A stretch of 64,000 nucleotides of DNA from Streptomonospora nanhaiensis (lineage in GTDB: Bacteria > Actinomycetota > Actinomycetes > Streptosporangiales > Streptosporangiaceae), in assembly GCF_013410565.1 (NCBI RefSeq), contig NZ_JACCFO010000001.1, positions 1,116,001 through 1,180,000 on the forward strand, written 5' to 3'. Positions 1-64,000 of the stretch are shown here, in pieces. Numbering within the stretch: the stretch's first letter is position 1; each line of letters starts with the position of its first letter. The notes under the pieces are model-generated. The model did no database searches. It was given only the letters and a program-made list of their open reading frames with translations, and was not told where the DNA came from. Both the position numbers and the translations under genes were made by a program.

Positions 1-579
1 GGCGGCGACGGCGCCGGAGCGGTCGCGGCGCACGCCCAGCGCGCTGGTGCGGCCGCGGACCTCGCCGCCGCGGGCGCGCACGGCCGCCAGGAGCGCGGTG
101 GCGGCGAGCACCGGCTGGAGCTGGGCGTCGTCGGGGTAGAGGACGGCGCCGGAGACGCGCGGGGTGAGGTGGGGCTCCAGCTCGCGGGCGTGCTCGGGGG
201 TGATGTCCTCGGCGCGCACGCCCTGGTCGCGCTGGGTGGCGGCGAAGGCGGCCAGGGCCTCGGCGTCGGTGTCGCCGAGGGCGGCGACCAGGCCGCCCTT
301 GGGGTCCCACTCGGCCTCGGCGGCGCGCGGGCCCAGCTCCTCGCGCAGGCCGGCCAGCAGGTCGGGCCACAGGCGGCGGGACAGCTTGGCCAGTTCCAGT
401 TCGGGGCCGGGCTCCTTGTCGGAGACCAGGACGTTGCCCTCGCCCGCTCCGGTGGTGCCCGACGCGGGGGCGCCGCGGTCGACCACCACGACGCGGCGGC
501 CGGCCGCGCTCAGCGCCTCGGCGCACGCGGCGCCCACGACGCCCGCGCCGACCACGACGACGTCGGGACTCCCCGGCAT
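1..579 (-). CDS. FAD-dependent amine/D-amino-acid oxidase family protein (C-terminus outside window)
   Basis: The protein opens with a dinucleotide-binding fold (VVVVGAGVVGAACAEAL, residues about 6-22), followed by a GTTGAGEGN stretch, as in the DAO/glycine oxidase family that oxidises amines or amino acids with FAD. Only about 193 residues lie in the window; the rest runs off the left edge. The ATG is preceded by a GAGAGG ribosome site. An XRE-cupin regulator lies upstream on the same strand, a pairing often seen with amine or amino-acid catabolism. The substrate cannot be told from the sequence. The flavoprotein class is fairly sure; the exact reaction is not. Confidence 0.8.
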   Translation of the reverse strand, partial: MPGSPDVVVVGAGVVGAACAEALSAAGRRVVVVDRGAPASGTTGAGEGNVLVSDKEPGPELELAKLSRRLWPDLLAGLREELGPRAAEAEWDPKGGLVAALGDTDAEALAAFAATQRDQGVRAEDITPEHARELEPHLTPRVSGAVLYPDDAQLQPVLAATALLAAVRARGGEVRGRTSALGVRRDRSGAVAA

Positions 580-627
580 GGCGCACCACCTCTCACCCGA
601 AGGCCGTTCATTAAAGCGAACGATGAG

Positions 628-657
628 AGGCTAATCATGCGGCGTGGCTCACGTCAA
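628..657 (-). promoter_or_regulatory. Candidate promoter for the FAD oxidoreductase
   Basis: On the minus strand a TTGACG box (652-657) and a TAGCCT box (628-633) are separated by 18 bases, in an AT-richer patch about 50 bases before the oxidase start. The match is to the general sigma-70-like consensus only; the -10 box is weak. Confidence 0.35.
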
Positions 658-815
658 TGCCCGGTTGGCGACAAGTTTTCCCTGGTGTTCAGGTTTTACT
701 TGCCCGGAACACAACCGGAATCCGCCCCGGTCGTTCGTCGGGGTGAACGGCCGGTGGCCGCGAACGCGTCGGGCGCGGCGACCGGAGGCTCCGGTCGCCG
801 CGCCCGGCAGGGGTT

Positions 816-1502
816 TCAGCCGCGGCGCCGGCGGCCGTGCACCGAGCACGCGCGCGCCGCGGGCGAGGGGGCGTCGTCGGAGTACTGAAGGAGCAGGGTG
901 GAGGCCACCGGGTCGGGGCCCACCGCCTCGTAGAAGTGCGGGTGCTCGGCGGAGAAGCACACGTAGTCGCCCGGGCCCAGCTCGAAGGGGTCGTCGGGCG
1001 GGCCCAGCCGCAGGACGCCGGAGGTGACGATGTGGTGCTCGCGGCCGGGGTGGCCGTCGGAGTACTGCGGCCGCCCGGGGCGGAAGCGCTGGTCGTAGAG
1101 TTCGATCGTGCCCTCGGTGAGGTCGAGGCGGCGCAGCATGCGCAGGTCCACGGCGTCGCCGCTGAAGACCTCGACGTCCTCGGCCCGCACGAGCACCACG
1201 TCGGGGTCGCGGCGCTCGGTCAGCAGCGAGGACACCGGGACACCCAGGGCGTTCGACAGACTGAACACGGTCTCCAGGGTGGGGTTGCCCGCGCCCGATT
1301 CCAGCTGCGACAGGGTGCCCTTGGCGATCCCCGACCCGCGCGCCAGCTCCGAGAGCGAGATCCCCGCCATTTCGCGCAGGACACGCAGATTGGCCGCCAA
1401 CACCTGTCCGCCGCGTGCGCGCACCGTGGACCCCTCCCCCGGCTCGGCCCCGGGCCCCGGCGCGCGGACGGCGCGGCGGGAGGGGGCGCTGGAATCGTTC
1501 AC
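816..1502 (-). CDS. XRE-family transcriptional regulator with C-terminal cupin domain
   Basis: A 228-residue regulator. Residues about 30-95 form a helix-turn-helix of the XRE type (ISLSELARGSGIAKGTLSQ). The C-terminal half is a small cupin barrel with HPGREHHIV and GDYVCFSAEHPHF, normally the ligand-sensing part. Proteins of this design often control amine, amino-acid or polyamine use, which fits the FAD oxidase gene just downstream on the same strand. The first ~28 residues are disordered and the start is GTG with a poor ribosome site, so a later start is possible. The target genes are an inference. Confidence 0.85.
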   Translation of the reverse strand: MNDSSAPSRRAVRAPGPGAEPGEGSTVRARGGQVLAANLRVLREMAGISLSELARGSGIAKGTLSQLESGAGNPTLETVFSLSNALGVPVSSLLTERRDPDVVLVRAEDVEVFSGDAVDLRMLRRLDLTEGTIELYDQRFRPGRPQYSDGHPGREHHIVTSGVLRLGPPDDPFELGPGDYVCFSAEHPHFYEAVGPDPVASTLLLQYSDDAPSPAARACSVHGRRRRG

Positions 1503-1575
1503 TGGAATGTACCGGCCCCGTCTCGCGGAGGCGAGCCCCGGGCCCGGTTCGGGGACGCGGGGGCCGCTCCCGGGG

Positions 1576-2766
1576 TCAGCCCCGCGGGCGCACCCGGGGC
1601 CGCCTCCGCAGGGCGCACTCGGCGGCGGTCAGGGCCATGGGCGCCACCGGGGCGCGCAGGCCGATCGCGAGTTCGCGCAGCGGGTGGGAGGGGCCGTCGA
1701 GGAAGTCCAGCACCGCGGGCAGCGGCGTGCGGTCGAACAGCCGGGTGAAGAACGCCGCCCCGTCGACCCGGCCGGTGTCCAGGGCGCGCAGCAGCACCGC
1801 GTCCATGGCCAGGTGGCGGCGCCGGTGCGGCGTCGGCGGCACGGGCTCGGCGCCGCGCTCCAGGGCCCGCGCCACGGCCGCCGTCTGGCGCTGGATCCCG
1901 CTGAAGGTGTAGCCGGTGGAGGGCCGCGTGGCGCCCCCGGCCGCGCCGATGCGGAAGACGCGGCGCCCGGCGCGGGTGGGAAAGCGCGCGTCGGTCATCG
2001 GGATGGCGCCCTGCTCGGCCGCCGTCACCTCGACCTCGCGCAACTTGAGCACGCGGCCGGTGTAGTCGCGCAGCGCGGCCTCGTAGGCGGGGGTGTCCAA
2101 GGCCTCGCGGGTGAACTCGGTGTACTCCACCAGCGCCTCGCGCGGCGACAGCGGCAGCACGTAGCCGAAAGAGACCCCGCGTGCGGGCTGGGGCGTGCGC
2201 AGGTCCATCAGCACGGCGCCGGAGGGGTCGAAGGCGTCGTGCGGCGTGCGCGCGAACCAGCCCCGGAAGTGCTGGAGCAGCGCGGTGCGCCCGGGCGGCG
2301 GCGCCGCCGGGCGGGAATCGAAGACCCAGGTGGCGGCGATCTCCACCGGCGCGCCCGCGCCGTCCACGGCGCGCACCACCGCGCGCTCGGCGCCGTCGGC
2401 GACCTCGGCCACGGTGGCCCGCAGCACGGTGACGCCCTCGACGGCCGTCGCGGCCACGTACTTCTCGAAGTCGCGCGAGCGCAGCATCTTGTAGCTGAAG
2501 GGCGCGGTGCGGTGGACCCGCCGCCGCCCGTCGGCGCCGACCACCGCCAGCCGCTCCCACCGCGCCGCCAGCACGGGGTCCCACCGGCCCACTCCGCGCT
2601 CCCAGTAGCACCAGGTGCGCTCGGGCGGGCGCGCCGGGCCCGGCGGCGGCTCAACGAGCGCGATCCCAAGGCGCCGGCCCGCCGCACGGTTCGACGCCGC
2701 CAGGCGGTGGGTAAGAGACAGCCCAGCCGCCCCGGCGCCCACCACGGCCACATCGAACTGGCGCAT
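1576..2766 (-). CDS. crtY: Lycopene beta-cyclase (CrtY type)
   Basis: A 396-residue flavoprotein with an N-terminal FAD fold ([13 protein letters not shown]), a PPERTWCYWE segment, YVLPLSPREALVEYTEF and a conserved C-terminal region GAAGGATRPSTGYTFSGIQ. These are hallmarks of bacterial CrtY/CrtL lycopene cyclases, which close the beta-ionone rings to make beta-carotene. It diverges from crtT with only 84 bases between them, so the two probably share a control region. The ATG at 2766 starts directly before the FAD fold; longer reading is open upstream but has no family resemblance. Assignment to the carotenoid pathway is supported by the neighbouring crt genes. Confidence 0.93.
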   Translation of the reverse strand: MRQFDVAVVGAGAAGLSLTHRLAASNRAAGRRLGIALVEPPPGPARPPERTWCYWERGVGRWDPVLAARWERLAVVGADGRRRVHRTAPFSYKMLRSRDFEKYVAATAVEGVTVLRATVAEVADGAERAVVRAVDGAGAPVEIAATWVFDSRPAAPPPGRTALLQHFRGWFARTPHDAFDPSGAVLMDLRTPQPARGVSFGYVLPLSPREALVEYTEFTREALDTPAYEAALRDYTGRVLKLREVEVTAAEQGAIPMTDARFPTRAGRRVFRIGAAGGATRPSTGYTFSGIQRQTAAVARALERGAEPVPPTPHRRRHLAMDAVLLRALDTGRVDGAAFFTRLFDRTPLPAVLDFLDGPSHPLRELAIGLRAPVAPMALTAAECALRRRPRVRPRG

Positions 2767-2850
2767 GGTGCCAGCATGGCACGCGGTCCGGCCCGGCGCA
2801 CGGCGGCGATCCGCCGCGCGGCGCGGCGGCCTGGCGGCTCGGGGGGCGCG

Positions 2851-3588
2851 ATGCGGGGTTCGGTGCACGGCATGAAGGCGGGGGCGGTCACCGCCGAGTT
2901 CGACCGCGCCGCCTCCGGCTACGACCGCCTGGTGGGGGCCAACCCCGGCTACCACCGCGACCTGCGGACCTCGGCGCGGCGCCTGGGCGCCGCCCCCGGT
3001 GCGGGGGTGCGCGTCCTCGACCTGGGGTGCGGCACCGGCGCCTCCACGGCGGCGCTGGCCGCCGTGCTGCCCGGGGCCGCCGTGATCGGGGTCGACGCCT
3101 CGGCGGGCATGCTCGCCGCCGCGCGCGCCAAGCCCTGGCCCGACCGGGTGCGGTTCGTGCGCGCGCGGGCCGAGGACCTCACCCCGCGCGACATCGGCGG
3201 CCCGGTCGACGCCGTCTTCGCGGCCTACCTGCTGCGCAACTGCCCCGATCCCGACACCGCGCTGGCCGCCATGCGGGCGCTGCTGCGGCCGGGCGGGCGC
3301 CTGGCCCTGCACGAGTACTCCGTGGCCGACTCCGCCGCCGCGCGCGCGGTGTGGACCCTGGTCAGCTGGGGGGTGATCATCCCCCTGGGCCGGCTGGTGA
3401 CCGGCCGGGCCGACCTGTACCGCTACCTGTGGCGCAGCGTTGTGGAGTTCGACGGCCTGGCGCGGCTGCGGGAGCGCGTGCGCGCGGCCGGGTTCGCGGA
3501 CGTGCGCGCCCATCCCCTGCCGGGCTGGCAGCGCGGCATCACCCACACGCTCACCGCGCGGGCGCCCGGCGGGCGGGGCGGGGCATGA
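2851..3588 (+). CDS. crtT: SAM-dependent methyltransferase of the carotenoid locus (CrtT-like)
   Basis: A class I methyltransferase of about 245 residues with the SAM motif VLDLGCGTGAST (about residue 55), an acidic end of strand 2 (VIGVDASAGML) and a UbiE-like middle (AYLLRNCPDPDTAL, LLRPGGRLALHEYS). Its stop overlaps the crtU start (ATGA, 3585-3588), so the two are translationally coupled. In Streptomyces isorenieratene clusters a methyltransferase named crtT sits between crtY and crtU; its true role is not firmly known. A second possible ATG is at 2872. The class is sure; the gene name rests on position. Confidence 0.82.
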   Translation: MRGSVHGMKAGAVTAEFDRAASGYDRLVGANPGYHRDLRTSARRLGAAPGAGVRVLDLGCGTGASTAALAAVLPGAAVIGVDASAGMLAAARAKPWPDRVRFVRARAEDLTPRDIGGPVDAVFAAYLLRNCPDPDTALAAMRALLRPGGRLALHEYSVADSAAARAVWTLVSWGVIIPLGRLVTGRADLYRYLWRSVVEFDGLARLRERVRAAGFADVRAHPLPGWQRGITHTLTARAPGGRGGA

Positions 3589-5147
3589 CGCGCCCGGGCC
3601 GCGACCGCCGCGCCGAGGCCGTCGCCCCCGCTCCCCCGCCCCGCGCCTCCCGCGCGCCCGCCGGCCCGCGCCCGCGCGCGGTGGTGATCGGCGGCGGCAT
3701 CGCGGGCCTGGCGGCGGCGACCGCGCTGGCCGAGCGCGGCGTGGCGGTGACCGTGCTGGAGCGCGAGGCGCAGCTGGGCGGGCGGCTGCGCGGCTGGCCC
3801 ACCACCCTGCGCGACGGTTCGCGGGTGACCATGTCGCGCGGGTTCCACGCGTTCTTCCGGCAGTACTACAACCTGCGGGCGCTGCTTGGGCGCGCCGACC
3901 CCGGCCTGGCCGCGCTCGCCCCGCTCGCCGACTACCCGCTGGTGCACGCCGGCGGCGCCCGCGACGGGTTCGCCGGGCTGCCGTCCGCGCCGCCGTGGAA
4001 CGCGTTCGCGCTGGCCGCGCGCAGCCCCAGCTTTCCGGTGCGCGAGCTGGCGCGGGTCAACACGGCCGCCGCCGCGCAGCTGCTGGACGTGGACGTGCCC
4101 GGGGTCTACGCGCGCCTGGACCGGGTGCCGGCGCCCGACCTGCTGGCGGCGGTGCGGTTTCCGGCCAGCGCCCGGCACCTGGCCTTCGAGGTGTTCTCGC
4201 GCAGCTTCTTCGCCGACCCCCGGCACCTGTCGGCGGCGGAGCTGGCGGTGATGTTCCACATCTACTTCCTGGGGTCGGCCGAGGGGCTGCTGTTCGACGT
4301 CCCGCGCGCGCCGTTCCCCCGGGCGCTGTGGGACCCGCTGGCCGCGCGCCTGCGGCGGCTGGGCGCCGAGGTACGCACCGGCACGGAGGCCGAGGGCGTC
4401 GAGGTGGAGGGGGCCGCGTCGGCGGCCGGCCGCCGGCCGGCGGTGTGGGCGGCGGGCGAGCGGCACGCCTGCGACGGGGTGGTGCTGGCCGCCGACGTGC
4501 CGGGGCTGCGCGGCCTGGCCGAGCGCGTCGAGGGCGCCGACCCCGCGTGGCTGGGCCGGCTCAAGCGGCTGCCGGGCGCGCCGCCGTTCCTGGTGTCGCG
4601 GCTGTGGCTGGACCGGCCGGTGGCCGCCTCGCGCCCCGGCTTCCTGGGCACGGCCGGGTATCCCACGCTGGACAACGTCAGCGTCCTGGAGCGCTTCGAG
4701 GACGAGGCGGCGGCGTGGGCGGGGCGAACCGGCGGGTCGGTGGTGGAGCTGCACGCCTACGCGCTGCCCGCAGGCTGCGACGAGGCGGCCGAGCGCGCGC
4801 GGCTGCGCGCCCAGCTGCACCGGGTCTATCCGGAGACCGCCCGCGCCGGGGTGGTGGACGAGCGCCACGAACTGCGCGCCGACTGCCCGCTGTTCCCGCC
4901 GGGCGGGTTCGCCGAGCGGGCGGCGGTGCGCACCCCCCACCCCGGGATCGTGGTGGCGGGCGACCACGTGCGGGTGGACCTGCCCGTCGCCCTCATGGAG
5001 CGCGCCGCCACCAGCGGGTTCCTGGCCGCCAACGCCCTGCTGGCGGACTGGGGCCTGCCCGGCCACACGGTCTGGAGCGTCCCCCGCCGGGGCCGCCTGG
5101 CCTTGGCCCGCGCCTTCGCCCGCTGGGCGCGCTCGCGCGCGGGGTGA
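3585..5147 (+). CDS. crtU: Beta-carotene desaturase/methyltransferase (isorenieratene synthase, CrtU type)
   Basis: A 520-residue FAD oxidoreductase. After ~30 disordered residues comes the FAD fold AVVIGGGIAGLAAATALA, then GGRLRGW and the stretch SRGFHAFFRQYYNLRALL, typical of CrtU. The C-terminal FAD-contact region is GIVVAGDHVRVDLPVALMERA. CrtU turns the beta-ionone rings of beta-carotene into aromatic trimethylphenyl rings, giving isorenieratene. It overlaps crtT by four bases and is followed by a strong hairpin. Alternative: another carotenoid desaturase; the crtY-crtT-crtU grouping argues for CrtU. Confidence 0.87.
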   Translation: MTRPGRDRRAEAVAPAPPPRASRAPAGPRPRAVVIGGGIAGLAAATALAERGVAVTVLEREAQLGGRLRGWPTTLRDGSRVTMSRGFHAFFRQYYNLRALLGRADPGLAALAPLADYPLVHAGGARDGFAGLPSAPPWNAFALAARSPSFPVRELARVNTAAAAQLLDVDVPGVYARLDRVPAPDLLAAVRFPASARHLAFEVFSRSFFADPRHLSAAELAVMFHIYFLGSAEGLLFDVPRAPFPRALWDPLAARLRRLGAEVRTGTEAEGVEVEGAASAAGRRPAVWAAGERHACDGVVLAADVPGLRGLAERVEGADPAWLGRLKRLPGAPPFLVSRLWLDRPVAASRPGFLGTAGYPTLDNVSVLERFEDEAAAWAGRTGGSVVELHAYALPAGCDEAAERARLRAQLHRVYPETARAGVVDERHELRADCPLFPPGGFAERAAVRTPHPGIVVAGDHVRVDLPVALMERAATSGFLAANALLADWGLPGHTVWSVPRRGRLALARAFARWARSRAG

Positions 5148-5161
5148 GGACGCCGCGCCCG

Positions 5162-5194
5162 GCGCCGCCGCCCGGTCCGGCCGAGCGGCGGCGC
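5162..5194 (+). terminator. Hairpin terminator after crtU
   Basis: A perfect 10-base-pair inverted repeat (5162-5171 with 5185-5194, gcgccgccgc arm) with a 13-base loop begins 15 bases after the crtU stop. No U-tract follows, as is usual in high-GC actinomycetes. Confidence 0.55.
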
Positions 5195-5218
5195 ATCAGC
5201 GGTGGCCGACCGCGTGGA

Positions 5219-5413
5219 TCACGTGGCGTACCAGCGCCAGTCCAGGCACAGGTCGGAGTCGTTCTGGCGCTCCTGGCACACCCGGAACCGGATGCGAGGC
5301 ACCGCGTTGGGGTTGCGCACGTGTTCGTGCTCCCACACACTGCTCTGATCCTGGGGAATGGAGAACTGACGGCGGCCGAGGCCTGAGTGCCGATAATCGC
5401 CGCTGCCCTGCAC
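5219..5413 (-). CDS. Small hypothetical protein, 64 residues
   Basis: A short reading frame with strong G/C preference at third codon positions and a natural-looking composition. It has no signal peptide or membrane segment, two cysteines (FRVCQ, DLCLDW) and an aromatic C-terminus WRWYAT. The GTG start is preceded by GGAAAGGA about 11 bases upstream. It lies between the convergent crtU and the Rieske gene, in the same direction as the latter. I do not recognise a family. The codon pattern makes a real gene more likely than chance, but it is unproven. Confidence 0.42.
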   Translation of the reverse strand: MQGSGDYRHSGLGRRQFSIPQDQSSVWEHEHVRNPNAVPRIRFRVCQERQNDSDLCLDWRWYAT

Positions 5414-5744
5414 GGCATTTCCGGGTCCTTTCCCGAGGCGTTTTACTGCGCCCCGGACACACGCCAGGAGGGCGCACGACGACGGGTCAACGCATTCCGA
5501 ATCCTTGCCGTGGCCCGGATTCGGACACCGGCCCGGGAGAGACGAAACCGCAGCACACAGCCGAAATGACGCCCTTTATCCGCATGCGGCGACCGTCTTC
5601 CGTTGACACCGCCTGACGCTTTCCGCGCACATGCGGCCGGAAATAAAAACGGAAACAGGACACCAACAGCGCGGGAAAACGGAATGAACCCGCCGGATTT
5701 CCCGGAGAAAGCGGCGAGGCCGTTCGCGCGACCGCGCCGCGGAG
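5414..5744. other. Gene-free stretch between the small gene and the Rieske gene
   Basis: About 330 bases of clearly lower GC than the surroundings, with short A-rich patches near 5640-5660. It likely holds the promoter of the small gene and the 3' end of the crt transcript. No reading frame with convincing codon use and no clear hairpin was seen. Confidence 0.4.
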
Positions 5745-6746
5745 CTACCCGGGCCACCGGCCCGTGGTGCGCAGCAGGTAGCGGCGTTCGGCGTAGGCGA
5801 GGTCGTCGCGCCACAGGCGGCGGGCCGCCAGGCGCATGAGAGGGCGGACCAGCGGCGCGGCGCGGCGGGCCAGGGCGAATCCGGCGCGCTCGGAGGCGGC
5901 GATCGCGGCCTCGATGACGGCGGTGCGCGCCACGCCCGCGCGCACGCCCAGCGGGCTGGCGTGGGTCTCGACCACGCTGCCCTCCCCCTCCCCCTCGATG
6001 ATCCGCATGACCACGGTGCGCGGCTCGGGGCACTCGAACGCGGCCCGCACCGGTACGCCCCACCGGCCGGCGACCTTGAAGGCGACCTCGGCGACGAACC
6101 GGTCGGGGTCGGGGTCCGGGCCGGCGGGCGTCTCGGTCACCCGCAGCCCCACGAACGAGTAGGGGTGGAACCAGGACCCGTGCCAGGGGTCGAGCCGGTT
6201 GGCCACGACGTCCTCCGGCTCGCAGGCGCCCGCCGTGCTCTCCACCGCCGCGATCACGTTGGCCCCGGCCGGGCGGGGGCCGATCACCGGCCGGGGCAGG
6301 GGCTCCTCGCCGCCGGCCCGGTCCAGCCGGACCCAGGCGAGCACGCCGTCGTCGTAGGCCGGGAAGGGCGCCCATCCGGCGAACCCGTCGCCGCCCAGCG
6401 ACAGCCCGTGCCAGCGGCACACCAGGCGGCCGCCCGCCACCTCGCCCCGGCACAGCGGGGCGCCCAGGTGCGGGCAGGCGCCGGGCGCGGCGTGCAGTTC
6501 GCCGCGGGGGCCGCGCCAGGCCACGATCTCGGTGCCCGCGATGACGCGCCCGAAAGGGCGGCCGGGGCGCACCTCGGCGCTGGCGGCGAACACGAACCAG
6601 TTGCCCGACGGGCGCGCCTGCGCCCGCTTGAGAGCGGCGTCGATCACCCCGGGCGCGGCCTCGCGCCAGGTGGAGGTGCGCGGCCGCATCAGCGAGCGCG
6701 GCAGGCGGCGCAGGGCGAAGCGGGTCGGTGCGGGGTCGAGGGTCAT
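5745..6746 (-). CDS. Rieske [2Fe-2S] protein of the carotenoid operon (DUF5914-like)
   Basis: A 333-residue protein whose N-terminal third carries a Rieske centre: CPHLGAPL (about residue 95) and CRWHGLSLG (about 115), the Cys-X-His ... Cys-X2-His pair. The C-terminal half resembles a ring-oxygenase catalytic domain, with the metal-site candidates [13 protein letters not shown]. Its ATG overlaps the crtB stop and has a GAAGGAG ribosome site, so it is co-expressed with crtE-crtI-crtB. Rieske proteins of this kind recur in actinobacterial crt loci and are annotated only as a domain of unknown function. A role in oxidative tailoring of the carotenoid is an inference. Confidence 0.82.
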
Positions 6747-7963
6747 TCCGGAGGCTCCTTCGCGGTCGGGGTCTCCGCGCCGCCGCCCGGACGCGGCGCG
6801 GAGCCGGTGCGGCCTTCGGCGGCGCGCGGCGGCGGCACGGCCGGACCGCCGGGCGCGGGAGCGCGGTGCGCCCCGCAGCGGTCCTCCCGGGGCGCCCGCT
6901 CCCCGTCGGGGCCGGTGCGGGTTCGGGGCGCCTTCGCGCGCTCCCGCCCCCGGGCGCGCTCCTGCTCGGCAGCGGTGCGCCGGCGCGGCACCCGCGGCAG
7001 GCCCGCATCGGCCGTCCGGCGCCGCCGCGCCGCGCCCGCCCGCGCCGCGGCGGCGCGGCCCAGGGCCGGGAGCGCCACGCGCAGCCGCCGCGCGGTGGGG
7101 ACGCGGTGGCGGCGGGTCCACACGTCGTAGTCGGCCGCCTCGATCTCGTCGAGGATCCCCCGGTAGAGCCGCAGCGCGGTCGCGATGCAGGGCCGCGCCA
7201 CCGGGTCGAGCATCGCGCAGCCGGGTTCGGCGACGCGGTAGACGTCGCGGTTGAGGCGCGCCATCTCGGCGAGCGCCGCCCGCACGCGCGGGTCCTGGGT
7301 GCGGGTGCGGCGGCAGCGCTCCAGCAGGCCGCGGTCGGCGCCGTGGGCGGCGAGCACGTCGGCGGGCAGGTAGACCCGGCCCCGGTCGAGGTCCTCGGCG
7401 ACGTCGCGCAGGAAGTTGGTGAGCTGGAAGGCCTCGCCCAGCGCGGCGGCGTGCGGCGCCGCCCGCTCGGGCGGAACCACGGTGCCCAGGACGGGCACCA
7501 TCTGCAGGCCGATGACCTGCGCCGACCCGTACATGTAGCCGCGCAGGTCGGCGTAGGTGGCGTAGTGGTCGACGGTGAGGTCGGCGCGCATGGAGCCCAT
7601 GAAGGCGGTGAAGTGCCCGGAGGGGATCGCGTGGCGCCGGGCGGTGTGGGCGAGCGCGGCGACGACGGGCTCGCGGGCCGCCGCGCCCGCGAGCGCGGCG
7701 CGCAGGTCGGCCTCCACGGCGTCCAGGCGCGCCAGGCGCTCGGCCGTGGTCGCGGCTACGCCGAGGTCGTCCACCACGTCGTCCACCCAGCGGGCGAACC
7801 CGTAGAGGGCGTGCACCGACGGCCGGCGGTCAGGCGGCAGGACGCGGGTGGCCAGGTAGTAGGTGCGCCCGTGGCGGGCGTGCAGCGCCCGGCACCGGGC
7901 GTAGGCCGCGCGCAGGGCGGGATCGCCGATCCCGGCGGCGTCGAGTTCGGAGGCGGTGCTCAC
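6743..7963 (-). CDS. crtB: Phytoene synthase with long C-terminal tail
   Basis: Joins two GGPP molecules into phytoene. Both aspartate-rich metal motifs are present: DDVVDD near residue 66 and [18 protein letters not shown] near 190. The catalytic domain ends near residue 300; another ~100 residues rich in Arg, Ala, Pro and Gly follow, which most phytoene synthases lack. The GTG start overlaps the crtI stop (GTGA, 7960-7963), and the crtB stop overlaps the Rieske gene start. Function is near certain; the tail is unexplained. Confidence 0.94.
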
Positions 7964-9486
7964 CGGCGGCCCCCTCGTGCGCCCACGGCCGCGGCTCCCG
8001 CGATGCGGGCGGCGGCGAGCTTGCCCGAGACCACGGCGGTGGGCAGCCCCACCCCCGGGGTGGTCCCGCAGCCGGCGAGCACGGCGTTGGCGGTGCCGGC
8101 CACGAGGTTGCGCGGGCGGAACGGGCCGGTCTGGGCGAAGGTGTGCGCGGTGGCGAAGGGGGTGCCGAACGCCATGCCGCGGCGCGACCAGTCCTCGGGG
8201 GTGATGAGGTGCTCGGCCACGATCGCCGAGCCGAACCCGGTGAACCCGCGCCGCTCCAGGACCTCCACCAGGTGGTCGCGGTAGGTGGGGCCGTGCCGGC
8301 GCCAGTCGGCGGGGCCGGTGCGCAGGTTGGGGCAGGGCGCCAGGACCGACAGCAGGTGGCGGCCGGGCGGGGCCAGGCCGGGGTCGGTGGCGGTGGGCCG
8401 GGTGATCAGCAGGGAGGGGTCGGACATGGTGCGGCCCCGCCGCGTGATCTCGGTGAAGGTGCCGTGCCAGGCCGCGCCGAAGGACACGGTGTGGTGGGCC
8501 AGGTGCGGCCAGGTGCGGTCGGTCCCGGCGTGCAGGACCACGGCCGAGGGCGAGAAGCGCAGGGGCACGGGCCGCCAGGGTGTGCGGCCCAGCAGCCGGT
8601 AGGCCATCGGCAGGTCGGGGGTGAGGACGACGGCGTCGCAGGGCACCCGGACGCCGTCGGCGGTGACGGCGGCGGTGACGCGGTCGCCCCGGCGCTCCAG
8701 CCGGCGCACGGCGGTGCCGTAGCGCAGCGTGCCGCCGGCCTTGGCCACCGCCGCCGCCATCGCCTCGCCCAGGCGGCGCATGCCGCCCGCGGGGAAGTAC
8801 ACGCCCGCGACGGTGTCCATGTAGGCGATGACGGCGTAGGCGGCCAGGGCCCGCCGGGGCGGCACCCCGGCGTAGAGGGCCTGGAAGGTGAAGAGGCGGC
8901 GCAGCCGGTCGTCGGTGAGGAAGCGGCCCACGGCGGGCGCCAGGCGGCCGAAGCCGCCGATGGCGGCCAGCCGCGCGAGTTCGGGGCAGAGCAGGTCGAG
9001 GGGCGAGTCGAAGTTGGCGTCGATGAACCGGCGCATCTGCAGCCGGTACAGCTCGCCGAGCCAGGCGCGCAGCCGCAGGTAGCCCGCGGCCTCGGCGGGG
9101 CCGGCGACACGGCGGACCTCGGCGGCCATGGCCTCGGCGCCGGTGTGGACGTCGATGCACGAGCCGTCGGCGAACAGGCCCCGGTAGGCGGGTTCCAGGC
9201 GGGTCAGCTCCAGGCGCTCGTCGAGGGAGTCGCCCACGGCCGCCAGCGCCTCGTCGACCAGTTCGGGCATGGTCAGCACGGTGGGGCCGGTGTCCAGCCG
9301 GAAGCCGTCGACGTCCAGCCGCCCGGCGCGCCCGCCGGGGTGGGGGTCGCGCTCCAGGACGGTCACCGACCGGCCGGCGCCCAGCAGGTGCAGCGCCGCC
9401 GACAGGCCGGCCGCGCCCGCGCCCACGACGACGACGTGGTCGGTGGGGCCGGACACGGTGCGCGGGGTGCCAGACCGTGTTGCCAT
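7960..9486 (-). CDS. crtI: Phytoene desaturase
   Basis: A 508-residue CrtI-type desaturase converting phytoene to lycopene. It has the N-terminal FAD motif [17 protein letters not shown], then [20 protein letters not shown], typical of the family, and the C-terminal signature [19 protein letters not shown]. It is the second gene of the leftward crt operon, 241 bases after crtE and overlapping crtB. The start at 9486 gives a normal length; an upstream ATG at 9558 would add unrelated residues. Confidence 0.95.
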
Positions 9487-9727
9487 GGGCTCACTTTCCC
9501 TCGGGGCGCCGGAGCGGGCGGCGGCGAAGTGCGGGCACCCGACCCGCCTTGCGCGCAACCTTTACCCGCCCGTGCCGAAACCGCACTCCTTACGGGCTCC
9601 CCGGCCGGTGCGGGCGGGGACGCCCTGGCACTCCGCCTTTCCGAGCGGGCCCCGCCGAAACGGGCCTTGCGGCCCGACCGCCGTGCGCGCGGCCGGACGC
9701 GCCGCCGCCGGGCGGCCTCTGGACCGG

Positions 9728-10912
9728 TCAGGCGGTGCGGGCGGCCGCCTGGGCGGCGAGGGCGCGCAGGGCCGCGCGGGCGGGACCGGGCATGGGGGTG
9801 TCGGCGATGTGCGCCAGGCCGGTGCGGAGCAGGCGGGCGATCCGGGACTCCACCTCGGCGCGGGCGCCGAGGTCCTCCAGCAGCGCGCCCAGACCCCGCA
9901 CCCCGGACGGGGTGAGCGCCGGGTCGCCCGAGGCCGTCCGCAGGGTGCGCTCCGCTGCGCCGCCGCGCTCGCGGGCGCGGCGCAGGCCGGCCGACCACAG
10001 CAGGGTGGGCTTGCCCTCGCGGATGTCGTCGCCGACGGGCTTGCCCGTGGCCGCGGGGTCGCCGTAGACGCCGAGGAGGTCGTCGCGCAGCTGGAACGCC
10101 GTGCCGATGGCGGTGCCGTACCCGCGCAGCGCCCGCACCAGGCCGTCGTCGGCCCCGGCCAGGGCGGCGCCCAGATGCAGCGGGCGCTCCACGCTGTAGG
10201 CGGCGGTCTTGAGCCGGTCCACGCGCAGGGCGGTGGCGGGCGCGGTGTCGCCGCTGGCCTGGGCGCGCAGGTCCAGGAACTGGCCGGCGATCAGCTCGGT
10301 GCGCACGTGCCGCCAGGGGGCGCGCGCCCGGCGGCCGGCGCCCAGCCCGGCCGCGGCCTCGGTGAACAGGTCCTCGGCCCACGCCAGGGCGAGGTCCCCG
10401 GCCAGCACGGCCACCGACTCGCCGTAGCGCCCCGCCCGGCCCGCCCACCCCCGCTCGGCGTGCTCGCGCGCGAGCGCGGCGTGCAGCGCCGGACGGCCGC
10501 GCCGCAGCGCCGACCCGTCCATGACGTCGTCCTGGACCAGGGCGCAGGCGTGCAGCAGTTCCAGGGCGGCGGCCGCGCGCAGCGCCGCCCGCGCCCGCGG
10601 GCCGCCCGCGGCTCCCCCGGCCGCGCGCCAGCCCCACCACGCGAAGGCCGGCCGCAGCCGCTTGCCCCCGGTGAGCGTGAAGTCGGCGAGGCGCCGCACG
10701 ACCTCGTCGGCGAACTCCGCGGTGTCGGCGGCGCGGACGTCGGCGGACCGCTCGGCGAAGAACTCCCGCAGGCAGGCGGTCACGGCCGCGGCGACGGCGG
10801 TGTCGGCGCCCGCACCGCCGCCGTCCGGCCCCTGCGGCGCGCCGTGTGCGGCGGGCCGCCGGGCTCCGCCGGCCGCCGCGTCCTCGTGGTGGTTCGCCGC
10901 CTTTCGCCTCAT
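9728..10912 (-). CDS. crtE: Geranylgeranyl diphosphate synthase (polyprenyl synthetase)
   Basis: A 394-residue trans-prenyltransferase supplying GGPP for crtB. It shows GGKRLRP, the first aspartate motif QDDVMD (about residue 126) and the second region FQLRDDLLGVYGD (about 275), as in actinobacterial GGPP synthases. The first ~35 residues are low-complexity, so a later start is possible. It is the first gene of the crtE-crtI-crtB-Rieske operon and diverges from a lipid kinase gene. The second aspartate motif reads DDLLG rather than DDxxD, which is common in this subgroup. Confidence 0.93.
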   Translation of the reverse strand: MRRKAANHHEDAAAGGARRPAAHGAPQGPDGGGAGADTAVAAAVTACLREFFAERSADVRAADTAEFADEVVRRLADFTLTGGKRLRPAFAWWGWRAAGGAAGGPRARAALRAAAALELLHACALVQDDVMDGSALRRGRPALHAALAREHAERGWAGRAGRYGESVAVLAGDLALAWAEDLFTEAAAGLGAGRRARAPWRHVRTELIAGQFLDLRAQASGDTAPATALRVDRLKTAAYSVERPLHLGAALAGADDGLVRALRGYGTAIGTAFQLRDDLLGVYGDPAATGKPVGDDIREGKPTLLWSAGLRRARERGGAAERTLRTASGDPALTPSGVRGLGALLEDLGARAEVESRIARLLRTGLAHIADTPMPGPARAALRALAAQAAARTA

Positions 10913-11147
10913 ACCGCACTAGTTTCAGGATTCACGCACGGTAAACCTCGCCCCGGCCGGCCGCGGCCCCGCGCCGGCGGCCGGCGGGGGCGCCCGCGCT
11001 CCGGCGCGCCTCCGCCGGATCGCGTAGGTTGCGTGGTGAAGCGCGCCTCGGACAGTCGCGGGCGCGTCGAGCGAACGGAGCGGTGCCATCCTCATCGTCA
11101 CCAACAGCGAGGCCGGCAGCGCCCAGGCCGACCGCCTGCAGGAGGCC

Positions 11148-11993
11148 ATGGCGGAACTGGGCGGCAACCCCGAACTGGCCTGGGTCTCCTCGCCCGGGGA
11201 GCTGGACGAGGCCCTCGACCGCGGCCACGACACGGTCGTCACCGCCGGCGGCGACGGCAGCCTGCACGCGCTCGCCAACGCCCTGCACCGGCGCGGTGAG
11301 CTGGGCGAGCGCACCGCCGGGCTCATCCCCATGGGCACCGGAAACGACTTCGCGCGCACCATCCGCATGCCGCTGGAGCCCCGCGAGGCCGGGGCCGCGC
11401 TGCGCGACGCCGTGGCGCGCCCGCTGGACCTGATCGAGGACGACACCGGCGGCATCACCGTGAACGCCGTGCACCTGGGCGTGGGCGCCGACAGCACCCG
11501 CGCGGCCTCGCGGTGGAAGCGGCTGCTGGGCCCGGCGAGCTTCCCCCTCGGCGGCGTGATCGCCGGGTTCGCCGCGCGCGGCTACCGGCTGCGCGTTGAG
11601 GCCGACGGCGAGATCATCATCGACACCAACCACAAGGTGCTCATGGTGGGCCTGGGCAACGGCAAGTTCATCGGCGGCGGCGCGGCCCGGTTCGCCCCCG
11701 ACGCCCTGCCCGACGACGGCATGATCAGCCTGGTGGTGTCGCGCTCGCGCGGGTTCACCAAGCGCGCCGTCCACGCCGTGCGGCTGCACCGGGGCACCCA
11801 CCCGCTGGAGGTCGACGTGCACTACCGCCAGGCGCGGCGGGTCAGCGTCAGCGGCGAGCCGTGCTCGGCCAGCGACGACGGCGAGCTCACCGACGACATC
11901 ACCGCCCGCACCTGGCGGATCCGGCCGCGAGCCTGGCGCTTCCTGGTGCCGCGCGCCTTCGCCGACCACGCCGGAGCCCCGCCCGCGCCCTGA
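11148..11993 (+). CDS. Diacylglycerol/lipid kinase (YegS/DgkB-like); start uncertain
   Basis: Diacylglycerol kinase catalytic domain: the nucleotide loop AGGDGSLHALANAL (about residue 35 from this ATG) and GLIPMGTGNDFAR, then a C-terminal beta-rich lobe with NGKFIGGGARFAP-like sequence. Such enzymes phosphorylate lipids such as diacylglycerol or bacterial long-chain analogues at the membrane. Coordinates begin at the first standard in-frame start, but the homology clearly begins about 20 codons earlier (ILIVTNSEAGSA, from 11088). No ATG, GTG or TTG lies there in frame; see findings. Family is confident, the N-terminus is not. Confidence 0.85.
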   Translation: MAELGGNPELAWVSSPGELDEALDRGHDTVVTAGGDGSLHALANALHRRGELGERTAGLIPMGTGNDFARTIRMPLEPREAGAALRDAVARPLDLIEDDTGGITVNAVHLGVGADSTRAASRWKRLLGPASFPLGGVIAGFAARGYRLRVEADGEIIIDTNHKVLMVGLGNGKFIGGGAARFAPDALPDDGMISLVVSRSRGFTKRAVHAVRLHRGTHPLEVDVHYRQARRVSVSGEPCSASDDGELTDDITARTWRIRPRAWRFLVPRAFADHAGAPPAP

Positions 11994-12193
11994 CGGCGGG
12001 CCGCCGCCCCGCCGGGTTCGCGCGGCGTGGGGCGGTTAACCGCGCGCACCTGTGGTAGCCGCCTCCTCCAGGAGTCCCACGCAGCGTCCCGGGTTTCCCG
12101 GCGCGGGGTCCGCCCTCCGGCCCGCCGCGCCGCCGGGAACTGCCCAGACCTCCGGCCGGAGGCGACCGGAGCGAACGGAAGGAGCCCGCACCC

Positions 12194-13315
12194 ATGGATC
12201 TGACGTTTCTGCAGAAGGCGTACCGGGTCTCCTCCCCCGTCGCGTCGGTGTACATCAACGTCTCGCGCGACAGCGCCGACGCCGAGCACGCCGTCGGCCT
12301 CCGGTGGCGGGAGGCGCGGTCGGAACTGCGCTCCCAGGGCGCCGACGAGGACACGCTGCGCGCGCTGGACGGCGTCGTGGGCCGCAGCGACGGCGGCTCC
12401 GGCGCGCAGGGCCAGGTGGCCTTCGCAGGCGGGGGCGAGGTCGGTTTCGACGCGCTGGTGGCGGCGCCGCCCCAGGACTACGCCGTCCGCGTGGGCCCGC
12501 TGCCCGACCCCCTCCCCTACCTGCGCAACCGCGGCCGGCGGGTCCCCCACGTCGCCGTGCTGGCCGACAGCATCGGCGCCGACCTCGTGTCGGTCGCCGC
12601 GTCGGGGGCGCGCCGCACCGACCGCGTCGAGGGCGGGGACCACCCCACGCACAAGGTCCCCGGAGGCGGCTGGAAGCACAAGCAGATGCAGCGCGCGGTG
12701 GAGGAGCAGGTCCTCAAGAACGCGCGCCAGGTCGCCTCGGCCGTACACGAGCGCGCCCAGCGCGACGGGGCCGAGGTGGTCGTCGTGGCGGGCGAGCCCG
12801 GCGTGGTGCGCGACCTGGTGGACCACCTTCCCGAGGGCACCCGCGCCCGCACGGTGGAGGCCGAGGCGGGCAGCCGCGCCTCGGGGTCCGACAACGCCGC
12901 CTTCGAGCGGGAGCTGGACCGCGTCCTGGAGGAGCACGCCGACGAGGGGCGGCGCCGGGTGGTCGACGGCTTCCTGGAGGGCCGCGGCACCGCCGACCGC
13001 GTCACCGAGGGCCTGGAGGCGGTCGTGGCCACGCTGCAGCGCGGCCAGGTCGACACGCTGCTGTGGTCGGCCGGCGCCGATTTGCGCGGCGAGCGGCTGT
13101 GGAGCGACCCCGAGGGCGCGCGGATCGCGCTGACCGAGCGGGAGCTGCTCGACCTCGGCGCCGAGGAGGCCCTGGAGGAGGACGCGGCGCCCGTCCTGGT
13201 CCGCGCCGCCGCCCAGACCAACGCCGAGCTGGTGTTCGTGCCCGAGGACAAGGTGCGCCTGGAGGGCGGTGTCGGGGCGCTGCTGCGGTTCTCCGACCCC
13301 AGCCTGCCGACGTGA
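12194..13315 (+). CDS. Vms1/Ankzf1-type peptidyl-tRNA hydrolase-like protein (Rv2629 family)
   Basis: A 373-residue protein of the bacterial eRF1-like (BaeRF) group, to which mycobacterial Rv2629 belongs. It has an N-terminal alpha/beta region (MDLTFLQKAYRVSSPVASVYINVSRD begins the family, quoted here in part), a central HKVPGGGWKHKQMQ loop near residue 155 in the place of the eRF1-like catalytic loop, and a C-terminal domain with EDAAPVLVRAAAQTNAELVFV. Relatives in eukaryotes release nascent chains from stalled ribosomes; the bacterial role is inferred. A good GGAAGGAG ribosome site precedes the ATG. It stands alone, convergent with the NTPase gene. Confidence 0.78.
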   Translation: MDLTFLQKAYRVSSPVASVYINVSRDSADAEHAVGLRWREARSELRSQGADEDTLRALDGVVGRSDGGSGAQGQVAFAGGGEVGFDALVAAPPQDYAVRVGPLPDPLPYLRNRGRRVPHVAVLADSIGADLVSVAASGARRTDRVEGGDHPTHKVPGGGWKHKQMQRAVEEQVLKNARQVASAVHERAQRDGAEVVVVAGEPGVVRDLVDHLPEGTRARTVEAEAGSRASGSDNAAFERELDRVLEEHADEGRRRVVDGFLEGRGTADRVTEGLEAVVATLQRGQVDTLLWSAGADLRGERLWSDPEGARIALTERELLDLGAEEALEEDAAPVLVRAAAQTNAELVFVPEDKVRLEGGVGALLRFSDPSLPT

Positions 13316-13330
13316 CGCCCCCGGTGATCC

Positions 13331-13368
13331 GCGCGGGGCGCGCCGCCCGCGGCGGAGGCGCCCCGCGC
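13331..13368. terminator. Shared hairpin between convergent genes
   Basis: An 11-base-pair inverted repeat (13331-13341 with 13358-13368) in the 73-base gap between the converging 12194-13315 and NTPase genes. It could end transcription from both sides. Confidence 0.5.
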
Positions 13369-13388
13369 CGCGGGGGCCCGGTCCCGGC

Positions 13389-16208
13389 CTAGGCCTCCTC
13401 GCCCCCGAAAGGCCGCAGCCGGCGGCGGGGGTCGTCGCCGATGATGGTGCTGCGGACGTGGTACACCTCGTCGAGCAGGGCGCGGTGGACGATCTTCTTG
13501 GCGTGGCCCTCCCGGGCGCGTTCCAGGGCGAGGTCCAGTTCGGCCCTGGCCCCGCGGTAGTCCCCGGCCTGGCCCAGGATCTTGCCCAGCAGGACCTGGG
13601 TGCGCAGCAGGCCCGACAGGTTGCTCAGCCGCTCGTAGCCCGCCTTGGCGCGCTCGGCCTTGTCCCGCGCCTCGGCGGCGCGCCGGGCGTTGAACAGCTC
13701 CTGTGCGGTGTGGCGCAGCGCCCGCGCGTGCCACCACCAGTCCTCCAGGGCGGCGAACCCCTCGGCCGCCGCCTCCATGACCTCCCGGCCCCGGTCCGGG
13801 TCGGTCCGCATCAGCAGCTCGCCCAGGATGAGCCGGGTGCGGTGGCTGCCCCAGGCGTCGCCCGCCCGGCGCAGCAGGTCGTCGGCCTCCTCGACGCGGG
13901 CGACGGCGGCCTCGTGGCTCCACTCGGCCCGGTCCGCCGCGAGGCGGCGGGCGGCCGCTCCGGCGGACCACCGGGGCCGCCCGCCGACGACGCGGACGTA
14001 GACGGGCCAGTTCTCCGTGCCGAGGGCGCGCTCCGCGGCCGCGTGCAGGCCCCGGCTCCAGGCCCGCTCCAGCTCGGCCCGGCGCCGCTCGGACACCGGC
14101 TTCTCCAGCGTGCTGCCGCTGAAGTAGCGCTCCCAACCGGCCCGGCGCGCCTGCTCGGCGCCGGGGTCCAGCAGCAGGTCGCACGCGTCGTACTGGTCGC
14201 GCAGCCGGATCGGGTCCAGGCGGCCCATGGTGCGCAGGCACCGGGCGCGGTACCAGTCGGCGCCGCCGGTGGCCTCCAGGGTGTCCAGGACGTCGCGCAG
14301 GATGAGCCAGGCCCGCAGGTCCTGCCCCAGGTGCCCCAGGACCTCGCCCAGCAGCAGCCCGGCGTTGGCCGCCTGGTCGGTGTCGCCGTGGGCCGCCGCC
14401 TCCGCGCGGGCGGCGACGAGGTGCTCCTGCGCGCGCTCGAAGTCGCCGCGGAACCGGTACAGCTCGCCCAGGTTGCACAGGGTGCGGGCGTGCCAGCGGC
14501 CCTCGCGGCGCTCGCCGAACACCCGAGCGGCCCACACCAGTTCGCTCTCTCCCTCGTCGCGGTCGCCGCGCCGGTAGAGGTTGACGCCGATGGCGCGGGC
14601 GGCGCGGGCCTGCCAGCGCACGTCGCCGCCGGCGAACTCGTCGCGCGCCCGCCGCGCGAGGCCGACGGCGTCGGTGTGGCGGCCCTGGCTGCCGGCGAAC
14701 TCCGCCCGGTCCAGCAGCGAGATCCCGTGGGCCAGCCGGTCGCCCAGGGCGAGGGCGTGGGCGGAGCAGCGGTCCAGGGCCTCGCCCCAGTCCTGCCAGT
14801 AGACCCGCCCGGCCCGGCACAGCGCGGCGATGGCGCGGGCCAGCCGCCAGGCCGCGGCGGTGGCGCCGCGGCTCTCGGCGAGGGTCAGGCAGGCCCGCAG
14901 GTTGTGCCGCTCGGACTCGAACCAGGTGTCGGGGCGCTCGGGCACCCGCAGGTCCAGGCCGGGGTCGGGGGGCGCCGAGGGCACGTCGGGCTCGGTGAAG
15001 CCCCACTCCTGCGGGGCGCGGGTGCGCGCCGCCTCCTGGGCCAGCCACACATAGCCCGCCAGGAGCCGGTCGACGGAGCGGGTCAGGGAGCGCGCCGACC
15101 AGCGCAGCAGCTCCGGACGCGGCACGCCCAGCGCACGCGCGTCGTTGCCCTGGAGGATGGTGCGGACGTCGGCGTCGAGGGCGTAGCGGAACCGGCCGTC
15201 GGCCTCCTCGTTCAGCCGCTTGAGGAGGTAGCGGTCGCACAGCCCGTCCAGCAGCGTCCGGGCGTCGCGGGTGCCCACCCCCAGCAGCGCGGCCGCCGAC
15301 CACGGGGTGTAGCTGCCGAGTCCGACCCGGGCGAACCGGCTGAGCAGCAGCCGCTCGGCGGCCGTGCACTCGGCGAACGCCTCGGCGAAGGCCGCGGTGA
15401 CCCCGGCCGGTCCCAGAAGCACGGTGTTGCGGTCGCTGCGCAGTTCGGCCAGGAGCTGCTCGGGCCGCCAGCCGCCGCGGTCGCGCAGCCGCGTGCCGCA
15501 GAAGGAGATGGACAGCGGGTGGCCCTGGCACTGCTCGGCGATCTCGCGCAGCGCCTCCGGCGCGAAGTCGGCCGCGCGCTCGCCGGCGATCCGCCGCAGC
15601 AGCTCGGCCCCCTCCTCGGGCGTGAGCGGGCCCAGCGGGTAGTGGCGGTAGTGCCGGGCGCCGTGCCGGGCCGCGTCGGCCAGGGCGTCGCTGCTGGTGA
15701 TCAGCACGGCGTTGCGCGGGCCCTCCGGCAGCAGCGGCCTGATCTGCTCGAAGTCCCTGGCGTCGTCGAGCACGACGAGCAGGCCGCGCCTGCGGGTGGC
15801 GGCCTTCCACGCCGCGCTCAGCGCCTTGACGCCGAGGTCGTCGCGCTGCGGGGGCTCGTCGACCAGGCGCAGCATCTCGGCCAGCACCTTCTCGGGGTGG
15901 CGGGGCCTGCGGCGGGGCGGCGCGAAGGGCTGCTCGCGGTGGCCGGGGTGCCGGCCGGCCTCGACGGGCGGTTCGGGGCCGCCGTTGAGGACCTTGGCCA
16001 GCCAGCCGTCGGCGAAGCGGTGCTCCAGGCGCTGGACGAGGTGCAGCGCCAGTTCGCTCTTGCCCAGGCCCCGCCCTCCGGTGACGGCGATGATCAGCGG
16101 GTCGGTGGAGTTGCGGCCCGGTACGCCCGCGAAGTGCTCCTCGACGTCCCGTTCGACGGCCGCGATGACGTCGGCGCGCCCGGCGAAGTAAGGGCTGGCG
16201 TAGGACAT
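13389..16208 (-). CDS. STAND-type NTPase with C-terminal TPR-like repeats
   Basis: From this ATG the protein has about 939 residues. A short lead (SPYFAGRADVIAAV) enters an NB-ARC-like NTPase: Walker A TGGRGLGKSELALHLV (about residue 40), Walker B GLLVVLDDARDF (about 125), then ITSSDA and GHPLSISFCG as in the STAND ARC subdomains. The C-terminal half is helical TPR-like repeats (for example ARTLCNLGELYRFRGDFERA), a scaffold for binding partners. Such proteins are signalling switches; the trigger here is unknown. The domain likely began further upstream with a membrane segment now in another frame (see next entry). Confidence 0.8.
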   Translation of the reverse strand: MSYASPYFAGRADVIAAVERDVEEHFAGVPGRNSTDPLIIAVTGGRGLGKSELALHLVQRLEHRFADGWLAKVLNGGPEPPVEAGRHPGHREQPFAPPRRRPRHPEKVLAEMLRLVDEPPQRDDLGVKALSAAWKAATRRRGLLVVLDDARDFEQIRPLLPEGPRNAVLITSSDALADAARHGARHYRHYPLGPLTPEEGAELLRRIAGERAADFAPEALREIAEQCQGHPLSISFCGTRLRDRGGWRPEQLLAELRSDRNTVLLGPAGVTAAFAEAFAECTAAERLLLSRFARVGLGSYTPWSAAALLGVGTRDARTLLDGLCDRYLLKRLNEEADGRFRYALDADVRTILQGNDARALGVPRPELLRWSARSLTRSVDRLLAGYVWLAQEAARTRAPQEWGFTEPDVPSAPPDPGLDLRVPERPDTWFESERHNLRACLTLAESRGATAAAWRLARAIAALCRAGRVYWQDWGEALDRCSAHALALGDRLAHGISLLDRAEFAGSQGRHTDAVGLARRARDEFAGGDVRWQARAARAIGVNLYRRGDRDEGESELVWAARVFGERREGRWHARTLCNLGELYRFRGDFERAQEHLVAARAEAAAHGDTDQAANAGLLLGEVLGHLGQDLRAWLILRDVLDTLEATGGADWYRARCLRTMGRLDPIRLRDQYDACDLLLDPGAEQARRAGWERYFSGSTLEKPVSERRRAELERAWSRGLHAAAERALGTENWPVYVRVVGGRPRWSAGAAARRLAADRAEWSHEAAVARVEEADDLLRRAGDAWGSHRTRLILGELLMRTDPDRGREVMEAAAEGFAALEDWWWHARALRHTAQELFNARRAAEARDKAERAKAGYERLSNLSGLLRTQVLLGKILGQAGDYRGARAELDLALERAREGHAKKIVHRALLDEVYHVRSTIIGDDPRRRLRPFGGEEA

Positions 16209-16272
16209 GTCGTCGCGCTCGGCCAGGCGCTCGGGGGCCGCGGGCCCCGGCGCGGCCGGCGGCGGATCGGCC

Positions 16273-16495
16273 GGGGGTCCAGCATCCGCGTGCGGATCAG
16301 CTCGTTGACCGTGCCCAGGACGCCGGAGAAGGCGCCGGCGGCCGCCACCAGGAGCAGGGGCGCCTGGGGCAGGAAGTCGCCCACCACGGCCAGCGCGCCG
16401 GCGCACGCCCCCACCGCGGCAAGCACGCCCACGAGCCACCACCGGATGCGCGGTCCGGTCCGGTCGGCCGCACCGGCCCTCGTCTTCACCGGCAT
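16273..16495 (-). pseudogene. Out-of-frame N-terminal membrane segment of the STAND NTPase
   Basis: Starting at an ATG at 16495, this frame encodes two hydrophobic helices (WWLVGVLAAVGACAGALAVV and APLLLVAAAGAFSGVLG) and a juxtamembrane stretch NELIRTRMLDP. Its sense then stops at a run of five C (minus strand, 16273-16277). Past the run the plausible continuation (PADPPPAAPGPAAPERLAE) is in the frame of the NTPase. One extra C would join both into a single membrane-anchored protein of about 1,035 residues. It may be a genuine frameshift, a sequencing error in a homopolymer, or slippage. Confidence 0.6.
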
Positions 16496-16690
16496 CGGGG
16501 GTCTCTGCGCTCCTGTTCGGCTGTGGGGGTCTCGCGCCCGGCCGTGGGGTGCGGTCCGGAGGGACCTCATGGTCGGCCCCCGCGGCGCCGGTGTCCATGC
16601 CCGCGGGTGTTCGGACCGGCGGAGTTCACCGGGTCTTCACGTCGGAGGCGCGGCCCGGCGCCCCGGGGAGCGGGCGGGGCGCGGGGGCGC

Positions 16691-18781
16691 TCACCCGGCC
16701 GGGTCCTCCTTGGCGACGAGCGTGAGCACATCGTAGGTCGCCACGGTCTCTCCGTCACCGTTGCGCACGACCGCGTCCCAGCGCACCTCGCCGTAGTCGG
16801 CTCCGGCGCGCGGGGTGATCTCCTTGGCGGTGAGCTCGACCGCGATGCTGTCGCCCGCCTTGACCGGGGTGCGGAAGCGGAGGTTGTCAACGCCGTAGTT
16901 GGCCAGAACCGGCCCCGGCGCGGGGTCCACGAACAGCCCGGCGGCGAGCGACACCACGAGGTAGCCGTGGGCGACGATCCCGCCGAAGAGGGGGTTGGCC
17001 GCCGCGGCCTCGGGGTCGGTGTGGGCGTAGAAGGTGTCGCCGGTGAACTCCGCGAAGTGGGCGATGTCGTCCAGGGTGACCGTGCGCGGCGCCGAGGAGA
17101 CGGTGTCGCCGATCCGCAGCCGCGCCAGGCTCTTGCGGAAGGGGTGCTCGCCGGTGGCGCGGCGGTGCGCGCCCGTGGTCCAGCGGCCGGTGACGGCGGT
17201 GAGCATGTCGGGCGAGCCCTGCACAGCGGTGCGCTGCATGTGGTGCAGCACCCCGCGCACCCCGCCCAGCTCCTCGCCGCCGCCGGCGCGGCCCGGGCCG
17301 CCGTGGACCAGGACGGGCAGCGGGGAGCCGTGGCCGGTGGACTCCTCGGCGCAGTCGCGGTCCAGCACCAGGATGCGGCCGTGCCAGGGCGCGCACCCCA
17401 GCACCACCGCGCGGGCCACGGCGGGGTCGCGGGTGACGACCGACCCCACCAGGCTGCCGCGCCCGCGCGCCGCCAGGGCGACGGCGTCCTCGACGGTGCG
17501 GTAGCCGATCACCGTGCTGACGGGGCCGAACGCCTCGACGTCGTGGGGCTCGGCGGCGCCGGTGCGGGCGCGCAGCAGGACGGGTGACACGAACGCGCCG
17601 CGCTCGCGGTCGGCGCCGTGGAGCGCGCCGCGGTCGGGGTCGCCGAAGGCGGTGTCGGCGCCGGCGCGCAGGGCGGCCAGGGCCGCGCGGACCTCGGTGC
17701 GCTGGTCCTGCCCGGCCAGGGGCCCCATGTCGACGCCGGGGTCGGCGGGGTCGCCCACCACCACGGCGGCCAGCCGCTCGGCCACCGCCGCCACGACGTC
17801 CTCGACGCGGTGCTCGGGCACCAGGGCGCGGCGGATGGCGGTGCACTTCTGCCCGGCCTTGACGGTCATCTCGGTGACCAACTGGTCGACGTAGAGCGCG
17901 AACTCGGGGTCCTCGGGCGCGACGTCGGGCCCCAGCACCGAGCAGTTGAGGGAGTCGGCCTCGACCTGGAGCCGCACCCCGCCCGCCACCACGGCGCGGT
18001 GGGCGCGCAGCAGCGCGCCGGTGGCGGCCGAGCCGGTGAAGGCGACGGTGTCCTGGGGGCCGAGGTGGTCCAGCAGCCCTTCGGGACCGCCGGCCAGCAA
18101 CTGCAGCGCCCCCTCGGGCAGCAGGCCCGACTCCACGACGCGCCGCACGACGCGCTCGGTGAGGTAGGCGGTGGGCGCGGCCGGCTTGACGACGGTGGGC
18201 AGCCCGGCGAGGAAGGCCGGCGCGAACTTCTCCAGCATGCCCCACACCGGGAAGTTGAAGGCGTTGATCTGCACGGCGACCCCGGGCCGTGAGGTGTAGA
18301 CGTGCTGGCCGGCGAACGTGCCCCCGCGGCCGAGCCGCTCGGTGCGGCCGTCGAGGTAGACGGTGTCGTCGGGCAGTTCGCGCACGCCCCGGCTCGCGTA
18401 GCTGAACAGGGTGCCCAGCCCGCCGTCGACGTCGAAGGCGTTGTCGCGCGCGGTGGCGCCGGTGCGGTGGGACAGCGCGTGGAACTCCTCGGTGAACCCG
18501 GTGAGGTGCTTGGCCAGGCTCTTGAGGATGGCGGCGCGCTCGTGGAAGGTGAGCCCCCGCAGGGCGGGACCGCCCACGCGGCGGGCGTACTCCACCATTC
18601 CGGCCACGTCCAGGCCGGTGCCGGACAGCCGCGCCACGGTCTCGCCGGTGGCGGCGTCGGTGAGCGGCCGGCCCTCGTCGGCCGCGCGGAACCAGGTGCC
18701 CTGCGCGTAGCTCTCCAGTAGTGCGCCCACGGCCGCAGTCCTCTCGCTCAAGCCCGATGCGCCCCTGCCGGCGCCCTTCAT
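16691..18781 (-). CDS. paaZ: Bifunctional oxepin-CoA hydrolase / semialdehyde dehydrogenase (PaaZ)
   Basis: Opens the oxepin-CoA ring of the phenylacetate pathway and oxidises the resulting aldehyde. Residues ~1-520 are an aldehyde dehydrogenase with NAFNFPVWGMLEKFAPA, the VEADSLN general-base region and the catalytic cysteine in AGQKCTAIRR. Residues ~540-690 are an MaoC-type hydratase with FAEFTGDTFYAHTDPEAA carrying the Asp/His pair. At 696 residues it has the full two-domain length. It diverges from paaABCDE over a palindromic operator. An upstream in-frame extension to 18863 would cover the operator and is rejected. Confidence 0.95.
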   Translation of the reverse strand: MKGAGRGASGLSERTAAVGALLESYAQGTWFRAADEGRPLTDAATGETVARLSGTGLDVAGMVEYARRVGGPALRGLTFHERAAILKSLAKHLTGFTEEFHALSHRTGATARDNAFDVDGGLGTLFSYASRGVRELPDDTVYLDGRTERLGRGGTFAGQHVYTSRPGVAVQINAFNFPVWGMLEKFAPAFLAGLPTVVKPAAPTAYLTERVVRRVVESGLLPEGALQLLAGGPEGLLDHLGPQDTVAFTGSAATGALLRAHRAVVAGGVRLQVEADSLNCSVLGPDVAPEDPEFALYVDQLVTEMTVKAGQKCTAIRRALVPEHRVEDVVAAVAERLAAVVVGDPADPGVDMGPLAGQDQRTEVRAALAALRAGADTAFGDPDRGALHGADRERGAFVSPVLLRARTGAAEPHDVEAFGPVSTVIGYRTVEDAVALAARGRGSLVGSVVTRDPAVARAVVLGCAPWHGRILVLDRDCAEESTGHGSPLPVLVHGGPGRAGGGEELGGVRGVLHHMQRTAVQGSPDMLTAVTGRWTTGAHRRATGEHPFRKSLARLRIGDTVSSAPRTVTLDDIAHFAEFTGDTFYAHTDPEAAAANPLFGGIVAHGYLVVSLAAGLFVDPAPGPVLANYGVDNLRFRTPVKAGDSIAVELTAKEITPRAGADYGEVRWDAVVRNGDGETVATYDVLTLVAKEDPAG

Positions 18782-18811
18782 TGCGCCCCCGGCCCCGCAT
18801 CGTGCACACTA

Positions 18812-18833
18812 TTACAGACCGATCGGTCAGTAA
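18812..18833. promoter_or_regulatory. Palindromic operator between paaZ and paaA (PaaR/TetR type)
   Basis: A 22-base near-perfect palindrome with centre GACCGATCGGTC flanked by TTAC and GTAA, only one position per half differing. It sits in the 80-base gap between the divergent paaZ and paaABCDE starts. TetR-type PaaR repressors of actinobacteria bind ACCG..CGGT-like sites; the assignment of this site to PaaR is by similarity and position. No paaR gene is in the window. Confidence 0.72.
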
Positions 18834-18861
18834 ATGATCCGGCGCGATCCCGGGAGGGGCC

Positions 18862-19818
18862 ATGACGGCACCGGCCGCACCCGACGAGGCGGAGCTGAAC
18901 GCGGACTTCGAGGCGGTGATCGCCGCCCAGGAGCGGATCGAGCCGCGCGACTGGATGCCCGAGGGCTACCGCCGCACGCTGATCCGCCAGATCGCCCAGC
19001 ACGCCCACTCCGAGATCATCGGCATGCAGCCCGAGGGCAACTGGATCTCGCGCGCGCCCTCGCTGCGGCGCAAGGCCATCCTGCTGGCCAAGGTCCAGGA
19101 CGAGGCCGGGCACGGGCTGTACCTGTACTCGGCGGCCGAGACCCTGGGCGCCGACCGCGCCGACCTCACCCGGCGGCTGATCACCGGGGCGCAGAAGTAC
19201 TCCTCGATCTTCAACTACCCCACGCTCAGCTACGCCGACGTCGGCACCATCGGCTGGCTGGTCGACGGCGCCGCCATCTGCAACCAGGTGCCGCTGTGCC
19301 GCAGCTCCTACGGCCCCTACAGCCGCGCCATGATCCGCATCTGCAAGGAGGAGTCCTTCCACCAGCGCCAGGGCTACGAACTGCTGATGACGATGATGCG
19401 CGGCACCGACGCCCAGCGCGCCATGGTCCAGGACTCCGTGAACCGGTTCTGGTGGCCCTCGCTGATGATGTTCGGCCCGCCCGACTCCGACTCCCCCAAC
19501 ACCGCCCGGTCGATGGCCTGGGGCATCAAGCGCCACACCAACGACGAGCTGCGGCAGCGCTTCGTGGACATGACCGTGCCCCAGGCCGAGGCGCTGGGGG
19601 TCACGCTGCCCGACCCCGACCTCGCCTGGAACCCCGAGCGCGGGTCCTACGACTTCGGCGAACCCGACTGGGCCGAACTGCGCGCGGTCATCGGCGGCGA
19701 CGGCCCCTGCAACGCCCAGCGGCTGGCGCACCGCCGCCGCGCACACGAGGACGGCGCCTGGGTGCGCGAGGCCGCCGCGGCCTACGCCGCCCGCACCGCC
19801 GCGGAGGAGGCGCCGTGA
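18862..19818 (+). CDS. paaA: Phenylacetyl-CoA 1,2-epoxidase subunit PaaA
   Basis: Catalytic subunit of the multicomponent epoxidase that attacks the ring of phenylacetyl-CoA with O2. A ferritin-like di-iron protein of 318 residues with both helix motifs: [13 protein letters not shown] (E..H, about residue 78) and [14 protein letters not shown] (E..H, about 165). Near the N-terminus are [20 protein letters not shown] and GMQPEGNW, typical of PaaA. GGGAGGGG precedes the ATG. First gene of paaABCDE; its stop overlaps the paaB start. The operator upstream likely gives control by phenylacetyl-CoA. Confidence 0.97.
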
Positions 19819-20135
19819 CCCCGGACCCCCGCGAGCCCCGCGAGTCCCCCACGGCCGGAGACTGGCCGCTGTACGAGGTGTTCGTGCGCGGCAAGCGCGG
19901 CCTCAACCACGTGCACGTGGGCTCGCTGCACGCCGCCGACGACACCATGGCGCTGCGCAACGCCCGCGACGTCTACACCCGGCGCAACGAGGGGGTCAGC
20001 ATCTGGGTGGTGCGCTCAGCGTTGATCACCGCCTCCAGCCCCGAGGAGAAGGACCCCCTGTTCGCGCCCGCCGGCGACAAGGTCTACCGGCACCCGACCT
20101 TCTACACCATCCCCGCCGACGTCCCCCACATGTGA
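19815..20135 (+). CDS. paaB: Phenylacetyl-CoA epoxidase subunit PaaB
   Basis: A 106-residue small subunit with the usual PaaB core: [41 protein letters not shown] and the C-terminal [14 protein letters not shown]. PaaB bridges the PaaA-PaaC heterodimers in the epoxidase. The GTG start overlaps the paaA stop (GTGA at 19815-19818), indicating translational coupling. The N-terminus is about ten residues longer than in the compact relatives. Confidence 0.95.
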
Positions 20136-20151
20136 GCCGGGTGAGCCGCCG

Positions 20152-21087
20152 ATGACGCCGCACGACGCCACCGGGGACCAGGAGTCGGTCTACGCCGGGC
20201 TGCTCGGCGACACCGACGCGTCCCACTGGGCCTTCGGCACCGGGTTCGACGACCCGCTGGCCGGGGTGGACACCGCCGTGCCCGAGGGCGTGGACCGCGC
20301 CGACCTGGCCGCCTACTGCCTGATGCTGGGCGACGACGCCCTCGTTCTGGCCCAGCGCCTTGCCGAGTGGTGCAGCCGCGCGCCCGAGCTTGAGGAGGAC
20401 GTCGCCCTGGCCAACATCGCACTGGACCTCCTGGGCCAGGCGCGCCCGCTGCTGGCGCGCGCCGCCCAGGCCGACCCCGGCGCGGTCCCGGTGCTGCCGC
20501 CCGGGTCGCCCGCCCCGCCCGAGGACGCGCTGGCGTTCTTCCGCGACGAGCCGGGGTTTCGCAACGTCCGGCTGGTCGAGACCGCCAACGGCGACTTCGC
20601 CCGCTCCACCGTGCGGCTGCTGCTGTTCTCGGTGTGGCGGCTGGCCCTGCTGGAGCGGCTGCGCGGCTCCCGCGACCCCGTCCTGGCGGCGGTGGCCGCC
20701 AAGGGCGTCAAGGAGGTCGCCTACCACCGCGACCACGCGGCCCGCTGGACGGTGGTGCTGGCCCAGGGCACCGAGGAGTCCCGCCGCCGCGTGGGCGCCG
20801 CCCTGGAGGCGGTGTGGCCCTACCGCGACGAACTTTTCACCGCCCACCCGGTGGAGCGCCGCATGGCCCGCGCCGGCATCGGCCCGGACCCCGCGGACCT
20901 GCGCGCGCCCTGCGCGGCGGTGCTGGAGGAGGTGTGGGCGGCCGCCGGCCTGGCCCCGCCCGAGGTCCCCGGCCTGGCCCGGGTCGGCGGGCGGGCCGGC
21001 CGCGACGGCGTGCACACCGAGGAGCTGGGCCGGCTGCTGGCCGAGATGCAGTCGGTCGCCCGCGCGCACCCCCTGGGGTCGTGGTGA
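20152..21087 (+). CDS. paaC: Phenylacetyl-CoA epoxidase subunit PaaC
   Basis: The structural ferritin-like partner of PaaA, 311 residues. Shows LAAYCLMLGDDALVLAQRL near residue 55, ANIALDLLGQARPLL, RDEPGFRNVRLVETANGDFA and KGVKEVAYHRDHAARW, all typical of PaaC. PaaC lacks a working di-iron site in the family and holds PaaA in shape. Lies 16 bases after paaB; its stop overlaps the GTG of paaD. Confidence 0.96.
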   Translation: MTPHDATGDQESVYAGLLGDTDASHWAFGTGFDDPLAGVDTAVPEGVDRADLAAYCLMLGDDALVLAQRLAEWCSRAPELEEDVALANIALDLLGQARPLLARAAQADPGAVPVLPPGSPAPPEDALAFFRDEPGFRNVRLVETANGDFARSTVRLLLFSVWRLALLERLRGSRDPVLAAVAAKGVKEVAYHRDHAARWTVVLAQGTEESRRRVGAALEAVWPYRDELFTAHPVERRMARAGIGPDPADLRAPCAAVLEEVWAAAGLAPPEVPGLARVGGRAGRDGVHTEELGRLLAEMQSVARAHPLGSW

Positions 21088-21608
21088 GCGCGGCGCGGGG
21101 CCCCGAGGCGGCGGCCACGGCCCGCGCCCGCCGCGCGGCGGCGGCCGTCACCGATCCCGAGCTGCCCATGCTGACGCTGGCCGACCTGGGCGTGCTGCGC
21201 GAGGTCGCCGCCGACGCCGAGGGCGGGGTGGACGTCGCGCTGACCCCCACCTACTCCGGCTGCCCGGCGATGGCGGCCATGCGGGCCGACGTGGTGCGGG
21301 CGCTGAAGGCCGCCGGGTTCACCGAGGTGCGGGTGCGCACCGCCCTGCACCCGCCCTGGACCTCCGACTGGATCACCGAGCGGGGCCGGCGCCGGCTGGC
21401 CGAGCACGGGATCTCCCCGCCGGGCCCGGCTCCCCGCCACGGCGGCCCGGTGCCGCTGTCGCTGGTGCCGCGCCGCCGCGCCCTGCGCTGCCCCCGGTGC
21501 GGTGCCCGGGGCGCGGAGCTGACCTCGGAGTTCGGCGCGACCGCCTGCAGGGCGCTGTACCGCTGCGCCGCCTGCGGCGAGCCGTTCGAGCACGTGAAGG
21601 AGATCTGA
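21084..21608 (+). CDS. paaD: PaaD, Fe-S assembly-like protein of the phenylacetate epoxidase
   Basis: A 174-residue protein with a DUF59/MIP18-like domain (VTDPELPMLTLADLGVLREV, TPTYSGCPAM) and a C-terminal cysteine ribbon CPRCGA ... CAACGEPFEHVKE, likely binding zinc or iron. PaaD is needed for epoxidase activity, probably for metal-cofactor maturation. GTG start at 21084 overlaps the paaC stop; another GTG three bases upstream cannot be excluded. Confidence 0.94.
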   Translation: MSAARGPEAAATARARRAAAAVTDPELPMLTLADLGVLREVAADAEGGVDVALTPTYSGCPAMAAMRADVVRALKAAGFTEVRVRTALHPPWTSDWITERGRRRLAEHGISPPGPAPRHGGPVPLSLVPRRRALRCPRCGARGAELTSEFGATACRALYRCAACGEPFEHVKEI

Positions 21609-21609
21609 C

Positions 21610-22695
21610 GTGAGCGCCGTCGTGTCCGGTGCGCGGCGCCGCGCACCCGTCTTCCACCCCCTGCGGGTGGCCGCCGTCGAGCGGCTGTGCCCCGACGCCG
21701 CCGCCGTGACCTTCGACGTCCCCGCCGAGCTGGCCGGGGAGTTCGCGTTCGCGCCGGGCCAGTCGGTCACCCTGCGCCGCCGGGTCGGCGGGGTGGAGCA
21801 CCGGCGGACCTACTCCGTGTGCGCGCCGGCGGGCGGCCCGCTGCGCATCGGCGTGCGCGAGGTGCCCGGCGGCCTGTTCTCCTCGTGGCTGGTGCGCGAG
21901 GCCGCGCCCGGCGACACGGTGGAGGCCGCCCCGCCCTCGGGCGCGTTCCGCGCCGACCCCGCGGCCCCGGGCAACCACCTGCTCATCGCCGCGGGTTCGG
22001 GGATCACGCCGGTGCTGTCCATCGCGGCGTCGGTGCTGGCCGACCCCCGGTCCCGGGCCACGCTCGTCTACGCCAACCGCACCAGCGCCACGGTGATGTT
22101 CGCCGAGGAGCTGGCCGACCTCAAGGACCGCCACCGCGACCGGTTCCACCTGGTGCACGTGCTCTCCCGCGAGCCGCGCGAGGCCGAACTGCTCTCGGGG
22201 CGGCTGGACCCCGACCGCCTGCGCCGGCTGCTGGCCGCGCTGGTGCCGCTCGCGGCGACGGACCACGTGTGGCTGTGCGGGCCCCTGCCGCTCATCGAGG
22301 GCGCCCGCGCGGTCCTGGCCGAGGCCGGCGTTCCCCCCGAGCGGGTGCACTTCGAACTGTTCTACGTGGACGAGCCGCCCCCGCCTCCGCGCCGCGCGGC
22401 CGAGGACGCGCCGGGCACCGCCGGCCGCCTCACCGCGCTGCTGGACGGGCGTTCCACCACCGCGCCGCTGCCGCCCGACCGCACCCTGCTGTCGGCCGCC
22501 CAGGCGGTGCGGGCCGACCTGCCGTTCGCGTGCCGGGGCGGGGTGTGCGGCACCTGCCGGGCGCGGGTGACCGCCGGCGAGGTCGACATGCGCCGCAACT
22601 ACGCGCTGGAGCCCGCCGAGGTCGAGAAGGGGTTCGTGCTCACCTGCCAGTCCTACCCGCGCAGCCAGGACGTGGCGGTCGACTACGACGCCTGA
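21610..22695 (+). CDS. paaE: Phenylacetyl-CoA epoxidase reductase subunit PaaE
   Basis: Electron-transfer component: an FAD/NADPH reductase module (HRRTYSVCAPAGGPLRIGV, GSGITPVLSIAASVL) joined to a C-terminal plant-type [2Fe-2S] ferredoxin with FACRGGVCGTCRARV and LTCQ ligands. It passes electrons from NADPH to PaaA. 361 residues, the expected length. Start is GTG one base after the paaD stop. Last gene of the operon; paaK, paaG, paaH and paaJ are not in this window. Confidence 0.96.
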   Translation: MSAVVSGARRRAPVFHPLRVAAVERLCPDAAAVTFDVPAELAGEFAFAPGQSVTLRRRVGGVEHRRTYSVCAPAGGPLRIGVREVPGGLFSSWLVREAAPGDTVEAAPPSGAFRADPAAPGNHLLIAAGSGITPVLSIAASVLADPRSRATLVYANRTSATVMFAEELADLKDRHRDRFHLVHVLSREPREAELLSGRLDPDRLRRLLAALVPLAATDHVWLCGPLPLIEGARAVLAEAGVPPERVHFELFYVDEPPPPPRRAAEDAPGTAGRLTALLDGRSTTAPLPPDRTLLSAAQAVRADLPFACRGGVCGTCRARVTAGEVDMRRNYALEPAEVEKGFVLTCQSYPRSQDVAVDYDA

Positions 22696-22838
22696 CCCGG
22701 CGCCCGCGCGGCGGGCGGGGGTCGCGGGCGGGTCGGCGGGGCCGGAGGCGCGGACGGCGCGGCCGTGCGCGCCGGAGCCGCGAAGGCCCTACGATGTTCC
22801 GCACCACCCCACACCCCCCGAACGGTGAAGGACCCCCC

Positions 22839-23669
22839 ATGTCCGACGAACGCGCCGCGGCGGCCGGAAGCGCGTGGCCGCCCCCGAGCATGGACTTCAG
22901 CAGGCCGACCATCGCCCGCGCCTACGACGCGCTCCTGGGGGGCAAGGACAACTACGCGGCCGACCGCGCCCTGGCCGAGTACGCCGCCCAGCACATCCCC
23001 GGGCTCAAGGACTCCGCGTGGGAGAACCGCAGGGTGCTGGTGCGCGGCGTGCGCCACCTGGCCGCCGAGGCCGGGATCGACCAGTTCCTCGACCTGGGCA
23101 GCGGGCTGCCCACCGTGCAGAACACCCACGAGGTCGCCCAGGGCGTCAACCCCGACGCCCGCGTGGTCTACGTGGACATCGACCCGCTGGTGACCGTGCA
23201 CGGCCAGGCGATCCTGGCCGAGAACGCCAACACGGGGGTGTTCACCGCCGACGTCCGCGAGCCCGAGAAGGTGCTGGACCACCCCGAGGCGCGCCGCCTG
23301 CTGGACCTCGACCGGCCGATGGCGCTGATGCTGGTGGGCATGCTGCACTACCTCTCCCCCGACGTGGTGGACGAGGTGGTGGGCACCTACCGCGAGCGCC
23401 TGGCGCCGGGCAGCTACCTGTTCATGACCTCGCTGGTGGACACCGGCCTGCCCGCCCAGCAGGAGCTGGCCCGGATCACGCGGGAGAGCCTGGAGGAGGG
23501 CTGGGCGCGCACGCCCGAGGAGATCGCCCGCCACTTCGGTGATTTCGAACTCGTCGAGCCCGGAGTGGTCTACACCGCGCTGTGGCGGCCCGACGGCCCC
23601 GTGGACCCCGGCCGGCTCACCCCCGGAGAACAGCTCGGGATGGCCGGAATCGCGCGAAAGACGCAGTGA
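22839..23669 (+). CDS. SAM-dependent methyltransferase, actinobacterial DUF574 / Methyltransf_19 type
   Basis: A 276-residue protein with the family's opening FSRPTIARAYDALLGGKDNY and then FLDLGSGLPTVQNTHEVAQ as the SAM loop, VVYVDIDPLVTVHG and GMLHYLSPD. Actinomycetes encode many of these; few have known substrates. GAAGGA six bases before the ATG supports this start over the upstream in-frame ATG. It stands outside the paa operon, 143 bases downstream, and ends in a very strong hairpin. Substrate unknown. Confidence 0.88.
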   Translation: MSDERAAAAGSAWPPPSMDFSRPTIARAYDALLGGKDNYAADRALAEYAAQHIPGLKDSAWENRRVLVRGVRHLAAEAGIDQFLDLGSGLPTVQNTHEVAQGVNPDARVVYVDIDPLVTVHGQAILAENANTGVFTADVREPEKVLDHPEARRLLDLDRPMALMLVGMLHYLSPDVVDEVVGTYRERLAPGSYLFMTSLVDTGLPAQQELARITRESLEEGWARTPEEIARHFGDFELVEPGVVYTALWRPDGPVDPGRLTPGEQLGMAGIARKTQ

Positions 23670-23672
23670 AAC

Positions 23673-23710
23673 CCCAATGGAGGCGGGCCCGGGGGCCCGC
23701 CTCCATTGGG
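23673..23710. terminator. Perfect 18-bp hairpin between methyltransferase and lsr2
   Basis: An uninterrupted 18-base inverted repeat (23673-23690 and 23693-23710; arm cccaatggaggcgggccc) with a two-base loop starts four bases after the methyltransferase stop and ends 37 bases before the converging lsr2 stop. It is the cleanest hairpin in the window and probably stops both transcripts. Confidence 0.8.
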
Positions 23711-23747
23711 TCGGGTTCTGTCGGTCTGAGTCGCGGCGGACCCGCGC

Positions 23748-24077
23748 TCAGTGAGCGGCCTCATATTCCGCCACGATGTCCGCGGGAATGCGCCCGCGGT
23801 CGTTAATCCGCTTGCCGGCCTGCTTGGCCCAGGACCGGATCTCGGCGGCGCGCTGGCCGCTGTCGGCGGTTTTGCGCCGCGGCCGACCGGGGCGGCTGCC
23901 CTGGGAGGTCTTGCGGGCGCTGTCCAAATACGGCGACAGGGTCTCGCGCAGCTTTTTCGCGTTGGCGGAACTGAGATCGATCTGGTAGCTCCTGCCGTCG
24001 AGGCCGAACTCGACGGTCTCCTCGGCAGTGCCGCCGTCCAAGTCATCGACAAGCAGGACTTCAACCTTCCGAGACAT
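23748..24077 (-). CDS. lsr2: Lsr2 nucleoid-associated protein
   Basis: A 109-residue xenogeneic silencer that binds and bridges AT-rich DNA. The N-terminal dimerisation part has LVDDLDGGTAEETVEFGLDG; the C-terminal DNA-binding helix pair carries IRSWAKQAG and the AT-hook-like RGR in NDRGRIPADIVAEYEAAH. A basic linker (RPGRPRRKT) joins them. It has its own promoter in an AT-rich stretch and a GAGG ribosome site. Lsr2 commonly silences acquired gene clusters, so it may act on the islands in this chromosome. Confidence 0.96.
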   Translation of the reverse strand: MSRKVEVLLVDDLDGGTAEETVEFGLDGRSYQIDLSSANAKKLRETLSPYLDSARKTSQGSRPGRPRRKTADSGQRAAEIRSWAKQAGKRINDRGRIPADIVAEYEAAH

Positions 24078-24132
24078 GGCGGTACCTCAGATCTACTCAA
24101 TCGGCGCTGCTGGATTCGCGTCGGTGGGGACC

Positions 24133-24160
24133 ACTATAGGAAATCCAACGCAAAAATCAA
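24133..24160 (-). promoter_or_regulatory. Promoter of lsr2
   Basis: On the minus strand TTGATT (24155-24160) and TATAGT (24133-24138) are 16 bases apart, about 55 bases ahead of the lsr2 ATG, within the most AT-rich stretch of this region. This AT-rich DNA could also be a target of Lsr2 itself. Confidence 0.65.
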
Positions 24161-24332
24161 ACAAGGCCGTCTTTCTCTTTGTTCCGGTTTTTTCGGAGTA
24201 TTCATTGACCTGAACCCGGCCGCGCCCGCCGCTTCCCCGGCCCATCCCGCCCGGTCGCGCGTATCGGCCGCGCCGTATCCTGCTGGGCGGCGGACCGCAC
24301 GGCGCCGCCAAAGGCCGGATGATGGGAGAGGC

Positions 24333-25070
24333 ATGGCGGTGACGCCGGAGGCCCGCGGGGCGGCCGAGGCCGACGCGGCCGAGAGGGCCGGAAGCACGGA
24401 GGCGGCGGTGGCGCCGCGCGCGGTCCTGTGGGACATGGACGGCACGCTGGTGGACACCGAGCCGCTGTGGGGCGTCGCGCTCGACGAGGTCGCCGCCGAA
24501 CTCGGCCGCCCCCTGGACCAGGCCGTCCGCGACGCGATGACCGGTACCGACGACCGCACCACCATGCGGATGCTGGCCGAGTACACCGGTGTCGCGGTGA
24601 CCGGCGCGCGACTGGACGCGCTCCACGAGCGGATCGTGGACCGTGTCACCGGCGTCCTGCGGGACTCGGTGCCCGTGCTGGAGGGCGCGGTGGAGGCGGT
24701 GCGCGGCGTGCGCGCGGCGGGGGCGGCCACGGCGCTGGTGACCTCCTCGCCCCGCAAGGTCACCGAGGTCGTGCTGGAGGCGCTCGCGGGCGCGGAGTTC
24801 GACGCCGTGGTCACCGCCGAGGACGTCGAGCGGCGCAAGCCCGACCCCCTGCCCTACCTGCTCGGCGCCGAACTGCTGGGAGTGGCGCCCGGCGACTGCT
24901 GGGCGGTGGAGGACTCCCCCAGCGGCGCGGAGGCGGCCGAGCGCGCCGGCTGCCGGGTCCTGCTGGCACCCGGGGCGCTGCCCACCGCCCACGGCCCCGG
25001 CCGTACCCGCCTGGCGGCGCTGAGCACACTGGTCGGCCTGGCCGAGGCGGCGGCGAGGCCGGTGACGTGA
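24333..25070 (+). CDS. HAD-superfamily phosphatase (phosphoglycolate phosphatase/beta-PGM-like)
   Basis: A 245-residue hydrolase with all HAD motifs: nucleophile DMDGTLVDTEPLW (about residue 35), motif II VTSSPRK, motif III lysine in ERRKPDPLPYLL and motif IV WAVEDSPSGAEAA. The helical cap follows motif I, placing it with small-sugar phosphatases and beta-phosphoglucomutase relatives. The ATG has GGGAG close upstream; the first ~28 residues are variable. Substrate not determinable. It stands alone. Confidence 0.88.
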   Translation: MAVTPEARGAAEADAAERAGSTEAAVAPRAVLWDMDGTLVDTEPLWGVALDEVAAELGRPLDQAVRDAMTGTDDRTTMRMLAEYTGVAVTGARLDALHERIVDRVTGVLRDSVPVLEGAVEAVRGVRAAGAATALVTSSPRKVTEVVLEALAGAEFDAVVTAEDVERRKPDPLPYLLGAELLGVAPGDCWAVEDSPSGAEAAERAGCRVLLAPGALPTAHGPGRTRLAALSTLVGLAEAAARPVT

Positions 25071-25530
25071 GGTGAGCAGCCGCGTCCGAACGGGCAACGG
25101 CGCCGGCGGGGGAACGGAGCCGGCGGAGTCAGTTGCGGAGGCATGAAGGCGGCGGCCGGGGGCTCCGGGGCCGGCAGGCGGCCACCGGTACGCCGGCGCT
25201 CACCTCGGACCGCGGGGAGAGCGGTGGCGGAGGGCCGGGCGGGGCGGACGGCGCACCCAAGGCCCCCTCTCAGCAGCGGCGAGGACAGCGGGCGCCGGGC
25301 CAGGCGCACGACGCCGCCCCCAATGCCGTAACAAGGCGCCGACGGGGCGGCGACGGTGACCGGGGCCCGGATACGCGGCCACCGGGCCTGGAGGCACTGG
25401 CATTCGGCCCCGGCGCCCCGCGCCCTCGCATCGCGGCGCGCCGGAAGGACGCGGCTACGCGCGACGGCCTCGCTCCGTTCGCCGTGTCCGGGGCGCCGAT
25501 GCGGCTGGAAAGCGCACCACCGCCCACCAC

Positions 25531-25547
25531 GTCTCACATGTTGAGAC
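25531..25547. promoter_or_regulatory. Operator-like palindrome, copy 1
   Basis: Perfect inverted repeat GTCTCA / TGAGAC with the five-base spacer CATGT. It shares the extended CCACGTCTCACAT context, one base aside, with copy 2 at 25666. It looks like a dimeric regulator site. Confidence 0.6.
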
Positions 25548-25665
25548 GAATACAAGCCACCGACCGGTGATCTCGCCTTCTCAGCACGCGCACCGACCGG
25601 TAATGCGAGATTGGCGGCCAAACAATCCGACATAATTCGCGAAACCAGACACGATATTTACCCAC

Positions 25666-25682
25666 GTCTCACATACTGAGAC
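25666..25682. promoter_or_regulatory. Operator-like palindrome, copy 2
   Basis: Perfect inverted repeat GTCTCA / TGAGAC with spacer CATAC, 135 bases downstream of copy 1 and in the same orientation by its spacer. No gene start adjoins it. Confidence 0.6.
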
Positions 25683-26048
25683 CAGCGGCAGCGAAACGCC
25701 CCCGCCGCACCTCTGTACAGACCGGAAAATCCAGCCGGAGTAACAAACAAGCGTGCTGGATAACCGCAAAAGTGAAAAAACGCCCGCCAGGCTACTCAAC
25801 CGGGCCATCTCGGCACACGCGCCGTCCCGCCTCGTTGTCGGCCCACCGCTGTCCGGCCGGCGCCACGCACTCCAAGCCCCGACACCCGCCCGCCCGGCCA
25901 CCGGCCGCCCTCGGCGCCCCGTAACGACCTCATCCCCCGCCCGAGCACCGATCCCCGCCAATGCCGCTGCGGGCCGGGAGGCCGTTTCGGCCTGCTTCCG
26001 GACTCCTTCGGTCCGGCCCGCCCTGCGCTGCGGCCGGCCCACAGGACG

Positions 26049-27338
26049 TCAGCGGTGGCCGTGCAGCAGGCGGAAGCCGAGTTCGGTGACGCGGTGGCAC
26101 ACGGTGTTGCGTTCGCGGTGGCTGGCCACCAGCCCCGAACCGCGCAGCACGGTGGTGTGCTCACTGGCCGAGGCGGGCGAGATCTCCAGGCGCTGCGACA
26201 GCTCGGTGGTGGTGCAGCCCTCGGCCAGGGCCTCGAAGACCGCCGCCCGGGTGCGGCCCAGCAGCTTCTCCAGGGCGGCCCGCCGCTGCGGCTCCAGCGA
26301 CGTGCGCAGGGGGACCAGCGCGGTGTGCACGGCCGGGTAGACCACCACGACCGCCTGGAGCGGGTCGCGCAGGGCGATGGGATAGCGCCGGCAGAAGTAC
26401 GACGGCACCAGGTGCAGCGGGCGCCCGCCGAGCCGGAGGTCGCGGTGCAGCGGGTAGGGGATCTCCAGGATCGGGCCCCGCCACCGCGCCGAGCGGCGCA
26501 GGGGCGCGGGCAGCGGCACCGGCCCGCCCGTGTCCCCTCCGGCGGGCTGGGCCGCCCGGCCCGCCCCGAGGGCGCCGGTGCCCGTGCCCACGGCCGCCGC
26601 GGTCGTCCCGACCGCGCCGCGCACGCCCCTCTCCCCCGCCGCACCCGCCGGCGCCGCCGCCACCCGCGCCGCGGGCACGCGGCCGGGCGTGCGGACCCGC
26701 CCGGTGCGGACTCCCGCGCGCCCGCCGGCCCGCGGCGCGGACCGCGTGCCCGGCACGGCGCGGACCCCGGCGTCCGAAGGCGGCGCGGACGCGGCCGCCG
26801 GGCGGCCCGGCGCCGGACGGCGGGGTGTCGGGGCCAGGTTCTCGGCGATCAGCGCCGTGCGGGCGTCCCACTCGGCGGCCAGGGCGAGGTCGAAGTAGGC
26901 GCGCACGGCCTCGGCCAGCGGCCCCAGCGCGGCGGGCCCCTCGCGCAGCAGCCCTCGCGCGGTGGCGCCGCGCTCGGGGTCGTCCTGGCGGGCCAGCAGG
27001 TGGAGGTCGCGGCGGAAGCGGTCGGGGGGCGTGGCGCGCAGCGCGGCCAGCCCGGCGTCGAGGCCGCCGGGGCCCTCGGTTCCGGCGGGGTGGCCGGTGC
27101 CCGCGCCCAGCGGGGTGAGGAAGTCGGGCGAGTAGCCCTCGGGCGGCGCGAGGGCGGCCAGCCGGCGCATCGGCTCGGTCATGTCGCGCCGCACCCGCGC
27201 CCGCCAGCGGTCGTGTCCGGGGTCGGCGAAGGGGTCCTGCAGGGTGTGCAGGCTGAGCAGGACCTCCCACATGGCGTCCGGCCGCGCCGCGCTGTGGACG
27301 GGTTCGGGGCGCGCGGGGTCGAAGTGGATGCGCAGCAT
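26049..27338 (-). CDS. ArsR-like winged-helix regulator (DUF5937-type N-terminus)
   Basis: A 429-residue protein. The N-terminal ~170 residues match the actinobacterial DUF5937-type sensor region (MLRIHFDPARPEPVHSAARP opens it, partly quoted; MWEVLLSLHTLQDPFADPGH). The last ~90 residues are an ArsR-type winged helix with ALAEGCTTTELSQRLEISPA and ERNTVCHRVTELG. Between them, about residues 170-270, lies an Ala/Pro/Arg/Gly low-complexity insert. GGGAGGAACC before the ATG is a good ribosome site. Targets are unknown; the isochorismatase-fold gene lies upstream on the same strand. Confidence 0.82.
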   Translation of the reverse strand: MLRIHFDPARPEPVHSAARPDAMWEVLLSLHTLQDPFADPGHDRWRARVRRDMTEPMRRLAALAPPEGYSPDFLTPLGAGTGHPAGTEGPGGLDAGLAALRATPPDRFRRDLHLLARQDDPERGATARGLLREGPAALGPLAEAVRAYFDLALAAEWDARTALIAENLAPTPRRPAPGRPAAASAPPSDAGVRAVPGTRSAPRAGGRAGVRTGRVRTPGRVPAARVAAAPAGAAGERGVRGAVGTTAAAVGTGTGALGAGRAAQPAGGDTGGPVPLPAPLRRSARWRGPILEIPYPLHRDLRLGGRPLHLVPSYFCRRYPIALRDPLQAVVVVYPAVHTALVPLRTSLEPQRRAALEKLLGRTRAAVFEALAEGCTTTELSQRLEISPASASEHTTVLRGSGLVASHRERNTVCHRVTELGFRLLHGHR

Positions 27339-27498
27339 GGTTCCTCCCGTGGCACGGCCGGCGCGGCGCCGGGGTCGGCCCCCCGAGCCGACCGGCCGGA
27401 CCAGGCGCCGCTACCGTCCGTGTTCGCTTACCGGCCCATGGTAGGGGCGGTCCGCTTGCAACCCGGTTGCGGATCGCTTGGGCCGGGCGCGGGGAACC

Positions 27499-28107
27499 TC
27501 AGCCGGTCACCCGGGCCAGCGCCTCCTCGGCCGTCAGGCACCCGGCCGTGGTCAGGTCGAGGTTGGCCAGGGACGCGGCGTGCACATCGGGGTCGGCGGC
27601 GGCGGTGCAGTCGGCGATCACGTGCACGGTGAAGCCGAGGTCGGTGCCGTTGCGCGCGGTCTGCTCGACGGTGAGGTTGGTGGCGACACCGGTCACCAGG
27701 AGTGTGTCGACCCCCATGGCCGCGAGGCGGTCGGGCAGGTCGGTGGCGGCCAGGCCGGAGAGCCGCTGGCCGTCGGCGACGACGTCGCGCTCCTCCAGAG
27801 CGGCCATCTCGGGGATCAGCAGGCTGCCGGGGGCGTCGGGGCGGAAGCTCTCCTGGGCGTCGCCCACCGCCGCCATGAAGGCGGTGTTGCGGACCAGGGC
27901 GCCCTCGCCCTCGGGGATCACGAAGCGGGTGAACACGATCGGGAGGCCGGCGGCGCGGGCGCGGGCGTGGAAGCCGACGGCGCGGCCGACCACCCCGCTG
28001 TGCCGCACGGGCTCGCTCAGCATGCCGCCGAAGAACCCCTCGGGCCGGATGACGTTCACCTGCCAGTGCAATGCGAGCACGGCGGCCCGCTCGGTTGCGA
28101 TGGTCAT
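27499..28107 (-). CDS. Isochorismatase-fold protein lacking the usual catalytic triad
   Basis: A 202-residue alpha/beta protein of the isochorismatase/cysteine-hydrolase superfamily: AVLALHWQVNVI at strand 1, TDLPDRLAAMGVDTLLVTGVATNLTVEQTARNG (partly) near residue 145. The usual Asp of strand 1 (DxQ) reads His-Trp-Gln, and the nucleophile position after GVATN is Leu-Thr instead of a Cys, so it is not a normal cysteine hydrolase. It may have another activity or only bind a ligand. An upstream ATG at 28149 is in frame but less likely. Confidence 0.8.
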   Translation of the reverse strand: MTIATERAAVLALHWQVNVIRPEGFFGGMLSEPVRHSGVVGRAVGFHARARAAGLPIVFTRFVIPEGEGALVRNTAFMAAVGDAQESFRPDAPGSLLIPEMAALEERDVVADGQRLSGLAATDLPDRLAAMGVDTLLVTGVATNLTVEQTARNGTDLGFTVHVIADCTAAADPDVHAASLANLDLTTAGCLTAEEALARVTG

Positions 28108-28200
28108 GGCGGTGATCCTGCCACCGCCCTTCCGGGTGCCGCGCGGCACCCCCCGATTGCGCGGTGTGCGCGCTGTTCGGGGGTGCCGCCGCCGCGCGCG

Positions 28201-28506
28201 TCAGTCGGAGACGCGGCTGGGCCTGCCCTTGTAGACCATGTCGGCGTAGTCGGGGTGGCGCTGGATCCAGCCCTTCACGAACGGGCAGAGCGGCAGCACC
28301 GACCGGCCGCTGCCGCGGACGTGGTCGAGCGCGCCGCGCACCAGCGCGCCGCCGACGCCCTTGCCCTCGTAGGCGGGATCGACCTCGGTGTGGGTGAAGA
28401 CGATCATCTCGTCGGTGAGCATGTACTCGGCGAACCCGGCGACCTCGTCGCCGGTGCGGGCCTCGTAGCGCTTGCGCTCGGGCGCGTCGCTGACCGCCAC
28501 GTCCAT
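28201..28506 (-). CDS. Small GNAT-like acetyltransferase (YjdJ type)
   Basis: A compact 101-residue GNAT domain with the acetyl-CoA loop YEGKGVGGALVRGALDHV (about residue 48) and the typical ending LPLCPFVKGWIQRHPDYADMV. These mini-GNATs are widespread; acceptor substrates are mostly unknown. AGGAGGAACC lies just before the ATG. It precedes the isochorismatase-fold gene on the same strand by 93 bases. Confidence 0.88.
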   Translation of the reverse strand: MDVAVSDAPERKRYEARTGDEVAGFAEYMLTDEMIVFTHTEVDPAYEGKGVGGALVRGALDHVRGSGRSVLPLCPFVKGWIQRHPDYADMVYKGRPSRVSD

Positions 28507-28601
28507 GGTTCCTCCTGCGCTGGTGGGTGGTGTGCTCAGTGTGCCGGGTGTCCCGGGTGCCGGGCGGGCGCGGGGCCGCCGGCGGGGCGTCCGGGTGCCC
28601 G

Positions 28602-29513
28602 CTACCCCGATGCGGAGCCGCGATGGCGGGCGACGCCGTCCCGCACGGCGGGGGCGACCTCGGCGGCGAAGACCTCCACCTGGGCGGGGTCGTCTCCGGG
28701 GGGCGCGAACACGAAGGTGTCCATACCGTGGTCGAGGGCGAGGGCGGTCAACTCGTCGATCCAGCGCTCGGGCGGGCCGTGGAGGAACGAGCCGGGGCCG
28801 CCGCCGGAGGCGGTGATCTCCCCTATCACGTTGTAGACGCGGCGTACGGCGGCGGGATCGCGCCCGGCCTCGCGGGCCGCGGTGTCGATGCGGTCGCTCA
28901 TCTCGCCCAGGCGCTCCGGGGGGACGTAGGCACTGGAGGGCACCCAGCCGTCGGCGGCGCGGCCGGTGAACTCCAGCAGGCGCGGTCCGTAGACGCCCAG
29001 CCAGACGCCGATGGGGTGGGCGGGTGCGGGGCCGGGCTTGACCCCGGCGAGCCGGTAGTGGCGGCCGTCGTAGCGCACCGACCGCTCGCCCGACCACATC
29101 AGCCGGACGACGTCGACGGCCTCGCGCAGTGCGGCGGCGGCCTCGCCGGGGGTTCGGGCGGGGCCGCCCATGGCGTCGACGGCGGTCCAGAAGCCTCCGG
29201 CGCCCAGACCGAGTTCGAACCGGCCGCCGGAGAGCAGGTCCAGGCTGGCGGCCGCCTTGGCCAGGACGGCGGGCGGGCGCAGCGGGAGGTTGGCGACGTC
29301 GGGGAAGACGCGGACGCGCTCGGTGCGCGCCAGCAGGGTGGCCATCAGCGCCCAGGTGTCGAGATGGCGGCGCTGGTAGGGGTGGTCCTGGACACCGATC
29401 AGGTCGAGGCCGGCGCGGTCGGCGAGCTGCGCCAACTCCAGGGTCTGGGTCAGGCGGTCGGCGTCGGGCGCAGGGAAGACGCCGAAGCGCAGGTCCTGTC
29501 CGTAGTCGGGCAT
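28602..29513 (-). CDS. LLM-class (luciferase-like) flavin/F420-dependent oxidoreductase
   Basis: A 303-residue TIM-barrel oxidoreductase: LRFGVFPAPDADRL, LDLIGVQDHPYQRRHLDTW and LSGGRFELGLGAGGFW are characteristic of bacterial luciferase-like F420 or FMN enzymes. GAGAGGAG stands nine bases from the ATG. Actinomycetes use many such enzymes with F420; the substrate cannot be read from the sequence. It stands upstream of the GNAT and isochorismatase-fold genes on the same strand. Confidence 0.88.
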   Translation of the reverse strand: MPDYGQDLRFGVFPAPDADRLTQTLELAQLADRAGLDLIGVQDHPYQRRHLDTWALMATLLARTERVRVFPDVANLPLRPPAVLAKAAASLDLLSGGRFELGLGAGGFWTAVDAMGGPARTPGEAAAALREAVDVVRLMWSGERSVRYDGRHYRLAGVKPGPAPAHPIGVWLGVYGPRLLEFTGRAADGWVPSSAYVPPERLGEMSDRIDTAAREAGRDPAAVRRVYNVIGEITASGGGPGSFLHGPPERWIDELTALALDHGMDTFVFAPPGDDPAQVEVFAAEVAPAVRDGVARHRGSASG

Positions 29514-30406
29514 GGCCGCTCCTCTCGCTGCGGTCGCCGCCGCGCGGCGCGGGGCGCGCCGTCGGGCGCGCCGCGGGGTGTGCCGTCCCGGCCGAGTCTG
29601 CCAAAGACCGGACGTTTCGGGCGGGCGGCGCGGCGGCGGAGCCCTCGTGCCACCGCAAGGGGCCCCACGCCCACCCCGATCGGGCGGGGGACAGAGCGGA
29701 GGACGGCCCGAGGCCGAACCCGCGGCCCCCGGCCTCCGGGGACCGCACGGGGCGCCCGACACACCGCCGTGCCGCCCACCGAACCCCACCCGCTTCGGAC
29801 CAACCGGTCGCGGGGACGCGGGGCGGCGGCGCCGGGCGCCGCCGCCGGACATGGAAAAGGAGGCACCGCTCGCGCGGGCGCCTCCCGCGGCTCCTCCCCT
29901 CCAGTGGAGCCGCCCGGTCGCCGGGCACCGCCGGACACCGCTACGCGGACCGTGCGGACCGCGACTCGGCGCTCGTTCGACCGCAAAGCGGACGGACGGG
30001 CATCGAGCGGACGATCTCGGCTTCCCGGGAAGATGATACAGACGCATCGGTCTGCGCGCAGGCCCGGGACCGCCCGTATTTCGGCCGGTTTCGGCCGCGC
30101 TCCTAAGGTGTTCTCGCAAGCCCGGTAACAGGCCGCCGCCGGGCGTGTCCATCGGGCGACCGCGCACGCGCGCCCCCTCCCTCGTCCGGGCTGCGCGCCA
30201 CCGCACCCCCCGTCCGCCGCGCCCGCGCAGGACGCGCCGGGCGGCCCTCACGCCCGTTTGGGACCGTGCGTGGCACCATGGGCGCACACGGGAGTGCGCG
30301 CTGGTCACCGGCTGCGGTGGGCGGTCGAGCCGCCACCACCGCGCGGCCGCGCGAGCGCGAAGGCACGACGGCGCGCGCGGGCGCGGCGGCACAGGACGGA
30401 GCGGTC
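29514..30406. other. Long intergenic stretch upstream of the MFS gene
   Basis: About 890 bases between divergent genes. The open frames here have shadow composition and no family features. There is an imperfect inverted repeat AGAC-N6-GTCT around 30030-30050 in a lower-GC patch. Part of the right end could belong to the transporter gene if it starts upstream of the chosen GTG. Confidence 0.35.
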
Positions 30407-32053
30407 GTGGGCGAATCCGACGCAGCCGGCCGGGGCGGCCACCGGCACGAGGCGCCAGAGCCGGGCGCCGAAGGGGCCGATCCCCGACGGCCGGGCGTTC
30501 CCGCGGCCCCGCACGGCTTCCCCTCCGGGACGCCCGCCGAGCAGCCGACCGCCTCCCCCGCCGACTCCGGCTCGCCCTCCGGCGCCCCTGCCGGCACCGC
30601 CCCGGGCACCCCGGCCGGCGCCACCGACCACGCGTCCGGCCGCTCCCCCTCCGGCGGCTCCGCCGTCGCCCGCCCCATCGTCGCCGACCACCGCACCACG
30701 CGCCGCGCGGTCTTCGCCGCCGCGCTGGGCAACGCCACCGAGTGGTACGACTTCGGGGTCTACAGCTACCTGGCCGTGGTGATCGGCGCGGTGTTCTACC
30801 CCGCCGCCTCACCCGCCGTGCAGCTCATCGCCACGTTCACCACCTTCGCCGCCGCCTTCCTGGTGCGCCCGCTGGGCGGCCTGTTCTTCGGCCCGCTGGG
30901 CGACCGCATCGGCCGCAAGCGGGTCCTGGCCATCACCATGATCACGATGGCGGTGGGCACCTTCGCCATCGGCCTGATCCCCTCCTACGGCGCCATCGGG
31001 ATCACCGCCCCCGTGCTGCTGCTGGCGGCCCGGCTCGTGCAGGGGTTCTCCACCGGCGGCGAGTACGGCGGCGCCACCACCTTCATCGCCGAGTACGCGC
31101 CCGACCGGCGGCGCGGGTTCTTCGCCTCGTGGCTGGAGTTCGGCACCGTCAGCGGCTACATGGCGGGCGCGCTGCTGGTCACCGTGCTGACCGGGGTGCT
31201 CGACACCGCCGACCTGCACTCCTGGGGCTGGCGGATCCCGTTCCTGCTGGCGCTGCCGCTGGGCGCGGTGGGCCTGTACCTGCGGCTGCGGCTGGAGGAG
31301 ACCCCGGTGTTCACCGCCGCGGAGTCCTTCGGCGAAGCCGGCGCCCACGCGGGCCCGGCCGGGGAGCGCGGCTCGCACCGGCTCCGGGAGACCGTGGTCG
31401 GCCAGTGGCGCCCGATGCTGCTGTGCGTCGGACTGGTGCTCGTCTTCAACGTCAACAACTACATGACGACGTCCTACATGCCGACCTACCTCAGCGCGGT
31501 GCTGGGCTACAGCCCCACCCACGGGCTGCTGATGGCCCTGGCCGCGATGGCGGCGATGCTGCTGACGGTGGCGCTGGTGGGCCGGCTCAGCGACCGCGTG
31601 GGCCGCCGCCCGGTGCTGATGTCGGGCAGCGTGTGCACGGTGGTGCTGGCCCTCCCGGCGTTCTGGCTGCTGCAGCGCGACACCTACGCCGGGGTGCTGG
31701 CGGGCATGCTGCTGCTGGCGCTGACCCTGGTGCACTTCTCCGGCGCGGCGCCGGCGGCGCTCCCGGCGTTCTTCCCGACCCGGGTGCGCTACGGGGCGCT
31801 GGCCATCGCGTTCAACGTCTCGGTGGCGCTGTTCGGGGGCACCACCCCGCTGGTGGCCGAGGCGCTGGTCGACGCCACCGGCAACCCCTACGCCCCGGCC
31901 GCGCAGCTGATGCTGGCCGGGGTGATCGGGATCGTCGCGGTGAGCCTCATGGCGGAGTCGGCCAACCGCCCCCTGCCGGGCGCCCGCGCCACCGTGTCGG
32001 CGCGCGACACCGACGGCGCGGGGCCCGCCGGGCGCGGGCGGCCGAGCGGCTGA
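30407..32053 (+). CDS. MFS transporter of the metabolite:H+ symporter (ProP-like) family
   Basis: A membrane transporter with about 12 helices. The first helix region FAAALGNATEWYDFGVYSYL, the loop GPLGDRIGRKRVL and the RLVQGFSTGGEYGGA motif mark the MHS subfamily (ProP, KgtP, ShiA), which imports osmolytes or organic acids with protons. The chosen GTG at 30407 has GGACGGAG six bases upstream and leaves ~100 low-complexity residues (Pro, Ala, Gly, Ser) before helix 1; a frame back to 30266 is open. Substrate unknown. Confidence 0.88.
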   Translation: MGESDAAGRGGHRHEAPEPGAEGADPRRPGVPAAPHGFPSGTPAEQPTASPADSGSPSGAPAGTAPGTPAGATDHASGRSPSGGSAVARPIVADHRTTRRAVFAAALGNATEWYDFGVYSYLAVVIGAVFYPAASPAVQLIATFTTFAAAFLVRPLGGLFFGPLGDRIGRKRVLAITMITMAVGTFAIGLIPSYGAIGITAPVLLLAARLVQGFSTGGEYGGATTFIAEYAPDRRRGFFASWLEFGTVSGYMAGALLVTVLTGVLDTADLHSWGWRIPFLLALPLGAVGLYLRLRLEETPVFTAAESFGEAGAHAGPAGERGSHRLRETVVGQWRPMLLCVGLVLVFNVNNYMTTSYMPTYLSAVLGYSPTHGLLMALAAMAAMLLTVALVGRLSDRVGRRPVLMSGSVCTVVLALPAFWLLQRDTYAGVLAGMLLLALTLVHFSGAAPAALPAFFPTRVRYGALAIAFNVSVALFGGTTPLVAEALVDATGNPYAPAAQLMLAGVIGIVAVSLMAESANRPLPGARATVSARDTDGAGPAGRGRPSG

Positions 32054-32065
32054 CCCCGGCCGCCC

Positions 32066-32098
32066 CCGGTGGGGCCCGCCGGGGCCGGTCCCCACCGG
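32066..32098. terminator. Hairpin between MFS gene and der
   Basis: A perfect 9-base-pair repeat (32066-32074 with 32090-32098) in the 71-base gap between the converging MFS and der genes; suitable for stopping either transcript. Confidence 0.45.
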
Positions 32099-32124
32099 TC
32101 CGGGCGCGCGCCGCCCGGCGGTCG

Positions 32125-33552
32125 TCAGCGGTTCCAGTCGGGGCGGGTGCTGCCGCGCGACGCCTTGCCGCCGGACTTGCCCTGCTTCTCGCGGATGCGC
32201 ATGGTCAGCTTGATCGGGCTGCCCTCGAAGCCGAAGTCCTCGCGCAGCCGCCGCTCGATGAAGCGGCGGTAGTTGTCCTCCAGGAACCCCGTGGTGAACA
32301 GCACGAACTGCGGGGGCCGGGCGTCGGCCTGGGTCGCGAAGAGGATCTTGGGCTGCTTGCCGCCGCGCACCGGCGGCGGCGTGGCCGCGACCAGCTCCTT
32401 CAGCCAGCCGTTGAGCCGGCCGGTGGGGATGCGGGTGTTCCAGCCCTCCAGGCTGGTGTCCAGCGCGGGCACCAGCCGCTCCATGTGCCGGCCGGTCTTG
32501 GCGGAGATGTTCACCCGCGGCGCCCACGACACCCGCGAGAGCTGGCGGTCGATCTCCTTCTCCAGGTAGTAGCGGCGGTCCTCGTCGAGGGTGTCCCACT
32601 TGTTGAAGGCCAGCACCAGCGCCCGGCCCGCCTCGACCACCTGCTCCACCACGCGGATGTCCTGCTCGGCCAGCGGCTCGCTGACGTCCATCAGCACCAC
32701 GGCGACCTCGGCCCGCTCCAGGGCCGAGGACGTGCGCACGGTGGCGTAGTAGTCGGCGCCCTGCAGGGCGCGGAAGCGGCGCCGGATGCCGGCGGTGTCG
32801 ATGAACGTCCACCGCCGGCCGCCCAGCTCGATGATCTCGTCCACCGCGTCGCGGGTGGTGCCGGCCACGGAGTCGACCACCACCCGGTCCTCACCGGCCA
32901 GCCGGTTGAGCAGACTGGACTTGCCCACGTTGGGCCGGCCCACCAGCGCCACGCGCGGCGGCAGGTCGTCGTCCTCCTCCTCGGGCTCGGCGGTCTCGGG
33001 CAGGGCCGCGATCACGGCGTCGAGCAGGTCGCCCGAGCCGCGCCCGTGCAGGGCGCTGACCGGGAACGGCTCGCCCACGCCCAGGTTCCACAGCTCCAGG
33101 GCGTCGGCCTCCTGCAGCCCGCCGTCGACCTTGTTGGCGGCCAGGACCACGGGCCGGTTGGTGGCGCGCAGCACCCGGGTGACCGCCTCGTCGGCGTCGG
33201 TGATGCCCACCGTGGCGTCGACCACGAACAGGATGACGTCGGCGGTCTGCGCGGCGTACTCGGCCTGGCGGGCCACCATGGCGGCCAGTCCGGCGGCGCC
33301 GGTCTCCCACCCGCCGGTGTCGACCAGGGTGAACTCCCGGCCCTGCCAGGAGGCGTCGTAGGCGACCCGGTCGCGGGTGACCCCGGGGACGTCCTCGACG
33401 ACCGCCTCGCGCCGTCCGATGATGCGGTTGACCAGTGAGGACTTGCCGACGTTGGGGCGGCCCACCACGGCCACCACCGGCTTGACCCGGACCTCGCCGT
33501 CGCCGTCGCCGTTGTCGGGCCCGCCGCTGCGGGCACGGCTGCTGTCAGTCAT
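32125..33552 (-). CDS. der: Ribosome biogenesis GTPase Der
   Basis: Double Era-like GTPase needed for 50S subunit maturation, 475 residues. Two P-loops, both [10 protein letters not shown] (about residues 32 and 208), each followed by DTGGWE / DTAGIRR switch regions and NKVD / NKWD specificity motifs, then a C-terminal KH-like domain with [11 protein letters not shown]. The N-terminal ~25 residues are a short actinobacterial extension. It follows cmk on the same strand with 132 bases between, the usual actinobacterial pair. Confidence 0.97.
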
Positions 33553-33614
33553 TGCGGTACTCCCGGTTTCGCCGCCCCGCGCGCCCAGGATGCGTGCCGC
33601 GGAGCGGAAACGGC

Positions 33615-33636
33615 GCGGCGCCCGGTCGGGCGCCGC
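33615..33636 (-). terminator. Hairpin after cmk
   Basis: A perfect 9-base-pair stem (33615-33623 with 33628-33636) and four-base loop, 48 bases past the cmk stop and before der. May separate the two transcripts or only attenuate read-through. Confidence 0.5.
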
Positions 33637-33684
33637 GAGCAGTGCTGTGTGAAGGTGGAGCCGCGCCGTGCCGGGCGCGGCCGG

Positions 33685-34398
33685 CTAGACCGCCGCCGAG
33701 GATCCGGTTCCGGCGACCGCCTCGTCGGTCAGCTTGACGACGATCGCGATGACCTCGTCCAGGCTCAGGCCGGTGGTCTCGAGTTCGATCGCGTCCTCGG
33801 TCCGGGTCAGCGGCGAGGCCGCCCGGCTGGAGTCGAGGCGGTCGCGGCGCAGCAGGTCGGCCTGGGTGGCCGCGGCGTCGGCGCTGACCTCGCGGCTGCG
33901 CCGGTGCGCCCGCGCCTCGGCGCTGGCGGTCAGGTAGATCTTCACAGGGGCGTCGGGGGCCACCACGGTGGTGATGTCGCGCCCCTCGACGACGATGCCT
34001 CCGGCCTGCCGCCGCGCCCGCGCGATGATGTCGCGCTGGAGGGCGACCAGGCGCTCCCGCACCTCGGGCACCGCGCTCACGGCGCTGACGTGCGTGGTGA
34101 CCTCGGGGGTGCGGATCTCACGGGCGACGTCCCGGCCGTCCACCTGGACGGTGGGCGCGGCGGGGTCGGTGCCCATGGTGATGACCGGGTGCGCGGCGGA
34201 GGCCGCGACGGCGGCGGGGTCGGCGGTGTCGACCTCGTTGCGCAGCATCCACCAGGTGACGGCCCGGTACATCGCCCCGGTGTCGAGGTACCAGAGGTCG
34301 CGTGCCGAGGCGACGCCCTTGGCCGTGCTGGACTTGCCCGACCCCGAGGGACCGTCGATGGCCACGACGACTCCCCCGGCGCTGCCCTGCGCGCTCAC
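33685..34398 (-). CDS. cmk: Cytidylate kinase
   Basis: Phosphorylates CMP/dCMP. P-loop DGPSGSGKSSTAKG near the N-terminus, YLDTGAMYRAV for the nucleoside site, GRDITTVVAPDAPVKIYLTA and a RRDRLDSSRAASPL lid. 237 residues from the GTG at 34398, chosen because GGAGGAG lies six bases upstream; the longer ATG start at 34428 has no such site. It sits between tyrA and der as in many actinomycetes. Confidence 0.96.
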   Translation of the reverse strand: MSAQGSAGGVVVAIDGPSGSGKSSTAKGVASARDLWYLDTGAMYRAVTWWMLRNEVDTADPAAVAASAAHPVITMGTDPAAPTVQVDGRDVAREIRTPEVTTHVSAVSAVPEVRERLVALQRDIIARARRQAGGIVVEGRDITTVVAPDAPVKIYLTASAEARAHRRSREVSADAAATQADLLRRDRLDSSRAASPLTRTEDAIELETTGLSLDEVIAIVVKLTDEAVAGTGSSAAV

Positions 34399-34512
34399 GT
34401 GGTGCTCTCCTCCGAGGTGTACTTCCATCTCATCTCAGCCATTCAGCCTACAGGCGCCGCGGAGCGTCGGCACCGGCGGAGTACCGCGCCCGCCGGGCGG
34501 GCCGGGCGCGGC

Positions 34513-35631
34513 TCAGGCGTGCACCGACCAGCCCTCGGCGCTGAGGGCGCCGACCAGGCGCTCCACGGCCTCGGGCACCACGAAGAGCTGGGCCACACCC
34601 AGCGGCAGGCCGGGCGAGTGGTCGATGCGGACGTCCTCGACGTTGACGTCGGCGGCGCCGGCCGCGGCGAACAGCCGGCCCAGGGCGTTGGGCTCGTCGG
34701 GGATGACCACGGGCACCACGGCGTAGTCGGCGGTGCGCGGGGTGCCGTGCTTGCCGGGGATGCGGTCGCGCCCGCGCACGCCGCGCTCCAGCAGGCCCAC
34801 CACCGAGCGGTCCCACTCCGGTGCCTCGGCCGCGGCCGCGGGGTCGTGCTCGCGGGTGCCCGAGCGCAGGGCGTGGGCGGCGGCGGCGAGGTCGGCGGCG
34901 ATCTCCTCCAGCACCCCGGCGACGGGGGCGGCGTTGTGCGCCAGGATCTCCCGCCACAGCCGGGGGTCGCCCCCGGCGATCCGGGTGACGTCGCGCACGC
35001 CCTGCCCGGCCAGGGCCAGCGCGGTGTCGTCGCCGCCGGCCAGGCGGGCGGCCACGGCGGCCGATGCGACATGGGGGGCGTGGGAGACCAGGGCGACCGC
35101 GCGGTCGTGGGCGGGGGCCTCCAGCATGACGGGCTCGGCGCCGCACAGCCGCGCCAGCTCCACCACGGCGGCGACCGCGACCGGGTCGGACTTGCCGGTG
35201 GGGCACAGGGCCCAGGAGCGGCCCAGGAACAGGTCGGCGCGGGCGGCGCCGGGGCCGCTGCGCTCGCTGCCGCCCATGGGGTGGCCGGGCACGAAGGTGG
35301 CCATGTCGCAGCCGGCGCGCTCGGCGGCCGCCACGATGCCGGACTTCACGCTGGCGGCGTCGGTGTAGACGTGGGCCAGGGCGCGGTCCTGGGCGGCGCG
35401 CAGCACGTCGGGCACGGCCGAGGGCGGGGCGGCGATGACGGCGATGTCGGCGGGGCGCTCGGCGGGGCCGTCGGGCAGGGGCTCCCCGGCCCCCAGTTCG
35501 CAGGCCAGCCGCAGGGCCGCCGGGTCGGGGTCGGCGAGGGCGACCGCGACCCCGCGCTCGCGCAGCGCCAGCGCGATGGAGGTGCCGATCAGACCGGCGC
35601 CGACGACCGCGGCGCGGTGGATCCTGGCCAC
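34513..35631 (-). CDS. tyrA: Prephenate dehydrogenase with ACT domain
   Basis: Makes 4-hydroxyphenylpyruvate for tyrosine. NAD-binding fold AAVVGAGLIGTSIALALRERG at the N-terminus (partly), DAASVKSGIV, FVPGHPMGGSERSG and the helical region HDRAVALVSHAPHVASA. The last ~75 residues are an ACT-type regulatory domain (VVPVVIPDEPNALGRLFAAA), likely sensing tyrosine. GTG start at 35631 with AAGGAG four bases upstream. In relatives the next gene of this block is aroH; here aroH is 10.7 kb away, beyond the polyketide island. Confidence 0.95.
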   Translation of the reverse strand: MARIHRAAVVGAGLIGTSIALALRERGVAVALADPDPAALRLACELGAGEPLPDGPAERPADIAVIAAPPSAVPDVLRAAQDRALAHVYTDAASVKSGIVAAAERAGCDMATFVPGHPMGGSERSGPGAARADLFLGRSWALCPTGKSDPVAVAAVVELARLCGAEPVMLEAPAHDRAVALVSHAPHVASAAVAARLAGGDDTALALAGQGVRDVTRIAGGDPRLWREILAHNAAPVAGVLEEIAADLAAAAHALRSGTREHDPAAAAEAPEWDRSVVGLLERGVRGRDRIPGKHGTPRTADYAVVPVVIPDEPNALGRLFAAAGAADVNVEDVRIDHSPGLPLGVAQLFVVPEAVERLVGALSAEGWSVHA

Positions 35632-36029
35632 GTGGCTCCTTGGGTGTGGGCCGGTCCGGGTGCGGGCCGGCGCGTTCCTGGGCGCGCCGCCGCGGCCTCC
35701 GCGCGGGCGCGGCCCCGGATCGGATCGGCCGCGCGGCCGGCGGCTGAGCCCGCGGAGCGGGCGCGGCGGCGGGCGCGTCCTACCAGCGTAGAGCACACCG
35801 GCGGCCTCGGCCGCCGGTTCCGCCCAGGCCGCCCGCCGCCGGCGCCCGACCGGGTGTACCAGGTCAGCGGCGGTCCGGACGGTCCGCCGCCGGGCGTCGA
35901 CCCGTTGCCGCATCCGGTCTCGAACGACCCTCGAACCCCGCCGCCCACGATGGGGGCGGTCGCGGCGGCCGCCCCTGGGGCCGGGCGCCGCGGCACCACC
36001 TGTCATCGGGCTGCGAAGGAGACGCGGGC
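35632..36029. other. Intergenic region at the left edge of the polyketide island
   Basis: About 400 bases between the divergent tyrA and KS-alpha units, very GC-rich. It must hold both promoters, but no box pair stands out. A GAAGGAG ribosome site at 36015-36021 serves the short leader frame. No direct repeat or integrase remnant was recognised. Confidence 0.4.
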
Positions 36030-36071
36030 ATGCTGAGCCAGACGGGGCGCGCCGACGGGTCGGCGCCGTGA
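36030..36071 (+). CDS. 13-codon leader frame coupled to KS-alpha
   Basis: ATG at 36030 with a strong GAAGGAG site eight bases upstream, 13 codons (MLSQTGRADGSAP), and a TGA that overlaps the KS-alpha GTG (GTGA, 36068-36071). KS-alpha has no ribosome site of its own closer by, so ribosomes probably load here and re-initiate. It may be only a translation-loading device. Confidence 0.5.
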   Translation: MLSQTGRADGSAP

Positions 36072-37333
36072 ACCGCCGGGTGGTGATCACCGGGCTGGGC
36101 GCCGTTGCGCCCGGCGGTTCCGACGCGGACGCCTTCTGGCGGCTGCTGGTGGAGGGCCGCACGGCCACCCGCCCGATCACGCTGTTCGATCCCGCGGGGC
36201 TGCGCTGCCGCATCGCCGCGGAATGCGACTTCGACCCCGCGGCCCACGGGCTGACCCCGCTGGAGGTGCGGCGCATGGACCGCACCGCCCAGCTCGCCGT
36301 GGCCGCCGCAAAGGAGGCGCTGGCCGACAGCGGCCTGGCGGCCGCCCCGGCCGACCCCGACCGCACGGGGGTCTCCATCGGCAGCGCGGTCGGCAACACC
36401 ATCCGCATGGAGGAGGAGTACGCCGCCGTCAGCGACGGCGGGCGGGGCTGGCTGGTGGACTGGCGCTACGCGGTGCCCTACAGCTACTCCTACATCATCC
36501 CCAGTTCGATCGTCGCCGAGGTGGCGTGGCTGGCGGGTGCGGCCGGGCCGGCCGGGGTGGTGACCGCCGGCTGCACCTCGGGCCTGGACGCGGTGGGCCA
36601 CGCCGCCCAACTGGTGGAGGACGGCTCGGCCGACGTGATGATCACCGGCGCGGCCGACGCGCCGCTCTCGCCGATCACCCTGGCCTGCTTCGACGCCCTC
36701 AAGGCGACCACGCCGCGCAACGACGACCCGGCGTCGGCGTGCCGGCCCTTCGACCGCACCCGCAACGGGATCGTGCTGGGCGAGGGGGCGGCGGTGCTGG
36801 TGCTGGAGGAGCGCGAGCACGCGCTGGCGCGGGGCGCGGTGATCCACGGCGAGATCCTGGGCTACGGCAGCCGGGCCAACGCCTACCACATGACCGGCCT
36901 GCGCTCCGACGGCCGGGAGCTGGCCGAGGCGATCCGCGTGGCGCTGCACGAGGCCAAGACCGCGCCCGAGGACATCGACTACGTCAACGCCCACGGCTCG
37001 GGCACGGTGCAGAACGACATCCACGAGACCGCCGCGGTCAAGCGGACGCTGGGCCGGCGCGCCCGCGAGGTGCCGATGAGCTCGATCAAGTCGATGATCG
37101 GCCACTCGCTGGGCGCCATCGGAGCGCTGGAGATCGCCGCGTGCGTGCTTGCGCTGCGCCACCAGGCGGTGCCGCCGACGGCCAACCTGCACGAGCCCGA
37201 CCCCCGGTGCGACCTGGACTACGTGCCGCTGACCGCGCGGGAGGCGCGGCTGGACCGGGTGCTGAGCGTCGGCAGCGGCTTCGGCGGCTTCCAGAGCGCC
37301 ATCGTGGTCGCCCGCGAGGGGGTGCGGGCGTGA
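36068..37333 (+). CDS. Type II polyketide ketosynthase alpha (KS-alpha)
   Basis: Condensing subunit of an aromatic polyketide synthase, 421 residues. Catalytic Cys169 in VTAGCTSGLDAVGHAA, histidines in VNAHGSGT and IGHSLGA, and the sequence FDALKATTPRNDDPASACRPFD typical of aromatic rather than fatty-acid KS. It forms a heterodimer with the chain-length factor encoded next, the two genes overlapping by GTGA. GTG start. First main gene of the island; the expected partners CLF and ACP follow directly. Confidence 0.96.
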   Translation: MNRRVVITGLGAVAPGGSDADAFWRLLVEGRTATRPITLFDPAGLRCRIAAECDFDPAAHGLTPLEVRRMDRTAQLAVAAAKEALADSGLAAAPADPDRTGVSIGSAVGNTIRMEEEYAAVSDGGRGWLVDWRYAVPYSYSYIIPSSIVAEVAWLAGAAGPAGVVTAGCTSGLDAVGHAAQLVEDGSADVMITGAADAPLSPITLACFDALKATTPRNDDPASACRPFDRTRNGIVLGEGAAVLVLEEREHALARGAVIHGEILGYGSRANAYHMTGLRSDGRELAEAIRVALHEAKTAPEDIDYVNAHGSGTVQNDIHETAAVKRTLGRRAREVPMSSIKSMIGHSLGAIGALEIAACVLALRHQAVPPTANLHEPDPRCDLDYVPLTAREARLDRVLSVGSGFGGFQSAIVVAREGVRA

Positions 37334-38574
37334 GCGCGGTGTTCACCGGGATCGGGGTGGCCGCCCCCACGGGGATCGGCACCGAGGAGCACTGGGCGGC
37401 GACGCTGGCCGGGCGCTGCGCCATCGACCGCATCACCGCCTTCGACCCGGCCTCCTACCCGGTGCGCCTGGCCGGGGAGACCCGGGGGTTCGACCCCGCC
37501 GAGCACATGGGGCGCAAGCTGCGCAACCAGACCGACCACATGACCCACCTGGCCGTGGCCGGGGCGGGGATGGCCCTGGCCGACGCCGGAGTCGACCTGG
37601 AGTCGGTCGGGGAGTTCGAGCGCGGCGTGGTGGCCGCCAACTCCTCGGGCGGTGTGGCCTTCGGCCAGCGCGAGCTGCAGAAGCTGTGGTCCCACGGCCC
37701 CGCCCACGTCAGCGCCTACATGTCGGTGGCCTGGTTCTACGCGGCCACCGCGGGCCAGCTCTCCATCCGCCACGGGCTGCGCGGGCCGTGCATGGTGACC
37801 GCCTCGGAGCAGGCCGGCGGGCTGGACGCGGTGGGCCACGCGCGGCGGCAGGTCCGCCGGGGCACCCGGCTGGTGCTCACCGGGGGCACCGACGCCTCGG
37901 TGTCGCCGGTGGGGCTGAGCTTCGAGATCGCCACCGGCCTGCTGAGCACCGAGCCGGCGCCCGACCGGGCGTTCGTGCCGTTCGACGCGCGGGCCCGCGG
38001 CTACGTCCCCGGCGACGGCGGAGCGATCCTGGTCATGGAGGACGAGGCGGCGGCGCGCGAGCGCGGGGCACCCCGCATCTACGGCCGGCTGGCCGGATAC
38101 GCCGCCACCTTCGACCCGCCCGACCCGCGGGCGCCCGCGCGCCGCGCGCCGTTCGACCCGCCCTCGGCCCCGGCGGCGCCGCGCCTGCGGCGGGCCGCCG
38201 AGAAGGCGCTGGCCGACGCCGGACTGGCCCCCGACGACATCGGGGCGGTCTTCGCCGACGCCTACGGGGTGCCCGAACTGGACCTCGCGGAGTCGCGGGC
38301 CGTCGAGGCCGTGTTCGGCCCCGGCGGTGTGCCCGTCACCGCGCCCAAGACGCTGACCGGCCGGCTGTCGGCCGGCGGCAGCGCGCTGGACCTCGCCACG
38401 GCGCTGCTGGCGCTGCGCGACGGGGTCATACCGCCCACCGCCAACGTCGACCGGCTCGCGCCGGGGGTCACCGTCGACCTCGTGCGCGAGCCGCGCCCCG
38501 CCCCGCTGCGCGCCGTGCTGGTGCTGGCCCGGGGCTACGGCGGCTTCAACGCCGCCGCCGTGGTGACCCGCTGA
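37330..38574 (+). CDS. Type II polyketide chain-length factor (KS-beta)
   Basis: Partner of KS-alpha that sets chain length. It has the KS fold but Gln161 in place of the catalytic Cys (VTASEQAGGLDAVGHA), the hallmark of chain-length factors, which decarboxylate malonyl-ACP to prime the chain. Further typical stretches: RGTRLVLTGGTDASVSPVGL, GYVPGDGGAILVMEDE and PKTLTGRLSAGGSALD. 414 residues, GTG start overlapping the KS-alpha stop. A Pro/Ala/Arg-rich loop near residues 258-280 is somewhat longer than usual. Confidence 0.96.
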   Translation: MSAVFTGIGVAAPTGIGTEEHWAATLAGRCAIDRITAFDPASYPVRLAGETRGFDPAEHMGRKLRNQTDHMTHLAVAGAGMALADAGVDLESVGEFERGVVAANSSGGVAFGQRELQKLWSHGPAHVSAYMSVAWFYAATAGQLSIRHGLRGPCMVTASEQAGGLDAVGHARRQVRRGTRLVLTGGTDASVSPVGLSFEIATGLLSTEPAPDRAFVPFDARARGYVPGDGGAILVMEDEAAARERGAPRIYGRLAGYAATFDPPDPRAPARRAPFDPPSAPAAPRLRRAAEKALADAGLAPDDIGAVFADAYGVPELDLAESRAVEAVFGPGGVPVTAPKTLTGRLSAGGSALDLATALLALRDGVIPPTANVDRLAPGVTVDLVREPRPAPLRAVLVLARGYGGFNAAAVVTR

Positions 38575-38658
38575 CGCGCGCGGCACCACTTCGGCCGATC
38601 GGACAACGCCCGGCGGGCGCCCCCGCGCCCCCGCGCCCCCTGCGAGAGGAGACCCGAC

Positions 38659-38916
38659 ATGAGCACGCTCGACATGCCGCGCCTGAAGGAGATCATGCGC
38701 GCCACCGCCGACGAGGACACCGACGTCGACTGGGAGGGCGACCTGCTCGACCAGCCCTTCACCGACATGGGCTTCGACTCCCTGGCCGTGCTGGAGATCG
38801 CCACCAGCATCCAGCAGCGGTTCGGCCTGGTCATGCCCGACGAGGTCGTGGCCGAGCTGACGACCCCGCGCAGCGTCATCGACTACGTCAACGCGCACCG
38901 GCCCGCCACCGCCTGA
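38659..38916 (+). CDS. Polyketide acyl carrier protein
   Basis: An 85-residue carrier with the phosphopantetheine serine at position 41 (DMGFDSLAVLEI), acidic helix II and the tail TPRSVIDYVNAH. It carries the growing polyketide between KS-alpha/CLF and the ketoreductase. GAGAGGAG lies nine bases before the ATG. The KS-CLF-ACP order is the standard minimal PKS. Confidence 0.96.
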   Translation: MSTLDMPRLKEIMRATADEDTDVDWEGDLLDQPFTDMGFDSLAVLEIATSIQQRFGLVMPDEVVAELTTPRSVIDYVNAHRPATA

Positions 38917-38993
38917 CCCGCGCCGCGCGCCGGCGCGCGGCGCGGGTCCGCCCGCACGCGCGCCGGCGTCCCGAACAGAAAGGGCAGCAGCCG

Positions 38994-39992
38994 ATGCCGA
39001 CCTTCACCCCCGCACCGCCCCCGCCGCGCGGCGCGCGCATCAGCGGGCTGGGCGTGTACCGCCCCTCGCGGGTGGTGCCCAACGCCGAGATCGCCGAGCG
39101 CCTGGGGGTCTTTGAACGGCAGCTGGCCAGGCGCTCGGGCATCCGGCACCGCCGCTTCGCCGAGCCCCACGAGACGCTGACGGCCATGGCCGCCGCGACC
39201 GCGCTCAAGCGCGCCGGGGTGGACGCCGCCGACCTGGGCTGCGCCGTCGTGGCCACCACCACCCACCTGAGCCAGATGCCCTCGGCCGCCACGGCGGTGC
39301 TGCGCGAACTGGGCGGCAACGGCGTCGCGGGCTTCGACATCCTCGCCGCCTGCGCCGGGTTCCCCTACGCCGTGGGGCTGGCCCGCGACATGGTGGCCGC
39401 CGGAAGCGCCGAGCACGTCCTGGTGGTCGGCGCCGAGCGGATCTCCGACATCCTCGACCACGACGACCCCGCCACCGCGTTCCTGTTCGGCGACGGCGCC
39501 GGGGCGGTGGTGGTCAGCGCGGCCGACCGGGCGGCGATCGGCCCCGTGGTGTGGGGCAGCGACGTCGACCGGCCCGACGCGGTGGGCATGACCGGCCGCT
39601 GGGTGCCCGAACTGCGCGCGGACCCGGCGCTGCCCTGGCCGCGCCTGGGCATGGTCGGCTGGAAGGTCTACCGGTGGGCCACCACCGAACTGGCCCCGGC
39701 GGCGCGCCTGGCGGTGGCGCGCGCCGGGCTCACCCTCGACGACATCGACGCGTTCATCCCCCACCAGGCCAACATGCTCGTCACCGACGCACTGGTCCGC
39801 CAGCTGGGCCTGGGCGCGCACGTGGCGGTGGCCCGGGACATCGCCGAGTCGGGAAACACGTCCTCGGCGTCCATCCCCCTGGCCATGGAGGCGCTGAGCG
39901 CCTCGGGCGCCGTGCGTCCGGGCCAGCGCGCCCTGTGCATCGGGTTCGGCTCGGGGCTGGTCTACGCGGCCCAGGTCGTGGACATCCCCTGA
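38994..39992 (+). CDS. KAS III-type ketosynthase (starter-unit loading)
   Basis: FabH-like enzyme of 332 residues: Cys120 in DILAACAGFPYAVGLARDM, His in PHQANML, Asn in ESGNTSSASIPLA, and the closing GFGSGLVYAAQVV. In type II clusters a KAS III usually condenses a non-acetate starter acyl-CoA with malonyl-ACP, so a product primed by something other than acetate is likely. The ATG at 38994 follows AGAAAGGG. It could alternatively serve fatty-acid synthesis, but its position argues for the polyketide. Confidence 0.92.
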   Translation: MPTFTPAPPPPRGARISGLGVYRPSRVVPNAEIAERLGVFERQLARRSGIRHRRFAEPHETLTAMAAATALKRAGVDAADLGCAVVATTTHLSQMPSAATAVLRELGGNGVAGFDILAACAGFPYAVGLARDMVAAGSAEHVLVVGAERISDILDHDDPATAFLFGDGAGAVVVSAADRAAIGPVVWGSDVDRPDAVGMTGRWVPELRADPALPWPRLGMVGWKVYRWATTELAPAARLAVARAGLTLDDIDAFIPHQANMLVTDALVRQLGLGAHVAVARDIAESGNTSSASIPLAMEALSASGAVRPGQRALCIGFGSGLVYAAQVVDIP

Positions 39993-40056
39993 CACCGCAC
40001 CCTCGAGGGCTCTTGCCCCCTTCGCCGATCCCCCGCAGCACGAAGGAGACGAGTAC

Positions 40057-41319
40057 GTGAGCGAGAACCCACGGCCGCCGGTCCTGATCACCGGCGGCAC
40101 CAGCGGCATAGGACTGGCCTGCGCGCGGACGCTGGGCCGCGCCGGCCACCGGGTGTACGTGTGCGCCCGCACCACCGAGGACGTCGTCCGCACCGTCAAG
40201 CGGCTGCGCGAGGAGGGGATCTCTGCTGACGGGCGCGCCTGCGACGTCCGCGACTCCGCCTCGGTGGCCGATCTGGTCGCCGCGGCCACCGACCGCTTCG
40301 GCGCGGTGGGCGTCCTGGTCAACAGCGCCGGGCGCAACGGCGGCGGCGTCACCCGCGACGTGTCCGAGGAGCTGTGGCGCGACGTCGTGGAGACCAACCT
40401 CACCGGCGTCTTCCTGACCACCCGCCAGGTGCTGGCCGAGGGCGGGATGCTGGACCTGCCCAGCGGCCGGATCGTCAACATCGCCTCCACCGGGGGCAAG
40501 CAGGGCGTGGCCTTCGCCGCGCCGTACTCGGCCAGCAAGCACGGGGTGGTGGGGTTCAGCAAGGCCCTGGGCAAGGAGCTGGCCGCCACCGGCACCACGG
40601 TCAACGCGGTGTGCCCCGGCTACGTCGAGACGCCGATGGCCGAGCGGGTGCGCGCCGACTACGCGGCGGGCTGGTCGGTCAGCGAAGAGGAGGCGGCCAC
40701 CGTGGAGTTCCTGACGGGACCCGACGGCGCCCACTACTTCATGGAGGTCAACAGCCGCATCCAGGTCGAGCACCCGGTCACCGAGATGGCCTACGGCGTG
40801 GACCTGGTGCGCGAGCAGCTCCTGGCGGCGGCGGGCGAGCCGCTGTCGGCCGAACTGGCGGCGGCGCGGCCGCGCGGCGCGGTCATCGAGTGCCGGGTCA
40901 ACGCCGAGGACCCCGAGCGCGGCTTCGCGCCCGCGCCGGGCACGCTGGAGGAGTTCACCCCGCCGGGCGGGCCGTTCGTGCGCGTGGACACCCACGCCCG
41001 CGCCGGATGCGGATCCCCGCCGCCTACGACTCCCTGCTGGCCAAGGTCGTGGTGTGGGCGCCCGACCGCACGCAGGCGCTGGCGCGGGCGGTGCGGGCCC
41101 TGGAGGAGTTCCGGGTGGCGGGCGCGGGCGTGCGCACCACCATCCCGTTCCTGCTGCGGGTGCTGCGCGACCCCGACTTCCGCGCCGGGCGGCACGACAC
41201 CGGCCTGGTCGCCCGCCTGTAGCCCGCGCCGCCGCCCCGCCGTCGCGCCCGTGCCCCGCGCCCCCGCGCGGGGCACGGGCGTGTGCGCCCCCTCCCCGCG
41301 CGCGGAAACACAGGATTAA
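40057..41319 (+). CDS. Polyketide ketoreductase fused to a biotin-carboxylase remnant (chimeric frame)
   Basis: Residues 1-215 are an act-type C9 ketoreductase (SDR): nucleotide loop TGGTSGIGLACA, Ser in IVNIASTGG, YSASK with Tyr and Lys, and NAVCPGYVETPMAERVRADY. Just after WSVSEEEA the ketoreductase ends, about 45-50 residues short, and the frame continues as the C-terminal part of a biotin carboxylase (FMEVNSRIQVEHPVTEMAYG, AVIECRVNAEDPERGF). Near 41009 a one-base shift puts the rest out of frame. GAAGGAG before the GTG. Without the KR tail, which helps the tetramer form, activity is doubtful. Confidence 0.85.
   Translation: MSENPRPPVLITGGTSGIGLACARTLGRAGHRVYVCARTTEDVVRTVKRLREEGISADGRACDVRDSASVADLVAAATDRFGAVGVLVNSAGRNGGGVTRDVSEELWRDVVETNLTGVFLTTRQVLAEGGMLDLPSGRIVNIASTGGKQGVAFAAPYSASKHGVVGFSKALGKELAATGTTVNAVCPGYVETPMAERVRADYAAGWSVSEEEAATVEFLTGPDGAHYFMEVNSRIQVEHPVTEMAYGVDLVREQLLAAAGEPLSAELAAARPRGAVIECRVNAEDPERGFAPAPGTLEEFTPPGGPFVRVDTHARAGCGSPPPTTPCWPRSWCGRPTARRRWRGRCGPWRSSGWRARACAPPSRSCCGCCATPTSAPGGTTPAWSPACSPRRRPAVAPVPRAPARGTGVCAPSPRAETQD
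40699..41222 (+). pseudogene. 3' fragment of a biotin carboxylase (accC-like) gene, frameshifted
   Basis: About 175 codons match the C-terminal lobe of acetyl/propionyl-CoA carboxylase biotin carboxylase: TVEFLTGPDGAHYFMEVNSR, then VDLVREQLLAAAGEPL, and after the shift PAAYDSLLAKVVVWAPDR and TTIPFLLRVLRDPDFRAGRH, ending at the stop 41222. The N-terminal ~270 residues with the ATP-grasp core are absent. Around 41007-41010 one base appears missing (frames join at GCCGGATG). Carboxylase genes occur in some aromatic polyketide clusters (for example jadJ), supplying malonyl-CoA. This copy cannot be active. Confidence 0.82.
41246..41281 (+). terminator. Hairpin after the biotin-carboxylase fragment
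   Basis: A perfect 15-base-pair stem (41246-41260 with 41267-41281, arm cgcccgtgccccgcg) and six-base loop, 23 bases after the carboxylase stop at 41222. It shows that the carboxylase 3' end and its terminator are original neighbours. Confidence 0.7.
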
Positions 41320-41349
41320 CCGTCCGGATTCGGTCACGCGAATTACGCG

Positions 41350-41826
41350 GCTGGTGTGGGCGAAGTCGCCGAAGTGGACGTCGCTGCTGACCAGCACCAC
41401 CCGCGCCGGGGGGACCAGGGCGTCCCGCAGCAGCCGCACCAGCAGGTAGTGGCCCAGGACGTTGACACCGAAGGTGAGCTCGAAGCCGTCCTCGGTCGTC
41501 TGGTCGGCGGTGGTGGTCTGCAGGCCGGCGTTGCCGACCAGGGCCGCCAGCCGCGGCAGGGTCCCGGCGGTCAGCCGCTCGCCCAGCTCGGCCGCCGCGG
41601 AGCGGACGCTGTCGAGCGAGGCGAAGTCGCAGTGCAGCGGGTGGACGTTGGGGTTGCCGGACTCGTCGGCGAGCCGCCGGGCCACCGTGGCGGGGGCCTC
41701 GCACACCGCGACCACGACGTGGCGGTCGGGATCGGCGCGCAGCAGCTTTAGCGCGGTGTGGTAGCCCAGGCCGCGGCTCGCGCCCGTGACGACCGCGCTA
41801 TGGGCGCCGGTCTTCATCGCAGCCAT
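41350..41826 (-). pseudogene. Truncated short-chain dehydrogenase/reductase
   Basis: The first ~158 residues are a good SDR: VVTGASRGLGYHTALKLL, HCDFASLDSVRSAAAEL, LVGNAGLQTTTADQTTEDG and VVLVSSDVHFGDFAHT. The family usually has 280-320 residues, but here similarity stops right after FAHT near 41350, before the catalytic YxxxK, and the frame runs on through unrelated antisense sequence. The ATG has AGGGAGA seven bases upstream. It looks like a gene cut by the same event that joined the ketoreductase to the carboxylase fragment. Confidence 0.75.
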
Positions 41827-42026
41827 GCAGAGTCTCCCTCTAAAAATCGTGAAACCGAGCGGACCGAGCGTGGAACCGTACTCATTCTAGGGAGTCCGGG
41901 CGCCCGCGGAAGTGGAGCGGAAAAAGGAAACCAAGAATTGACCCGGTGCACTCGGACGGCCGTTTCCGCGATCTTGGGAAAAGGATCTTCGCTGGTTTTT
42001 CCGGTGCTTTCGGGGTACGGCGGGGC

Positions 42027-42057
42027 GGCCCGGCGGACCCGTCGGGGCCGCCGGGCC
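42027..42057 (-). terminator. Hairpin after the P450 / isomerase-like pair
   Basis: A perfect 10-base-pair stem (42027-42036 with 42048-42057) with an 11-base loop, 28 bases beyond the stop of the leftward isomerase-like gene. Confidence 0.5.
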
Positions 42058-42085
42058 CGGCCGGGCCGCATGGGCGGACGCGGCG

Positions 42086-42394
42086 TCAGGCCGCCTGGTC
42101 AGCGGGGGCGCCGGGCGGGAGACCGCCGAACCGGGTGCCGTCCACCACCGGTGTGACGGTGTACTCCACATAGGGGACCATCGGGCTCCCGTTGAGGTAG
42201 TCCAGGAGTTCGGCGTGGGAATCCACCTCGAAGATGTTGGTGGCGCCGAAACCGCCGACGCGCACCCAGGCGTGCACGATCACGCCTTTTTCGTGAAGGT
42301 CTTTCATGTACCGCAATGCGCGGCGGAAACGGTCCTCGAACTCCGCTCCGCTGATACCGGCCGGATTTCCTTTGGTGACGACCTCGAACAGCAT
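42086..42394 (-). CDS. Muconolactone-isomerase-like small protein
   Basis: A 102-residue ferredoxin-like-fold protein resembling muconolactone delta-isomerase: MLFEVVTKG at the start, HEKGVIVHAWVRVGGFGATN and EVDSHAELLDYLNGSPMVPY. In this setting it is more likely to act on a polyketide intermediate than on muconolactone. The ATG at 42394 follows GGGAAGGAAAG; a second ATG at 42418 overlaps the P450 stop (ATGA) and would add eight residues. Either way it is co-expressed with the P450. Function is inferred only from fold and context. Confidence 0.75.
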   Translation of the reverse strand: MLFEVVTKGNPAGISGAEFEDRFRRALRYMKDLHEKGVIVHAWVRVGGFGATNIFEVDSHAELLDYLNGSPMVPYVEYTVTPVVDGTRFGGLPPGAPADQAA

Positions 42395-42414
42395 GCCGCT
42401 TTCCTTCCCTTGGC

Positions 42415-43683
42415 TCATCGGTTGTCGGCGGTGACGATGAAGGAGCTGAACTCGCGCAGCGGGATGGAGCGGCGGCGCACCGGTTCGGCCGCCGCGCGCA
42501 GCCCCGGGAAGCGCCGGCGCAGCTCCCGCAGCAGCACCGTGATCTCCAGCCGGGCCAGCCCTGCGCCCAGGCAGTAGTGGATGCCCGCGCCGAACATCAG
42601 CGGGTTGGCGGCGGCGCGGGCGGGGTCGAATCGGTCGGAGTCGGGGAACCGGCGGGGGTCGCGGTTGGCCGAGCCGATCAGCAGCCGCACCTCGCGCCCG
42701 GCGGGCACCGCGACGCCGCCGATGCGGGTGTCCACGGCGGTGTAGCGGCGCGCGGCGGCCACCGGTCCCGGCGTCTCCCACCGCAGCAGCTCGTCCACGA
42801 ACGCCCCGGCGGTCTCCTCGGCGTCCAGCCAGTGCGCGTGCTCGGGGTGGGCCAGCAGGGTCGCCACGCCGTTGTCGGCGGCGATGGCCGGGGTCTCGAA
42901 CCCGGCCGCCCACAGGGTGAACACCATGGTGCGCAGCTCGTCCCCGCTGAGCCGGTCGCCGTCCTCGTCGTGCACCGACACCAGCCCCGACAGCAGGTCG
43001 GAGCGGGGCTCGCGGCGCCGCTGGGCCACCAGGACGTCGAGGTAGTCCCCGAACTCCGCGAAGGCGGCGTCGGCGTCGGTGAACTGCTCCTCGCCCGCCG
43101 CCGGGTCGACCACGTGCAGCATGCGGGGCACCAGGGCCGACACGTGCGGCAGGTCGGCCTCGGGGATCCCCAGCAGCCGGGCGAGCACGTGCATGGGCAG
43201 CGGCACCGACACCTCGCGGTGCAGGTCGACGCTGCCCTCGGCGCGCATCCGCTCCTGGGCGCGGTCCAGCAGCCGGGCGCACACGCGTTCGATCTCGGGC
43301 CGCATGCCGTTGATCCGGCGCGGGGTGAACTCGCGGGAGACCAGGCGGCGCAGCCGGGTGTGGCCGGGCGGGTTGTGCCCCACCAGCGAGGTTTGGAAGA
43401 TGCGGTAGGCCTCGTGCTGGGCGGCCTGCGGGAACAGCGCGGCCAGCATCTCCTCGTCGATCGCGCGGAAGACCTCGTGGTCGCGCAGCACCTGGTCGCA
43501 GTCGGCGTAGCCGGAGACGACGTAGGCGTTGAAGCCCCCGCTCCAGGCGACGGGCGCGTTCTCCCGCAGCCACGCGTAGACGGGGTAGGGGTCGATGTCC
43601 CCGCGCATCATCAGTCCGAACAGCATCTCGTCGACCGAGGCTCCCGCGGGCTGCCGGGGCTGCTCGGTCCGCTCAGCGGTCAT
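42415..43683 (-). CDS. Cytochrome P450
   Basis: A 422-residue bacterial P450 that would oxidise the polyketide or another small molecule. Heme-ligand loop FGAGIHYCLGAGLAR with Cys371, I-helix LWAAGFETPAIAADNG, the ExxR of K-helix in DELLRWETP, and C-helix region HNPPGHTRLRRLVSREFTP. Soluble, no membrane anchor, so it relies on separate ferredoxin and reductase, not seen here. Its stop overlaps a possible start of the isomerase-like gene. Confidence 0.95.
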   Translation of the reverse strand: MTAERTEQPRQPAGASVDEMLFGLMMRGDIDPYPVYAWLRENAPVAWSGGFNAYVVSGYADCDQVLRDHEVFRAIDEEMLAALFPQAAQHEAYRIFQTSLVGHNPPGHTRLRRLVSREFTPRRINGMRPEIERVCARLLDRAQERMRAEGSVDLHREVSVPLPMHVLARLLGIPEADLPHVSALVPRMLHVVDPAAGEEQFTDADAAFAEFGDYLDVLVAQRRREPRSDLLSGLVSVHDEDGDRLSGDELRTMVFTLWAAGFETPAIAADNGVATLLAHPEHAHWLDAEETAGAFVDELLRWETPGPVAAARRYTAVDTRIGGVAVPAGREVRLLIGSANRDPRRFPDSDRFDPARAAANPLMFGAGIHYCLGAGLARLEITVLLRELRRRFPGLRAAAEPVRRRSIPLREFSSFIVTADNR

Positions 43684-43965
43684 GGCACGTGCTCCCTGCC
43701 GGGTTCCGGCGGCGCCGGGCCGCTCGGGGGTGGATGGACGGGCCGGGGACCCAGGGCGGGCCCCGCGGGCGGACAGCGGCGGTGCGGAGCCGCCCGGCCG
43801 CTGCGGCCGCCCGGCCAGGCTGCCCCGCGGCGCTCGACGTCGCCTGGAGATCGGGTCGCGGCCGCCGGCGCCCCCGCGGCGCCTCCAGCCGCCGTCGACC
43901 CGACGACGACCGGCGGGCGCCAGGCTGGCCCCGGCAAGCCGCCCACACGCCAGCCAGGAGGTGCC

Positions 43966-44400
43966 ATGCCGACCACGTCCCAGCAGGTCGCGCCCGAGAC
44001 CGTCAGCCGGGTGCGGCAGTTCTACGCCGAGCAGATGCAGCTCATCGACGACGGCGACGTCGCGGGGTGGGCGGCGACGTTCACCGAGGACGCCGTCTTC
44101 TCCTCCAACGGGCTGCCCGCGCCCGGGCACGGGCGCGCCGCCATCGAGGCCGGCGCCCTGCGGGCCGCCGCCGAGCGGCGGGCGCGCGGTGCCCGCCACC
44201 GGCACGTGCAGTCGGCGCTGGCCGTGCGCGATGCGGGCGCCGGCACCCTGCGCTGCCGCTCCTATGTGACCGTGGTGGAGACGCTGCCCGGCGCCCCGCC
44301 GGTGCCGGTCGCCCAGACCGTACTGGAGGACGAACTGGTCCTCCACGGCGGCGAGCCGCGGGTCCGCGCGCGCACCGTCGTGCGCGACGACCTGCGCTGA
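43966..44400 (+). CDS. SnoaL-like / NTF2-fold protein
   Basis: A 144-residue protein with the SnoaL/NTF2 cone: VRQFYAEQMQLIDDGDVAGW, AATFTEDAVFSSNG and RAAIEAGALRAAAE, ending in a beta-rich half. Relatives in aromatic polyketide pathways act as cyclases or hydroxylases, others are plain hydratases or isomerases. CAGGAGG lies before the ATG. It diverges from the P450 across 282 bases and converges on the luciferase-like gene. Whether it supplies the missing ring closure is open. Confidence 0.8.
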   Translation: MPTTSQQVAPETVSRVRQFYAEQMQLIDDGDVAGWAATFTEDAVFSSNGLPAPGHGRAAIEAGALRAAAERRARGARHRHVQSALAVRDAGAGTLRCRSYVTVVETLPGAPPVPVAQTVLEDELVLHGGEPRVRARTVVRDDLR

Positions 44401-44403
44401 GCG

Positions 44404-44458
44404 CCCGGGGAGGCGGGCCGCGCCGCACCCCTGCCCCGGGCGCGCCCGCCTCCCCGGG
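44404..44458. terminator. Hairpin between SnoaL-like and luciferase-like genes
   Basis: A perfect 15-base-pair stem (44404-44418 with 44444-44458; arm cccggggaggcgggc) with a 25-base loop, starting three bases after the SnoaL-like stop and in front of the converging gene end at 44505. Confidence 0.65.
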
Positions 44459-44504
44459 TCCGCCGCCGGGCCGCCGCGCGGCCGGGCGGCGGCCCGGCCG
44501 CGCC

Positions 44505-45596
44505 TCAGCGCGCGGCGGCCGGGCTCTGCTCGCGCGGGCGGGTGAACTCCGGCAGCACCCGGTCGGCGAGCACCCGCAGCGTGCGCTCGGCCCGCTCCAC
44601 CGTCGTGGTGCCGGAGTTGACGTGCAGGCTGACGGTGACCTCGCCGAAGTGCTCCCGGATCCGCCGCAGCCGCTCGGCGATCTCCTCGGGCGTGCCCACC
44701 AGCAGCTTGTCCTCGCGCAGCGAGGCGTCGTAGTCGATCCGCTTGACGCCCTCCACCAGCCGCTCGTAGCCCTGGTACTGGTCGCTGCGGGTCCGGCCCC
44801 AGGCGGTCACGGCCTCGGCCAGCTTGGCGCGGTAGTTGTCGGCGTAGGCGCGCCCGGCCGCGTAGGCGGCGGAGCTGTCGTGCTCGTCCAGGTAGCACTC
44901 GTAGCTGACGTGGACGTGCTCGGCGCCGGGTGCCCCGCCCGAGGCCGCCCAGCCCTCCCGGTAGACCGCCAGCAGCCCCTGGAGGCGTTCGCGGTCCAGG
45001 ATCGAGGGCACCACCATCAGCCCGTGGCCGGCCCGCCCGGCCGCCGCGCACGACTCGGGGCTGAAGGCCGCGGCCACCAGGATCGCCGGGTGCGGCCGCT
45101 GGTAGGGGCGCGGCAGCAGCGTGAGCGGACCGAAGGCGTAGTGGCGGCCCTCGAAGCGCACGTCCTCCTCGGTCCACAGCCGGCGGCACGCCTCCACGCC
45201 CTCCTGGAACCGCTCGCGGCTCTCGTCCATGGGGACCCCGAACGCGTCGAACTCGTCCGGCAGGAACGCCCGGCCGAACCCGGCCTGCAGGCGGCCCCGC
45301 GAGATGTTGTCCAGCATCGCGAGCTTGCCCGCGAGCTTGAGGGGGTGGGTGAACGCGGGGATGGCCGCGCCGGTGACCAGGCGGACGGACGCGGTGCGCG
45401 CCGCGGCGGCGGCCAGGAACGTCACCGGGTCGGGGCTGTAGCCGCCGTAGGGGTGGAAGTAGTGCTCGACGGTCTTGACGTGGTCCAGGCCGAGTTCGTC
45501 GGCGACCTCGGCCAGCCGCAGGCACTCGGCGAAGTAGCGGTCGGCCGGCTTCTCGGCGGGGCCGACGGTGGGGAAGAAGTTGATCCCGAATCGCAT
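44505..45596 (-). CDS. Luciferase-like monooxygenase of the polyketide island
   Basis: A 363-residue TIM-barrel flavin monooxygenase: MRFGINFFPTVGPAEKPADR at the start, LGLDHVKTVEHYFHPYGGYS and NISRGRLQAGFGRAFLPDEF. Such enzymes use reduced FMN delivered by a partner reductase; the flavin-reductase gene lies just upstream, 17 bases away, so the two probably form a two-component oxygenase for a hydroxylation or Baeyer-Villiger step. The C-terminal VSLHVNSGTTT is typical of the bacterial luciferase branch. Confidence 0.88.
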   Translation of the reverse strand: MRFGINFFPTVGPAEKPADRYFAECLRLAEVADELGLDHVKTVEHYFHPYGGYSPDPVTFLAAAAARTASVRLVTGAAIPAFTHPLKLAGKLAMLDNISRGRLQAGFGRAFLPDEFDAFGVPMDESRERFQEGVEACRRLWTEEDVRFEGRHYAFGPLTLLPRPYQRPHPAILVAAAFSPESCAAAGRAGHGLMVVPSILDRERLQGLLAVYREGWAASGGAPGAEHVHVSYECYLDEHDSSAAYAAGRAYADNYRAKLAEAVTAWGRTRSDQYQGYERLVEGVKRIDYDASLREDKLLVGTPEEIAERLRRIREHFGEVTVSLHVNSGTTTVERAERTLRVLADRVLPEFTRPREQSPAAAR

Positions 45597-45613
45597 GGCA
45601 TCTCCCGGTTCGT

Positions 45614-46132
45614 TCACGGACGCGGTGCGCGCGGAGGGCCGGGCCGCCAGCTCCCGTACTCGCGCTGGAGGTAGACGAGCGCGGGCCGGTCGTAGACCGC
45701 GCCCGCCTGGGGCGCGCCGATGACCAGGACGTGGTCGGCGACGTCGAGGAAGTCCACGGCGACGCACTCCACGGTGGCCACGCTGTCGGCGTAGAGCACC
45801 GGCGCTCCCGAGGCGCGGTCGGAGGGGCGGTGCCGCACGCCCCGGAACTTGTCCTCGCCGGTTCCCGCGAAGCGGCGGGACAGCTCCTCGCCGCCGGCCG
45901 CCAGCAGGTTCACGGCGAACGCCTTGCTGGCGGTGATCGCCCCCAGGGTGCGGGCCTGCCGGCCGACGCACACCAGCAGCAGCGGGGGCTCCACCGACAC
46001 CGAGGCGATCGCGTTGCTGGTGAACCCCTGCGGCCGGCCGGAGCGGTCGACCGAGGTCACCACGGCCACACCGTTGGCGAACCTCCCCATGATCAGCCGC
46101 ATCCGAACGGAGTCGACCACCTCGGCGGGCAT
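45614..46132 (-). CDS. Flavin reductase (FMN-binding split barrel)
   Basis: A 172-residue FMN-binding reductase: MGRFANGVAVVTSVDRSGRP, FTSNAIASVSVEPPLLLVCV and NLLAAGGEELSRRFAG mark the flavin-reductase/HpaC family that supplies reduced flavin to two-component monooxygenases. GGGGAGG stands five bases before the ATG at 46132; a longer frame to 46213 has shadow composition. Operon with the luciferase-like gene. Confidence 0.92.
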   Translation of the reverse strand: MPAEVVDSVRMRLIMGRFANGVAVVTSVDRSGRPQGFTSNAIASVSVEPPLLLVCVGRQARTLGAITASKAFAVNLLAAGGEELSRRFAGTGEDKFRGVRHRPSDRASGAPVLYADSVATVECVAVDFLDVADHVLVIGAPQAGAVYDRPALVYLQREYGSWRPGPPRAPRP

Positions 46133-46280
46133 CAGGACCTCCCCTGCCGCCCCGCCGGCCGCCGGGGCTCGGCGGCCGGGGGCGCGCTGTCGCACAGCAC
46201 GATCGCCGACCATGTTCGAGACGGCGTCGAGCCCCGGTTGAGGGCGCGGGAGGCGGCGGGAGCGGCGGGGCGCAACGGCG

Positions 46281-46324
46281 CGGGGCCCGCCGCGCGGCCC
46301 TGTGCGGGCGTGCGGCGGGCCCCG
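46281..46324 (-). terminator. Hairpin after aroH
   Basis: A perfect 13-base-pair stem (46281-46293 with 46312-46324; arm cggggcccgccgc) with an 18-base loop, 46 bases past the aroH stop. It isolates aroH from the polyketide island. Confidence 0.6.
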
Positions 46325-46369
46325 GTGGCGGGCCCGGTCCGGTCCGGGCCGGGCGTTGGGCTGTGCGGC

Positions 46370-46732
46370 CTACTGGGCGATGTCCAGGCGCAGGGCCTGG
46401 GCACCGCGCAGGTAGACGTGCTGCAGCTCGGCGCGCGGCCGGTCGGTCTCGACATGGGCCATCAGCCGCACCACGCGCGGCAGGGCGTGCGGCACCGCGA
46501 TCTCGGTGGCACACATCAGCGGGACGTCGGTGAATCCGATCTTGCGCGCCGCCAGGGCGGGGAACTCCGAGCTGAGGTCGGGCGTGGCCGTGAACAGCAC
46601 GCTGATCACGTCGTCGGTGGTGAGGTCGTTGCGGCGCATGACCTCGGCCACCAGCTCGGCGGTGGCCTCCAGCACGAGGTCGCGCTCGTCGCCCTCGACC
46701 TGGACCGCACCCCGGATCGCTCGTACTGCCAC
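46370..46732 (-). CDS. aroH: Chorismate mutase, AroH class
   Basis: Converts chorismate to prephenate. A 120-residue AroH-type trimer subunit: VRAIRGAVQVEGDERDLVLE at the N-terminus, with the active-site arginine and glutamate equivalents in this strand and in LVAEVMRRNDL, then SVLFTATPDLSSEFPALAAR and MCATEIAVPHALPRVVRLM. Start is GTG. In relatives it directly follows tyrA; here the polyketide island separates them. Confidence 0.95.
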   Translation of the reverse strand: MAVRAIRGAVQVEGDERDLVLEATAELVAEVMRRNDLTTDDVISVLFTATPDLSSEFPALAARKIGFTDVPLMCATEIAVPHALPRVVRLMAHVETDRPRAELQHVYLRGAQALRLDIAQ

Positions 46733-46832
46733 TTTCGCCCGTCCTTTGCACTCTCGTTCTCGGCCGCGGCCGCCGCCGTGCGGCGCGGCCGAGCGGCGGC
46801 GCGCGGGTCGGGCCCGCGCGCCGCCGGGATGA

Positions 46833-48416
46833 TCACATACCCGCGGCAGTGTAAAGCTCGCTGACCTCGTTGGCGGTCAGCGCCCGCATGGTGCCCGGCT
46901 TGAGGGTGTTGATCCCCACCGGGCCGATCTGCGTGCGCGCGAGGTCGGAGACCGGGTGCCCCACCGCGTCCAGCAGCCGCCGCACGATGTGCTTGCGCCC
47001 CTCGTGCAGCCGGACCTCCACGAGCGCCTGCGGCTCGCCGTTCTCCACGACGCGGAAGGAGTCGACCTCGACCGGGCCGTCCTCCAGTTCCACGCCGCCG
47101 CGGACCTCGCGCACCACCTCGCGCGGCACCGGTCCCGGCACCTTGGCGATGTAGGTCTTGACGACCCGGTAGCGCGGGTGGGTGAGCCGGTTCGCCAGCT
47201 CGCCGTCGTTGGTCAGCAGGATCAGGCCCTCGGTCTCGGTGTCGAGCCGACCGACGTGGAAGAGCCGCTCCTCGGTCTGGCCGGTGTAGTCGGCCAGGGT
47301 GGGGCGGCCCTCGGGGTCCCACATGGTGCTGACCACGCCGCGCGGCTTGTGCAGCGCGAAGTACAGCTTGTCGGGGGCGGTGACCACGCGCATGCCGTCG
47401 ACCCGGATCTCGGAGGCCTCGGGGTCGACCCGGGCGCCGAAGCGGCGCACGGTGTGGCCGTCGACGGTGACCCGGCCGGCCACGATCAGCTCCTCGCTGG
47501 CGCGGCGGCTGGCCACGCCCGCCTGGGCGAGCGCCTTCTGCAGCCGGATGCCGCCGGGGACGTCGGTGTAGGTGTCGCGGTCGTCGTCGGCGCGGTCGTC
47601 GTCGCGCGGGTCGTATTCGGCGCGCAGCGTGTTCAGCCGGGCGCGCGCCGCCGGGGACAGGTCGCGCTCGGCCTGGCCGCCGCCGCGCGGCACGCGGCTG
47701 TCGCGGAAGTCGCGGGCGGCCGGGCCGCGGCCCGTGGCCCGGAACTTGTGGTCGTCGCGGCGGGTGTAGACGCGGGAGGACGAGCGCGCGGGACGCTCGG
47801 ACCGCTCCGACCGGTCGGTGCGGGCGGTGCGATCGGCGCGGTCCGCGCCCCGGCGAGCGCGGCTGTCGGCGCCCCGGGCCGAGCCGGCGCGCTCGCCCGG
47901 CCGGCCGCGCCCGCCCCGGTCGGTGCGCTCGAATCGGTCGTCGCGGGAGGACCGGTCGGACCGGTCGGCGCGCTCCCGCTGGTCGCGGTACTCGCGGTGG
48001 TCCCGGCGGTCGCGGTCGCGGCCCTCGCCGCGGGCCCCGCGGTCGTCGCGGGCGGGCCGGCCGCCGCGCGCCGGGGAGTCGCCCCGGCCGGGCCGATCGT
48101 CGCGGGCGGAGCGCCCGTAGCCGCCCGGGCCGCCCGAGCGCGCGGGGCGTTCGCCCCGAGCGCCGCCGCCGGCGCGGTCGGACCGCTCCGCCCGGCCGCC
48201 CCGCGCGAAGCGGTCGCCGGAGGAGCCGCGGGCCGCCCCGCGGTTGCCGTCACGCCCCGTAGAGCCGGAGGCCCCGCGGGCGCCGCCGCGCGGGCCCCGG
48301 GCCGAGGTGTCGTGGTCGCCGCGCTCACCGCGCGGGGCGGACCGGCCGCGCTCGGCGCGGCGGTCGTCGTGGTCCCGCTCACCGCGGGATCGGGAGTTCT
48401 TACGTGGCGTGTTCAC
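46833..48416 (-). CDS. rluB: Pseudouridine synthase RluB/RsuA type with long disordered N-terminus
   Basis: Modifies 23S or 16S rRNA. Residues ~280-527 hold an S4 RNA-binding domain (IRLQKALAQAGVASRRASEE) and the RsuA/RluB catalytic domain with the Asp in HVGRLDTETEGLILLTNDG. The first ~250 residues are almost only Arg, Asp, Gly, Ser and Ala with repeated DR/RG runs, predicted disordered and RNA-binding-like. The GTG at 48416 overlaps scpB; the frame is open further up to 48494 but scpB codes there. Position after scpA-scpB is canonical. Confidence 0.93.
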   Translation of the reverse strand: MNTPRKNSRSRGERDHDDRRAERGRSAPRGERGDHDTSARGPRGGARGASGSTGRDGNRGAARGSSGDRFARGGRAERSDRAGGGARGERPARSGGPGGYGRSARDDRPGRGDSPARGGRPARDDRGARGEGRDRDRRDHREYRDQRERADRSDRSSRDDRFERTDRGGRGRPGERAGSARGADSRARRGADRADRTARTDRSERSERPARSSSRVYTRRDDHKFRATGRGPAARDFRDSRVPRGGGQAERDLSPAARARLNTLRAEYDPRDDDRADDDRDTYTDVPGGIRLQKALAQAGVASRRASEELIVAGRVTVDGHTVRRFGARVDPEASEIRVDGMRVVTAPDKLYFALHKPRGVVSTMWDPEGRPTLADYTGQTEERLFHVGRLDTETEGLILLTNDGELANRLTHPRYRVVKTYIAKVPGPVPREVVREVRGGVELEDGPVEVDSFRVVENGEPQALVEVRLHEGRKHIVRRLLDAVGHPVSDLARTQIGPVGINTLKPGTMRALTANEVSELYTAAGM

Positions 48417-49014
48417 CGGTGTCGTCAAAACCTTCGATGTCGTCAGGCAGGAAGGGGGCGAGGTCGGGGAGTTCACCGAGGTCGCGAAGGCCAAGGCGCT
48501 CCAGGAAATAGGTGGTGGTGCGGTAGAGCAGGGCGCCGGACTCCGGGTCCTGTCCGGCCTCCTCGATCAGGCCCCTCAGTACGAGGGTACGCATAACCCC
48601 GTCGCAGTTCACACCGCGCACCGCCGAGACCCGTCCGCGCGACACCGGCTGGCGGTAGGCCACCACCGCCAGCGTCTCCAGCGCGGCCTGGGTCAGGCGG
48701 ACCTCCTGGCCCTCCTTGAGGAAGTGCTCGACCACGGCCGCGCACTCGGGCCGGGTGTAGAACCGCCATCCCTCGGCCACCTGGCGCAGGTCGAACCCGC
48801 GCCCCTGCGCGGTGTACTCGCGCGACAGCTCGGCGAGCACCCGCGCGATCTCGTCGACCGGGCGGTCGAAGGCCCGCGCCAGGTCGTACTCGGCGACCGG
48901 CTGGTCCACCACCATCAGCACGGCCTCCAGGTCGCGGCGCAGCTCCGCCGCGCCGTCGCCGCCGGCCGCCGCGGGCCGGTCCGCCACCGCCTCCTCGTGC
49001 TCCACCGCGCTCAC
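48400..49014 (-). CDS. scpB: Segregation and condensation protein B
   Basis: A 204-residue double winged-helix protein that joins ScpA and SMC in chromosome condensation. Typical: EAVLMVVDQPVAEYDLARAF, QAALETLAVVAYRQPVSRGR and VSAVRGVNCDGVMRTLVLRG, then GRPGSGALLYRTT-like ending. Start ATG at 49014 overlaps the scpA stop; its end overlaps the rluB start. Confidence 0.96.
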   Translation of the reverse strand: MSAVEHEEAVADRPAAAGGDGAAELRRDLEAVLMVVDQPVAEYDLARAFDRPVDEIARVLAELSREYTAQGRGFDLRQVAEGWRFYTRPECAAVVEHFLKEGQEVRLTQAALETLAVVAYRQPVSRGRVSAVRGVNCDGVMRTLVLRGLIEEAGQDPESGALLYRTTTYFLERLGLRDLGELPDLAPFLPDDIEGFDDTGEHAT

Positions 49015-49895
49015 TCCTCGTCCTCGCCCTCGCGCTTGGCCTGGTCGAACTCGTCGGACACCGCGATCGCGCCCTGGGCGCTGCCGGTCCAGGTGATCAC
49101 CAGCTCGGCCAGCGGCTCGGGCTGGTCGAACCCCACACTGGCCGCCCGGTACAGCTCCAGCAGCGCCAGGAACCGCGCGACGACCTCGAAGGTACCGGCG
49201 CAGTCGGCGGTCAGCTCGGCGAACGTCAGCCGCCCGTGCTCGCGCAGCGCCCGCACCACCAGTTCGGCCTGCTCGCGCACCGAGGTGCGGGTCTGGTGGA
49301 TGTGGGTCACCGGGACGCTGGGCGGCTCGCGGGGGGTGAACACCCGCGCCGCCAGCATCGCGAACTCCTGCGGGCCGAGCTTGATGAACACGTCGGGGCG
49401 CGCCTCGGCGAACCGCGGCTCCAGGCGCACCGCGCGCGGGAAGCGCCGCCCCTGCGCGGCCAGGCGCCCGGCCAGCACGGCGGCGGCCTCCTTGTAGGCG
49501 CGGTACTGCAGGAGGCGGGCGAACAGCAGGTCGCGCGCCTCCAGCAGGGCGAGGTCGGCCTCGTCCTCCACGTCGCCGCGCGGCAGCAGCCGCGCCGCCT
49601 TGAGGTCCAGCAGCGTGGCGGCCACCAGCAGGAAGTGGCTGGCCTGGTCGAGGTCCCAGTCGTCCTCGTGGGCGCGGATGTGGGCGATGAACTCGTCGGT
49701 GACCTTCGACAGCGACACCTCGGTGATGTCGAGCTTGTGCTTGGAGATCAACCCGAGGAGCAGGTCGAAGGGCCCCTCGAAGTTGTCCAGGTGCACCTGG
49801 AATCCGCCGTCGGAGACGGCCTCGCCGCCGGGAGCGCTCATGGGCGCGCCCGCGGCGAGGCCGGGCTGGTCTGGGTCATCGTTCCAGGGTGGCAC
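49011..49895 (-). CDS. scpA: Segregation and condensation protein A
   Basis: Kleisin subunit of the SMC-ScpAB condensin, 294 residues. VHLDNFEGPFDLLLGLISKH begins the SMC-binding part, ATLLDLKAARLLPRG follows, and the C-terminal winged helix has VVARFLALLELYRAASVGFD. The GTG at 49895 gives a ~30-residue variable lead; an ATG at 49841 is an alternative. Directly downstream of the 132-residue hypothetical gene and coupled to scpB. Confidence 0.95.
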   Translation of the reverse strand: MPPWNDDPDQPGLAAGAPMSAPGGEAVSDGGFQVHLDNFEGPFDLLLGLISKHKLDITEVSLSKVTDEFIAHIRAHEDDWDLDQASHFLLVAATLLDLKAARLLPRGDVEDEADLALLEARDLLFARLLQYRAYKEAAAVLAGRLAAQGRRFPRAVRLEPRFAEARPDVFIKLGPQEFAMLAARVFTPREPPSVPVTHIHQTRTSVREQAELVVRALREHGRLTFAELTADCAGTFEVVARFLALLELYRAASVGFDQPEPLAELVITWTGSAQGAIAVSDEFDQAKREGEDEE

Positions 49896-49914
49896 CGTTG
49901 AACCGGTGCCCTGT

Positions 49915-50313
49915 TCACGTCTCGCTCAGCCGCCGCACCAGCATGCTGGAGGCGCCGTGCTCCTCGAAGTCGGCCAGCAGCACCGCCACCGCCTCGCGGA
50001 CGATGCGGCCGCGGTCGGCCGTGAGGCCGTGGTCGCCCCGCAGGGTCAGCCGGGTCTGCTCCAGCGCCAGCAGTTCGGGCGCCGAGATGTAGACGGTGAT
50101 CTTCTCGTCGTGGCGCTGGCGGCCACTGGGCCGCGGCGGACGCGCCGGACGGGCGCGCGGCACCGGCCGCGTGGTGCCGGAGGCCCCGGCCGAGCGGGCG
50201 GCCGGCGGCTCGGGCGCCGATGGTGCGGGCTCGGGTCCGGTGGGCTCCGACGACCGGAAGAACAGCTCGTCGGCGCCCGGCAGCGTCACACGTCGTGTCC
50301 GCTGATTGGCCAC
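49915..50313 (-). CDS. Hypothetical protein between parA and scpA
   Basis: A 132-residue protein. The N-terminal half is Pro/Ala/Arg-rich and probably disordered; the C-terminal ~70 residues look folded (DEKITVYISAPELLALEQTR, DRGRIVREAVAVLLADFEEHG) and resemble a ribbon-helix-helix-type or small DNA-binding module. The GTG start and its AAGGAGG ribosome site lie inside the end of parA, in another frame. Unnamed genes occupy this slot in other actinomycetes. A role as ParB-like helper of the ParA is speculation. Confidence 0.72.
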   Translation of the reverse strand: MANQRTRRVTLPGADELFFRSSEPTGPEPAPSAPEPPAARSAGASGTTRPVPRARPARPPRPSGRQRHDEKITVYISAPELLALEQTRLTLRGDHGLTADRGRIVREAVAVLLADFEEHGASSMLVRRLSET

Positions 50314-51245
50314 CTGGCCAGCACCTCCTTCGCGAGCTCCCGGTAGGCGTTGGCACCCGCCGACGACGAGTCGAAGCGGGTGATGGGCTCCCCGGCCACG
50401 GTGGCGTCGGGGAAGCGGACGGTGCGGTTGATGACGGTGCCGTAGACCTTGTCGCCGAACCCGTCGATGATGGTGGCCAGCACCTCGCGCGCGTGCAGGG
50501 TGCGCGGGTCGTACATGGTGCCCAGGAAGCCGTCGATGACCAGGCGCTCGTTCAGCCGCTCCTGCACCTTCTGGATGGTGTCCATGAGCAGCGCGACACC
50601 GCGCAGCGCGAAGAACTCGCACTCCAGCGGTACGATCACGCCGTCGGCGGCGGTGAGCGCGTTGACGGTGAGCAGGCCCAGCGACGGCTGGCAGTCGATG
50701 AGCACGACGTCGTAGTCGTCGATGACCGGGCGCAGGGCGCGCGAGAGCATGTGCTCGCGGGCGACCTCGCCCACCAGCTGGACCTCGGCCGCCGACAGGT
50801 CGATGTTGCTCGGGATGAGGTCGAGGCCGTCGACGTCGGTCTTGATCAGGACGTCCTCGACGGTGACGTCGCGCTGCATGAGCAGGTTGTAGACGGTGAG
50901 GTCGAGCTCGCGCGGATCCAGCCGCCCCAGCCCCACCGACAGCGCGCCCTGCGGGTCGAAGTCGACCAGCAGCACCCGCCTGCCGTACTCGGCGATCGCC
51001 GCGCCGAGGTTGATCGTCGTTGTGGTCTTGCCGACCCCGCCCTTCTGATTACACAGTGCTACGATGCGTGCCGGACCGTGGCTGTCCAACGGCGCCGGTA
51101 CCGGGAACTCCGGTTTCGGTCTGTTCGCTTGCAGTGCCGCCCCCGTGCTGCGCGTTTCCCCCCATGGGTTGCTCGCCGGGGAGTCCGGCATGTTTTCGTC
51201 GACGGGGCCGACCGGCTCCGCGTCGTCGTACTCCGACCAGCTCAC
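50286..51245 (-). CDS. ParA/Soj-family ATPase
   Basis: A 319-residue deviant-Walker ATPase: CNQKGGVGKTTTTINLGAAI (about residue 65), VLLVDFDPQGALSVGLG, VLIDCQPSLGLLTVNAL. This is the second ParA of actinomycetes, coded with scpAB rather than with parB near the origin; it may help chromosome organisation. The first ~55 residues are a flexible extension. GTG start preceded by GGGAGG. Its 3' end overlaps the next gene by 28 bases. Confidence 0.93.
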   Translation of the reverse strand: MSWSEYDDAEPVGPVDENMPDSPASNPWGETRSTGAALQANRPKPEFPVPAPLDSHGPARIVALCNQKGGVGKTTTTINLGAAIAEYGRRVLLVDFDPQGALSVGLGRLDPRELDLTVYNLLMQRDVTVEDVLIKTDVDGLDLIPSNIDLSAAEVQLVGEVAREHMLSRALRPVIDDYDVVLIDCQPSLGLLTVNALTAADGVIVPLECEFFALRGVALLMDTIQKVQERLNERLVIDGFLGTMYDPRTLHAREVLATIIDGFGDKVYGTVINRTVRFPDATVAGEPITRFDSSSAGANAYRELAKEVLARWPISGHDV

Positions 51246-51460
51246 AACCCTTGACCTCCCTACGGACCCGCCGGCGCCGGGCGGTTGGGCGCCCCGCGCG
51301 GCCGGCCGTCGGAAAAACTCAATATGTCGACAGCGACCAACCGTCGTGCGGCGACTCTAGAACGACGGCACGCAATGATTCAACGCGACACTCTACGGCC
51401 TCGCCCGCGGGTAGCGGGCCGGTTCGCGGCGGCGGCGGCGCCGGACGGCCGGCGGCGGGG

Positions 51461-52462
51461 TCACGTGGCGGCGTTGGCCCGGGGGTGGCTGGCCGCGTAC
51501 ACCTCGCGCAGGCGGTCCACGGTCACCATCGTGTAGACCTGGGTGGTGGTCACCGAGGCGTGCCCCAGCAGCTCCTGCACCACGCGGACGTCGGCGCCGC
51601 CGTCGAGCAGGTGGGTGGCGAAGGAGTGCCGCAGCGTGTGCGGCGAGATGTCGGTGAGCCCGGCGCGTTCGGCCGCGGCCCGCAGCACCGACCACGCCCC
51701 CTGGCGGGTCAGCCGCCCGCCGCGGGCGTTGAGGAAGAGCGCGGGCACGCCCCGGCCCGACGCCGCCAGCACCGGGCGGGCCCGCACCAGGTAGGACTCC
51801 ACCGCGCCGCGCGCGAACCGGCCGATCGGCACCAGCCGCTCCTTGCCGCCCTTGCCGCGGAACCGCACCACGCTGACCTCGCCCGAGCCCGCCTCCCCGG
51901 CGCTGACCCGGGTGAGGTCGTCGACGTCCAGGCCCACGGCCTCGGAGATCCGCGCGCCGGTGCCGTAGAGGAGTTCGAGCAGGGCGCGGTCGCGGGCGGC
52001 GCGGGGGTCGCCCTCGGCCGGGACCGCGCCCAGCAGGGACTCGATGGTGTCCAGCGAGACCGCCTTGGGCAGCCGACGCGGCGGCGCGGGCGGGCGCACG
52101 CCCCCGGCGGGGTCGGCGGCGGTGATCCCCTCGCGCAGGGCGAACCGGTGCAGCCCGCGCACCGCCACCACGGCGCGGCCGGCGGAGTTGGTGCCCAGGG
52201 GCGGGTGGTCGGGGTCGCCTTCGCGCAGGCGGCGCAGGAACTCGGTGACGTCGGACTCGGTGACGCCGTCGAGCGCGGTGACACCGCGCGCGGCAAGGAA
52301 CGCGAGGTAGCGGTTGAGGTCGCGGCGGTAGGAGGACAGGGTGTTGTCGGCCAGGCCGCGTTCGACGGCGAGGTGGTCGAGGTAGCCGCGCACCACCGAG
52401 ACCAGCGCGGCACCGGGCTGCCGCGCAGGGGACTCGTGCCGCTCGGCCGCTGTCACGATCAC
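51461..52462 (-). CDS. xerD: Site-specific tyrosine recombinase XerD
   Basis: Resolves chromosome dimers at dif together with XerC. 333 residues with an N-terminal SAM-like domain ([20 protein letters not shown]) and a catalytic domain carrying Arg in [13 protein letters not shown], Lys in [11 protein letters not shown], HxxR in [14 protein letters not shown], His in [11 protein letters not shown] and the nucleophile Tyr in QVYTMV. In its usual place between NUDIX/pyrG and parA-scpAB, so housekeeping rather than a phage integrase. GTG start at 52462. Confidence 0.95.
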
Positions 52463-52651
52463 CGTCTTCCGCCGCTGGGGAGGTCAACGCGGCCGATCAT
52501 GCCACACGGCGCCGACATTCGCCGGGCGACACGGCGATATGCGCGCAAGCCTCCCCAAGCATCCCCAAGCACTCCCAGGTAGCCCGCAATGCGGACAACC
52601 CGTCCGCGCTCGCGCCCCGCGCGGCGGGGCGCGAGCGCGGGGCGCGGTCGC

Positions 52652-55017
<2,366 letters not shown>

Positions 55018-55120
55018 TCAGGCTGGTCGTCGGCGACCTCGGACTCCACGGGCCACCAGGATAACAGTGCCGGGCACCTGGGCCGATACACGCCCCGGAC
55101 GCGGCCCGCCGGGCGCGACC

Positions 55121-56023
55121 TCAGTCGGGGAACCCGCCGGCGCGCCCCAGGAGCGCCGTGGGCGGCTTGCCCAGCAGCGACCCCAGCCAGGTGCCCGTTC
55201 GGGCGGTGGCGGCGGAGTCGACGCCCGTGGCGACCCCGCTGCGGTCCAGCAGGTACACGAGGTCCTCGGTGGCGATGTTGCCGGTCGCGCCGGGCGCGAA
55301 CGGGCAGCCGCCGAACCCGCCGACACTGGCGTCGAGCACGTCCACGCCGTGCTCCAGGGCGGCGTGGGCGTTGGCGTAGCCGGTGTTGCGGGTGTTGTGG
55401 AAATGGCAGCGCAGCCGCACGCCCGGCGCCGCCGCGCGCACCCGCGCGAGCAGGTCGGCGACCTGGCGGGGCACGCCCACGCCGATGGTGTCGGCGACGG
55501 CGATCTCGACGGCCCCGGCCTCGGCGGCCGCACGGGCGACGGCGGCCACGCGCCCGGGGTCGGTCTCGCCCTCGAAGGGGCAGCCGAAGGCCGTGGAGAC
55601 GGTGGCGCTGACGGGGGTGCCGGCCTCGGCGGCGGCCGCGGCGATGTCGGCGAAGGCGGCGGTCATCTCCTCGACGGTGGTGCCCTGGTTGCGCCGGCAG
55701 AACTCGTCGGTGGCGGGGATGGCGACGTTGACCTCGTCCACCCCGGCGGCCAGCGCGCGGTCCAGTCCCCTGCGGTTGAGGACCAGGCCGATGTAGGAGA
55801 CGCCCGGGGTGCGCGGGACCGCCGCCATGACCTCCTCGGCCCCGGCCATCTGCGGCACCCGGCGCGGGTTGACGAAGCTCACGGCCTCGATGCGGCGCGC
55901 GCCGGCCTCGACCAGCCGCCGGATCAGCTCGACCTTGTCCGCCACCGACAGGGGCGTGTCCTCGTTCTGCAGGCCGTCGCGCGGCCCGACCTCGACGATC
56001 TCCACCCGCTCCGCCGCCGCCAT
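55121..56023 (-). CDS. Hydroxymethylglutaryl-CoA lyase-like enzyme
   Basis: A 300-residue TIM-barrel lyase of the HMG-CoA lyase/HMGL-like family: VGPRDGLQNEDTPLS with metal-binding Asp, HFHNTRNTGYANAHAALEHG with histidine ligands, and the C-terminal GGCPFAPGATGNIATEDLVY with the catalytic Cys. It splits HMG-CoA or a similar 3-hydroxyacyl-CoA, often in leucine breakdown. No leucine-pathway partners are near, so the substrate is uncertain. Confidence 0.9.
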   Translation of the reverse strand: MAAAERVEIVEVGPRDGLQNEDTPLSVADKVELIRRLVEAGARRIEAVSFVNPRRVPQMAGAEEVMAAVPRTPGVSYIGLVLNRRGLDRALAAGVDEVNVAIPATDEFCRRNQGTTVEEMTAAFADIAAAAAEAGTPVSATVSTAFGCPFEGETDPGRVAAVARAAAEAGAVEIAVADTIGVGVPRQVADLLARVRAAAPGVRLRCHFHNTRNTGYANAHAALEHGVDVLDASVGGFGGCPFAPGATGNIATEDLVYLLDRSGVATGVDSAATARTGTWLGSLLGKPPTALLGRAGGFPD

Positions 56024-56110
56024 GCCGTCCGCCCTTCGTCGCGCGCCCGCGGCGCCGCCCGGCACGGCGGCGCCTTTTGCGCCCAGGGTAGTGCGGCGGG
56101 GCCCGCGCGG

Positions 56111-57106
56111 TCAGCGCAGGGCGAGTGCGGGGCGGACCTCCCAGGTGGTCCACACCGGGCGGTAGCCCATGCGGTTCCAGAAGGGGCCCGACAGCGGGTT
56201 GAGCATGGCGTAGTTGAGCAGCGTGACCTGCACGTTGTGGGTGTCCAGCGCCTGGTGGGCGTGGCTGACCAGGGCGGTGCCGATGCCGCGGCCGCGCTCC
56301 TCCTCGGCCACGACGCCGTAGCCGATGTGGGCGGCGGGCGCGCTGCGCACCAGCGGCGCGGCCCAGCGGGCGCGGTCGGGCGGGGAGACCCAGATCAGGC
56401 CGACGGGGCGGCCGCGGCGCTCGGCCAGCCAGATCCACGACGGCGAGCGCGCCAGCGACCGGGCGGCCACGCCGCGGGTCTGCTCGGCGGTCTCGGGCTG
56501 GACGAACACGCCGCCGAAGTGCTCCTCGTAGCGGTGCTCCTCCATGAGGAGGCTGACGATCTGGGTGAGGTCCTGGGAGTCGGCCAGCCGGATGGTGACG
56601 TCGCGGGGCGGCAGCGAGGGCGGCACGCCGCGGCGCCGCTCGCGGGCGGCCAGCACGCTGTAGGGCTGCAGGCCGTGCCACTGCAGCGCGGAGACGGCGC
56701 TGACGTCGCGCGCCGGCCAGGTCAGCAGGGCGGCCGACTCCGACCCGGTGCCGGTGGGCAGCTGCTGCAGCTGGTCGCGCCAGCTCGACAGCAGGGAGTC
56801 CAGGGCCCGGCGGGGGTCGGGGCCGCCGACGACGGGAGTGAGCCAGTGCTGGTCGGGCATGCCCCAGGTGCGCCCGACCTCGCCCGGCTGGTGCCAGGTG
56901 TAGCGCATGGTGCCGGCGGCGACCGGTTCGCCGTTCTCGTCGCACACCGTCAGGAGCGGATAGGTGCTGGACCGGGGGCGCGTGGGCGCGGGCAGCAGCG
57001 GGTCGACCGCCCGCCAGCGCTGGGCCGCGGAGTTCACCAGCCGGTCGAACTCGGCACCGCTGCCGGGCAGCTCGTCATGCCGCACCCGAGCGACATAACC
57101 GCCCAT
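56111..57106 (-). CDS. GNAT-domain protein
   Basis: A 331-residue protein whose C-terminal ~160 residues are a GNAT fold with the acetyl-CoA loop VVAEEERGRGIGTALVSHAH and PFWNRMGYRPVWTTWEV. The N-terminal half resembles a degenerate second GNAT domain (TVCDENGEPVAAGTMRYTW). The ATG at 57106 follows GGGAGG; an ATG at 57127 is in frame. Acceptor unknown. Confidence 0.82.
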   Translation of the reverse strand: MGGYVARVRHDELPGSGAEFDRLVNSAAQRWRAVDPLLPAPTRPRSSTYPLLTVCDENGEPVAAGTMRYTWHQPGEVGRTWGMPDQHWLTPVVGGPDPRRALDSLLSSWRDQLQQLPTGTGSESAALLTWPARDVSAVSALQWHGLQPYSVLAARERRRGVPPSLPPRDVTIRLADSQDLTQIVSLLMEEHRYEEHFGGVFVQPETAEQTRGVAARSLARSPSWIWLAERRGRPVGLIWVSPPDRARWAAPLVRSAPAAHIGYGVVAEEERGRGIGTALVSHAHQALDTHNVQVTLLNYAMLNPLSGPFWNRMGYRPVWTTWEVRPALALR

Positions 57107-57600
57107 CCCACCTCCCTGGCCGCGCATACCGCATACCTGCCTTCCGCCCGCCGACGCGGCGTGCCGGCGACCGATCAGCGGTCACATACCGTTGCAACAC
57201 GGACACAAAGACCGTAGCGCCTTCGGCGCGCATTCGCCCGCCGACCCGGCGAGAATTCCCCGGATCGTTTTGAAATTGTCGCCGTGCAATTTCATCGGCG
57301 ACAAAGCCCGGTCCGCCCTACGGTAGCCGATCGGGATCCCCTGCCACCACGGGGGTCCGGCCCCGCAGAAGGGGCGCTGAAATGCGCGGACGCGCCCGAA
57401 CTCGGCGAACGCACGCGGCGTCGGCACATGCATTCGCCGGTCACCTCCAGCGCGAACGGCGCAGCGTAACCATGGCGCACCGCAATTCACTCTGCGTGTC
57501 ATTCGGCGGCCGATTTCGTCATTTCCGCACTTCAGCGCGCCGGAGGGGGCGAGAGGGGAACGGAGTACTCTACCGGCCCGGGCGCGCGGCGCAAACACGC
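57107..57600. other. Gene-free stretch upstream of the GNAT gene
   Basis: About 490 bases with lower GC than its neighbours and no frame with convincing codon use. It contains the upstream region of the GNAT gene and the tail of the uvrB transcript. No tRNA or clear promoter box pair was recognised. Confidence 0.4.
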
Positions 57601-57636
57601 CGGCGGGGCCGGGGCCCGCCCGCCCCGGCCCCGCCG
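57601..57636 (-). terminator. Hairpin after uvrB
   Basis: A perfect 14-base-pair stem (57601-57614 with 57623-57636; arm cggcggggccgggg) and eight-base loop, 26 bases past the uvrB stop. Confidence 0.65.
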
Positions 57637-57661
57637 CCCGGTGACGCAGCGTCAGCCGGGG

Positions 57662-59758
57662 TCAGCTCACCCCGGCGGCGTCCATGCCGCGCAGCTCGCG
57701 CTTCAGCTCCTTGATCTCGTCGCGCAGCCGCGCCGCCAGCTCGAACTGGAGGTCGGCGGCGGCCTGGTGCATCTGCTCGCCGAGCTGGTCGATGAGCTGG
57801 GCCAGCTCCGCGCGCGGCATGGCGCTGACGTCCTTGGAGCGCTCCTGTCCCGCCCCGGCCAGGCCGGGCACCGGAGCCTTGGGGCTGCGGTAGCCCGAGC
57901 CGATCAGCTCCTCGGTGTCGACGTCCTCGCGCGCCAGGGAGTCGAGGATGTCGGCGATCCGCTTGCGCAGCGGCTGCGGGTCGATCCCGTGCTCCTCGTT
58001 GTAGGCCAGCTGCTTGGCGCGGCGCCGGTTGGTCTCGTCGATGGCGTTGCGCATGGAGTCGGTGATGTTGTCGGCGTACATGTGCACCTGCCCGGCGACG
58101 TTGCGGGCGGCGCGGCCGATGGTCTGGATCAGCGCGCTGGAGGAGCGCAGGAACCCCTCCTTGTCGGCGTCGAGGATGGCCACCAGGGAGACCTCGGGGA
58201 GGTCCAGGCCCTCGCGCAGGAGGTTGATGCCCACCAGGACGTCGTACTCGCCCACGCGCAGCTCGCGCAGCAGCTCCACCCGGCGCAGGGTGTCGACCTC
58301 GCTGTGCAGGTAGCGCACGCGGATGCCCAGCTCGGCGAAGTAGTCGGTGAGGTCCTCGGCCATCTTCTTGGTCAGCGTGGTGACCAGCACGCGTTCGTCG
58401 CGCTCGGCGCGCAGCCGGATCTCGTGCACGAGGTCGTCGATCTGGCCGTCGGTGGGCTTGACCACGACCTCGGGGTCGACCAGGCCGGTGGGGCGGATGA
58501 CCTGCTCCACGACGTCGCCGCCGCTCTGGCGCAGCTCGTAGGGGCCGGGCGTGGCCGACAGGTACACGGTCTGCCCGATGCGCTCCACGAACTCCTCCCA
58601 CTTGAGCGGGCGGTTGTCCAGCGCCGACGGCAGCCGGAACCCGTGGTCGACCAGGGTGCGCTTGCGGGAGGCGTCGCCCTCGTACATGCCGCCGATCTGG
58701 GGCACCGTGACGTGGGACTCGTCCACGACCAGCAGGAAGTCCTCGGGGAAGTAGTCCAGCAGGGTGTTGGGCGGGCTGCCGGGCGCGCGGTCGTCGAAGT
58801 GCAGGGAGTAGTTCTCGATGCCCGAGCAGGTGCCGACCTGGCGCAGCATCTCCAGGTCGTAGGTGGTGCGCATGCGCAGCCGCTGGGCCTCCAGCAGCTT
58901 GCCCTGGTTCTCCAGCTCGGTGAGGCGTTCGGCGAGTTCGGCCTCGATGCCGGCGATGGCGCGCTCCATGCGCTCGGGGCCGGCGACGTAGTGGGAGGCC
59001 GGGAAGAGGTACATGTGGTCGGCCTCGCCCAGGACCTCGCCGGTGAGGGGGTGCAGGGTGAGCAGCCGCTCGATCTCGTCGCCGAACATCTCGATGCGGA
59101 TGGCGAGCTCCTCGTAGACCGGGATGATCTCGACGGTGTCGCCGCGCACGCGGAAGGTGCCCCGGGTGAACGCCATGTCGTTGCGGGTGTACTGCATCTG
59201 CACCAGCCGGCGCAGGAGGTCGTCGCGGTCGATCTCCATGCCGACCTCGAGGGCGGCCATGCGGTCGACGTACTCCTGCGGCGTGCCCAGGCCGTAGATG
59301 CACGACACCGAGGCGACCACGACGGTGTCGCGCCGGGTCAGCAGGGAGTTGGTGGCCGAGTGGCGCAGCCGCTCGACCTCGTCGTTGATCGAGGAGTCCT
59401 TCTCGATGTAGGTGTCGGTCTGGGGGACGTAGGCCTCGGGCTGGTAGTAGTCGTAGTAGGAGACGAAGTACTCCACCGCGTTGTTGGGCAGCATCTCACG
59501 CAGCTCGTTGGCGAACTGCGCGGCGAGGGTCTTGTTGGGCTGCATGACCAGGGTGGGCCGCTGCAGCTGCTCGACCATCCAGGCCACGGTGGCGGTCTTG
59601 CCGGTGCCGGTGGCGCCGAGCAGGACGGTGTCGCGGTCGCCGGCGCGGACCCGGCGGGTGAGTTCGGCGATGGCCGCGGGCTGGTCGCCCGCCGGGGTCA
59701 TCTCCGAGACGACCTCGAACGGCGCCATCTTGCGCTGGATGTCGGTGACCGGCCGCAC
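57662..59758 (-). CDS. uvrB: Excinuclease ABC subunit UvrB
   Basis: DNA damage verification helicase of nucleotide excision repair, 698 residues. Walker [18 protein letters not shown] (about residue 45), the beta-hairpin region [24 protein letters not shown] box [19 protein letters not shown], helicase motif [20 protein letters not shown], and a C-terminal UVR domain ([19 protein letters not shown]). GTG start. Followed by a strong hairpin. Confidence 0.98.
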
Positions 59759-59853
59759 GCTGCCTCACTCCCCTCGGGACCACTGGTCCTTCCACGGTAT
59801 AGCCCGGGTGCGACAACACCGGCCGCGCGCGGCGGATTCCCCGCTCCCCCGGC

Positions 59854-60447
59854 TCAGGCGCGGGCGCTCAGGTCGGCCCACAGCTCGGCGACCCGCCGGT
59901 CGAGGTCGGCGGGGGTGCCGGAGTTGTCGATGACGACGTCGGCGGCGGCGCGCCGCCGCTCGCGGGTGGCCTGGGCCTTGATGCGGGCGCGGACCTGGTC
60001 GGCGGGCATGCCGCGGTTGGCGACCACCCGCGCCACCTGCTCCTCCTCGGGCAGGTCGACCACCACGACCACGTCGTAGAGCGCGCCGAGGTCGTTCTCG
60101 ACCAGCAGGGGGACGTCGTAGACCACGACCGCGTCGACGGGCGCGGCGGCCATCAGCTCCTCGGTGCGGGCGGCCACGCGGGGGTGCACGATGGCGTTCA
60201 GGCGGGCCAGCCGGGCGGAGTCGGAGAACACGATCTCGCCCAGGCGCGGGCGGTCGAGCCGGCCCTCGGGGGTGAGCACCTCCTCGCCGAACTCCGCGAC
60301 GACCTCGGCCAGCCCGGGGGTGCCCGGCTCCACGACCTCGCGGGCGATCTGGTCGGCGTCGACCACGACCGCCCCGTGCTCGGCCAGCCGCCTGGCGACC
60401 GCGCTCTTGCCCGAGCCGATGCCCCCGGTGAGTCCCACGCGCAGCAC
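59854..60447 (-). CDS. coaE: Dephospho-CoA kinase
   Basis: Final step of coenzyme A synthesis. 197 residues with the P-loop [20 protein letters not shown] at the very start, [18 protein letters not shown] and [23 protein letters not shown] start at 60447, nine bases after the stop of the upstream GNAT gene; a long upstream frame is a shadow of that gene. Placed near uvrB and rpsA as in other actinomycetes. Confidence 0.95.
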
Positions 60448-60455
60448 GGCCGCCC

Positions 60456-60971
60456 CTAGCCGATTCCCGACGCGGCGGCGCGGCCGGGGACGGGCTTGCG
60501 GAGGTGGACCATGGTCAGGTGGTCGGCCAGGCGCTCGCGGTGGGTCTCGTGGTAGCCCAGGCCGCGGTAGAACCGCAGGTTGGCCGCGCTGTCGTGGCCG
60601 GTGGCGATGGCGAACCCGGTGACGGCGGGGAACGCCGCGGTGACGCGGTCCTCCAGCGCGGTCATCAGCGCGCGGGCGATGCCGCGGCGGCGCAGGTCGG
60701 GCGCCACGCACAGCTTGCTCACCAGGGCGACGCCCTCGGCGGCCCGGCCGCGGACCGCGCCCACGATGCGCCCCTCCAGGACCGCCTTGAGCAGCACTCC
60801 CCCGGACTCGCCGAAGCGGCGGACCTGGTCGAGGGACTCGGTGAGCGGCAGGATGAAGGGATCGCCGTAGGCCTGGGCCTCGTCGACGAAGGCCGCGCGC
60901 TGCAGGGTCCAGACCTCGCCCGCGTCCTCGGGGACGGCGTCCTCGATCGCGAGGCCGGGCGGCAGGCTCAT
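60456..60971 (-). CDS. GNAT-family N-acetyltransferase
   Basis: A 171-residue single GNAT domain: [20 protein letters not shown], the acetyl-CoA loop [20 protein letters not shown] (about residue 90) and [20 protein letters not shown]. Overall like small actinobacterial acetyltransferases between rpsA and coaE. Probably co-transcribed with coaE. Substrate unknown. Confidence 0.9.
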
Positions 60972-61016
60972 CGCGGCTCCCCTCGTGCGGCGGCTCGGCT
61001 TCGGCGATCATAGCGA

Positions 61017-61046
61017 AGGGCCGCCCCCGTAGCCGGGAGCGGCCCT
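61017..61046 (-). terminator. Hairpin after rpsA
   Basis: An inverted repeat (61017-61024 agggccgc with 61039-61046) plus partial inner pairing, 37 bases past the rpsA stop and upstream of the next gene on the strand. Confidence 0.6.
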
Positions 61047-61082
61047 GGCGATTCGCGCGGTGCGCGAGCGGGCTGCGGCGGA

Positions 61083-62564
61083 CTAGCTGTCGGAGCCGCC
61101 CGCGAGCTTCTCGCGGAGCGCCGCGAGGGCCTCGTCGGAGGCCAGCGCGCCGCCGCCGGACTCCGACTCGCCGCCGGAGCTGGGCGCGGGGGCGGGCTCG
61201 CCGTCGTAGGCGGGCTCGGCCGCGGCCTCGGCCTCAGCGGCCTGGGCCTCCTCGACCTGCTTGCGGTGCGCCTCGAAGCGGGCCTGCGCCAGGGCGTACT
61301 GGCGCTCCCACTCGTCGCGCTGGGCCTCGAAGCCTTCGAGCCACTCGCCGCTCTCGGGGTCGAAGCCCTCGGGGTACTTGTAGTTGCCGTGCTCGTCGTA
61401 GTCGGCCGCCATGCCGTAGAGCGTGGGGTCGAAGTCGACCTGGTCGGGCGACACGCTCTCGTTGGCCTGCTTCAGCGAGAGGCTGATGCGCCGGCGGTCG
61501 AGGTCGATGTCGATGATCTTGACGAAGATCTCGGTGCCGACCTGGACGACCTGCTCGGGGATCTCGACGTGGCGCTCGGCCAGCTCCGAGATGTGCACCA
61601 GGCCCTCGATGCCCTCCTCGACGCGGACGAAGGCGCCGAAGGGGACCAGCTTGGTGACCTTGCCGGGCACGACCTGGCCGATCTGGTGCGTGCGCGCGAA
61701 CTGCTGCCAGGGGTCTTCCTGGGTGGCCTTGAGGGACAGGGAGACGCGCTCGCGCTCCATGTCGACGTCGAGGACCTCGACGGTGACCTCCTGGCCGACC
61801 TCGACGACCTCGCTGGGGTGGTCGATGTGCTTCCAGGACAGCTCCGAGACGTGCACGAGGCCGTCAACACCGCCGAGGTCGACGAAGGCGCCGAAGTTGA
61901 CGATGGACGAGACCACGCCCTTGCGGATCTGGCCCTTCTGGAGGGTGTTGAGGAAGGTCTGGCGGACCTCGGACTGGGTCTGCTCCAGCCAGGCGCGCCG
62001 CGAGAGCACGACGTTGTTGCGGTTCTTGTCGAGCTCGATGATCTTGGCCTCAAGCTCGCGACCGACGTAGGGCTGGAGGTCGCGCACACGGCGCATCTCG
62101 ACCAGGGAGGCCGGAAGGAAGCCCCGGAGTCCGATGTCGAGGATGAGGCCGCCCTTGACGACCTCGATCACGGTGCCGGTGACAACGCCGTCCTCTTCCT
62201 TGATCTTCTCGATCGTGCCCCAGGCGCGCTCGTACTGGGCGCGCTTCTTGGACAGGATGAGGCGGCCTTCCTTGTCCTCCTTCTGGAGGACGAGGGCCTC
62301 GACGTGGTCGCCGACGGACACGACCTCGCCTGGGTCGACGTCGTGCTTGATCGACAGTTCCCGGGACGGGATAACACCCTCGGTCTTGTAGCCGATATCG
62401 AGCAAGACCTCGTCTCGATCGACCTTAACGATGGTGCCTTCGACAATGTCACCGTCGTTGAAGTACTTGATGGTCTCGTCGATCGCTGCGAGGAAGGCTT
62501 CCTCGGACCCGATGTCGTTGACCGCTACCTGGGGTGTCGAGGTTACCTCGGTGCTGCTCGTCAT
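61083..62564 (-). CDS. rpsA: 30S ribosomal protein S1
   Basis: RNA-binding ribosomal protein that helps mRNA docking, 493 residues, actinobacterial short form. Four S1 domains, each with a motif like [20 protein letters not shown] (first), [39 protein letters not shown] and [20 protein letters not shown]. The tail is acidic and Gly/Ser-rich with a final [16 protein letters not shown]. The ATG at 62564 is chosen by domain start; an upstream frame to 62810 lies in the leader. Lower use of rare codons than neighbours suits high expression. Confidence 0.98.
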
Positions 62565-62806
62565 GTGTGGGTGGACTCCGGATACGGACATTGGCAGAAA
62601 GGGTGCGCCGCGGAACCGCCCGGCCGCGCCGCCACCGCCGGGGCGACCCGCCCGGACGAAAGGCCCGGATGGGGTCGGTGACCCGGTGAGGTGCCGGCGG
62701 ACCGCTGCGCCGACCCGAATCCCGGGGGTCGAGTATGCGATCTGGCTGTCACACCGGCACGATCTCCGAGGTCGAGTTGCGCACGCGAGTCCACAACGCT
62801 CTAGCC
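62565..62806 (-). other. Long 5' leader of rpsA
   Basis: About 235 bases between the predicted transcription start and the rpsA ATG. Such a leader may let S1 regulate its own translation, as known in other bacteria. No riboswitch was recognised. Confidence 0.45.
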
Positions 62807-62835
62807 ACAATATGAGACGGGGGCGGTCAGGTCAA
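62807..62835 (-). promoter_or_regulatory. Promoter of rpsA
   Basis: On the minus strand TTGACC (62830-62835) and TATTGT (62807-62812) with the ideal 17-base spacing. A good housekeeping sigma-factor promoter, in line with strong rpsA expression. Confidence 0.75.
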
Positions 62836-62984
62836 TCGGAATCCGGCCGACAAACCGGGTTTCGCGCATCCGCGTGATCTTACTCCCCTTCCGGCCGCGG
62901 GCGGGAACGGGGCGCCCGGAGCGCGGCGGGGGCCGCGCGCGAGCGGTGCCGGCCGGCCCGGCGGCGGGCGCCGGCGGGCGGGGG

Positions 62985-63449
62985 TCAGTCGTCGGCGCCG
63001 CGCCCGCGCATGCGCTTGACCTGGGATCGCCGCTTCTTGGCCGCCAGCCGCCGCTCGGCGGAACCGCGCGTGGGCCGGGTGGCGCGCCGGGCGCGGGGCT
63101 CGGGCGCGGCGGCGAGGGAGAGCCGCACCGCCAGGCGCTCCCGGGCGGTGTCGCGGTTGCGCGCCTGGGAGCGGAAGTCCTCGACCGTGACGGTGTAGAC
63201 GGTCCCGACCAGGTGGCCCGCCAGGCGGCGCAGCGCGCGTTCGCGCTCCGGCGCGGACAGCGACCGGGTGGTCGCCAGGTCCAGGGAGAGCGAGACGCGG
63301 GTGTCGGAGGTGTTGACGTGCTGGCCGCCGGGTCCGCCGGAGCGGGAGAACCGCCAGACCAGCTCCTGCTCGACGAGCCGGACGCGGGGGGAGGTGCGGA
63401 CCGGGTCGGCGGTCTGCGGCCGGCCCACCGGCTCCGGTGTCCTGCCCAT
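62985..63449 (-). CDS. arfB: ArfB/YaeJ-like aminoacyl-tRNA hydrolase
   Basis: A 154-residue release-factor-domain protein with the GGQ motif in FSRSGGPGGQHVNTSDTRVS (about residue 40) and a basic C-terminal tail (RRLAAKKRRSQVKRMRG) that in ArfB enters the mRNA channel. It frees ribosomes stalled on mRNA lacking a stop codon. ATG at 63449 chosen; a GTG at 63458 adds three residues. Together with the Vms1-like protein it is the second stalled-ribosome factor candidate in the window. Confidence 0.92.
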   Translation of the reverse strand: MGRTPEPVGRPQTADPVRTSPRVRLVEQELVWRFSRSGGPGGQHVNTSDTRVSLSLDLATTRSLSAPERERALRRLAGHLVGTVYTVTVEDFRSQARNRDTARERLAVRLSLAAAPEPRARRATRPTRGSAERRLAAKKRRSQVKRMRGRGADD

Positions 63450-63565
63450 GGTCCTCACCCCCAGGGTTCGCGTTCGTCGGCGGCCGGGCGGCGCCGTGCC
63501 GCCCGGTCGGTGCGGTCCGCCGCCCGTTCGGGTGCGGCGGTCCGCGCCGACCGGGAATTCCCGGT

Positions 63566-64000
63566 TCAGTGCGCGGCGTCGTGCCAGTCGCGGCCGACGC
63601 CGACGGAGACCGCCAGCGGCACACGAAGAGGATAGGCGCCGGCCATCTTGTCCGACACCAGTTTTCGCACGGGGTCGAGCTCGTCGGCGGTGACCTCCAG
63701 CACGAGTTCGTCGTGGACCTGCAGGAGCATGCGGGAGCGGTGGCCGGCCTCGCGCAGGGCGGTGTCGACGTCGAGCATGGCGACCTTGATGATGTCGGCG
63801 GCCGAGCCCTGGATGGGGGCGTTGAGCGCCATGCGTTCGGCCATGTCCCGGCGCTGGCGGTTGTCGCTGGTGAGGTCGGGCAGGTAGCGGCGGCGGCCCA
63901 GCATGGTCTCGGTGTAGCCGTCGCGCCGGGCGCGGTCGACGACCGCCTGGAGGTAGTCGCGCACCCCGCCGAACTGGACGAAGTAGTCGTCCATGAGGGC
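63566..64000 (-). CDS. polA: DNA polymerase I, C-terminal part (runs off the window)
   Basis: The last ~144 residues of family A polymerase: LGRRRYLPDLTSDNRQRRDM, the O-helix following stretch ALNAPIQGSAADIIKVAM and motif C LLQVHDELVLEV with its catalytic Asp. The remainder lies to the right, beyond the window edge. Replication and repair polymerase. Confidence 0.97.
   Translation of the reverse strand, partial: ALMDDYFVQFGGVRDYLQAVVDRARRDGYTETMLGRRRYLPDLTSDNRQRRDMAERMALNAPIQGSAADIIKVAMLDVDTALREAGHRSRMLLQVHDELVLEVTADELDPVRKLVSDKMAGAYPLRVPLAVSVGVGRDWHDAAH

Follow-up and report, generated by a model that had tools for sequence, protein, structure and literature searches.

A probable recent deletion joins and breaks a ketoreductase gene and a biotin carboxylase gene in a type II polyketide synthase cluster of Streptomonospora nanhaiensis

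How did a polyketide ketoreductase (KR) come to share a reading frame with part of a biotin carboxylase (AccC), and what does the join mean for the product of the cluster in which it lies? The open reading frame in question occupies positions 40057-41319 (+) of a stretch of 64,000 nucleotides, hereafter the window, and encodes 420 amino acids, with a TAA stop codon at 41317-41319. We consider it quite likely that a real and recent deletion inside a type II polyketide synthase (PKS) cluster has both fused and broken the KR and AccC genes. The genes to the 5' side of the hybrid, and the island that contains them, are as follows.

35643-46366, no strand assigned: island that lies between tyrA and aroH and holds the type II PKS cluster, delimited by homology breaks against four same-genus loci
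36068-37333, + strand: KS-alpha (KSα), unbroken, with Cys169, His309 and His346
37330-38574, + strand: KS-beta (KSβ) or chain length factor, unbroken, with Gln161 at the position of the KSα cysteine
38659-38916, + strand: acyl carrier protein (ACP), unbroken, with a PP-binding domain
39006-39992, + strand: KAS III-like synthase, unbroken

A minimal type II PKS system is present, consisting of a KSα with its active-site Cys169, a KSβ with Gln161 and an ACP; Pfam assigned ketoacyl-synt domains to KSα and KSβ and PP-binding to the ACP. The right arm of the island carries genes for a P450, a SnoaL-like protein, a luciferase-like monooxygenase and a flavin reductase. The flanking genes were named tyrA and aroH from the Pfam domains PDH and CM_1; a search of the 5 other same-genus genomes found aroH in 4, G003 being the exception, and the gap between tyrA and aroH is about 200-520 bp in all 4 same-genus stretches that we compared. 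DNA homology of these stretches to the window breaks off at 35640-35643 and returns at 46366-46370. Among the same-genus genomes compared, the PKS cluster is thus 10.7 kb of extra DNA in this species. A search for repeats at the island edges gave nothing convincing, just an 11-nt GC palindrome.

The hybrid frame and the gene that converges on it divide into the following segments.

40057-40692, + strand: the N-terminal 212 of about 261 residues of a type II PKS ketoreductase; Ser-Tyr-Lys retained, 49 C-terminal residues gone
about 40690-40702, + strand: first junction, KR to AccC in frame, located by comparison with loci L018, L118, L119 and L015
40696-41004, + strand: biotin carboxylase (AccC) remnant in the KR frame, from Pfam and TIGR00514
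about 41005-41012, + strand: second lesion, a frameshift in the AccC remnant, after which homology goes on in another frame
41007-41222, + strand: C-terminal part of the AccC remnant in that other frame, with its own TAG stop at 41220-41222
41005-41319, + strand: out-of-frame tail of the hybrid frame, about 100 residues
41341-41826, - strand: third lesion, a convergent SDR oxidoreductase gene truncated so as to lack its C-terminal half

As the original prediction had held, KR and the C-terminal part of a biotin carboxylase are fused in one frame. Pfam placed adh_short at residues 9-202 (E 2.2e-59), CPSase_L_D2 at residues 211-264 (E 1.6e-13; profile positions 155-209 of 211) and Biotin_carb_C at residues 278-319 (E 3.5e-11; profile positions 1-42 of 108), and the TIGR00514 accC model matched residues 205-322 with profile positions 263-380 of 449. 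Both halves are far above chance. The KR half has the SDR domain with the Asn-Ser-Tyr-Lys set of a type II PKS KR: Asn114, Ser144, Tyr157 and Lys161, which we take to be the SDR catalytic residues, are all present, and retention of the last three had been correctly foreseen. KR homology stops after the motif SVSEEE (residue 212, nucleotide 40692) and AccC homology begins at 40693-40702; the frame switch, predicted at 40695-40705, was thus measured at 40692-40702, within a few bases. The C-terminal KR region to about residue 261 is absent from the window KR, and with the 261-residue KR of L018 as yardstick the missing tail comes to 49 residues, where 45-50 had been estimated. A complete one-frame AccC was likewise not found: there is no Biotin_carb_N domain, the ATP-grasp profile is matched only from position 155 of 211, and a frameshift follows. 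By Pfam, the intact AccC proteins of L015 and L119 carry N-terminal, ATP-grasp and C-terminal domains. A single-sequence AlphaFold model of the hybrid frame had a mean pLDDT of 35.5, which speaks neither for nor against a working protein.

The hybrid frame ends at 41319 and not at 41222, the end first given for this feature, because the frame changes at about 41005-41010; position 41222 is the end of AccC in the other frame. The segment that ends there matched Biotin_carb_C (E 2.6e-19) and was 62% identical to the AccC of L153. The frameshift site lies outside any long homopolymer, the nearest run being a CCCC a few bases further on. A GC-frame scan, aimed at the base rate of frameshifts, marks many gene borders as well. 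In the SDR gene (start 41826, - strand), homology to relatives is lost at residues 158-162, or about 41341-41354 of the window. A search of the 341 family genomes gave, the window aside, two relatives at E 1e-35 or better, of 317 and 331 amino acids; none of the other searched cluster proteins lay alongside them in their loci (L156, 9.2 kb; L157, 17 kb). The three lesions fall inside about 0.7 kb. The fusion itself stood, and the picture of a clean chimera of two lobes did not, since the AccC frameshift and the truncated convergent SDR gene had been missed. Between the two convergent remnants, at 41246-41281, we also observed a perfect 16-nt GC-rich inverted repeat with a 4-nt loop, which lacks a T run and received no call in the terminator scan. 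Further to the right, GC content dips to 0.64-0.71 over 41750-42500, around a muconolactone isomerase-like gene (42086-42397) with a GC3 of 0.82.

Which genes normally lie between the two joined ends? Locus L119 (genome G261, same family) has on one strand the order KSα-KSβ-ACP-KAS III-KR-ARO/CYC-ER-like SDR-AccD/A-AccB-AccC, where ARO/CYC denotes an aromatase/cyclase, and Pfam domains support these assignments (polyketide cyclase, enoyl-reductase-type SDR, ACCA/carboxyl transferase, biotinyl and biotin carboxylase). The first five genes share order and strand with the window, and AccC lies downstream in both. In contrast to L119, the window is without ARO/CYC, the ER-like SDR, AccD/A and AccB, and what remains of its truncated KR and AccC is fused. 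The points in L119 that match the join are separated by 4936 bp, which hold the KR tail, ARO/CYC, the ER-like SDR, AccD/A, AccB and the N-terminal part of AccC. This content is close to the earlier guess that an aromatase/cyclase and carboxylase subunits had possibly been lost. The Nocardia transvalensis NBRC 15921 locus (L018) also has the KSα-KSβ-ACP-KAS III-KR order of the window, with protein identities of 70, 64, 44, 65 and 64%, respectively; unlike the window, its KR is complete, with ARO/CYC and an ER-like SDR after it. L118 (G270) likewise matches the window from KSα to KR and continues with ARO/CYC. No AccC occurs in the DNA compared from L018 (20.6 kb) or L118 (13.7 kb, to a contig end), so that L119 is the only one of these three loci to show AccC. 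The first 212 residues of the window KR are 60-65% identical to the KRs of these three loci. A Nocardia brasiliquinone cluster is mentioned in PMC10750837, and PMC12842786 deals with a larger, different genome; neither account bears on the KR-AccC join.

A wider comparison gave the same impression of a KR that has lost its end. At least 90 loci encode a KR of more than 55% identity; 6 of these represent the window itself or its copies, and the other 84 represent 82 distinct places (L099 and L118 coincide, as do L100 and L119), 80 of the 84 being the best matches listed and thus a non-random sample. Among the matches listed, KR reaches residue 256 or beyond in 84/84 other loci, and ARO/CYC lies no more than 1 kb downstream of KR on the same strand in 72/84 loci (70/82 places). 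Up to residue 212 the window KR keeps 81 of 85 near-invariant positions; the 4 that it misses compare with a maximum of 5 missed among the 84 others. Of the KR columns conserved across 95% or more of the 84 sequences, 28 lie beyond residue 212, and just 2 of these 28 are matched in the hybrid, by AccC residues in the alignment.

The position of the carboxylase genes varies among loci. In L015, AccB-AccC lie upstream of KR; in L153 (G092:C1:4456500-4476000), AccD/A-AccC precede KR and AccB follows it, with no KS match within 19.5 kb; and in L155 the carboxylase genes are divergent from KSα. Because this order varies, the set of lost genes, taken from L119 alone, is uncertain. With that qualification, we infer an ancestor with the L119 gene order and a deletion that is present in the organism. 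The deletion would have started in the KR gene and ended in accC, removing the KR tail, probably the aromatase/cyclase, the ER-like SDR, accD/A and accB, and the first ~270-290 codons of accC as well. It would have kept the frame by accident (1 in 3 by chance), and a frameshift would then have interrupted the accC remnant of the hybrid frame.

Deletion and assembly collapse had at first been put on a level. The L119 comparison speaks for deletion; an assembly or consensus error, in which the missing genes were skipped in assembly and a base error was introduced into AccC, we regard as unlikely. The genome (G000) is a 6.28-Mb assembly in 2 contigs with a completeness of 100, and those of the missing genes that were searched for were not found elsewhere in it. 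ARO/CYC gave no match in G000, whereas the control genomes G261 and G270 were both matched; AccB of the L119 type gave no match in G000 or G270 and was found in G261, and the G270 KR locus is likewise without carboxylase genes. A full AccC query recovered in G000 the remnant, three other biotin carboxylase sites (43-51% identity) and a weak match (28%), with no N-terminal AccC part of the cluster type elsewhere in the assembly. This missing-gene search took in ARO/CYC, AccB and AccC and left out the ER-like SDR and AccD/A. Two further observations speak against collapse on a repeat at the join. The segment 40400-41000 has no second full copy, its 12 other matches being partial (best 72%, over the AccC part; 40 of 692 first-look candidates scored), and just one 12-mer from 40671-40720, and no 13-mer, recurs in the window. 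The clustering of three lesions, with the convergent SDR gene truncated too, and the position of the frameshift outside a long homopolymer also argue against an error.

What an error would explain is the good condition of the remnants. GC3 is 0.967 in the KR part, 0.981 and 1.0 in the two AccC parts and 0.963 in the SDR gene, and is alike in the unbroken neighbours. The AccC remnant is 63-65% identical to the proteins of L119 and L015, which are themselves 63% identical over the same part. The window KSα, KSβ, KAS III and KR are all farther from their L018, L118 and L119 counterparts than those are from one another, and the divergence of KR is not clearly worse than that of the other three. 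We found no excess divergence by which the remnants could be called old. Since there is neither GC3 decay nor extra divergence, the lesions are either artefacts or of recent date when set against the divergence of the genes.

A second alternative, somewhat less probable still, is that the island combines pieces of two clusters, which would make the join a recombination point and not a deletion inside a single operon. The closest AccC to the remnant is that of the L147/L155 cluster, which has another gene order (identities: L147 72%, L153 70%, L015 68%, L119 67%), and the right arm of the island also ends in a truncated gene. Yet one deletion is enough, because L119 carries KR and then AccC on one strand. 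This alternative overlaps in part with the deletion explanation, as the join is real in both, and the likelihoods that we give here are not mutually exclusive.

Homologues with the same fusion, which had been named as a safeguard against artefact, did not turn up. A search of 341 family genomes with the hybrid, cut off at 41004, as the query (at most 6 candidates scored per genome) gave matches at E 1e-45 or better in 69 of them; the KR-AccC join was spanned by the match of G000 alone, so that a conserved KR-AccC fusion family is not supported. Two matches that extended past the KR half, one in G092 as far as query residue 245 and one in G325 as far as 275 with two stops, proved to be ordinary full-length KRs. 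Outside that check lay the rows of G164, G253 and G310, which run to 224, and a few that run to 218-219; G270, also among the rows past the KR half, corresponds to L118. The 5 other same-genus genomes gave no match at 1e-40. KAS III was tried as a marker of the cluster and set aside, as 106 of 341 family genomes match it at 1e-70, mostly at about 45-50% identity. At 60% identity or above, only G270, G261 and G216 of the family genomes remain beside our own, and at 1e-100, 4 of 345 genomes match, our own included; G216 (L120) has another gene order and no close KR. That selection joined KR and a biotin carboxylase lobe into a working two-domain protein has almost no likelihood: the in-frame join, the retained Ser-Tyr-Lys and the 81/85 near-invariant positions kept to residue 212 would suit it, but the 2/28 score past that residue, the loss of most of the ATP-grasp domain, the passage of AccC out of frame past about 41005 and the lack of the fusion in the other genomes of the 341-genome search all oppose it.

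Returning to the deletion explanation, what would the lesions mean for function? Most likely, to judge from the domains that are missing, KR and carboxylase activities would both be lost, because the KR is without its conserved tail and the carboxylase has neither its N-terminal domain nor the greater part of its ATP-grasp domain. As a gene the hybrid is of an ordinary kind of decay and not new in kind. Chimeric pseudogenes born of deletions are a general kind in bacterial genomes, two truncated genes being joined by loss of what lay between them. The window hybrid is like these, with a frameshift in addition, and differs in that its join happens to preserve the frame.

Taken at face value, this cluster would be credited with a KR, and perhaps with a carboxylase, and its predicted product would be a reduced aromatic polyketide. 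With KSα, KSβ, ACP and KAS III unbroken, the cluster could give at most an unreduced, non-aromatised chain, and its pathway is most likely either dead or yielding unreduced products. It seems improbable that the cluster is still in use as a rerouted pathway, made up of these four genes and the right-arm genes for the P450, the SnoaL-like protein, the luciferase-like monooxygenase and the flavin reductase; if it were, the product would be an unreduced polyketide unlike those of related clusters. Since neither enzyme is complete, and a search of the genome revealed no such aromatase/cyclase, any prediction of the product should start from a pathway that is broken or rerouted; L119 provides the intact reference cluster.
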